DNA of 40,564 bases from Polychytrium aggregatum. Taxonomy: Eukaryota > Chytridiomycota > Chytridiomycetes > Polychytriales. The stretch spans positions 1-40,564 of the forward strand of contig NW_026516443.1 in NCBI RefSeq assembly GCF_025602895.1, written 5' to 3'. The position numbers were made by a program, and so were the translations under genes. How positions within the stretch are numbered: position 1 is the stretch's first letter; each line of letters begins with the position of its first letter. Positions 1 to 40,564 of the stretch are shown here, piece after piece. A model generated the notes under the pieces. The model had not been told where the DNA came from, made no database searches, and saw only the letters and a program-made list of their open reading frames with translations.

Positions 1-220
1 AGGGCGAAGGGGGCGATGCACGAACGAGGGCCGAGAAGGACCACCGAGACAGGCAGAGAACCAAAGCGAGAGAGGCGCAAGCAAAAGCGAAGCACCTGGC
101 AGGAGAAACGTGCAAAGGCGAAGCAATGTGACTCAGCGTCAAGCAAGCGGATTGGTCAAAGAACAGATTGGGGCGAACGCATGCAAGATAGGCGAGGGTT
201 TGGGGTGGTCAGGCAGGTCA
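1..220. other. Left edge, no gene seen
   Basis: Purine-rich on the plus strand. The open frames here are short and show no recognisable domain. It borders the first copy of the 265-bp LTR-like repeat and is probably retrotransposon-derived flank. Confidence 0.4.
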
Positions 221-485
221 TGAGTCAGCGGTGGGGGGACACATGACCGGCAGCCGAATTGCAACCAATCGCAGCAAGGCGCGTGCACAAACAAACCGGC
301 GCGTGCGAAGAAGACAAAGGAAGCGGAGCAGCGCGGGAAAACGGAAGTGCGGAATGGGCGGAAATGGCAGGCAAAAAGGCGGAAAATCGGAGGGGAACTG
401 CAAAGCTACACACAAACAAACAGAAAGGCAAAGAACAGCCAAGTGGGCAGTCAAAGTGGGGAGCAGGCAGGAGCTATCCCTAACA
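221..485 (-). repeat. LTR-like repeat, copy A (265 bp)
   Basis: This 265-bp stretch recurs at 1918-2540 in the same orientation once the insertion in that copy is removed. On the minus strand it begins TGTTAGGG and ends GACTCA, the TG...CA ends expected of an LTR. No 5-bp target duplication is visible at its borders (ggtca on the left, ctggc on the right). The retropepsin fragment to its right reads straight into it on the minus strand, so it stands in the 3' LTR position of that remnant, but no polypurine tract precedes it. Confidence 0.65.
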
Positions 486-869
486 CTGGCCATCGACACC
501 TTGGACAGGGAGGGGAGTGGATTTGGAAACGAGGGGGACCGAGAAGCGGTCAACAAAGCTCTCGTCGATGAAGTTGCCGGAGGCGCCAGAATCGACGAGA
601 AGTTGGCAAGAGAGGGAGCGACCAGAAGGGAGAACAAGAGAAGCGGAGAAAACGGGAGAAGACGAAGAAATCGACGAGACGCACGAAGAAGGCTCGGAGC
701 AGAGATCAGTGTCGGCAGCATGGTTCGAGCAGATGACCAAGTTCGCAGGTGGTGTGGAGATCGGGAGCTCTGTCAAAGACATCTGGGAGCCAGATGTGCC
801 CTTAGAAGAGGTGGGTTTGACAGAGTGCGATCCACCACCGACTACATTGATCATTCCACACATAGCCAT
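480..869 (-). pseudogene. Retropepsin (aspartic protease) fragment of a Ty3/gypsy-like element
   Basis: The minus-strand frame contains LLVDSGASGNFID, the D-S/T-G active-site loop of retroviral-type aspartic proteases, followed by a hydrophobic FVDRF segment. This is the start of a Pol protease. The frame stops a few codons later exactly where the 265-bp LTR-like repeat begins. The rest of protease, reverse transcriptase, RNase H and integrase are therefore absent here. It lies just downstream, in minus-strand sense, of the Gag zinc-knuckle fragment, in the usual gag-protease order. It is a dead remnant or a non-autonomous derivative; the break is read directly from the sequence, and its cause (deletion or recombination) is inference. 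Confidence 0.75.
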
Positions 870-952
870 GCGTTCGACACTTACCTCATGCTCCTTACCA
901 TCGACGCTTGCTTCTGGAGGAAGGGGGGACGGCTCCAGATCTAAGCCTCCAC

Positions 953-1328
953 TTAGATCTGGGCCTGGTCGTTTCCCGACTCGAAGTGTTCCTCCTCACC
1001 ATCATCGTAGACGATGGTTCGGACAACCTTCGAACGGGGACGGGAGCCGGGAGCCTGAGGACGGGAGCCGGGGAAGCGGGAACCAGAGGCGGGAGCACGG
1101 GAGCCGGACTTGAGGGGGCAGGACTTGGCGACGTGGCCGGGCTTGCCACAGCGGAAGCAGAGGCGCTCCTGGAAACGGCGGTTCTTCTCCTCGGGGGTCA
1201 GGCGGCTGACGACGGCGGCGTCGATCTGCATCGGCTCGGAGTAGAGAACCGGAGGCTCCTGGGCGGGCGGCTGGAAGGACGGAGGTCGGGAGTTGAAGGC
1301 CTGGGTGCCGAAGGAAACAGGGCCAGTG
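953..1328 (-). pseudogene. Gag C-terminal fragment with CCHC zinc knuckle
   Basis: The minus-strand reading frame carries RLCFRCGKPGHVAKSCPLK, a perfect CX2CX4HX4C nucleocapsid zinc knuckle. It is preceded by a segment of the type EEKNRRFQE common just upstream of Gag knuckles in fungal Ty3/gypsy elements, and followed by a repetitive SGSRAPASGSR-like basic tail. The capsid half of Gag is missing: recognisable similarity starts near 1328, where a TGTA-starting segment on the plus strand interrupts it. It pairs with the protease fragment at 480-869 as one degenerate gag-pol copy. Confidence 0.75.
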
Positions 1329-1638
1329 TGTAGGAGATGGTATCTCCGACGCTGTGCTGCGCGTACTGCGCGTACTGCGCGGCGCAGTGGGTCGTGACCT
1401 GTGCTGCGCTTTGCGTTTTCACGCACCGCAGGCAGGCCACCGCAGGGTATACCTGCGGGTTGCCCCCGTTCCCCCCGTTTGTCTGGAGTTCGGTTTTATC
1501 GTGAATAAACGTAAGTGCTTCCCCGAGCTCACCCGTCCGCTAGAGTAGCCTAGCACCGCCCTGTTCTGCCCTGTCCTGTCTTGTCTTGTACCCCCTCCCT
1601 CCCCGTCTTGCCCCAACGTCCCAGTAGTGGACGTTACA
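1329..1638 (+). repeat. Candidate LTR inserted in the gag remnant
   Basis: The segment begins TGTAGGAG and ends CGTTACA, so its ends are TGTA...TACA. It contains a perfect short palindrome just inside the left end (GGAGAT GGT ATCTCC, 1333-1347), an AATAAA (1503-1508), and starts exactly where Gag similarity stops. The flanks (cagtg left, cagcc right) agree at only three of five positions, so the target duplication is not convincing. The right end could instead lie near 1734, after a second AATAAA (1703). Confidence 0.35.
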
Positions 1639-1917
1639 CAGCCTCTGTCTTTTGCCTTTGTCTTGCCACTTGTATTCTTCCGTATCCTAAGCCTTGGATC
1701 TAGAATAAAACTTTGGCTTTACACTTAACACTCTGTGTCCCAGTCCAGTCCCTTCTTCCCTCCCTGCGTTCGAGTCTTGCATTAAGACTCCTGCTTACTT
1801 CCCTGCTTGCCCCGTTGTCCAGTCTTGACATCCCGGTTCCTAACACTCCCAGTAACCCCGACCAGTTCTCACGCCCACCTACCCTGCCCAGTCCGGCCCT
1901 GTTCCTGTTTCTCACAA
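1639..1917. other. Unassigned retrotransposon-flanking stretch
   Basis: Pyrimidine-rich on the plus strand with an AATAAA at 1703. No coding similarity was recognised. It may be the leader or LTR remainder of one of the nested elements. Confidence 0.3.
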
Positions 1918-2115
1918 TGAGTCATCGGTGGGGGGACACATGACCGGCAGCCGAATTGCAACCAATCGCAGCGAAGCGCGTGCACAAACAAACCGGCGCG
2001 TGCGAAGAAGACAAAGGAAGCGGAGCAGCGCGGGAAAACGGAAGTGCGGAAGGAGCGGAAAAGACAGGCAAAGGGCGGAAAATCGGAGGGGAACTGCAAA
2101 GCTACACACAAACAA

Positions 2116-2468
2116 TGTAAGGACCTCAACTGGTAAACGGCTAACAACAGGAAATAAAGCGAACCCCAAGCCAGACTTGAGATCCACACGCAAGTCCTCA
2201 CGGCACACAGCAAGAGGCACAAGCGTAATGACTAACCAATGTATTAGAGTGCCAAGTGCACTCCTAACTACAATACAGGAGGTGAGACGAAGATCTAAAC
2301 CTGTAGGCCGAAGGCGGGTTTATATCTTCGTCCGTGGGGTGGATGAACGAAGGAAGAGAAGAAAAGCGTAGTCGCTGCGGCACGGCGCAGTGATCGTGGC
2401 GCAGTGATCGTGGCGCAGTGAGGGACCTGTATGAACCAGGAGGGCTAGGGCCCGGCCGGTTCATGACA
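2116..2468 (-). mobile_element. Solo LTR (353 bp) with 5-bp target duplication
   Basis: The insertion begins TGTAAGGACC and ends TTCATGACA on the plus strand, so it has TGT...ACA ends. It is flanked by the identical pentamer AACAA at 2111-2115 and 2469-2473. Comparison with the uninterrupted repeat at 221-485 shows the empty site. On the minus strand it has a TATAAA box (2319-2324). AATAAA at 2152 reads on the plus strand. No internal coding region remains, so it is a solo LTR left by LTR-LTR recombination of a nested element. Confidence 0.8.
2319..2324 (-). promoter_or_regulatory. TATA box inside the solo LTR
   Basis: On the minus strand the sequence reads GATATAAACC in the middle of the 353-bp LTR, where an LTR promoter is expected. 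It supports the minus orientation of this LTR. Confidence 0.4.
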
Positions 2469-2540
2469 AACAAATAGAAAGGCAAAAGAACAGCCAAGTG
2501 GGCAGTCAAAGTGGAGAACAAGCAGGAGCTATCCCTAACA

Positions 2541-3251
2541 CCATCCGTCTCGACTGACCACTCACCTTTCTTCATCATGCAAGGTCAACATCCGAGGACA
2601 CCAGCAAATGCCGAAGTGATAGACAATTCTAACCCAACACCTCGGTCCCTCGAGGAAATGAAGGCCACCCTCAGTCTCGTCTCCGACAACCTCAAGAAGG
2701 CTCAGGACAAGGCCCTCCTCTTCGCCAACCAGCGCAGAGTGGACGTCGCCTTCTACTTAGGTGACAAGGTGCTGATCGACACCTCAGCCTACCTTTTCAA
2801 CAACGGCGGCCTCAGCCCGTCGAAGATCAAGATGCCATTTCTCGGCCCTTTTTCAGTCGTCGCCAAGATTGGATCGACAGGATACAAGCTGGACCTTCCT
2901 GCAGCGATCAAGTTCTCGCCCGAGTTTCCGGCCACCGCACTCCTTCCTTACAAACTCCCTTTTCCCCACCCACAGGGCTTCGTATTCGTCCTGGTCGTCC
3001 GCGGCCGGGTTGTCGAAGTCGAAAGCCTCCTCGCCCACAGAATCAATAGGAGGTTTAAGAAGCCAAAGCGAAGACACCAGTTTCTTGTCAAATGGCAAGG
3101 CTACGACCCCAGCTGGAACTCATGGGAGCCACTGGAGCTGCTTCTCAACAACGCATTCGAATACGTTACAGAATACCTCGAGTCTCACCAGGATCTCCCT
3201 GAAGGTGAAACACTGGCGACAGTCTTCCAAGAGCACCAAGCCAGCCAGTAA
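2541..3251 (+). pseudogene. Chromovirus (Ty3/gypsy) integrase C-terminus with chromodomain
   Basis: The frame opens with a DHSPFFIMQGQHPRTP-like end of the integrase catalytic core. It continues through a GPY/F module (LGDKVLID, then FLGPFSVV...YKLDLP) and ends in a chromodomain (VEVESLLAHR ... HQFLVKWQGYDPSWNSWEP). Together these mark the 3' end of pol of a chromovirus on the plus strand. The 5' side is cut off by the LTR-like repeat ending at 2540, so protease, RT, RNase H and most of integrase are missing. The stop at 3249-3251 is followed by a G-run and an LTR. In this family the chromodomain directs integration to marked chromatin. Confidence 0.85.
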
Positions 3252-3286
3252 AATCGTGCCTACGTTGACTTCAGCACGGTTTTCTT

Positions 3287-3293
3287 GGGGGGA
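3287..3293 (+). other. Polypurine tract of the chromovirus
   Basis: A GGGGGGA run, preceded by TTTTCTT, sits immediately before the TGTGAGGAACC that starts the 3' LTR. This is the position of the plus-strand primer in Ty3/gypsy elements. Confidence 0.55.
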
Positions 3294-3593
3294 TGTGAGG
3301 AACCACCCCGCGTGTGGGTGAACGTCCCGTGGATGGACACAACGCGACTGCTCATGGCGTCATGATCATGCCATGTCTCCGATCACACCATCGATTACAC
3401 CATCTCCCACACCCCAACAAACACCTCAGCTCTGGGCCCTGCTCTCTCACGCCCCCTACCCGATCCCAAAGATAAATGACCCTGGCCAGAACCCCCTCAT
3501 TGAACGGGGAACCCCCCGACCTTTGACAAACGACCACAGAATAAACTTCTCATTGCTCACCCTCTTTGGCTCCCGTCATCATGGATCCTGACA
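3294..3593 (+). repeat. 3' LTR of the truncated chromovirus
   Basis: Starts TGTGAGGAACC directly after the polypurine tract and ends GGATCCTGACA about 300 bp later. AATAAA at 3540 lies near the end as expected for a polyadenylation signal. The partner 5' LTR is not in the window, so the right boundary rests on the TG...CA rule only. Confidence 0.55.
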
Positions 3594-4182
3594 ATATCGA
3601 AGGATATCGTACACTGTATTGAAGGTCGATCAAAAACATACTTGTTTGATAATCAGCACGAGAATGAAATTTGACCTTGGTTCTGTGCCTTCAAGTTATT
3701 GGACTTCATTCCCTTGACTGCTGCAGTGACGACTTGGGGCGATCGTCTCTTTGTCAGGCTTTCAACGGCCTCCAAAAATTGTGCCTATGTGTTATTCTGA
3801 GGATCGGGTAGGTGGGGATAGGAATCGAGATCGTGGGCTTTAAGACTGATTCGAAGTCATGAATCCATATGAAAACGCCACAACTTTGGCTCCAGGCTGG
3901 AACTCCGGTCTTTGGATGTTGGAGTGATGCCCGGTTCGGCCCTCGATCCACATGTTTCAATTCCGATCTCAAGAGGCGAAACCACCACAGTGCCTGTTGA
4001 TCTATCGACTTGAGTAATAATTTGATCTGATGGAACATTGTCGAATTCTGTACCGTGAAATCATGGCTGTTCGTCGGATATCCCTTCATAAAGCATTTTC
4101 TCGTGCATGGTCAATGGTGTATATATGTGCCGTTTTACGCTCGCGAACTGGAATACATGGCACGGTGATTCCGCCTCTCACG
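3594..4182. other. Intergenic, nothing recognised
   Basis: 589 bp of AT-richer DNA between the LTR and the 3' end of the Spindly-like gene. I see no domain, RNA or repeat in it. It may hold the 3' untranslated region of the minus-strand gene. Confidence 0.5.
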
Positions 4183-6737
4183 CTACTGTTGATTGCACTC
4201 GCCAGGACGATCGCCGTTGATTCGAATCGGCTTTTTCTTGGCTGCTGTGTTTTCTTCGTTGTTTCCCGGCTGTGTTTTTTTCCTCTTTTCTTTGGGCTTT
4301 GGTACCCTGGTTCCGTCTGGCACTTCTGGATCAGCAGGTTTTTGATGATCGTTTCCTGTTGCCGGATTATTGAGCTTGAGATAACGGACACTTCCAAGAT
4401 CAGCGCCAACCTCTTGCCTCCGTCGCGGATTCGAACTTGATTGAATGTTTGACCGGTCAGCCGTGTCGTGGTCGCATGAAGGTGATCGGGGCCGCTTCAG
4501 ATTTGTGGCGCTGGTATTCGTTTGTAAGTCCGGTGCAAGTTTGAGCTCTGGGGACGTGGACCTGTGGTCGCGTGACAGGTTTTGAGCGGCTTGAGCACGA
4601 TTCGCCTCCATCTGCAGAGGCATCGCTCTCCGAGCCGACTGGTCGACACTTGGCGACATTGTGTCCTGGAGGGAGTTGAGCTCGTCATTCAGTGGTTTGT
4701 AAGAACGCGACTCAGGCTCGAGGATAGGATCCGTTTGGCACCCAACGTTCAGCCGATTCGAAGTTACAATGTCGCCAGTGTTGTCAATTTGGCTTGGGTG
4801 ATCGGCCTGAGTGGTCGGGCTCAGCGGCACATAGCTGCTACTTTCTTTAATTTCCGCTGACGGTATTGAGTCGCCGTTTTCAGCCGTGGCATCAGGATTT
4901 GCGCGTGCACGGAGATCCTCCAACTCGAATTTCACCTGTGCAAAGGTGGCTTGGAGTTTCTCGAGTTCAGTCAACTTTTGGTTGAGCTTGACTTCAGCGA
5001 GACGGAGCTTTTCAGTTTCGTTCAAGCGCATCATATTCTTGGTGATTGCATCCTTCTTCAGCTGCTCGTTTTCAAAGGACAGCTGTTCGGACCGCAATCT
5101 GATGCATTCGATGACGTTGGAATCAGCAGTGCTATTTGCATCGCCAACCTCTCCGTGATCGCGTGGGAGATGTTGCTGCCTTTCAAGCACGGCAATCCTT
5201 TGGAGGAGCGCTTTATTTTCACTCTCGGATTGGTTCAGGGCTTGCTCCAACTGTGAGATTCGGCCGTCGCCCTGCCGCTGGTGCGTCAGCTGCGTGAGGC
5301 GGGTGATGTGATTTTTGAGTCGATGCTGCTGATTGATTGTCTTATGGTGGGCTTGAAGCAGGCCCTCGTGTTTGCCTGTAAGCTGGCGATGGTTTTCCTC
5401 AAGCTCAAGCCGACGATCGTATTCCTCGCTGAAGAGTGATTTGGAATCTGCCCTGGTGAGACCGTCCGCGGGTGGTGTTATGATCTCGAGCTGCGCACGG
5501 AGGGACTGGTTCTGCTCTTGGTAATATTCCAAGTCGACCTTGAGCTGCTCCAGGAATATGCTCTGGGTTTCGTAATCTTCCTTGTGGCTCTGCAGCGCTT
5601 GAATGAGCATCCGATTCTCTTCATGCTTTTTGAGCAAATGGTCATGCTCAGCTAAAAGGTCGATGTTTTTTTGGTCCACGTCCGCCTTGGCATTGGTTAC
5701 GTGTAATACAATAGCTTGGAGCTCACAAAGTTTGCTGTCAGAGTCGTGCTTGAGTTCCTGGTACTTGATCTCTGCGTCCTTGAGGCATTTTGTGAGATCG
5801 GCTCGCTCTTTTGCGTGATTTTTCTTTTCTTCGCCGAGTTGCTTATTGATATTCGTGACGGTGGTGCATTGAGCAGATGATTTCTTGAGATCATCTCGAC
5901 ACTCTCGAAGCTCCCGGTCGATCAGTCGATGCCGATCCAAGATCCGGGCGTGTTCATCTTTCAAAGCATCCAGCTCCATGTTCAGTCTCATATTTTCATC
6001 CTGGAGATCTTGGTTTTTAAAATTGAGGATGGCTTCGGGGGCGAGTGTGTGCCGTGTTTTTGGTCGAGGACTTGGGTTCAGGTCGATGAAATCATTTGCG
6101 TCTTTGGCCATATCCCTCTCCAGTCGACGGTCGCTGTCACTGGGGCCTGGAGACATGCGGGGGCGATTGGATAGCTGTAACTTCTCAAGCTCCTGATATC
6201 GTTCGATCCAGTGTTGAAGACTCTCTTCAAGCCTGGCCTTTTCCTGTTCAAGAGATTGTTTGCTCTCCAGCAGCTGCTGACCGATGAGGGCGCATTGTTC
6301 GACAACTTCAAGTCAGACGGCAGAGATACAACAGTCATAATATAGAACAACGACCCAAAGTGTTCGATCGCAATATTTTCGGTTGATGTCGATGAGGTTG
6401 GGGTGGGGTGGGGTGGGGTTTAGTATTAGGGGCAGCCCCACAAGTCCGAGAGCCGATAACCAGCCAAGCCAACACTCTTCGACCGACAATCAACAGTCAG
6501 ACAAGGGCAGCAATAACCCCTTGGCACTATAAAACCTCGCACATGGCACGGCGACACGAGGTAAGGTGCTACGCTGTCCTAATATGATGTTTGGGCCATC
6601 TAACCGGGCCATGTGCATGCGGCTTATGATCGCTGTGATCAGCGAGAGAACAGCAAGAGCAGTAAGACTCAACTGATGTCTTTTTCGGCGAGCTGCTCTC
6701 TGAGCGAACGAATCTCGGTATCAAGATCCCCGTTCAT
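4183..6737 (-). CDS. SPDL1: Spindly-like dynein-dynactin adaptor (coiled coil, C-terminal CaaX box)
   Basis: Two exons, 6737-6674 and 6305-4183 (intron 6673-6306, GT...AG, phase-matched), give 728 residues. The first 40 residues form a CC1-box-like segment (LREQLAEKD ... CALIGQQLLE, with C in place of the first A of AAxxG), which in BICD/Spindly adaptors contacts dynein light intermediate chain. Long coiled coils follow. A Spindly motif (SLFSEEYDRR, residues about 311-320) binds the dynactin pointed end in this family. A second coiled coil and a basic, disordered tail follow. The protein ends in CNQQ, a farnesylation-type CaaX box; human Spindly is farnesylated at a similar C-terminal cysteine for kinetochore recruitment. 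Motif order and spacing match Spindly better than BICD, which lacks the CaaX. The Met at 6156 (residue 72) is internal. Kinetochore or transport function is inference. Confidence 0.8.
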
Positions 6738-7130
6738 TTGCTACTTATGCCACGGAAGGGGGAGAGCAGGGTGGCTGTAGTATGCAGCGTTGGGGTTGCG
6801 ATGGGCCTCGAGGTCTTGACAGAGGCAGCCAGCCAAGAAAAAGCGGAACGGCAACAAGCCGAAACGAGTGTGTTTGGCACGTGATCGAAGCCGAATCACA
6901 CGGCGATTTCGGGAGCGACACCAGGGACGAGACCGCGGCTCGAGGTGCGATGTGAAAACCTGAAGCAGTCTGGTCAGATGCTCGAAAGAAGAGCTTGGCC
7001 AGGGACGATATGAGCCAAAGGACACGGTATTATCGATCCTCTATCACTTGAGACATATTAGCCCTCCCAACATGTTGAGAACGAAACGGGACAGCGCCTG
7101 TTCGCATCCTTTCGCTCAGCCACCACATGT
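6738..7130. other. Upstream region of the Spindly-like gene
   Basis: 393 bp between the start codon of the minus-strand gene and the left end of the transposon. It should contain that gene's promoter; I recognise no TATA box or other motif. Confidence 0.4.
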
Positions 7131-7132
7131 TA

Positions 7133-7370
7133 TTGATTTGGGGAGCGCAGTCTTAGATGTGTTATTCATTCGACCATTCGACAGCTCCAAGCAAAGCGGT
7201 CTCTTGTAGCCAATATTGTCATCATACCTGTGGGATTGGTGAATTACTTTCTTATGCTGCCTCCACGAGCCGTTCCCCGAGGCGGGCAGGAGTGTCAGTC
7301 TCTTTGAATAGGTTGTATGGTCGTGGTGAGTCGGTGTATATTTACAGGCAATCCAATAAAAAACGGGACA
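7133..7370 (+). repeat. Left terminal inverted arm
   Basis: The outer block (7133-7148) and inner block (7354-7370) are conserved with the right arm in inverse orientation. Between them the similarity is patchy (for example TCGACC and GACAGCTC, 7169-7187, recur). Conserved ends with a diverged middle suggest two transposase binding sites per arm. Confidence 0.6.
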
Positions 7371-7428
7371 CCCGGGTTTTTGACCATTCATCGAATATTT
7401 TGTTACCCAATGTTATCGCGCGCTGGCC

Positions 7429-8361
7429 ATGACCATTCGCCACACATCCGACTTTCGCACCGCCGCATTGCGATGCTACGCCCTCATCCATAGCCTGCGT
7501 AAGGTCGCCTCCATCTTCAGTGTGTCCAAGAGCACCATCCATCGATGGCACCGAGGATGCAAGCTGGATGACCCATCCCGGGTCCCAGCTCGCAGATCCA
7601 CTTTCTTCGAGCAGGCATGTCCAGTCATTCGCACCCTGATTGAACAGGACCCGTTCCAGACTGGTCCTGTGTTGCGATGCAAGCTCGAGTCCATCCTCCA
7701 GAGGAAAGTATCACTCTCACTCTGCCACACTGCCATCCACCGAGCAGGTCTCTCACACAAGAGGGCAACACACCTCTACAAGTCCAAGCGACTGGATGAG
7801 CGAGTGGCACAGTTCAGGGACCAGGTCCGCTCCATCGACCCGCGGCGATTCGTTTTTGTCGACGAGACAGGGATCAGGAGATCCATTTTCTCTCTCTACG
7901 GATACTCACCGAAGGGTGCTCCGCTTCGCCAGCGCAATCACATGAAACACAAGTCTGTCTCGGCTGCATTTGCAATCAACCACTCTGGTGTGCTGCATCG
8001 CATGTACATCCCCACATCATTCAAGACACACTCGATGGTCGAGTTCTTTGAGCGAGCGAGCTTCCCAGACGACTCTGTGATTGTGATGGACAATGTCAGC
8101 ATGCACAAGACAATGGCTGTCCTGGACTGCATCGAGCGCCGAGGATGGTCAGTGATCTTCACCCCACCTGCCTCGCCCGACTTCAATCCCATCGAGAACT
8201 TCTTTGGGGTTGTGAAGCATTAGTACAGGAAGGCAGCAGCGCTGAATGCGTCCGAGGGGTTCAGAGTCGGGATGGTGACCCTGTTTGAGTCTGCCGTTCG
8301 GAGGGTGCTTCCAGATGTCTTCCCACGGCTGATTGAGCGAGCGATGCGCTTCTGGGGTTGA
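7429..8361 (+). pseudogene. Tc1/mariner (IS630-related) DD34E transposase with one premature stop
   Basis: It reads from ATG 7429 with an N-terminal helix-turn-helix (RKVASIFSVSKSTIHRW, residues 24-40) for end binding. An RNase-H-fold catalytic domain follows with Asp145 (FVFVDETG), Asp221 (VIVMDNVSMHK) and Glu256 (SPDFNPIENFF). The spacing between the last two is 34, the classic DD34E. Residue 264 is followed by TAG at 8221-8223, yet the same frame stays open for 45 more codons to TGA at 8359-8361 and looks like genuine Tc1 C-terminus (YRKAAALN ... RLIERAMRFWG). TAG probably replaced a TGG Trp codon, since family members often have an aromatic residue here. The product would lack about 46 residues after the last catalytic residue, so activity is doubtful, but stop-codon readthrough cannot be excluded. 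Confidence 0.85.
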
Positions 8362-8474
8362 ATCACGTCAACTCCGCCATTTTCGCGTTCACATCCCTGG
8401 CTTGAACCTCTTGGCGATTTTTGAACAGGGTCACTTCCCCAACCAGCCCGCGCAGACGGGCTCCTGCTCTCGGG

Positions 8475-8480
8475 TATAAA
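8475..8480 (+). promoter_or_regulatory. TATA box of the Fanzor gene
   Basis: CGGGTATAAATG lies 67 bp upstream of the first in-frame ATG (8542) and 133 bp upstream of the preferred ATG (8608), after the transposase stop codons. It suggests the nuclease has its own promoter. Confidence 0.45.
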
Positions 8481-8607
8481 TGCCACACCTTCGTCCTGCT
8501 GCTTTCTTCCCTCATCTCGCCTTGATCGGATCATCGCGCTATTGTACGATAAAAAAAGTCTCTTCTCTGACCAGTACCACTGGCAGGCATTCACCATCCT
8601 CTGCCCC

Positions 8608-10980
8608 ATGCCTCCGAAGCGTAAGGGTACCGGTGATGGCCAGCCTCGGCCACCCAGGCCCAAGAAAGCCAAGTCACAGTCGGAGCCTGTCTCTGGTTCG
8701 TATTCTGACCCCACGCATGCTTGGTCGTCTGTTGCTCCGTCGCTCACCACCACTGCTTCTGCAGATCCAATGGATGTCGATCCCACCGAGCCTGGTCCAT
8801 CTACTTCCTCGAGTACCGGCAAGCGATGTCCCAAGTGCGATGGCACCGATCACGAACGTTGCAACACCAGCAAATGTCCCAAATACCGGCCCCTCAAGAG
8901 TTCTGTCGTCCCACTCGTGGGTGGAAGGTCATCCGCCCCTCAGTTCAGCTGCTTCAAGCAGACGATGGATGGCTGTTGTCTCAATCCCGCTCTCCGCGAC
9001 AAGATCCAGGCCACCGTCGAGGCCATGACCCAGATCCAGTTCGAGGCATCCAGGCTGCTCAACCTGCACATCCTCCGGTGCATCGAGCAGGATATTCCCG
9101 TCCCCGTCATCTCCAAGTCCACCCCTGCTTTCATCCGCCAATGCTTCACGATTGTCGAGGCCGGTGCCCTCTCGCCGACCGGGGACACCAAGAAATACAA
9201 CGAGCATCTGGTCGCTTCCTTTCGCGACTACCAGACCACTCGGCACGCAGACCTGCCTCCGGCCCCTCGTCTGCCTGATGGTGCTCACAGTCAGCTTCTC
9301 ACACTGGCTGTCAATGCCTATGCCACCAACTGCACCACCCACCTCGACCTGGCCTACTGGCGACTCCTTCGCCGCTTCTGCGCTGCCGTCTTCCCAGCCA
9401 ACAAGCACAAGCACGACGCCATCGAGGCCTGTCTCGAGCTCTTCGAGAAACCAGGGCAGACTCCACCCAAGGCCGATCTCGAGTTCCTCTATCCAGACTT
9501 TGGCCACGTCCTGGACGAGTTTCGGTACAGCAACGACCAGGACCGCTTCCGGGCCCTCCATCGCCTCTCACACCATGTGGGAATCCTCGCCCGAGACAAG
9601 ATGGTCGACAATGTCCACAAGTGGATCGACTGTGACATGCCCGCCCTCCGAGTCACCGAACTGCAGCGCCAGGCCAAGCTGGACGAGCTCACTACCCAAG
9701 GCATTCCCTCCGACGACAAGAGGTTCACCACGGCCAAGTCTGAGCTCGGCACCACCAAGGCCAAGATCAACAAGCTGGCTTCCAGACTCAACTGGGCACT
9801 CAAGCAGCTCACTCTTGACACTCCTCCGGCCGTGTGCACGATGGTTCCTCTATGCACTGCAAGGGCCAAGTATGTCAAGATTGACACGGTCACTCTCTGG
9901 CAACTCCTTGACACCGAACATCGTCTTGGACTCACCAGGGACAAGCTCAAGGATGAAGGTGAGGACGGCATCAACAACCAGGATCGTCTCTGGCGCAGTT
10001 GCTTCAAGCTGCGTAGTTCCCTCTTCCAAGAGCGGGACGTGAACAAGAAGCTGTTCAACTACGAGATCAGCACCGATGGCATTGGATGCACCATCGGTCT
10101 CGTCAAGTTTCTGCCTCGAACCGATCACACCGAGACTTCCGAGCCTCCTCCGACTGCCGAGCAACGCATCCAGGCCCACATCGGCGACCCAGACCCCAAC
10201 CGCACCACTTGGATTGGCATCGATCCTGGAGTCGGCTCCATCTTCACCGCGGTCATCCAAGCACCGGGCCACCAAGACGAGGTGGTCTCATTCTCCAATG
10301 GTCACTACCAGCACATGTGTGGCCATACGTCCAACACCAAGTGGCACAATACCATGAAGTATCGACTCAGCATCGGGACCTGGATGTCAACCACTCCCTC
10401 GCCCAAGGTGTCGTCCTCGGAGGCCTTCAAGGTCCATCTCACCCATGTCCTGCGACCGGAGCTGCGAGTGCAGCTCGACTTCCACCTTGGCAAGAAGGCC
10501 CGTCACCATCGATTCACAGGCCACAAGAGGCGCCAAGTGGCCGTTGACAAGATGTGCAAGGCCGTCCTGAGGCACGCCCCGATACGGACCGATGTGGTGA
10601 TCGCCTTTGGCAATGCGTCATGGCGACAGGGCAAGGGCTATGCATCCAGCCCTCGGAGGCAGCGGTTTGCTCGGTACTTTGAGCAATTCGAGCACCACCG
10701 ACGCCGTCCCAATCACCATCATGGAAGCGTCAAGGTGGCCTCGACGAACGAGTTCAACACCTCGCAAGTGTGCTCCAAGTGCCTGGAGCCAGTTCGGTTG
10801 GAAGGACTCGATGCGCCCAGTGTTGCGAATTCCCACTTTGTCAGGAGCTGCAAGAATCCCAGCTGCCGGACAGTGTGGAATCGCGACGTCAATGCGGCGC
10901 GCAACATGATCACAGTATGCAGGTCGATTGTGGAGACCGGAGAGCGACGTGAGGTCTTCACTCGGAGGCTGCCAAAGTGA
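8608..10980 (+). CDS. Fz1: Fanzor (TnpB-like RNA-guided endonuclease)
   Basis: 790 residues, intronless, from ATG 8608; an ATG at 8542 would add 22 residues. The start at 8608 gives MPPKRK ... PKKAK, a likely nuclear-localisation signal. A CX2CX4HX2CX4C knuckle (residues 74-90) and a helical region follow. The C-terminal half is a RuvC nuclease: Asp539 (IGIDPG, RuvC-I), Glu715 (STNEFNTSQVC) and Asp760 (NRDVNAARN, RuvC-III). A zinc ribbon, CX2C ... CX4C (722, 725, 748, 753), sits between the last two. The Glu lies just before the ribbon, the rearranged position known from Fanzors, and not in the strand ending VVIAFGNASW, where canonical TnpB has it. Fanzors cut DNA guided by an RNA from the element's 3' end. 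Every catalytic residue is present and the frame is unbroken, so it may be functional. Confidence 0.9.
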   Translation: MPPKRKGTGDGQPRPPRPKKAKSQSEPVSGSYSDPTHAWSSVAPSLTTTASADPMDVDPTEPGPSTSSSTGKRCPKCDGTDHERCNTSKCPKYRPLKSSVVPLVGGRSSAPQFSCFKQTMDGCCLNPALRDKIQATVEAMTQIQFEASRLLNLHILRCIEQDIPVPVISKSTPAFIRQCFTIVEAGALSPTGDTKKYNEHLVASFRDYQTTRHADLPPAPRLPDGAHSQLLTLAVNAYATNCTTHLDLAYWRLLRRFCAAVFPANKHKHDAIEACLELFEKPGQTPPKADLEFLYPDFGHVLDEFRYSNDQDRFRALHRLSHHVGILARDKMVDNVHKWIDCDMPALRVTELQRQAKLDELTTQGIPSDDKRFTTAKSELGTTKAKINKLASRLNWALKQLTLDTPPAVCTMVPLCTARAKYVKIDTVTLWQLLDTEHRLGLTRDKLKDEGEDGINNQDRLWRSCFKLRSSLFQERDVNKKLFNYEISTDGIGCTIGLVKFLPRTDHTETSEPPPTAEQRIQAHIGDPDPNRTTWIGIDPGVGSIFTAVIQAPGHQDEVVSFSNGHYQHMCGHTSNTKWHNTMKYRLSIGTWMSTTPSPKVSSSEAFKVHLTHVLRPELRVQLDFHLGKKARHHRFTGHKRRQVAVDKMCKAVLRHAPIRTDVVIAFGNASWRQGKGYASSPRRQRFARYFEQFEHHRRRPNHHHGSVKVASTNEFNTSQVCSKCLEPVRLEGLDAPSVANSHFVRSCKNPSCRTVWNRDVNAARNMITVCRSIVETGERREVFTRRLPK

Positions 10981-11052
10981 TCTGTTTTATTTCTTGTGGC
11001 TTTGCTTGACGCGAGCACAGCACATACTACATGTTCATGGAAACGGCTATAT

Positions 11053-11313
11053 TGTCCCGTTTTTTTCTGAATAGAGTGTAAGGATGAAGAAGTGGAACGC
11101 AGGACCTCAACCAAGGTGTTCCGTTTTGGTTTGGGCGCGCTGGAGCATTGAAGAAGCTTCATCGGAAACAGAGCCCCCTCTGAATAGGCAGGTAGTACAT
11201 ACCCAATCTGTTCCTTTGCCTCAGCTCCCTTGGTATCGAGTAACGACCAAACATTGAGCTGTCCAAAGGGTCGATTATGTATTACGTCTCACTATCGCGC
11301 TCCCCAAAATCAG
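11053..11313 (-). repeat. Right terminal inverted arm
   Basis: Read on the minus strand from 11313 it begins CTGATTTTGGGGAGCGC and ends with CAGAAAAAAACGGGACA at 11069-11053, the counterparts of the outer and inner blocks of the left arm. Confidence 0.6.
11060..11066 (+). terminator. T7 run, possible RNA polymerase III terminator
   Basis: Seven consecutive T on the plus strand inside the inner inverted repeat, 80 bp after the Fanzor stop. If the guide RNA were made by polymerase III this run would stop it here. It may equally be only part of the transposase binding site. Confidence 0.25.
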
Positions 11314-11528
11314 TAACTTGAGCCGGTTACACTCGGACGGCTGGTGAACTGTTACTGGCAGATCACTGTGTTGATGGCCGGATTGAATTGTGCAAGAGGG
11401 CAAATGGGCACCAGCTCAGTTCGTTTTGAACAACCTCCAGTATCCAAGTGTTATGGGCACCATCAGCGAGACACCCTCTGTATAGATCGAGTTTTGGAGG
11501 GTTGTTTTTCGCGATCCTCATGGAATAA

Positions 11529-12519
11529 CTATTCGGTAGTGGATGGGGCATGCACAATTGCGTCCAAAAGAGAGAGCGGGTTGGGCCGAGCCGCCTCAGC
11601 AGCAATCGAGAGGCCTTCGGCCATGAGCTTCGCTGTCGTTGTGGGCCCGATCGAGCCGATCGCAGTCTTGCCCCACCAAGACTGCTGCTGAAAAGTCGGC
11701 AAGGTCATGTCAACACCAGAGGGGCTGAAAAACACCACCCAGTCCGGCCGTTCATGTTTTTCCAGTGCTTGTAAAAGATCATGCTCCAGGCGTGAGTTGG
11801 CCTGTGTCTTGTAGACGCAAATCTCGTGCAGCTTTGCATTCGAGGCTGCAACGGCATCAGGGATAACGTTACGGCGCTTGTCACCAGCCAAGAACAGCAT
11901 CCATGTATTAGGCTGGCCAGTCGCAGTCAAATCTTGCAGAATAAGCTCAGCAAGGGCTTGCGCTGTCCCGCAGTGGCTCCCTCTTGTCACCAGCCCCTCA
12001 TTGAGGCCCTCAACTGCTTGCTTTGTCGATTCGCCAACGACATAGACTGGCACCGATCTCCATGCCAGCGTGGAGCTTTCTGCGTGTGAGGAAGACGTTG
12101 ACCATCGATCGATCGAGAGCGGCAAAGTCAGCTGCATCCACCTCGGGCGATACGACCAACGGCTTGCCACTCGTGTATCAGCACGAGCACAAACCTGGAT
12201 ATTGAGCAACATGCTTCCGAAGTGCCACATCCAGAGTCTCGACGGCACGCTGGCTGGTAACAATTAAGCCTCCACAGTCGGCAGGAGATCCGTATCGACC
12301 GTCCAAGTAGTCCAGGAGCAAGTCCACGTTGCACGATATGTGCTCAATAACAGGCAGGAAGCGGGCGCTGAAGCCACGCCGCTCGCATTCGGCTTGGTAC
12401 GGATCGACCGAGGCCTTGCTTTCTTCAACCTCGGCGGCGGCTCGGCAGAACAGAACACACGGCGTATGCTCGTGGAGCCGCTCCTCGTTTCGTGTTGCGG
12501 GCATGGGGAAACTGGGCAT
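11529..12519 (-). CDS. HEM4: Uroporphyrinogen-III synthase
   Basis: Makes uroporphyrinogen III from hydroxymethylbilane by closing the ring with inversion of ring D, the fourth step of haem synthesis, in the cytosol. Two exons, 12519-12195 and 12079-11529, joined in phase across a 115-bp intron, give 291 residues; the family is usually 250-290. The N-terminal lobe has the HemD pattern CVLFCRA ... DPYQAECERRGFSARFLPVIEH and GGLIVTSQRAVETL. The second lobe begins PVYVVGESTKQAV and continues with LFLAGDKRRNVIPD, WVVFFSPSGV and GSIGPTTTAKLMAEGL, the family's hinge and substrate-site signatures. ATG 12519 (MPSFPMPATRN) was chosen as the first Met just before the first lobe; ATG 12504 is the alternative. 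It is head to head with GRC3 and 213 bp from the transposon end. Confidence 0.88.
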
Positions 12520-12714
12520 CTGCGTCGTTTCTCGATGGCCGATGCTTATCCAAGGACTGCCAGGGCCGAGGTGCTGGCTGCGGTTGTTGCTGGAGCAGGC
12601 TCCTGGCTGGATCGCGTCCCTGAGTGGCCTCACGTGATCTGACCGAGCGGATTTTTCTTCGTGGGCGAACTCGGGCCTGTGCGGAATGCACCCAGACCGA
12701 TCGCAGATGTGGAT
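12520..12714. promoter_or_regulatory. Shared divergent promoter HEM4/GRC3
   Basis: Only 195 bp separate the two start codons, so the genes must share promoter DNA. No TATA box was recognised. Confidence 0.5.
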
Positions 12715-15700
12715 ATGGCTGAAGACAAGACGAAGCGCAAATCCGGTGAGCACACTCGCGACAGTGGCATACGAGGTCACTTCCTGCTCGATGAAATCTC
12801 AGGGCTCACAGCGTTTAACCTGCAGGCGACGAGAATCCCGAGTCAGGCGGGCCTGTTGCGTCGGCAAACCCGTTTGCCATCCTTCGGAAGCGCCCGAGAA
12901 AAATAGTACTGGCCGAACAGCTCGTTGCGGCACCGTCTGAATCTCGGCCTCAGAGCGCCAGTGAAGCGGCCCAACTGAATGCCAAGGAGTCGCCTGCTTC
13001 CGGTCGACGTTCGACGACAGCAGCAGCAGATGGACCACGGCGACAACCCTCGACCGGCCAGGGCCGCCCATCGGCCGTTTCCGCCAAGCAAGCAGACTCA
13101 AAACGCCAGCCACTTCAAACTCCCAAAGATAATGGGTACATATCGTACATGCATTATCAGTTTCCGGTGACATGTCCACGAGTTGGTTATCGATGTCGCT
13201 TCGCACGGGGTCTGTCAGACTCATCATCAGAAGCAGCCCTGTGATCATCGTGTTGGACTCGACATAACGCATATCTCCTAATGCTCAATTCGCTCCCTCG
13301 TTCGTATGGTATCGGATCGTGCCAACTCGGAACTGCCGTAAATCCCTGTGATCCTCAGCTGGACCGACCCGGACACCGTGTCGACATTCCAGCCGTCGGA
13401 CGCCAATGTCTTGGCCTCCACAAATGTAACTTTGATTGGGATGAATATTGGAGAGGTATCAACCAGAAACTATGTCTTTCTTCCAGCTGGCTCATTGCCC
13501 TTCCGCGGCTGCTCGATGTAGCATATCAGCCCCCACGAGCGATTCTGCGATCGCCTCTGTGGGTGTTAATATCTGGAACACTTGCACATACGACCAGACG
13601 CAGCCAAATCTCATCATCGTTTTCGCTTTCGTATTTGTTTTCGTTATCGCTTCGACTTGACGATCTCAGAAGATATGCTTTCACGGAGCTGTGCTGCTCT
13701 GTCCAATCCAAGGATCATTTAGCGTCATGGGATACAACTTTGCGCCTCCGATTCACAGGGTGTCTGCGCTGCTGCGTCCGTCCGATGCAAATCGCGATGT
13801 TACGGATGCTCTTCGGTTCTATCCGTGCTTTTCTCCAAAGTCCCATAGTCTGCTGGTGATAGAATCGACCGGAACTTCGACTCAGAACCAACGTCCCGAT
13901 GATGCTCGCCAAAAACCGCGCAACACTGCCTCCGACCCGACACTCACGGTCGAAATTGCCGGCTTGCTCAAGAGCGCAAACTTTTCAGAGAGCACGACCA
14001 TCATAGCCATGCGTAGTCTTGCTTGGGCCAATCACTCCGGCCTCGAGAAAACAGGAAATGCCTTCCGCGGACTGTTCGGCATGGGCAGCGAGAAGGTAGC
14101 TCGTAACGCTGTTCCAACAGTACGATTCAAAGCTGCTGCATGATATCAAGCGAATTTGCTCCCAGTTTAACTTGACCACTCTTATCACGTCAGATCCCTA
14201 TGGATCCAAACTTCAAGCTGCGAGGATTTTTTCCTGTAAGACCATCATCGCAGCACACACAGTCCAAATCACCCCCCGAGATGAAATCACTACTCACCCA
14301 CGGCTTTCTGTTTGAAAGATCACTATGGCGTTGTCGAGTGCCTCAGCTTTGAAAGTCCCTCCCACTTGGTTTGACTTTGGCCGCCGGCTCAAAATAGGTA
14401 GCGATGATTCTGTGCATGGAGCCATTGTTTTCGCGACCATTGACATAGCTTTATTGCCCATGTCTCTATGAATGCGACAAGCCCCGTAGCTAATGATCTT
14501 GACTCTGTTACCAAGCGCATGCACCGCCGATAACCTGTGTTGTCGGAAGCAAAAACGTCGGTAAATCCACATTCTCGAGATATGCGGTGAACTCTTTGCT
14601 CGAGCGGTATGTTTTCGACGCTTCTTTGCACAAAAAACTGGCCCGGGTGGATCATTCCCAACTGGTCCCGCCATATACAAACAATTGGCTGGTGTGATTA
14701 TCGGTCAGGGTGGCGTAGATTCAGTTATGGCTATGGACTGGACGAATCACGATAATCTAAGCTGCGCGTTTCACGGTCTTTCTTCAACTACAATACTTAC
14801 CAGATATCCCGCCATTGCGTATATGGAGTGCGACATTGGACAAAGCGAACTCACCCCGAGCGGGATTGTTTCGCTTCATGTTGTGCGCTATCCCCTATTA
14901 AGTATATATCGTAGGCTGCATGGCGAGACGGGGAATGTGGAAGTAGGCAGCTGGCTTACCGTCCAGCAACTTGTTTTTGCTGCAGGTCCTCCCTTTGTAC
15001 ATCTCCAAGAGCCCTATCACGCCTACTATCTTGGTGCAAGCACACCAAAAGATGACCCAGATCACTATGTCAATTGTCTCGAGCACTTGTACAGAACCTA
15101 TCAAAAAACACTGCGCACACAAGGCATGCCCCTGATCGTCAACACCCATGGATGGATTCGCGGTACCGTAGCTCGCATAGCTGGCCCAGCACTCCATTTT
15201 CGATCCACGCAAATGGGTGATTGCCGAGTCGCCATTCGCTTCGCAAACTTATTTGTCATTACGCCGGTCACTCTTTGGCCACTCCTCGGTACCGACCGGA
15301 CATTAGGCATAGGTTACGATTTGATGCAGCATTTGCTTGGAGTCATTGATGCCGACTATGTTGCTCAGCTCTGGTATCCTCCCGGATCGACCATGCTCAG
15401 CAAGAATCTTCCTGAGAACTTTGACCACACTGTCACTGAAACAAATCCAAATTGTCAGCTGGTCAGAGTGGAAGGCTTCGAGGATCGGTCGCTCAAGTAA
15501 GCGTTCATCGAACTCTTTGCGTTTGTTAACGAAATGTGCTCATTCGACGAACTGAAGAAGCTCGCCATGATGCGAATCAGAATTGTGTCTGATGTCGACA
15601 GCAACCGCCGAATTCCAGCTCGTCCCGCCTGCTCACTGACGTGCCGTTGTCGATTCCCCGTTCACTTTGGATCCCAGGCCCAAGTTATCCTCGGCAGATC

Positions 15701-16594
15701 TTCGAACACTTGCAACGATATCATATTTCGCCAAGTCGAACCTACCAACTGGATGTCCAAGGGAGGGGCTTGATTGTGAGCGACCCATATGGTGCTTCTC
15801 CAAAGCTGCAGCCGAGGAAACACCTTATCAAGTCCCTTGGAGCAGTGTTCGAATCAAATTCATCAACTTTGACGTTCCTTATTCGCAAACCCTGCGAGCC
15901 CTGAACGGCTGCGTGGTAGCCTTGGTTGTTGACCGCACAAAATACTGCAGAGTACCCGCAGAGTCCCATCGTCGCGACCATCCTTTCTCGGTAACGTATC
16001 ATGCTATCATTAACCATGGCGTTTCAGATTGCATATTGAGAATGCCACCAATTCAGCAAAAGCCGTCCTGCGATATGGCGTGTATGGCTTTGTGTTGGCT
16101 GTATTTCAGGATCGTCATGCCAGGGGCCATGTTTTAGCCGGGCCTCGATCGGGCACTGTGCTGATCTCCGGTTGGCGCTCCAGTCGCTTCGAATTGTGCC
16201 GTCGCAGCTGCCACTCCGCCCCCAAAACCACAAGTGCGTTGGCCTTGGTCTGGTCCGCTCCATCGATCCAGAGCAAGGTCTGTTCCATATCGTCTCGCCT
16301 GTTGCCCCGACCACGCTCGGTGAAGTCAACATGCTCGTCCGAGCAAGTGGCACAGAAACTCCAGCTTATCTTTCCTTGGCCGGATACATGGTAAGCCCGC
16401 TGTGGGAGGACATCCAGCCATTTCTATGCTCGAATGGTACTGATCGACTTGCCCCCCCCTTTTTGTTTGGTATACAGTCGGTTCGAGTTGATTTGCCATA
16501 TACCACCTATTCGATGGCCGAAGGGGTAGGCTCGCTCTCTTGGAAACGAAGAGCCATGCAGCGACGAAAAAACATGTCCGAAAACAGAAAATAA
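12715..16594 (+). CDS. GRC3: Polynucleotide 5'-hydroxyl kinase GRC3/NOL9
   Basis: Phosphorylates the 5' end made by Las1 cleavage of ITS2 during nucleolar pre-rRNA processing. Many small exons. Resolved: 12715-12745, 12826-~13135 (disordered, NPFAILRKRPRK), 13759-14095 (SPKSHSLLVIES; SGLEKTGNAFRGLF), 14194-14235 (FKLRGFFP), 14319-14397 (VPPTWFDF), 14516-14606 (Walker A GSKNVGKS), 14804-14901 (YMECDIGQSELTPSGIVSL), 14986-15162 (GASTPKDDPDHY, LIVNTHGWIRG), 15307-15496, 15678-15951 (PYQVPWSSVRIKF, LRALNGCVVAL), an exon ending at 16390 (CVGLGLVRSID) and 16478-16594 (basic tail, stop). Junction phases agree throughout the kinase core. Exons within 13136-13758 and 15952-16230 are unresolved; one candidate near 13350-13450 reads TFQPSDANVL. 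No disabling change was seen in the resolved parts. Convergent with DNAJC11. Confidence 0.85.
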
Positions 16595-17280
16595 CAGAGT
16601 CGCACGCGATGCCGTGGTTAGCCCAATACGAGGTACCGGCCAGACAAGCAAACAAATCCTGCCCAAATGTGCGGATATGCCAATCCTTGCTCGAGCAGCG
16701 GGACACAAACGGTGCTGCCCAAGATGGCGTATCACAGGATGCTCAATGTCCATGTGTGATAGTGCGTGAGCGATGGCAACCCCACGGAGCGCACTCCACC
16801 TCTCGGCTCCGCGTAACAATGCCGCGGCCGCCAAGACCATCTGGAACTTGGTTGATGAGTTAGCCCGTGCGAATATTATGGTGCAATTTCAGTCTGATCT
16901 TATTCTCGGGATATGGGTTTCCAACTTCTTCAGTATCATATTCCTGGGCTTCCTTCCAGCCCATTTGCCCACCCGATGGACCAACAAAAGCAGCGTGTAT
17001 ATGGACACCCATTGGCCGGGACGGCTGCCAAAGGATGCGATAGGCCCCACTCACAATGCCTGCAGGAGCAATCGTGTGAGCTTTATGTATCACTAGGAGC
17101 GGGATGCTGGACATTCAGCTGTCGAAAATCCCTATTGAGGCGCTGCTCACTTTGCTCTGCGGTGGCTTTGGCGTCGACCATATCTACACAGGATTCTCAG
17201 AGACAACGTGAGCTGTGATGGCGAGATTGAAAGTTTAGGGTTGGTGTCAGTGTGATATTCAGTTATGCATCCACTGCGTT
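16595..17280. other. Convergent intergenic region with a possible TM2-like exon
   Basis: 686 bp between GRC3 and the 3' end of DNAJC11. On the plus strand 17104-17218 reads a short frame with ALLTLLCGGFGVDHIYTG, resembling the first helix and G-x-FG-x-x-x-FYxG turn of TM2-domain proteins. No complete gene could be assembled around it. The minus strand offers a start at 17181 and an unrecognised frame, also unconvincing. It may be a small membrane-protein gene or 3' untranslated sequence. Confidence 0.25.
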
Positions 17281-20200
17281 TCACCGAGTCACTTGGGCAG
17301 TGGTCATCGGAGAGGCCGTGGACATACCACGCAATGGAGCTGCAAAGGCACCAAAATCGTCCACTTCAGCCTGATGCAGTCGACCCTGGAACTGGTAGAT
17401 GACACGCAGTTTCTTGGGAGTACCTAGACAGGGGTCATAGAAGCCAAGAATACTTGACTGGTGCGATCAAAAAAAAAAAAAACCAGTCACGGTCAATGGT
17501 GGCTCAGTTACACTTTCCCCTAGCCATCTAGTCTCCGAACCGGAACAAATTAAATACGCATCGTTTTTGTTGCGGTACGCGAAAGCGAAAGGTAGAAAGC
17601 CAAGGTAAAGTGTGCTTGATACCTTGGCGTGACCACCGCTTATATGAAGCTGGCTGTTGTTGACCATCGACTGTAACACGATCGTAACGTCACAATATGG
17701 CTTCGGAGATCTGTCTGCGTCCTGATCCAGTGGCGGGTGAGCATCGTCCCTGGAAGGTATGCTCATGAACTCGACAGATGATGATTTGGAGAATAGACTC
17801 CGAATGCCTTGCACTGAGAATCCACGACCCGAATCAATCGACTCCTTCGCAGCCAGGTCACCATAGAGAGCGTGCACTATGATCAAGCCGTCACGGGCCT
17901 GCTCCTGTTCGAGCTTGCGCTGGGCCAGATCTTTCATCAGCCGGGTGGCTTCGAGGGCCTCCTTTTGTCTATCGGCGAGAATCTCTGCATTTTCCTTCCG
18001 AATCTCATCCAATTTCCTATTGGTTTGACAAAGGCAGGGACACATTGACCAAATGAAAAGTTCATCAGTTAGTCGGTTAACGAGACCCCTCTCTGTAGCG
18101 ATATATGTGCTTTTGCGTTGTAAGGACAGAACCACATGGCTCAAGCATGCGCGACAAGCCCAATTCCTGATGTCGAAGGGTCGAAGTTGCTCCTCAAGCT
18201 CGGTTCGACAGCCAACTTACTCGGCAAGTAGCTGCTTCTTGCGCGGTGCCAAGATGAACTGGTCGATGGCGATGGCTGCAACCACAGGGGCAACCGTCGC
18301 CCACAAAACTGCTTCAATGCTCAATTGATGTGAGAGCAGCACCGGAATGATGAACTTTTGGCCTAGTCGAGTATACCTAGGTTATAGAGTTTGTGGGCAA
18401 TCGAGTTACACCGCAACAAGTTAGCGGACGCTACGTCGTGTGGGTTGCGCGGCGATCATGACTGACGCGAAACTCAAGAGATCGGCAGCCTGTTGCTTTC
18501 AGCGATCGGGGAAGTATCGATATCGGAATGTGTGATGTGGTGACAAGGGCAGCACTCACTTGAGCTTGAAAGAAACCCCACTTGAAGCTCCGCATGTGAC
18601 TCCCAGGCCGACTCTGCTATGCTTCGATACTTTCTTTTCGCCACTCAGGGAGGCTGTGACACCACCGACGTTCGAGAGTTGCAGCGACCCCCGCAGACGA
18701 ATTTGCTTGGGCAATATCTTGGCGTACGCAAGGCTTATATGGGAGCCACTCAGGCCCGCTTGCACATCCACATTGAGCTGCGCATCATTGAATCGTCGAA
18801 CGATGCCCACGGAACAGGAGCTTCGTTGGCGCAGCCGCTCCGAGGCACCCCAGGAGCCAAGGCGAAACTGGCCAGTCTGGAAGGTCAAGAACATGGTAGT
18901 ACTCTGGCTGATTCGACGTCCGAGTACGAAGGCCAAGGTCGGTGGAAGAGCGGTGGTCGCTATGTGGGCATTGGCAGTGCAGAAGCTGCCCGGAAGAGAG
19001 GAGATTGCTTGTTAAAAAGTAATAATAATAACTGTTCGAGGACCTGGGGAATTTCCTGGATGGCAGGTGTGCATACGCACGAAATATGGGTGCAGGGTCC
19101 TGGCAGGACTACGCAACTTTGGTGCACCCACCTGTCGTTTGCAAAAGTTTTGGTCAACTTGAACGATGATGATGGCTGCTGACCAACGACCACTGAGCCC
19201 TATTTTTGGGGCGCCGACGACAAAAAGGGAGGATCTGTGAATCGGGAGACAATGGCGTGTTTTGCTATTTACCAAAACGCAGCGCCAAGGCTGGCGTGGC
19301 ATTACCTCTGCCCAGAGGCTGGGCGTTATGACATGTTGCAGAGTCGCCTGGGCACTACCAACACCAATACCATTGTTGGCGAGGGCAGTTCCCTCGAGGG
19401 TCAGGTTTGTTTGGGAGGCCAGCTTGGTCTATGTTCAGATTCGGTGATGAATTACTACGTAAGATGGCCGTACTAGCCCTTGATGGGCTACGATAGTGTG
19501 CACACAGCCGCTGGTAGCGCGCAGAGCCTCCATGAGGGCTACAGCTACGTGTGGTGGACGCAGGCAAGCCGTACACTACCTCCCACGAATGTTTGACGAA
19601 CGCCTGGGTTAGTTCGGGAAACACCAGCAGCTCATGAGCCTCACGCTTGTGGCCGCCATAGGGTTCGAATATGCTTGTAGCATCGAGCATAAGGGAAATC
19701 TCGCCCTGTTGACAAAGGATTTTGGGACTATATCACTAACGATAAATCGGGAAGGCGCATACTCGGGGGATGCACCATACTGCAACAGAGGGCAACTGTC
19801 GGTGCCGCCCAACCTTGGACTTGACGAGGTTTTCAGCCTCCTCCTGAAGCCTAAGTCGCTTCTGTCTCTCAAATTCCTCACGGATCTGATAGCAGATCAA
19901 ATGTAGATGCGTATATGTTTAGATACGCATATGTTTGGATGCACAACGAAGCGAAAGCCTGATTTGAGGATCCAAGCTTGATCCGGAGGCGGGCTGTACC
20001 TCTTCTGGCGTCGAAAATCGCTGTCCGATCTCCCATGTTGACTGGAGTCCCTCGGCACCATACAGATCGTAGATATGCCGCTTTGCTGGGTCGCTGAGGA
20101 CTAGAGGGGCCAGACACAAACAGATCTTGGGTCAACCCGAGGGCGGCGGCCAACTCAAGCCATCGCTCGTGTCTTCTACACTTGCAAGCCACGGGAAGCG

Positions 20201-20800
20201 CTCTACCATCATAGGCTTTCTGGATGACTTGGAACTTGCGCTGAGCGGCTTCCTGGTGAAAGGTATGAATCGGATCGGTGAGTCAACTCAATCGTGGATG
20301 ACGACAAGTCAAAGATACTCTCAATCTCATCACCTTGTGATCCCACAAGCCAGACCGCGACAGCACTACCTTACCTTATCATCCGGCGAAAGATGCTTGT
20401 CTGGATGAAATGTCACACAGAGCCGACGATATGTGTTTCGAATCTCATCGTCAGAGGCCTGCATGGGGGGGGGATGCGGCAGGATACATCCGGGAGAACA
20501 GGCCATAGCTTGTCAGCCCAAAGCGATCGTGGTGGTTCCCCGAGCAACGGAACCGCAGGAAATCTGCAGTGACCTCCAGAGGCCCCCCCTCCCACCAAGT
20601 TATGGCGGATCGCGTACGTCTTTTGAGAGATTCATGACGCCGTAGTAGTTGACCTCGCCAAGGGCATTGTCCTTCTCGATGCGCTCCAGCAACTCGTCAT
20701 AGGTGTCGTTGGCATTGTCGGTGTCGTCGATATCGACGTGCAGATGGATCGGGTTGCCGCCATCGGGTCCCGAATAAGGGTCGTACGAATGTGCACTCAT
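17281..20800 (-). CDS. DNAJC11: DNAJC11 homologue (mitochondrial J-domain protein)
   Basis: In animals DNAJC11 associates with the MICOS/SAM complexes that shape mitochondrial cristae. Exons: 20800-20618 (VNYYGVMNLSKD), 20458-20375 (HPD in VTFHPDKHL), 20252-20207 (KFQVIQKAYD), 20100-20000 (VLSDPAKRHIYDLYGAEGL), 19885-19814, 19705-19580 (LDATSIFEPYGG), 19428-19306, about 18990-18560, 18376-18221 (LGQKFIIPVLLS, hydrophobic segment), 18016-17623 (coiled coil, then CDVTIVLQSMVNNSQL) and 17457-17281 (LGFYDPCLGTPKKLRVIYQF). About 620 residues; the human protein has about 560. J domain first, beta-rich middle, C-terminal DUF3395: the family's order. The HPD tripeptide needed to stimulate Hsp70 is intact. 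The junction between the seventh and eighth exons did not resolve in phase and needs a transcript. The gene diverges from leuA. Confidence 0.85.
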
Positions 20801-21230
20801 GGCCTGATCGATTGTGCCTGATCGATTATGCCCTCGGTGAGCTGTCGATGCGGGGAGGGGCCCTGCGATCTTGGATGAACGAGGCTGCCCACCCTGACCA
20901 GACCGCCAAAACACACCGCAAAAAGCCAACGCTGTTCCTGCGCAGAAAAGACGCAAGAGCCCCGGCGCAAGGAGGAAGGAGGAGGGAGAAGGGGAACGGT
21001 GCCAGGCGCAAGGCGCAAGGCACAAGCGGTGCCAAGCCACCTCGTGCGGTGGCTCACCGCAGTCGTCATGTGACCAAGATATGGATTAGATACCTCGGGC
21101 TGGTTTCCCTCGCCTCGCTCTCGTTCGTTGATCTGCTGCTGTTCCCAGTGTCCGGCTCCCGCAGTCCAGACTCCTCGCTACCCAGCCAACCCGCCACTGC
21201 CCGCTGCAGCACCAACTCTTCAAGCTCAGT
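20801..21230. promoter_or_regulatory. Divergent intergenic region DNAJC11/leuA
   Basis: 430 bp between the two start codons, GC-rich and without a gene, serving as upstream region for both. TGATCGATT occurs near 20804 and again near 20819. No TATA box or named operator was recognised. Confidence 0.4.
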
Positions 21231-23898
21231 ATGACTCACGAAAAGGACAGCCTCATTGTCTTTGACACAACCCTCAGAGACGGTGAACAGGTGGGGGTGG
21301 TGGCCGAGCCAGTCGCTTGACCGGACGTCCCAACCAGGCGTCCAAGCATCATCCGCTCCGCAACTGCCGTGGAGGCTGTTGGGTGTGCTGCCCATTCACT
21401 CGAATCTGTCTCGTATCTAGTCTCCGGGTGTCACCCTCAATGAAAACGAAAAGGTCGAGATCGCCCTCCAGCTCTCCCGTCTAGGAGTTGATATCTGTGA
21501 AGCCGGGTTCCCGATCGCCTCGCCCGGCGATTTTGCCGCCGTCAAGCGTATCGCTCAGGAAGTTGGTCCCTTGATCGAGGGCCGTAAGACTGGAAAGCCA
21601 ATGGTGAGATAGCCCATGTCAACAACATCATTGCGCTCCCACTGGCAAAGAGGCTCTGCCCTCTGTGGGGAAGGGGCGAGCTGCAAGACTGGCAAAGTCT
21701 TTACTGGAGGGCGCATGCACCGGTGTGTCTTGCCTACTGAAAACCAAAGCAAACTGCCATTTGCTTGGCCTATTCGGGCGGATGGCGACTCATCGTCTTC
21801 TCTCCTCTCCTCTCCTCTCCTCTCCTCTCCTCTCCGTATCCAGCGCATTTGTGCCCTTGCGCGCGCTGTCCCTGCCGACATTGAGCGTGCCTATGAGGCC
21901 ATCAAGTATGCGCCCTCCAACCGGATCCACACTTTCCTCGCCACCTCCGATATCCATCTGCAGTACAAGCTCAAGATCACGCGAGAGGAGTGCATCGCGC
22001 GAGCCACAGCAGCAGTGAAGTATGCAAAGTCGCTGGGCTGCGAAGATGTCGAATTTTCTCCAGAGGATGCCGGCCGATCTGATCGCGACTTTCTCTGCAC
22101 GATCCTTGGAGCCGTCATCGAAGCTGGCGCAACCACCCTCAACATCCCCGATACCGTGGGATACAACACCCCAGAAGAGTTTGGTTCTCTGATGCGACAT
22201 CTGATCGCCAACACTCCGGGCTCGGATAAGGTATGCAGGAGACAAAGCTGTCCAGAGAGCACATCCGTTTGAGCGTCCCTTGTTGGCTGAGAACGGAGAG
22301 AAATTGTCGACTTTGGTCAGAGTGCGTTACTCTGAGCCCCGTGGCTGAGATAAAGCACCACGATACCTGGATTCCCGAGACCCATGGCTGCTGAGTTGCA
22401 GCAAGGTCATGGCTTTGACTGTGATTAGGCTTTTGGTGATGAAAGACAGACTCTCTCTGAACCGGAATGCGGGCAATTGAGCAATTGAGTTGATATCGGA
22501 CCCAACCAGCCGACTTACGAATATTTGTCGCTCGATAGGCTATTTGGTCAACCCATTGCCACAACGATCTCGGCCTTGCCACAGCCAACACTCTGTCGGG
22601 TGTCTTGAATGGCGCTCGCCAGGTTGAGGTTGCCGTCAATGGCATCGGCGAGCGAGCCGGTACGTATGGACTACAACATGTGTCATCCGATCGCCTATCC
22701 CAAGGAGCAGAGGCTACCCATACAAGTGGAGTGAGCACCGTTGCCGAGAGGGACGTTTATAAGGATGTCTGTTGTCAGCTTGGAACGGTTGCGGCGGTAC
22801 ACCCTCTAAATCCCCCCCCCACCTTTTACAGGAAACACATCCTTGGAAGAGGTTGTCATGGCCATCCATACTCATCCCGACTATTTCCCTGTCCGCCACA
22901 ACGTGGACACCTACCAAATCTACCCGACCTCCCAGCTGGTCACCAAGCGTACCGGCATGGTCATCCAGCCCAACAAGGCCATCGTTGGCTCCAATGCCTT
23001 TGCCCACGAAAGCGGCATTCACCAAGACGGTGTCCTCAAGAACAAGCTCACGTACGAGATCATCCAACCCGAAGTTATTGGACTCCCTCCCCCCGCCCTG
23101 TTTTTGGGAAAGCATTCGGGTCGAAATGCCTTCAAGACACGCATTGAGGAGCTTCTTGGAAGCGTTGTCTATGCCCACCATTTCCACGAGAAGCCGGCAC
23201 TGCTCAACAGCCTGTTTGGCAAATTCAAGTCCCTCGCGGACACCAAGAAGAATGGCGTCAGCGACGACGATATTTTGGCTCTCCTGGATGACGAGCTCCA
23301 CATCCGGGCGTCCGGGGAGCAGGTGTATCAGCTCAAGTCTCTCCACGTCATGTCTGGCAGCGGTGTAAGCGCCACGGCCACAGTGACGATCATCGACACC
23401 ACCCGAGAGCCCGCAGTGACTTCGCCTATCATCGGTAGCCCCAGAAGCGAGCAAGCAGGCCAAGAGAACCAAGTCGCCGGGCTTGAGCTTAGCGATGCAG
23501 CCGTTGGCCACGGCCCAGTCCACGCGGTGTTCAGTGCAATTAACCGTGTCATTGGTTGTCACAATGTACTGGCGGCCTATGAAGTCAAGGCCGTGACTGA
23601 GGGATCCGACTCCCTGGGCAAAGTCGTTGTGAGAATCCACGAGGGACCCGATTCATCTCAGGGCCAGATTCCGAAGCTGATTCCTCGATTCGAAGAGATC
23701 GACTCGGCCACGTATCAGGGCCAAGGCATTGACGAGGACATCTTGGTTGCCAGCGCCAAGGCCTACATCAACGCCATCAACCGCATGAAGTCGGCCAAGG
23801 AGCGCCAATCAAAGCTGGAACCTGTCCAGAGAGGCGAAATCGAGGTGATTGGAGGAGTGGTTCCCTCCGTTCCGGAGAGCCGCAATGTCGATGTTTGA
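21231..23898 (+). CDS. leuA: 2-isopropylmalate synthase, bacterial/plant LeuA class
   Basis: Condenses 2-oxoisovalerate with acetyl-CoA, the first committed step of leucine synthesis. Exons 21231-21290, 21421-21603, 21844-22230, 22539-22659 and 22832-23898, all in phase, give 605 residues. The TIM barrel opens with [12 protein letters not shown] / [15 protein letters not shown]; the second exon completes the TLRDGEQSPG signature. Metal ligands are in [15 protein letters not shown] and the linker has [16 protein letters not shown]. The C-terminus, after about residue 400, is the LeuA regulatory domain that mediates leucine feedback. The MTHEKD start allows no mitochondrial presequence, unlike many fungal Leu4 proteins. 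The sequence is of the single-barrel LeuA type shared by many bacteria and plants, whereas ascomycete LEU4 belongs to a different, longer class. Origin by transfer or by retention cannot be decided here. Confidence 0.9.
21799..21836 (+). repeat. (TCTCC)n microsatellite in leuA intron 2
   Basis: About seven tandem TCTCC units directly before the intron 2 acceptor (CGTATCCAG, ending at 21843). It forms an unusually long polypyrimidine tract for that splice site. Confidence 0.85.
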
Positions 23899-24414
23899 TT
23901 CAGGAACCTCTGCAAAGGCGAGCGCGTGTGGGTAACCCTCAGGGGGCAGCCGTCTCAAATGCACGATTCGATTTCTGTTGGAATGGCGATTGCCTTGGAC
24001 AATACGACCACGTTCCTGTTGAATAAAACAATGGGACACATCGTCACGTTCGGAGAAAAACATGCCGTTGTTGCACCATATCACCCACTCGGCCAACAAC
24101 GACCAAGTGGGCCAAATTTTATTCCATGTGATGTCGAGATGGCAGCTGGCTCAGACAAATCCTTCGCTGCTGTGGATCCGAGGTGGGGCCCTGGCCATTC
24201 ATCCGTCGAGCAGTACAGATGTATTCAGGTCAGAAGCATGTGGCAATTGGTCTCAACTTCCTGTGGCAATGGCGATCCAATCAGCATTTTCCCATCCAGG
24301 CAAGAACCAAAAGTAACCAAGCAATCTAGCGCGACGTCCCCCGCCCCTCGCCCACCTGGGCGATGCGCCCCAGAGTACAACGTCGTCTTCTTGGAAAGAG
24401 CAGTGGCGGCAGTA
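23899..24414. other. Convergent intergenic region leuA/MFS gene
   Basis: 516 bp between two stop codons on opposite strands. AATAAA at 24022 could polyadenylate leuA transcripts. Nothing else was recognised. Confidence 0.45.
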
Positions 24415-26493
24415 TCAGGTTGCAGCAACAGTGTCATATAGGATATGTGAGGCCAGGAGCAGACCGTAAGTGGTCACCCAAAACGCCATGGCCTGCGAGA
24501 AAGCGCATACTCGAGTTAGCTGCCGGCAGTGTCATGTGTCAGGCGCAAGTGTGTTGATGAATGCAGGGCATGCTCACCGCAAACTTGATTCGAGTCAAGC
24601 GACTGCCTTGGCTCTTCCAGTACAAGTACAATGTCAGGGCAATCCCGAGGGCGGAGGCGAACGAGCTGACGGCGAAGGATGCTATGTAGCATCCACGAGA
24701 CACACAAATGCCGTCCCGCTGATGGGCATCGTACACCTGGAGGAGGAGGTAGAAAGAGACAATCAGACCCGTGGAGGCGATGGAGACATAGAAAGGGGTA
24801 TGCCGACGCGATGATAAAGTCCGAACGGTGGCCGATCGACAGGTAGAACGGAAGGGTGCATCGTAATTGTAGCACAGGTAATCGATGGCCGTGAGCACGG
24901 CTGGGCACGGCTGGGCACGATGCCTCAGCTGCATTGGATTTGGCCTCTCGACTTGACGGACACTTACTATTCCAAAAATGATGCCAAATATTTGGGCACC
25001 GACTGCGGTGCCTGTGCTGATCCATCCCCTGTGGTAGTCAGACAGCCAAAGGGTGAGCACGCCGCGGCTGAGAAGCAGAAAAGCATCCGCATCAGAGAGC
25101 GGCTGTAGTGGTACTCACCAGTTGGTGGCAAACTTGCGAGCGCCAAAAAAGTGGCTCACAACGACGGGCATGGCGGTGTTGATGCATCCATAGGCCAGAC
25201 CAATGACGATCGTGACGGCCCATAGGTCCACCAGCGACCGCACAAACAAGCCTCCGAAATGACCCAGAGCCATCAGGGCCGCGGACACACCCACCCAAGC
25301 CAGGCGGTCGACGCCGCGGGTGCGGATTAGCCAATCCGACCCGATGCCCGTGAGCAGGCGGCCAATGCAGCTGCAAACAGAGAGGATCTTGACATGATAG
25401 TTTTGGTACTTTTGAAACACAGGGGACGATGGGCCCTGTTGATCAGGAGTGAGAGACAGCACAATCGAGCCAACGGTGTTGACATAGAACAGTCCGGACC
25501 CGCCAATGGCGACCAGCGTCACAGTCAACAGGATCGCCTCGAATACAGAGAAAGGCCGAGGTTCGGTCGAGACAGACAAGGCCTCTTCGACTGCAGGGCC
25601 ATCTGCGAGCAAATCTTGGGTCTCGGGCGATGCTGCCGGCTGTGGTAGGAGACGTGGCAGCAGTCCGTGGGGAGCCAGGTGCCGGACGTCTTTCAGGAGG
25701 AACGCAGCGCATAGGGCAACGATACTGGTGGCAATGCCAAGGAAGGCGAGCAGCCCGGCGACATCCAGAGTTGATTTATCGGGTCCGTCGTGGCTGTAAA
25801 AGAATAGTGAGGCGAGCTGGGAGAAAATAAAGGCAGAGAGTCCCAGGAACGACACCGGAATGCCGACGGCAAAGCCGTGGTCGCTTGTTGGCCAGTTGCG
25901 GACATTGGTTCCCATCGATCCGTGGTACAGCGCGGCACTGCAGCAGAGGAGAATCGTTCGTCAAAGCGTCACCAACGGCCCGAATCCTGGTTGCGAGCGA
26001 CGCCCAGCCAAGGACCGGCATGAGAGGCCACAGATCCAACAACCGAGCTGGCACAGTGGATCCATGCACGATCGTCCGTGGTCAAAACGCAGAGAGCATA
26101 CCTTCCGAATCCAACCAGGAACGAGAAGAATGAGGACACGATGTAGTGTGTGCTTCGGATGGTGCCGGCGTAGGTGGCCGACAGCAAGCTGTAGCCCGAA
26201 AAAAGCAACGCAGCAGCGTAGAAAAAGACTCGCTTCGGGTCGTTTTGATGGCGGTCGGTGACCGAGCCCCAAAATGCCCCACCTAGATACTGGCCGTAGT
26301 TGCCCAAGGTCGCAATGATGGTTGTCTGGGTTTGGGTATAGTGGAGCTTGGCCGTGAGCTGAGGGCCATAGAGCGAAAACAGGTAGATGGTGCCGGCGCA
26401 GCTCATGGCGAGGATGCACATGGCGAAGGAGATTGTGCGGCGGAAGCGATACAGGCTTGCATCATTGTGCACAGAGCGATCCGGGGACGGCAT
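24415..26493 (-). CDS. MFS transporter, Mch1/nodulin-like family
   Basis: Five exons, 26493-26102, 25937-25119, 25028-24968, 24736-24578 and 24492-24415, all in phase, give 502 residues with about twelve predicted membrane helices. The first exon has ISFAMCILAMSCAGTIYLFSLYGPQL and TQTQTTIIATLGNYGQYLGG, followed by a D-R-x(n)-K loop (TDRHQNDPKR). The second has FAVGIPVSFLGLSAFIFSQLASLFF, a central acidic loop, and HVKILSVCSCIGRLLTGIGSDWLI. The family pattern FFGARKFATNW-GW is completed across the second intron. This fits the nodulin-like/Mch1 branch of the major facilitator superfamily, proteins related to monocarboxylate permeases whose substrate is mostly unknown, so no substrate is assigned. 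The start at 26493 was chosen because it precedes the charged N-terminus of the first helix; the frame is open upstream. Divergent from the helical-repeat gene. Confidence 0.85.
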
Positions 26494-26946
26494 ATTCAGC
26501 AGGCGCAGCGGGGAGGGGAGCTGCAGCTTGGCGGTCAGGGTCGATGTCGAAGTCGACGCTGTCGGAACTGATGGTGTCGAAGTGGAAATGTGTCGAAGTG
26601 GACGGTGTGTCTGTGGGCCGCTTTGAAGCATCGGTCCCCGTGACCGCAGCACCCGCCGCACGTGCGATGGCGTGAGGCTGCGCACCGGATCGATCCGGGG
26701 TGCGTGGCTGGATGCGCATCGCGGCGCCAGCGTCACGCATGTGTGACTCTGGCGCGTCTGTGTCGCCGCGGCGGAACTCCGCCCAGCGCCGCCGCTGCGC
26801 CGACAGGCACCGATTGGCCTCGTCGCCATCGCTGGTCGTCTTCCTCCCCATCGTCCTTCCGCCGCCAACCTCGTCCAGCTTTCCTTCGCATCAGCCCGCC
26901 AGCTCTCGCCGATCTCGTCCTCTCGCTCCTGTCCCCAGCGCCAGCC
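26494..26946. promoter_or_regulatory. Divergent intergenic region MFS gene/helical-repeat gene
   Basis: 453 bp between start codons. Both flanking reading frames stay open into it, so either protein could start further upstream. No core promoter motif was recognised. Confidence 0.4.
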
Positions 26947-29313
26947 ATGGTCCAGACAGTCCCCACCAAGCGCCAGCACCACCATGTCTACAACAGCTTC
27001 CAGGAGGCTCTCGACCAGCCCCGCAACGAGTACCGGACCCTCAAGACTATGCTCGCGGCCGACACGCAGTCCATAGACTGGCCTCCGCTGCTAGACGCCC
27101 TCGCTTCTTTTGTTGCGCAAATCAAGCCGCATGAGTATCCGGCCTTCAACCCGCTCTTCACGCAAATGGCCAAACACGTCGAGACCCGGCTTCTCCCCGA
27201 GCCGCTGGTTCGCCAGCACCACCCGCTGTTCCTGACCATGGCATCTGCCAAACATTCCCTGCAAATGCACACCGAGGCTCGGGACTTTGCTGCCAGCCTC
27301 ATCTCCATCCGGCTGATATCCCATCCAGCCTTTTGCGCCTTCTTGATGGAACGCACGGAGCCGTGCACGACGATTGCCGAGATCGAAGATCATGTCGAGC
27401 CGCTCTTTCCAGGAAAGGATTTGCTCGAGCCCGAGACGGACGTCAACCCGGACGATCGTCTTGCCGCGATCCGGACCCTGGCCCTCGATCTGGCCGAGTA
27501 TCTACAACTGTTGGCCAAGATCATGGACGACCATCAAGCGCCGCGGATCGCCTTGCATCTCTACTCCGTCGCCATTGTCCTGATCGAGCGTCTGACGGCC
27601 ACTGTTGTGGTCGACGGGCTCCCAAACACCGATCCGCTCTTTGCCAAGATCCGGTTGCTGCTGAAGCGGCTCTATTGGGAGGCCATGCAGCTTGCCTCCA
27701 ACGTCAACGAGGTCGGCATGGGAGTCGAGTACGGTCGGTGTCTCAATGAAATCTTTGACTATGAAGTCGGCATCGATACGGATCACCCACTCGAAACAGG
27801 CTCTGAAACTGCGGTTTGGGCAAGGACCAGCAGCGGGCCATCTTCGGCCATACCTGTTCGCCAGAGCAGCCTCGCTGCTCCCTTGTCCCTTGCCCCTGGC
27901 CCGTCCGTCGGCGATGCTGCTGCAAGGCCTTCGGCCCAGAGCCTCATCGACTCGACCCGGGCCAACGAACATGGCTCCCTGTCCAGCCCCAGTCGCTTCG
28001 GCAGTGGCCACACAGCCCCTCTAAACTCTTCAACAGGAATCGTCTCGACTGGGCCCATCGCCATCGCGGCCTCCCAACCGACAGACACCGCAGACCCTAC
28101 CGCCGCCGAAATCGCAGCCGAGTTCACCAATGACTTTTTACTCGAGTCCCCCAGCGAGAGGGCGGCGACACCGCAAGGAGCCGCCCTGGATTCGGGTCTC
28201 CCCATCGTCGCCACCAAGGTCGCCACCAAGGTCGCCAACGGAACTGGGCTGACCGTCCCCGCAAGCACAGCCAGCATCGGTGCCGCAGCGGCCACAGCCA
28301 ACGCCAGCGCGAAGACGCTGCCAGCCCAAGGCGAGCTCGGGACAGAGGCCGACCAGACCGACCCGAGCAAAGCGGAGTCAACGATCGCCATCTCCTTTGC
28401 GTCCATGACCGTCGCCGATAGTAAGAGCCTCGAGAATGAGGCCCGCATCGATGAGATCCTTGCTGGCGGAGCCACAGCAGCGAGGACGAGCACAGGGACC
28501 TCGGCCGAGGACAACCAAGCGCCATCGCCAACCGCCAAGGCCACGCTGCAGGAGCGTTCGATCGACGACATCGAGTGGCAAACCGAGGCGCTGCAGGTCT
28601 ATGGCCGATTCTTGTTCAAGGCCGACGAACCCATCGAGGCATTCAAGCAATACTACAAATCGTTGGTGATTCTGCGGACCGCGGCCACGAACCAGCGGCC
28701 GCCATCGAGCCGACTGCTCAAGACCTCACACTTTTACATTGCAGCGACTCTCGAGACCCTCGGGCGGTATCGAGAAGCCATGCACTTTACCCTCGGGGCA
28801 GTCGGGGCGATGAAGAGCATGCATTCCTTTGGCATCATCGAGAGCGAGACGGACACTCAGATCATGCTTCTGTCGGGCATGCTCTCGTACCGCTGTGCGC
28901 TCGAGATCTCGGCGGCGCCGGATCCACCACTTCAAGTGATCCAGGGATTCCTGGACGATTCAGTGGGCTCGCTGCAGCTGGCGCTGAAGCTGGCCCCGGC
29001 CGAAATGGCATATCCGTGCTCACGCAAGGTGATTGCCCTGCAGCTGGCGGTGGTTCTGGGCGACGGCGCCGATGCCTACAACGCCCGCAAGGTTCTACAC
29101 GAGCACGGACTGACGCGGACGCTGCTGGGCGAGATCATGGCGCTCCGAACCAACGCAAAGACGATTGCGGGAGGCTCCTATTCGCTGGAGGCCTATCGGA
29201 TCGTGATTTGCACGCTGGCGGCGCTGCAACATTTGCAGACGCTGGCGCCGACCCGAGAAACCCACCGCAAGTCCTCCATTGTGGGGTCGATCTTGACGGC
29301 TGTGGGACTGTAG
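26947..29313 (+). CDS. Unrecognised alpha-helical (TPR-like) protein
   Basis: A single open frame of 788 residues from ATG 26947 (MVQTVPTKRQHHH); the frame extends 95 codons further upstream without a convincing start. Residues 1 to about 270 and about 540-788 are helix-rich with regularly spaced Ala, Leu and Tyr in a helical-hairpin pattern, for example LQVYGRFLFKADEPIEAFKQYY and LLKTSHFYIAATLETLGRYREAM, the latter much like a TPR unit. They are joined by about 270 residues of low-complexity Ala/Ser/Thr-rich sequence. No signal peptide, membrane segment or catalytic motif is visible. I do not recognise the family; a scaffold or complex subunit is possible but unsupported. Intronless, unlike most neighbours, and convergent with the C2H2 gene. 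Confidence 0.8.
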   Translation: MVQTVPTKRQHHHVYNSFQEALDQPRNEYRTLKTMLAADTQSIDWPPLLDALASFVAQIKPHEYPAFNPLFTQMAKHVETRLLPEPLVRQHHPLFLTMASAKHSLQMHTEARDFAASLISIRLISHPAFCAFLMERTEPCTTIAEIEDHVEPLFPGKDLLEPETDVNPDDRLAAIRTLALDLAEYLQLLAKIMDDHQAPRIALHLYSVAIVLIERLTATVVVDGLPNTDPLFAKIRLLLKRLYWEAMQLASNVNEVGMGVEYGRCLNEIFDYEVGIDTDHPLETGSETAVWARTSSGPSSAIPVRQSSLAAPLSLAPGPSVGDAAARPSAQSLIDSTRANEHGSLSSPSRFGSGHTAPLNSSTGIVSTGPIAIAASQPTDTADPTAAEIAAEFTNDFLLESPSERAATPQGAALDSGLPIVATKVATKVANGTGLTVPASTASIGAAAATANASAKTLPAQGELGTEADQTDPSKAESTIAISFASMTVADSKSLENEARIDEILAGGATAARTSTGTSAEDNQAPSPTAKATLQERSIDDIEWQTEALQVYGRFLFKADEPIEAFKQYYKSLVILRTAATNQRPPSSRLLKTSHFYIAATLETLGRYREAMHFTLGAVGAMKSMHSFGIIESETDTQIMLLSGMLSYRCALEISAAPDPPLQVIQGFLDDSVGSLQLALKLAPAEMAYPCSRKVIALQLAVVLGDGADAYNARKVLHEHGLTRTLLGEIMALRTNAKTIAGGSYSLEAYRIVICTLAALQHLQTLAPTRETHRKSSIVGSILTAVGL

Positions 29314-30001
29314 GTTGCGTCGAGAAACCCTGGATCTTGAATATAACATGCATGGCACACTCGGTCGTGGTCATTGATTTGTGCACCGCTTCATAGACGA
29401 TGCCGATATTTGGCTTAGGCTGGGTGTGTCTAGTTGGGTATGTCCAGTTGGGTATGTCCAGTTGGGTATGTCTCTGGCTGGGTGTCCCTCCACTCTGTCT
29501 GTCTCCCACACCATCACCATTATCCGATTTCTACTTCTGAGCACAAGGGGTGTATTGTAGCATGTGTTGGAGATATGTACAGCTAAAACTGGTGTAAGGG
29601 CGGGGGAATGGCCTCCGCGCGCGGTGAGAGATTAGAGGCAAAAGTGGGAGGAGGACACAGAAAGGATGGGTGTGCGCACGGTATAGCATAGCGAGCGTCA
29701 AAGAGCCCCCGTCGATCGAGACAGCGGCTTGTGGATAGACCGGGTTTCGACGCAAAAGGTTAAGTTAACGAAGTGAGTGAATGGGTTGGGAAATCGAAAA
29801 AAAACAAAACTGCGTTTGTGAGAGCCAGGAGGAGGGAAGCCAAGTTTCACTATGGCGGGACGTCGGAAAGGAGGACACACAATGGAGATGCATGCACGAA
29901 TATGCTTGCACGTATATATGCATGCATAGAGCAGGGACGGGAACGCGGTGCGCGCGCCATGGAAGCACATGCGATCGCAACCGCCATGATCAAGTAATCC
30001 A
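29314..30001. other. Convergent intergenic region
   Basis: 688 bp between the stop codons of the helical-repeat gene and the C2H2 gene. It contains the 14-bp tandem repeat at 29427-29473. Nothing else was recognised. Confidence 0.45.
29427..29473 (+). repeat. 14-bp tandem repeat, about 3.3 copies
   Basis: The unit TGTCCAGTTGGGTA is repeated head to tail at 29427-29440 (one C-to-T change), 29441-29454 and 29455-29468, followed by a partial unit. It lies just after the helical-repeat gene, probably in its 3' untranslated region. Confidence 0.85.
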
Positions 30002-31273
30002 TCACACAAGCAAGTCCGCGATGCGGTTCCGGAATCGCTTGGGCGCGGGCTCGTTCCAATCTTCGTGGGACAGCAGAGCCTCGGTTGGGGTCGGTGGGTC
30101 TGCTTCGAGCATTGAGGTTGAGTGGCGCTTGACGGGGGGCGAAGGCATCGAGGTTGGCGACGGAGGCGCCGAGGGGTAGGCCTGGATCGGGGACGAGGAC
30201 CGGGAGGGCGGGAGCGGCAGAGAACATTCGGGAGGATCGGATACAGCCCGGAGAGGGGCGAACGGTGCTGATGCTGATGCTGGTGCTGATGTGGGCGATG
30301 CCGAGAAGGGTCGGGCCGAGAGATCGAGGTTGGCCAGAGCCACTTCCAGCTCGATGTTGGAGCGGAAGTACTCGGACGGGATGTGGACGACGTTGCAGCG
30401 CGAGCAGAGGGATCTGAGTTGGTGAGCGTCAAAGATGTGCTGGTCGAGAGCCATCAGATCCTGCTTGACCTGGTCCAATTGCAGTTGCAGCTGCTGGGGG
30501 TGATGGGTGGATCGGAGGGTCAGCTGGGTGTGATGGGCGGCCGGCAGAGTATCGAGGTACAGCGACGATGAGACCCGGATCAGGTCGGCGCAGTTTGGGA
30601 CCGGACAGCGGAAGTAGCACTGGCGGCGCTGCGAATCGACCAGGATATCGGGGAGGGTGGAGGTGGCCGACTGGCGTGGCAAAGTCAGCGAGTGCTTGAG
30701 CGAACGAGCGACGAGCGGACAGATGCCGGCAGAGTGCGAATGCGAGAGCGAGTGCGAGCCGGCGGCGGCGGAGCCTTGCGAAGGAAGCGCACACATGGAC
30801 GAGGGCGAGATGGGGCTTGAGGCAGATGTCGAGAACGGAAGACAGTAGTGGCTTGACTGGGGTGAGGAGACGGGCGAAGTAACCTGATCGGCCGACGAGG
30901 ACAGTGCGACCTCGGGCGAGTGGGATGGGGTTCGTGGGAGTGCAGGCCGCAGGCTGCGCTGGGACGCCGGCGAGGATTTGGAAGGGGCAGGGGCAGGAAG
31001 CTTGCGGATGTGTGCCGAGACCAGGGCCGACTGCGACGCCGGCGACGAGTCCGAAGACAGGGCTTTGGACGAGTCGAGATGGGTCTTGACATGGCGCTGG
31101 ACGGCGTCGAGACGGGAGAAGGAACGCGAGCAGATGTGGCAAAGGAAGGGCTTGGCGCCCGAGTGGGTGAGGAGATGCCGGGAGAGGTGTTCGGAGCGAC
31201 GGAAGGACAGATGGCAAGTGGGACAGGGGTACTTTTTCCTGTCGAGGGCAGGAGCCGAGGCGAGCGAGCTCAT
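30002..31273 (-). CDS. C2H2 zinc-finger regulator (two fingers)
   Basis: 423 residues from ATG 31273 ([15 protein letters not shown]), one exon. Two adjacent classical fingers of the CX2CX12HX3H type lie near the N-terminus: residues 15-37 (helix RRSEHLSRH) and 43-65 (helix SRLDAVQRH), joined by a five-residue SGAKP linker. Recognition helices with R-S-E-H occur in fungal Mig1/Msn2/Adr1-type factors that read G-rich or stress-element sites, so a DNA-binding regulator is likely; the target is unknown. The remainder is Ser/Pro-rich and disordered, with a Q/L-rich helix ([20 protein letters not shown]) and a basic end (PAPKRFRNR). The frame is open upstream of the chosen Met, but that part is low-complexity Pro/Thr-rich and probably leader. 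Confidence 0.75.
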
Positions 31274-32008
31274 GTTGGAGAGGGTGTGCGTGGGACGAGG
31301 GGGGGGGTTGGTAGTGGGGTTGATTCGCAGGACAAGCGTGCGAACGGCAGGACAAACGAGAGAGCAGCGGGAGTTGCGAGAGGGAGGTGCAGGACCTTTT
31401 AAAAGCCAAGGATCGACGGCGGGGTTGGCAGCAAGAGCGATTGCGAGCAGCACAAGTAACCGATGATGCGGCGTGGCCGATGGTGTGGGGTGGGGTGGGA
31501 GCGTGGCCGGGAAGTGGGCGAGCGAGGGAGGGAGGGCGCGAAAGGGTGGTGGTGGATCCGGGCGAATGACGGCAATTGCCGAGACAATTGCGGTATGGGA
31601 TGGGGAAGTGCCGTGAAGAGCGGCGGACACAGCGTCGGTGTGGGCCGAAGGGAAAGATCAGAGGGCGGGGGGGGGGAGAGGCGAAGGAATCGGATGGGAT
31701 TGAATTGCGAGTCGAATTGCGTCGGAGCGATAGTGGAGTCGAATTACGTCGATGCGATGATGGAGTGTAATCCGATGGTTGTTGCAGCGGGATATGCGAT
31801 AATTGCTGCAGACCGAGAGTGATGCCCTGCGGGGATGTGCGAATGCGGCGGGAACGAACAGAGTGAAGAGTGAGCAGAAGAGAGCGCTGAAAAGCAAACA
31901 GCGCCGATGCCGCCCGAGCAGCAGACAGAGACGTTCGCGCATGGGCATGGAGGGCGAGCGCTGATTGCTGGACGATTGCACCATCGCGGCCGAATGGCGA
32001 GCCGATCT

Positions 32009-32063
32009 GGGCCAGCGGCGGGCCAGCGGCGGGCCAGAGGCGGGCCAGTGGTGGGCCGATGGC
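32009..32063 (+). repeat. 11-bp tandem repeat, five copies
   Basis: Five consecutive units of GGGCCAGCGGC, the first two identical and the last three with one to three changes, in the intergenic region upstream of both the C2H2 gene and ERG1. Confidence 0.85.
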
Positions 32064-32251
32064 ATCATCGCCGTCCAATCAGCACACGCGTCCTTGTGAG
32101 GGACCGCTGTGTGCTGTTGTGGGCTGCTGAGGGCTGTGGTGGGGAGACGACGGGTGGGGCCGCTCGGTCGGCTGGCGACGGATCGGACGAGGCCGGTGGA
32201 CTTGCTGAGGGTCTGCTACCTGCGCTATGGACATGAGCATGAACAGCATGA

Positions 32252-32334
32252 ACATCTGCATCTGCATCTTCACCAGCATCTGCATCTGCATCAGCATCAG
32301 CGTCGGCATCAGCATCTGCATCTGCATCAGCATT
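32252..32334 (+). repeat. GCATCT/GCATCA hexamer microsatellite
   Basis: About thirteen tandem six-base units, mostly GCATCT or GCATCA. On the minus strand it reads as an Asp-Ala dipeptide run, which is a by-product of the repeat and not evidence for a gene. Confidence 0.85.
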
Positions 32335-32589
32335 GGCGCCGGCATCGCCCTTCTCGCTCTCGCGATTTGAAATCGACACGTGTCGCACACCCCCACACTG
32401 CCGCGCCCTTGGTTGGCTGCCCTCCCCTTGTCCGCCCATCACGCCCCGCCGGGCCCCTGCCCCGCCGCAACACACCCCCACAAGTCCGGCGACACACCCC
32501 CACCGTCATGGCGACACACCCCCACACCTGCCCACCCGATTGCGCGCCGCCCTTTGTCGTGGGGGGTTGCGCGAGCGGCAGCCAATCGC

Positions 32590-32703
32590 TGCGGGTCTGG
32601 GTGGATCGAGTGGATCGAGTGGATCGAGTGGGTGAATAGAGCTGGATCCACCCACACACCCAGCCACACTCGATCCACCCACTCGATCCACGCTGACCCG
32701 CAG
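32590..32703. repeat. Imperfect inverted repeat with internal GGATCGAGT repeats
   Basis: The left arm (TGCGGGTCTGGGTGGATCG, continuing as repeated GAGTGGATC) is matched by the right arm, which read backwards starts TGCGGGTCAGCGTGGATCG and continues GAGTGGGTGGATC. The arms are about 35 bp, separated by about 45 bp. Confidence 0.7.
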
Positions 32704-33379
32704 TTGTCTCGCTGGCCAATGGGAATTGCGCCCGATTTTGCCCTTTTTGGGCCGCCCCTCGTTTGACTCACTCGATTTCCCACCGTCTCCGATTCACTCT
32801 CACCCGCCGTCCATCGATTCACTCAATCTGCTTGCAGACAGACGACTTACAGCGCCGTCCGGCTGTACTGACAACATTTGCTTCCAACACCGCGCAAGTG
32901 AGTTCCCCACATCATACCCGACACATCCCATCGCCAACAACACCCATCCCGTCACCACCAACACCATCCCGTCACCACCAAACATCACCCCACCAACAAC
33001 ATCACCATCCCCGCAGAATGACACATGCAGATCCCCTCCTCCTCCGTCGGATTTTCCCATTTGTCGCGCCGCGATCGTGCTCGTGTCCCGCGGCGCCTGC
33101 CCGCCAATCGCCCGCACGCCGATCGAGTCATCCTGTGCCTCGCTTTTTCCTGTCCCTTCCGCTCCTCTGACTCGGTCTGCTCCGTTGCCCCTCGATCGCT
33201 GCCATATATTTCCGCGCTGTCTCGGCCTGTGTTGCTCGCCGCCATCGCGCTCAAACTCTCTGCCACCTAGCTTTTCAAGCCATCCCATCTCGTCGGACAC
33301 CCGGCCCGCCTCCTGCTGATCTCTGCAGAGCACTCCTTTCCCCTGCTACATCTCTCAAACTGCCAAGCTATTTCCCAAC

Positions 33380-35876
33380 ATGTCCCAGGATGTACTCGAT
33401 CGTCCCATCCGTTGCCGCAACACTCACTCCTTCGCCGCAACGCTCGCCCTCTCCACCAGCATCATCCACATCACACTTGCATCATCCACATCACACTTGC
33501 ATCCCCCCCGCTGACTCTCAACTCCTCTGCCTCTTCCACCCCCCCCCACAGATTGAATACGATATCATCGTCGTTGGTGCCGGTGTTGTTGGCTGCACCG
33601 CTGCTGCGGCTCTCGGCCGTGACGGACGCAAGGTTCTCCTGATCGGTAAGCGCCCGTCTTGCATCGGATCCCACTTTTGGCGGCTCGCCTATCCTTCCCA
33701 TCTCCTTCCCTGGCCGTCGGCTCTGCCATCGACCTCACTGTACGCTCAACGCTCAACATTCGGTTCTAACCTTTGTCCATGCACCAATTCTAAACCTTGT
33801 CTCCCCACACACACTTTCGCCTCTCTCTCCGTTTTATTTCGCAGAGCGGGACTGGAGCGAGCCCGATCGCATCGTCGGCGAGCTTCTCCAGCCTGGTGGT
33901 GTCAAAGCCCTGAAGGAGCTTGGTCTCGACTGGACCCTCGATGGCATCGACGGCATTATCCACGATGGCTATGTCGTCTATCAGAACCCCGAGGACCACG
34001 TTTGCTCAAATACCCGACCGACCCGCGGCGTCAGCCAAGGCATGCTTTCCACCACGGCAAGTTCATCATGAACCTGCGCAAGGCTGCCCGCCAAGCCCCC
34101 AAGTAAGTCATCCCATCCTGCCGAATCATGTTCGCGGCCATCCCTGGCGACGGAATCCCGCTTTCATCCTGTGGATTGCTGTCCCATAGGCGTGTACACC
34201 CGCAGCGGGCTTGCCCATCCCCTGTCGCTCGTTTCTGACTTTGGTCGCTGCATTGCCCGCCACGCTTCGCACCAGCGTCACCACCCTCGAAGCCACTGTC
34301 ACCGCCCTCGCCACGGATGAAACTGACAAGGTTGTCGGCGTGAGCGTCTCGACCAAGACCGAGCCTGGCGCCGAGCCTGTTCTGTCGACGGTACGGTATC
34401 CCAAGAGCACGCAAATCCAAACACTATTCTTTGCATTTGGCCCTGCTGGCATTTCTTGGCGCGTACGCCTCGGTCGCTTGGCATCCATTTCGACCCACTT
34501 ATATTATATGCTCTTGCCATCGGTTGTCCATCGATCCACAACGCAATTGCAAATCGACCCATCAACAACGACGATATCCCTGCGCCGTGCATCTGGACTA
34601 AACCATGTCCACCGTTCATCCACTGCCACATGATGCGCACCCTTCCGTCTGCCCAGATCTATGCGCCCCTTACCCTGGTCGTCGATGGCTGCTTCTCCAA
34701 GTTCCGCAAGGACCTCTCCCCGAACAAGGTCACCATCTCGTCTCACTTTGTCGGCATGGTCCTCAAGAACTGCAATCTGCCATACAAGCACCACGGACAT
34801 GTCATCTTGTGCAAGCCTTCTCCAGTCCTGCTCTATCAGATCGGCACCGACGACACCCGAATCCTCATGGATGTCCCCGGCAAGATGCCCACTGGCGGTG
34901 AGCTCAAGGTAGGCTGACGTGGATGCATGTCCGAGCTCCGGCCGACCCGAATCCTGGGCCGATGCCGCCCGTGTCGCCAACGCTGATCCCATCCGCCCCC
35001 ATCCATCTTCACCCCATCCATCTTCACCCCATCCCCACGCTTCAAACGGCGACATCGAATCAGACTTATCTCAAAGATACGATCGGCCCCCAGCTGCCAA
35101 AGTCTGTGCAGCCATCTTTCTACGAGGCAATCGAGAGCGAGCGTCTGCGCTCCATGCCGAACCAGTGGCTGCCCTCGGCCATGAACAAGCAAGAGGGCGT
35201 CATTCTGCTTGGCGATGCCAACAACATGCGCCACCCTCTCACCGGCGGCGGCATGACTGTTGCCTTCTGGGATGTCGTCCATCTGCGCGACCACCTCCAC
35301 CCCAAGATCATCCCGACCTTCCAGAACTCGAATACCCTGGTGCGATCGCAAATGGTCAAGCTGCATCGCAAGCGTAAGGAGCTGTCCTCGGTCATCAACG
35401 TCCTGGCGCAGGCTCTCTACAGCTTGTTCTCGGCCAACGACCAGCCGCTCATGATGGAGCTTCAGAAGGGCTGCTTTGGCTACTTTCAGCTTGGCGGACG
35501 ATGCGCCAGCACTCCAGTCGGGCTCTTGGCTGGGTAAGTCGTCGGGTCTCATTTGCACGGATGTACTGGGCGTCGATGCACAGGAATCGTCCCACTGGGT
35601 TGAAATCCGCTGGCTGGTGGGCAGTGTCCTGATCGACACTTCCATTTCGAGCTTAACCTGACAGTCCACCGCTCACACCCCATCCCCAACAGCCTGCGGC
35701 CCGAGCCCCTCACGCTCTTCAACCACTTTTTCCTGGTCGCGCTGTATGCCTCCTACACCATGACCACCTCGGGTCCGATTTACATGGTGCCCTACAACAT
35801 TGTCAAGTCCATCTTGGTGCTGTGGACTGCCTGCGTTGTGATCCTCCCAGTCATCTGGACCGAAATCAGGGCCTGA
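33380..35876 (+). CDS. ERG1: Squalene epoxidase, with one apparent 1-nt frameshift
   Basis: FAD-dependent, ER-bound enzyme that epoxidises squalene for ergosterol synthesis; the target of terbinafine. Exons: 33380-33391, 33552-33645 (dinucleotide site IIVVGAGVVGCTAAAALG), 33845-34102 (ERDWSEPDRIVGELLQPGGV), 34276-34390 (NVTTLEATVTAL), 34657-34908 (LTLVVDGCFSKFRKDL), 35064-35533 (GVILLGDANNMRHPLTGGGMTV, FAD/substrate site) and 35693-35876 (C-terminal membrane segment). In the third exon the frame changes between YQNPEDHV and the following LLKYPTDP ... FHHGKF, near 34001-34004; one extra T in the run TTT would restore it. The exon sum is 1385 nt, one short of a multiple of three, confirming a single missing base. 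With it the protein would be 461 residues. An assembly error in a homopolymer seems likelier than loss of the gene. Confidence 0.85.
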
Positions 35877-37821
35877 TCTTCCCGGTCTCCCAGTCTCCGA
35901 GTCTGAGTGTCCGAGTCTGAGTGTCTGGGCCATCGGGTCTCGGGCACTGGACCCAAGGAAGCCGCCAACCAGCGAGCCCTGTCATCGCGACTGATCTCGC
36001 AAGGTCTTCTCCCAGTTTGCGGAGAATGGCTAGTTGGCAGGGACTCGGTCCAACAACCTGCATCCACTTGATCAACCAACGTCATCTCCTGATCAAACCT
36101 CCCTGCCTGTGCAAGCCCATTTTTTCATACATTCTTTGTTTTTTCCTCTTTCTTTATTCTACTGGAATCGCCGATCCAAGTCTTCCCACAAACTGAATAC
36201 ATATCACATCATTGTATATTTTTTTCCTCAGCAACGCGAGAGGCTCTGGGGGAGAGGCACAATCAAGGACGATCCGCGGCAATTCTCATGTCTATTGGAC
36301 CCATCCAATCGACCTGGGCCTGGACAAAGTTCAGTCGCACTGCCCAAGGCAACGCCTGTGTCTCCGCAGCCATGCCGCTCAATTTTGCCTGGCGGCCTCC
36401 TGGCGCCTGGTCCTCCAGCACACCACTCGGCCACGGCGTCCGTCTCATGATCCTCGGCCTGCATCCCGATGCGCAATCGTGAGAAACCCGCCGGTCATGG
36501 CGCATCAACCAGAGCGCGCAGCCCTGCTGTGTGGCCTGCTGCGCACTGTGTCGGTATCTGGTGACACTGCGTCGTGTGTGTGTGCGTGGCTCACGTGTCC
36601 GCGATGCGTTGTCTGTGTGCGCCGCCGCCAGCACAGCCGAGACTCCGACCGCTATCTGCGACGCGCGGCGCAAAAACAGTGAGGGTCTGTGGGGCGGGTG
36701 GCGCCGCCGGCTGGCCACAACATCATCTGGCTGGGGCCCCAAGGCGGTCACATGCGTGGTGCTGGACGCGGCCCCTTGCCAGGGCAGACACAGAGACAGC
36801 TGTGCAACAGCAGCCCGGGCACAGCAGCCGACAGACACACTGCGCCGGGCGACACCGGTGACACAGCCCTGCACAAGGCCGTCTCCGCCACATGTCCCGC
36901 GGCGGTCTCGCTGTCCTCCGAGGCGCTCTCGTCCCCCTCTCGCCCCCCTTTCGCCGCGCTCTCGCCGCGCTCTCGCCGCGCTCTCGCCGTGAGACCATTC
37001 GTCCTATTTATCGGCCCTGCCGTCCCGATTCTTTCCTCACGATCCCACTCGGAAACCCCGAACGCTCCTCTCCCGCAGCGCCCCTCCCGAAAGCCCTCCA
37101 ACTCCCTTATCGAACCCAACCGCAGTATCGACTTGCTGACTCTTTCTGTACGTTGCTTATCGCCGCATGCTCTCTCCGACTCTCTCCGCCGATCCTGGCG
37201 AGTCCCCGTTGCATGGTCCGCCTCGGAGGCCGCGATTGTTTCCCGGCCCAGCACCACGGATGCTCGCCCGGCATCTGTTGATCTTTGGCGGGCGCATCTG
37301 GGTTGCCCTTCCGCGGCCCGTCTTGCCCGGTTGTTTGTTTTCCTCGCGCGAGCCCCGTTTCCATCCCGAGCCCCGGCGCTATGGGTTTGGGCTTGCGCTC
37401 CCTCGCATTGTCTCGTCTCGGCCTGTCTCGGCTGTGGTCGGTTGGGTTGTATCCTGGGTCGGCCTGGACCTGTCCGGACCTTCTTCCCATCGCCCGCCGC
37501 CTCTGGGTGTATCCAACGGCGCTGCCTTCGGGTCGCTGTCTCTGCCCATATCCTTCGCTGTGCTCGCTCCCAATCACATCCGCCTGCGTTCGCTTGGTGC
37601 GCCTCCACCATCGACCTCCATCGCCCCATAACCTGCCACCGCTGGCTCTGGTCTCACACTCCCTTTCAGCGTCTCCTGATACCCTTGCTCGTCGCCTCCG
37701 TGCACACCGTATATACTCACCTCGCAACCCGATTCCTCCGACTTATCCTCGTGCTCTCCGGTCATATCTGGACTATCCCCCCCACACACACACAGGACAG
37801 AAGAATCGCCAGTAGAACGAA
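35877..37821. other. Intergenic region ERG1 to carnitine acetyltransferase
   Basis: 1.9 kb, GC-rich in its right half, with no domain in any frame; the long open frames are Arg/Pro/Ser-rich artefacts of composition. It includes an 11-bp tandem repeat near 36951 and should hold the carnitine acetyltransferase promoter. Confidence 0.5.
36951..36990 (+). repeat. 11-bp tandem repeat, about 3.5 copies
   Basis: Three identical units of TCGCCGCGCTC (36951-36983) and part of a fourth. Confidence 0.8.
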
Positions 37822-40564
37822 ATGAGTGAACCTCGAACCTTTCGTTTCCAGTCCCAGCTTCCCAAGCTCCCTGTCCCCGAATTGGACGAGACTTGCGACC
37901 GTTACCTCACCACGGTCAAGCCCTTTTTGAGCGAGCAGGATTTTGAAAGAACCAAGCTCGCCGTCGAAGAATTCAAGAAGGGCGGTGTCGGCCAAGAGCT
38001 CCAGAAGCGCCTGGTCGAAAGAGCTCAAAAGTCCGAGACTAGGTAAAGACCCGGCTGTCGCTGCTGCCATGGGTCCTTCCCTTCAACGGACGAAAACGGG
38101 GCCCTTTGTGTCGTCATGATGGGTTCGGGTTTCGGGTTTCGGGTTTCGGGTTTCGGGTTTCGGGTTTGGCGGTGCAGCCAGGCCAATCGAGTTAGCCAGC
38201 TCCTCTGTGCAGCACATGGCACCGCCTGGGCGGCGAGTGCGTCGGTCTCTGTCGCCACATCGCACATGTCGCCATCGCATTCATTGATCAAGACCTAACT
38301 CTCGCGTCCCATCCACACCTCCTGCACGATTCCCACAGCTGGTTGATCGATTGGTGGAACGAGTGGGCCTACATGGGCTACCGCGACCCTGTCGTCATCA
38401 ACGTCAGCTACTTCTTCGGTACGTCCTCTGGATCTGTCGTGGCGTATTGCCGCACCTGCGCTCCTCATTCCTTGGAATTCATCCTGCTGACTCTCGTGTC
38501 CTCTCCCACGACCACCCGCAGTCTTTCGCGATGATAAGCGCAGAAAACAGCCCGCGGCCAGGGCGGCCTCGCTCGTGACCGGGGCGCTCCTGTTCAGAGA
38601 TTCGCTTCTCAAGTAAGTGAAGCCACAGTGTCCCTGCTTCACGACTGCCTGTGATGCCGTCAATGCGCCCGTTGCCTTTGCGGGCATATCGATCCACCTC
38701 CTGTCAGGCCGCGACGACACTTTCGGTGATTCCAGCGCTGACGCTCGCAACGGTACTCGTAACGGCGCCCGTTTGCCTCTCCGCTTCACAGGGAAGAGCT
38801 CGAGCCCGACATGGTCCGCACCACCCCGCTCTGCATGCAGCAGTACAAGTACATGTTCAACAACTGCCGCATTCCCCAGATCCCTTCGGACATTACTCGC
38901 AACAGCGATCCCAAGGAGAACCAGCACATTGTCGTCATGAGAAAGAACCAGTTCTACTCCCTCACCGTTATCGACAAGGACGGCAGCCAGCTCTCCACCG
39001 ATGAGATCGAGGAGTACGTTCCAATGACAACCTCTGCAGTCGCTGGTGCATGTCCACCCCGTGGGCTCGCGGCACCCCATCCCGCCCACAATTGCTTATC
39101 CAAATCTCGCCCACTTGTCGCTCCAGGCAGCTTCTCAAGATCTACGAGCAGGCCGACAAGATCGGCAAGGTCCCCGCCGTTGGCGCCCTCACCTCCGAGC
39201 ACCGCGATGTCTGGACCAACATTCGCGACGAAATGTTGAAGTCCCCCCTCAACGCCGCGTCGCTCGAGGCGATCGAGAGCGCCATCTTGGTCCTCTGCCT
39301 GGACGACACCAAGCCCGTGACCCATGACGAGGTATGTTGGTCTCTGGCTCTGCCGACTGTGTTGCTTCCGTTGATGGCGGACTCTGAGCTGGGCTGGGTC
39401 CAGGACTGCACGGGGAAGCTCGGATTGGCCGGCCTGTGGTATCCGGTTGCTGATTCCCAGTCTCTCACGCACACTCCCGACATTGCTCCTTATTCAGGCT
39501 AGCCGCGCTTGCTGGCACGGCGACGGTCGCAACCGCTTCTACGACAAGTCGCTCGAGTTCATTGTCTTTGACAACGGAAAGGCCGGCTTCCTCGGCGAGC
39601 ACTCCATGATGGACGCCACCCCCACCTCCCGCCTCTGCGACTTTATCCTCGAGGGCCTTGACAATGGCACCATCAACCACGGCACTCGCACCGGCGCCTC
39701 GATCGAGCCCGTGCGCCTCGAGTTTGAGTTGACGGACTCGCTGCTCCAGGCCATCGACACGGCCCAGACCAACTTTGCCGCCCTGATTGCCAAGGAGGAC
39801 CTGCGCGTGGTTGCTTTTGATGGATACGGAAAGAACCTCATCAAGAAGTTGCAAGTGTCCCCCGACGCATATACCCAGATGGCCATGCAGCTGGCTTACT
39901 ACCGCATGTACGGCCACTGTGTCCCCACCTACGAGTCCGGCATGACCAAAAAGTTCCTCTGCGGCCGAACCGAAACCTGCCGCTCCGTCACGATGGAGTC
40001 CGTCGACTGGGTCAAGGCCATGGATGACCCCGCTCTCTCGGTGAGTCCCCACGCATGATCGTTGCGATGGTGTTGCTTGCTATGGCTGCTTGCTATGGCT
40101 GCACGGCCAGCTGCGTCTGGACGGTGCCCCTCCGATGTCGATGCTGCAGCGAGCCGGCTGCCCCTCAGCGCCCGACCGTGTGAGCCAACCCGTCGAACAC
40201 CGAACACCAGCGCTAGTTACTGACGCACACTGCCTTGCATCGTGTTCACTCGTGCCGCTCATCCAGCCCAAGGAAAAGGGCGAGCTTGGCCGCAAGGCTG
40301 TCGGCGCCCAGTCCGCCTACATGGCCAAGTGTATCGACGGCCGTGGTGTCGATCGCCATCTCCTCGGTCTCAAGCTCTCGGTTCTCCCTGGCGAGCCTGT
40401 CCCCAGTCTCTTTGCCGACCCTGCTTACGCCTACTCGACCCACTGGTATCTCTCCACCTCGCAAATCACCTCCGAGTATTTTGAAGGCTATGGCTGGGGC
40501 CAGGTCGTCTCGGATGGCTACGGTATTGCGTACATGGTGCCCAACAACAAGCTCTACTTCAACA
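37822..40564 (+). CDS. CAT2: Carnitine O-acetyltransferase (3' end outside the window)
   Basis: Transfers acetyl groups between CoA and carnitine to move them between peroxisome, cytosol and mitochondrion. Exons 37822-38042, 38339-38418, 38522-38612, 38792-39013, 39127-39331, 39498-40040 and 40267 to the edge, all in phase. The start FRFQSQLPKLPVPELDETC is the typical beginning of the family. Then come WLIDWWNEWAYMGYRDPVVINVSYFF, TTPLCMQQYKYMFNNCRIP, SEHRDVW and ACWHGDGRNRFYDKSLEF. The catalytic His is His308 in GEHSMMD. The substrate-site STSQI and GWGQVVSDGYGIAYMV lie in the last visible exon. About 553 residues are present; the C-terminus, where a peroxisomal signal would sit, is cut off. 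There is no mitochondrial presequence at this start, which suggests a peroxisomal or cytosolic form. CAT2 rather than YAT1/YAT2 is a guess. Confidence 0.9.
38124..38167 (+). repeat. (TTTCGGG)n heptamer in intron 1 of the acetyltransferase gene
   Basis: Five perfect TTTCGGG units (38130-38164) flanked by partial ones. The unit resembles the plant-type telomere repeat TTTAGGG with one change. It lies wholly inside the 296-bp first intron. Confidence 0.85.

Follow-up and report, generated by a model that had tools for sequence, protein, structure and literature searches.

Fanzor1 nucleases encoded within mariner elements have been described before. Bao and Jurka (2013, PMC3627910) reported two Mariner-Fanzor1 elements, PGv-1 and PUl-1, which the sections consulted describe as TA-flanked and as encoding a Mariner transposase and a Fanzor1, the arrangement also found here. 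The biological role of Fanzors is stated to be unknown in the sections of Saito et al. (PMC10432273) consulted. Our window is the whole 40,564-nucleotide stretch of contig NW_026516443.1 (GCF_025602895.1) of the chytrid Polychytrium aggregatum, and it contains one copy of a Fanzor1-bearing Tc1/mariner (DD34E) family that is a new member of the Fanzor1-carrying mariner elements already known. A first-pass annotation had called this copy a Tc1/mariner transposon whose Fanzor1 reading frame is unbroken and, judged from its sequence, that identification is right. We consider it probable that the family is mobile and inserts at TA, and that an RNA-guided Fanzor provides homing or retention at TTA sites.

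Table 1. Features of the element and its insertion site, in window coordinates.
Feature	Position	Strand	Basis
Left arm of older inverted repeat, element inserted within	7126..7187	.	Score 36 vs shuffle maximum 31
TTA (T plus TA) adjoining left end; proposed Fanzor TAM	7342..7344	+	39/40 distinct sites
Fanzor-bearing Tc1/mariner element, 3734 bp	7345..11078	+	Ends common to 30 loci, TA adjoining
Left terminal inverted repeat	7345..7370	+	Arms 7342-7370 / 11053-11081
Transposase, DDE_3, DD34E (D145, D221, E256), closed by TAG 8221-8223	7429..8361	+	Pfam DDE_3 E=2e-22; frame in copies
Fanzor1 nuclease, 790 aa	8608..10980	+	Pfam Cas12f1-like_TNB E=6.5e-9; profile and Foldseek matches
Catalytic Asp D539 (RuvC-I, GIDPG)	10222..10224	+	Invariant in 8 aligned proteins; aligns with SpuFz1 Asp
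Catalytic Glu E715 at the alternative position, six residues ahead of zinc ribbon	10750..10752	+	Alignments; PMC10711439 fingerprint
Four-cysteine zinc ribbon C722, C725, C748, C753	10771..10866	+	Alignment and translation
Catalytic Asp D760 (NRD)	10885..10887	+	Alignment; SpuFz1 match
Candidate omega-RNA scaffold between stop codon and element end, with two predicted hairpins	10981..11080	+	Position as in SpuFz1 (PMC10432273, in part); weak
Right terminal inverted repeat	11053..11078	+	Same arms; 269 right-end matches, at most 2 mismatches
Right TA copy	11079..11080	+	TA in 24/25 right flanks
Predicted guide, first about 15 right-flank bases	11081..11095	+	From 14-15-nt SpuFz1 guide (PMC10432273, in part)
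Right arm of same older inverted repeat	11256..11320	.	Same shuffle test

Comparison of copies defines the ends of the element. Both ends could be located in all 30 loci compared, TA lies beside the left end at 40 of 40 distinct sites and beside the right end at 24 of 25, and in the window TA at 7343-7344 and 11079-11080 bounds the element. No inverted repeat listed for the region is longer than that of the terminal arms (29 nt, 79% complementary). The first-pass annotation had placed the transposase and the Fanzor on one strand, between inverted ends flanked by TA. Both genes are on the + strand, and the inverted ends and the TA on both sides stand, but the coordinates proposed for them do not. 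The copies compared coincide with neither of its two pairs of ends: the inner pair (7354/11069) falls 9 bp short on each side of 7345 and 11078, and these same ends replace the outer pair (7133/11313).

The outer arms form a genuine inverted repeat rather than a chance one, scoring above all 2000 mononucleotide shuffles, and they belong to the insertion site. The first-pass annotation proposed a composite transposon, and the significance of the arms favors one that is delimited by 7133/11313 and mobile as a whole. We now regard this as extremely improbable, since the other copies already contradict it. When the assembly was searched with the left flank (7134-7346), the only matches were the query locus and its allele on contig C2; flanks at the remaining 39 distinct insertion sites differ from those in the window. 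Thus, the element is nested in an older repeat and is not part of a composite.

The nuclease is a Fanzor1 by both sequence and fold. Its frame is unbroken from the ATG at 8608 to the stop codon at 10978-10980, and the 790 residues, D/E/D triad and four cysteines noted in the first-pass annotation are all present. As given in the sections of PMC10711439 and PMC3627910 consulted, the Fanzor1 fingerprint consists of DPG with its D at RuvC-I, an E in the alternative position, six residues ahead of a C4 zinc ribbon, and RD. The protein has GIDPG (D539), E715, C722/C725/C748/C753 and NRD (D760), and its three acidic residues align with the D, E and D of SpuFz1. A PDB search with the single sequence gave weak matches only; a profile search was stronger and, among solved structures, matched SpuFz1 (8gkh, E=8e-30) and GtFz1 (9cer, E=6e-15). 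The best Foldseek matches were SpuFz1 (E=4e-16), PpFz1 and GtFz1, with a model whose pLDDT is only 66.5.

The second gene encodes a DDE transposase of the Tc1/mariner type, with 34 residues between the last two catalytic positions as computed on the L002 copy. The window copy does not encode a complete transposase, as an autonomous element would: its frame has a TAG where the other 29 fetched loci have an amino-acid codon, although the TAG may in turn be an artefact of the consensus. Among the fetched loci, several transposase frames run open to the end, and stops or length changes occur in 13 of 30, a biased sample of top-ranked loci that includes allelic pairs. Among 87 exact Fanzor-probe places, 44 are without an exact match to the transposase 3' probe.

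The family is large and its Fanzor is mostly open. With both haplotypes counted, the assembly has 250 Fanzor-probe matches and 269 right-end matches with two or fewer mismatches. In the same biased sample of 30 fetched loci, the Fanzor is free of extra stops in 26 and of indels in all 30, and it is open in 48 of 57 places among the matches listed, which are ranked. Across 31 copies, pN/pS is 0.31 for the Fanzor and 0.27 for the transposase. Purifying selection on the Fanzor family, together with the TTA bias described below, supports a working family. The viral contigs contain one weak relative.

The interiors of the copies are less easily read as single sequences. In 25 copies, r2 beyond 10 bp is 0.04-0.065 (shuffled, 0.040) and all four combinations occur in 72-79% of site pairs. 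Linkage varies by region, with r2 reaching 0.16 in the left end (few pairs) and 0.18 at 11-15 bp in the middle of the Fanzor, and interior sites are near linkage equilibrium beyond about 15 bp. In six allelic pairs, the flanks are 99.5-100% identical, with the right flank of L012/L025 as an exception at 94.9%, and the element ends are nearly identical, while the interiors are 1.1-4.1% apart. Allelic gene conversion driven by the nuclease was considered for these pairs and dropped, as tracts of ~10-15 bp would be implausibly short. Among the best 40 of 1106 candidates, none was a close donor for the C2 interior. With such short tracts and no close donor, we treated the interior divergence as mixed draft consensus. 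RIP or deamination was also rejected as its cause, since transitions make up only 54-70% of the differences. A gypsy remnant considered as a control repeat family proved to be low-copy. Based on the loss of linkage, the draft assembly probably mixes copies in element interiors, so that the window copy itself can be called only putatively intact. An intact nuclease, as described in the first-pass annotation, is thus supported for the family and not for the window copy, whose interior bears this mark of a mixed consensus.

The same mixing bears on whether the family is alive. It is conceivable, though we think quite unlikely, that all copies are relics in which nothing moves or cuts and that the open frames come from an assembly that averages copies. 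Linkage is nearly gone beyond 15 bp, such that the letters of each copy look mixed, and the transposase in the window carries a stop. The empty sites that the first-pass annotation proposed to look for did not appear: when the two flanks of each of 16 loci (15 in full, 1 truncated) were joined and searched, half-site matches only were obtained among the best 40 of 154 candidates. Second contigs among the matches listed likewise had half-sites only, with no homing caught and no TA duplication seen against an empty allele. However, an average that is open in most places suggests that most of the underlying copies are open, and the pN/pS values and the open transposase frames also argue against a dead family.

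The base preceding the left TA is strongly biased. T occurs there in 39 of 40 distinct sites, compared with a background of 14.5% (P=8e-32). For this count, 8 repeated flanks were dropped, one of which (L027) reads TTG, and the mutated end of L003 was manually moved by one base, giving TTA. On the right, TAA is found at 9 of 24 distinct sites, such that A is enriched there (P=0.005) but the two sides differ (P=1e-7). Among the matches listed, on contigs up to C201 and with alleles included, exact left ends have T in at least 82 cases and another base in at least 2. Non-T copies with an exact end number at least 6, at at least 5 distinct sites (those on C101 and C376 are alleles), and at least 12 further non-T copies among the matches listed have an end that differs by one base (6 CAGCC, 2 CAGTC and 4 other). 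Additional left ends came from copies fetched nearer the Fanzor (12 ends from 13 copies), and 11 of these 12 ends are from copies with a transposase deletion.

Elements with the CAGCC end allow the Fanzor to be separated from the transposase. Their left ends and transposase probes resemble those of the family, and most carry a second Fanzor that is about 40% identical to the one in the window. T precedes TA at 4 of their 7 TA sites, fewer than in the main family (Fisher P=0.008). We read TTA as likely the Fanzor TAM. We tentatively suggest that TTA at about 97% of the examined sites is a footprint of the Fanzor: the transposase would need only TA, and a Fanzor guided by right-end RNA would restore or spread only those copies that adjoin a TAM. 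On this reading the bias would follow the Fanzor and not the transposase, because similar left ends and matching transposase probes accompany a looser motif when the Fanzor is different. Alternatively, the T could reflect the targets favored by the transposase or by its asymmetric ends, with the Fanzor a passenger or serving some other role. Next to CAGCC-end elements, too, T exceeds background (P=0.011, in a small set), and A is weakly enriched on the right, and thus the transposase may contribute to the bias. Fanzor-less derivatives with the same right end have TTA at 4 of 4 sites, although derivatives that keep this end could still guide a Fanzor acting in trans. We find a transposase preference somewhat unlikely given the one-sidedness of the bias and its weakening where the Fanzor differs. 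For Tc1/mariner elements, target sites are generally regarded as symmetrical around TA.

The explanation that we favor, a Fanzor acting at TTA sites, would operate as follows; we infer its RNA, guide, TAM, cleavage and retention. The transposase would move the element into TA by cut and paste. The Fanzor would bind an RNA transcribed from the right end of the element, and the last bases of this RNA would extend into the right flank, thereby recording the insertion site. A copy of the site that is unoccupied, whether vacated by excision or carried by the homologous chromosome, could then be cut if 5'-TTA adjoins the stretch matched by the guide. With the occupied chromosome as the repair template, the element would be copied into the cut. 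Copies at TTA sites would therefore be kept and multiplied, including those with a decayed transposase. The SpuFz1 guide is 14-15 nt (PMC10432273, in part), and the guide predicted here would start at 11081, a narrower proposal than the 10.7-11.35 kb interval of the first-pass annotation. The candidate scaffold has a fold z of -1.61 (-0.19 and -0.20 for two overlapping stretches), the right-end hairpins of the copies have no compensatory pairs and no covariation, and an Rfam search returned nothing relevant.

This family could be useful for asking what Fanzors do. With a TA-targeting transposase and this many Fanzor-probe matches, the motif of the nuclease is separable from that of the transposase. 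IS605 elements offer no such separation if their TAM and target site are one and the same. TTA is a concrete candidate TAM and 11081 a candidate guide start, and the second Fanzor behind similar ends provides a natural comparison. If true, the footprint reading would be genomic evidence that a eukaryotic RNA-guided nuclease has a retention or homing role within a cut-and-paste transposon.

Known systems share parts of this arrangement. PGv-1 is described as single-copy and viral in the sections of PMC3627910 consulted, in contrast to a fungal assembly with 250 Fanzor-probe matches, in which two or more Fanzors accompany similar left ends and matching transposase probes. Spu-1 of Spizellomyces punctatus (Saito 2023, PMC10432273, in part) is likewise a chytrid element with a Fanzor1, SpuFz1, between inverted ends, and it likewise has conserved bases outside its left repeat. 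These are CA in S. punctatus (TAM CATA) and T here; the distance from stop codon to right end is 75-80 nt in Spu-1 and 98 nt here; and the same sections report no transposase inside Spu-1, whereas the window element encodes one. SpuFz1 and the window Fanzor match at the profile level, with 17% identity in Foldseek. GtFz1 and PpFz1 have the same Fanzor1 fold (Xu 2024, PMC11423790, in part), but their TAMs, TTAAN (PMC10432273) and ATN (PMC11423790), differ from TTA, and the third catalytic residue is Asn in GtFz1 and Asp here. Lastly, the gene drive described for IS200/IS605 TnpB (PMC11870625, in part) has the same proposed logic, in which the guide records the insertion site and cutting of the empty site favors the element. 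That system is a bacterial insertion sequence with functional data, whereas the one proposed here would belong to a eukaryotic DDE cut-and-paste element read from its sequence.

The ends of the Fanzor element are fixed by comparison of thirty loci, in which TA adjoins the termini (TA then CAGGCAATCC on the left, AATAAAGTG then TA on the right), and they lie at 7345-11078 in the window. The first-pass annotation correctly placed the element between TA dinucleotides, with inner ends (7354/11069) that lie 9 bp inside the true termini, left and right; the search for other copies that it proposed fixed the ends at neither of its two pairs. With 7134-11313 as the query, the alignments of other copies begin at about 7339-7348 and stop at about 11080, or cover parts of that stretch (36 scored of 1310 candidates). 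The outer pair (7133/11313), taken for the ends of a composite transposon, reflects a real inverted repeat of ~62 bp (score 36 versus a maximum of 31 in 2000 shuffles). However, the left flank, when searched (7134-7346), matches solely itself and contig C2, and the composite is therefore given up: the Fanzor element sits within an older inverted-repeat relic. C2 carries the same insertion, apparently on the other haplotype. The window is the entire contig C159 (assembly of 64.7 Mb in 418 contigs). Its Gypsy-type remnant is 78% identical to its nearest relative besides the allele, and differs by ~5% between haplotypes near the contig end.

Features of the window and their positions
Feature	Position	Remark
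Gypsy-type remnant	2478-3251	chromodomain, SH3_Tf2-1
Left arm of older inverted repeat	7126-7187	relic entered by Fanzor element
Transposase	7429-8361	
Fanzor1 nuclease	8608-10980	
Right arm of older inverted repeat	11256-11320	relic entered by Fanzor element

The transposase belongs to the DDE_3 family and has DD34E spacing. In the window its frame is cut off by a TAG (8221-8223), a codon that specifies an amino acid in the remaining 29 loci. The Fanzor frame is unbroken over 790 residues and has the D/E/D residues, as had been claimed: a profile built from eight proteins matches SpuFz1 (E=8e-30) and GtFz1 (E=6e-15), and in its alignment D539, E715 and D760 fall on the corresponding SpuFz1 residues. 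E715 occupies the alternative glutamate position, which PMC10711439 describes as a mark of Fanzors. The predicted structure, of modest confidence (pLDDT 66.5), has SpuFz1, PpFz1 and GtFz1 as its top Foldseek matches. Three Polychytrium NCBI gene models (P0006, P0007 and P0009) appear to join Fanzor pieces with unrelated host domains.

Among the variants in 31 copies, a fraction of 0.47 is nonsynonymous in the Fanzor and 0.43 in the transposase, versus 0.74 expected, and pN/pS is 0.31 and 0.27, respectively. Because pN/pS depends on which variants exist family-wide, it should withstand mixing of copies. In six allelic pairs the flanks are 99.5-100% identical, except for one right flank at 94.9%, and the elements are 96-99% identical, with differences mainly in the interiors (1-4% apart). 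One such pair is the window element and the C2 copy starting at 249844. Among 25 non-allelic copies, linkage (r2) is about the shuffled value beyond 10-15 bp. Near-absent linkage is not what descent or ordinary conversion should produce, and is what should result from a draft that averages reads of many copies. The allelic interior differences are thus probably a mixed consensus, although rampant conversion could also be their source. Since the draft probably averages copies, neither an intact copy nor one with a stop is proven for the window element; of the "intact" nuclease proposed earlier, the open frame stands. The flanks are unique sequence, which mixing should leave unaffected.

Tc1/mariner insertion requires TA alone. 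In this family, T precedes the left TA at 39 of 40 distinct sites (flank background 14.5%; P=8e-32), counted from 48 copies after dropping 8 repeated flanks, one of which (locus L027) reads TTG. A pattern count of exact left ends, with alleles included and each copy's Fanzor type left unassigned, gave 82 T versus 2 non-T among the matches listed on contigs up to C201, and 6 non-T ends, at five distinct sites, genome-wide. Among the matches listed there were also 12 non-T copies with a one-base-different end (6 CAGCC, 2 CAGTC, 4 other), a number that yields no rate because matching T copies are absent from that list by design. Four Fanzor-less derivatives with the same right end all read TTA. 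These derivatives (C9:65149, C13:199791, C57:153984 and C57:730647) share a single spacing of 648 bp from transposase middle to right end.

Relatives with a CAGCC left end carry a different nuclease in most cases. A second Fanzor, with 39.5% amino-acid identity to the window Fanzor over residues 74-331, was found in 11 of 14 CAGCC copies probed; the C68 copy has a more distant relative of it, and the C88 and C101 copies (alleles) matched neither Fanzor. Places of the second Fanzor include L095 (C96:13900-15000), C2:38.4k, C24:76.3k and C63:30.8k. Seven CAGCC elements (on C2, C24, C58, C63 (two), C68 and C96) match the middle transposase probe exactly. A second Fanzor combined with a near-identical left end and matching transposase probes suggests, from sequence comparison, nuclease exchange between mariner chassis. 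Of four CAGCC-unlike copies probed from the search for variant left ends used below, C223 and C252 have the window Fanzor, and C34 and C404 gave no Fanzor match.

The T is weaker at these relatives. In one search, four distinct CAGCC sites had T and three had another base, and a further site read TGA (Fisher P=0.008 versus 39/40; P=0.012 with the TGA site counted as T), a count that leaves out CTA on C24 and ATA on C88/C101, which came from a search favouring non-T. Sites with the second Fanzor proper had T at 3/6 (P=0.005 versus 39/40), and the other 21 matches in the one search, alleles included, all read TTA (P=0.011 versus CAGCC sites). A one-sided T that weakens where the Fanzor differs is the trace expected of a TAM, and on this sequence pattern we slightly favor TTA as the TAM. 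A precedent is Spu-1, whose TAM is CATA and in which a CA is conserved outside the left repeat (PMC10432273); the window family has a T before the left TA instead. Two observations count against it: T is also over-represented next to CAGCC-end elements (P=0.011), and A after the right TA (9/24) is mildly enriched (P=0.005).

Patterns allowing up to two mismatches, counted over both haplotypes, gave 269 matches for the right end, 250 for the Fanzor middle, 277 for the transposase middle and 144 for the transposase 3' part. On C1-C112, the contigs covered by all lists, the 3' transposase probe was absent from 44 of 87 exact Fanzor places, and the Fanzor lay at the expected distance for 79 of 100 exact transposase places. 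For 13 additional Fanzor copies the sequence upstream was retrieved, and the left end was present in 12; 11 of those 12 have a common deletion near the transposase 3' end, at differing insertion sites. Thus, loss of the 3' transposase probe is commoner than loss of the Fanzor probe. Among the Fanzor matches listed, ranked in a way that favours good copies, 48 of 57 rows are stop-free. Fragments of diverged Fanzor relatives (69-76% DNA identity) occur in the right flanks of two loci, L012 (83-453) and L023 (84-179), at most ~500 bp from copies of the window family.

The Fanzor might actively retain copies of the element, although we lean somewhat against this. The likely cycle would start with excision or with an empty homologue; the Fanzor, with a putative guide starting at 11081, would cut the empty TTA site, and repair from the filled chromosome would restore the element. 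Empty sites, which the first-pass annotation proposed to look for, were seen for none of 16 loci among the matches listed, which counts against this cycle.

Polychytrium is not named in the main texts of the Fanzor literature searched, nor were Fanzor and Chytridiomycota found together in any paper searched; supplements may list such proteins. Mariner elements with a transposase and Fanzor1 have already been described (PGv-1 and PUl-1; PMC3627910). The window element adds to these, and its genomic setting is informative.
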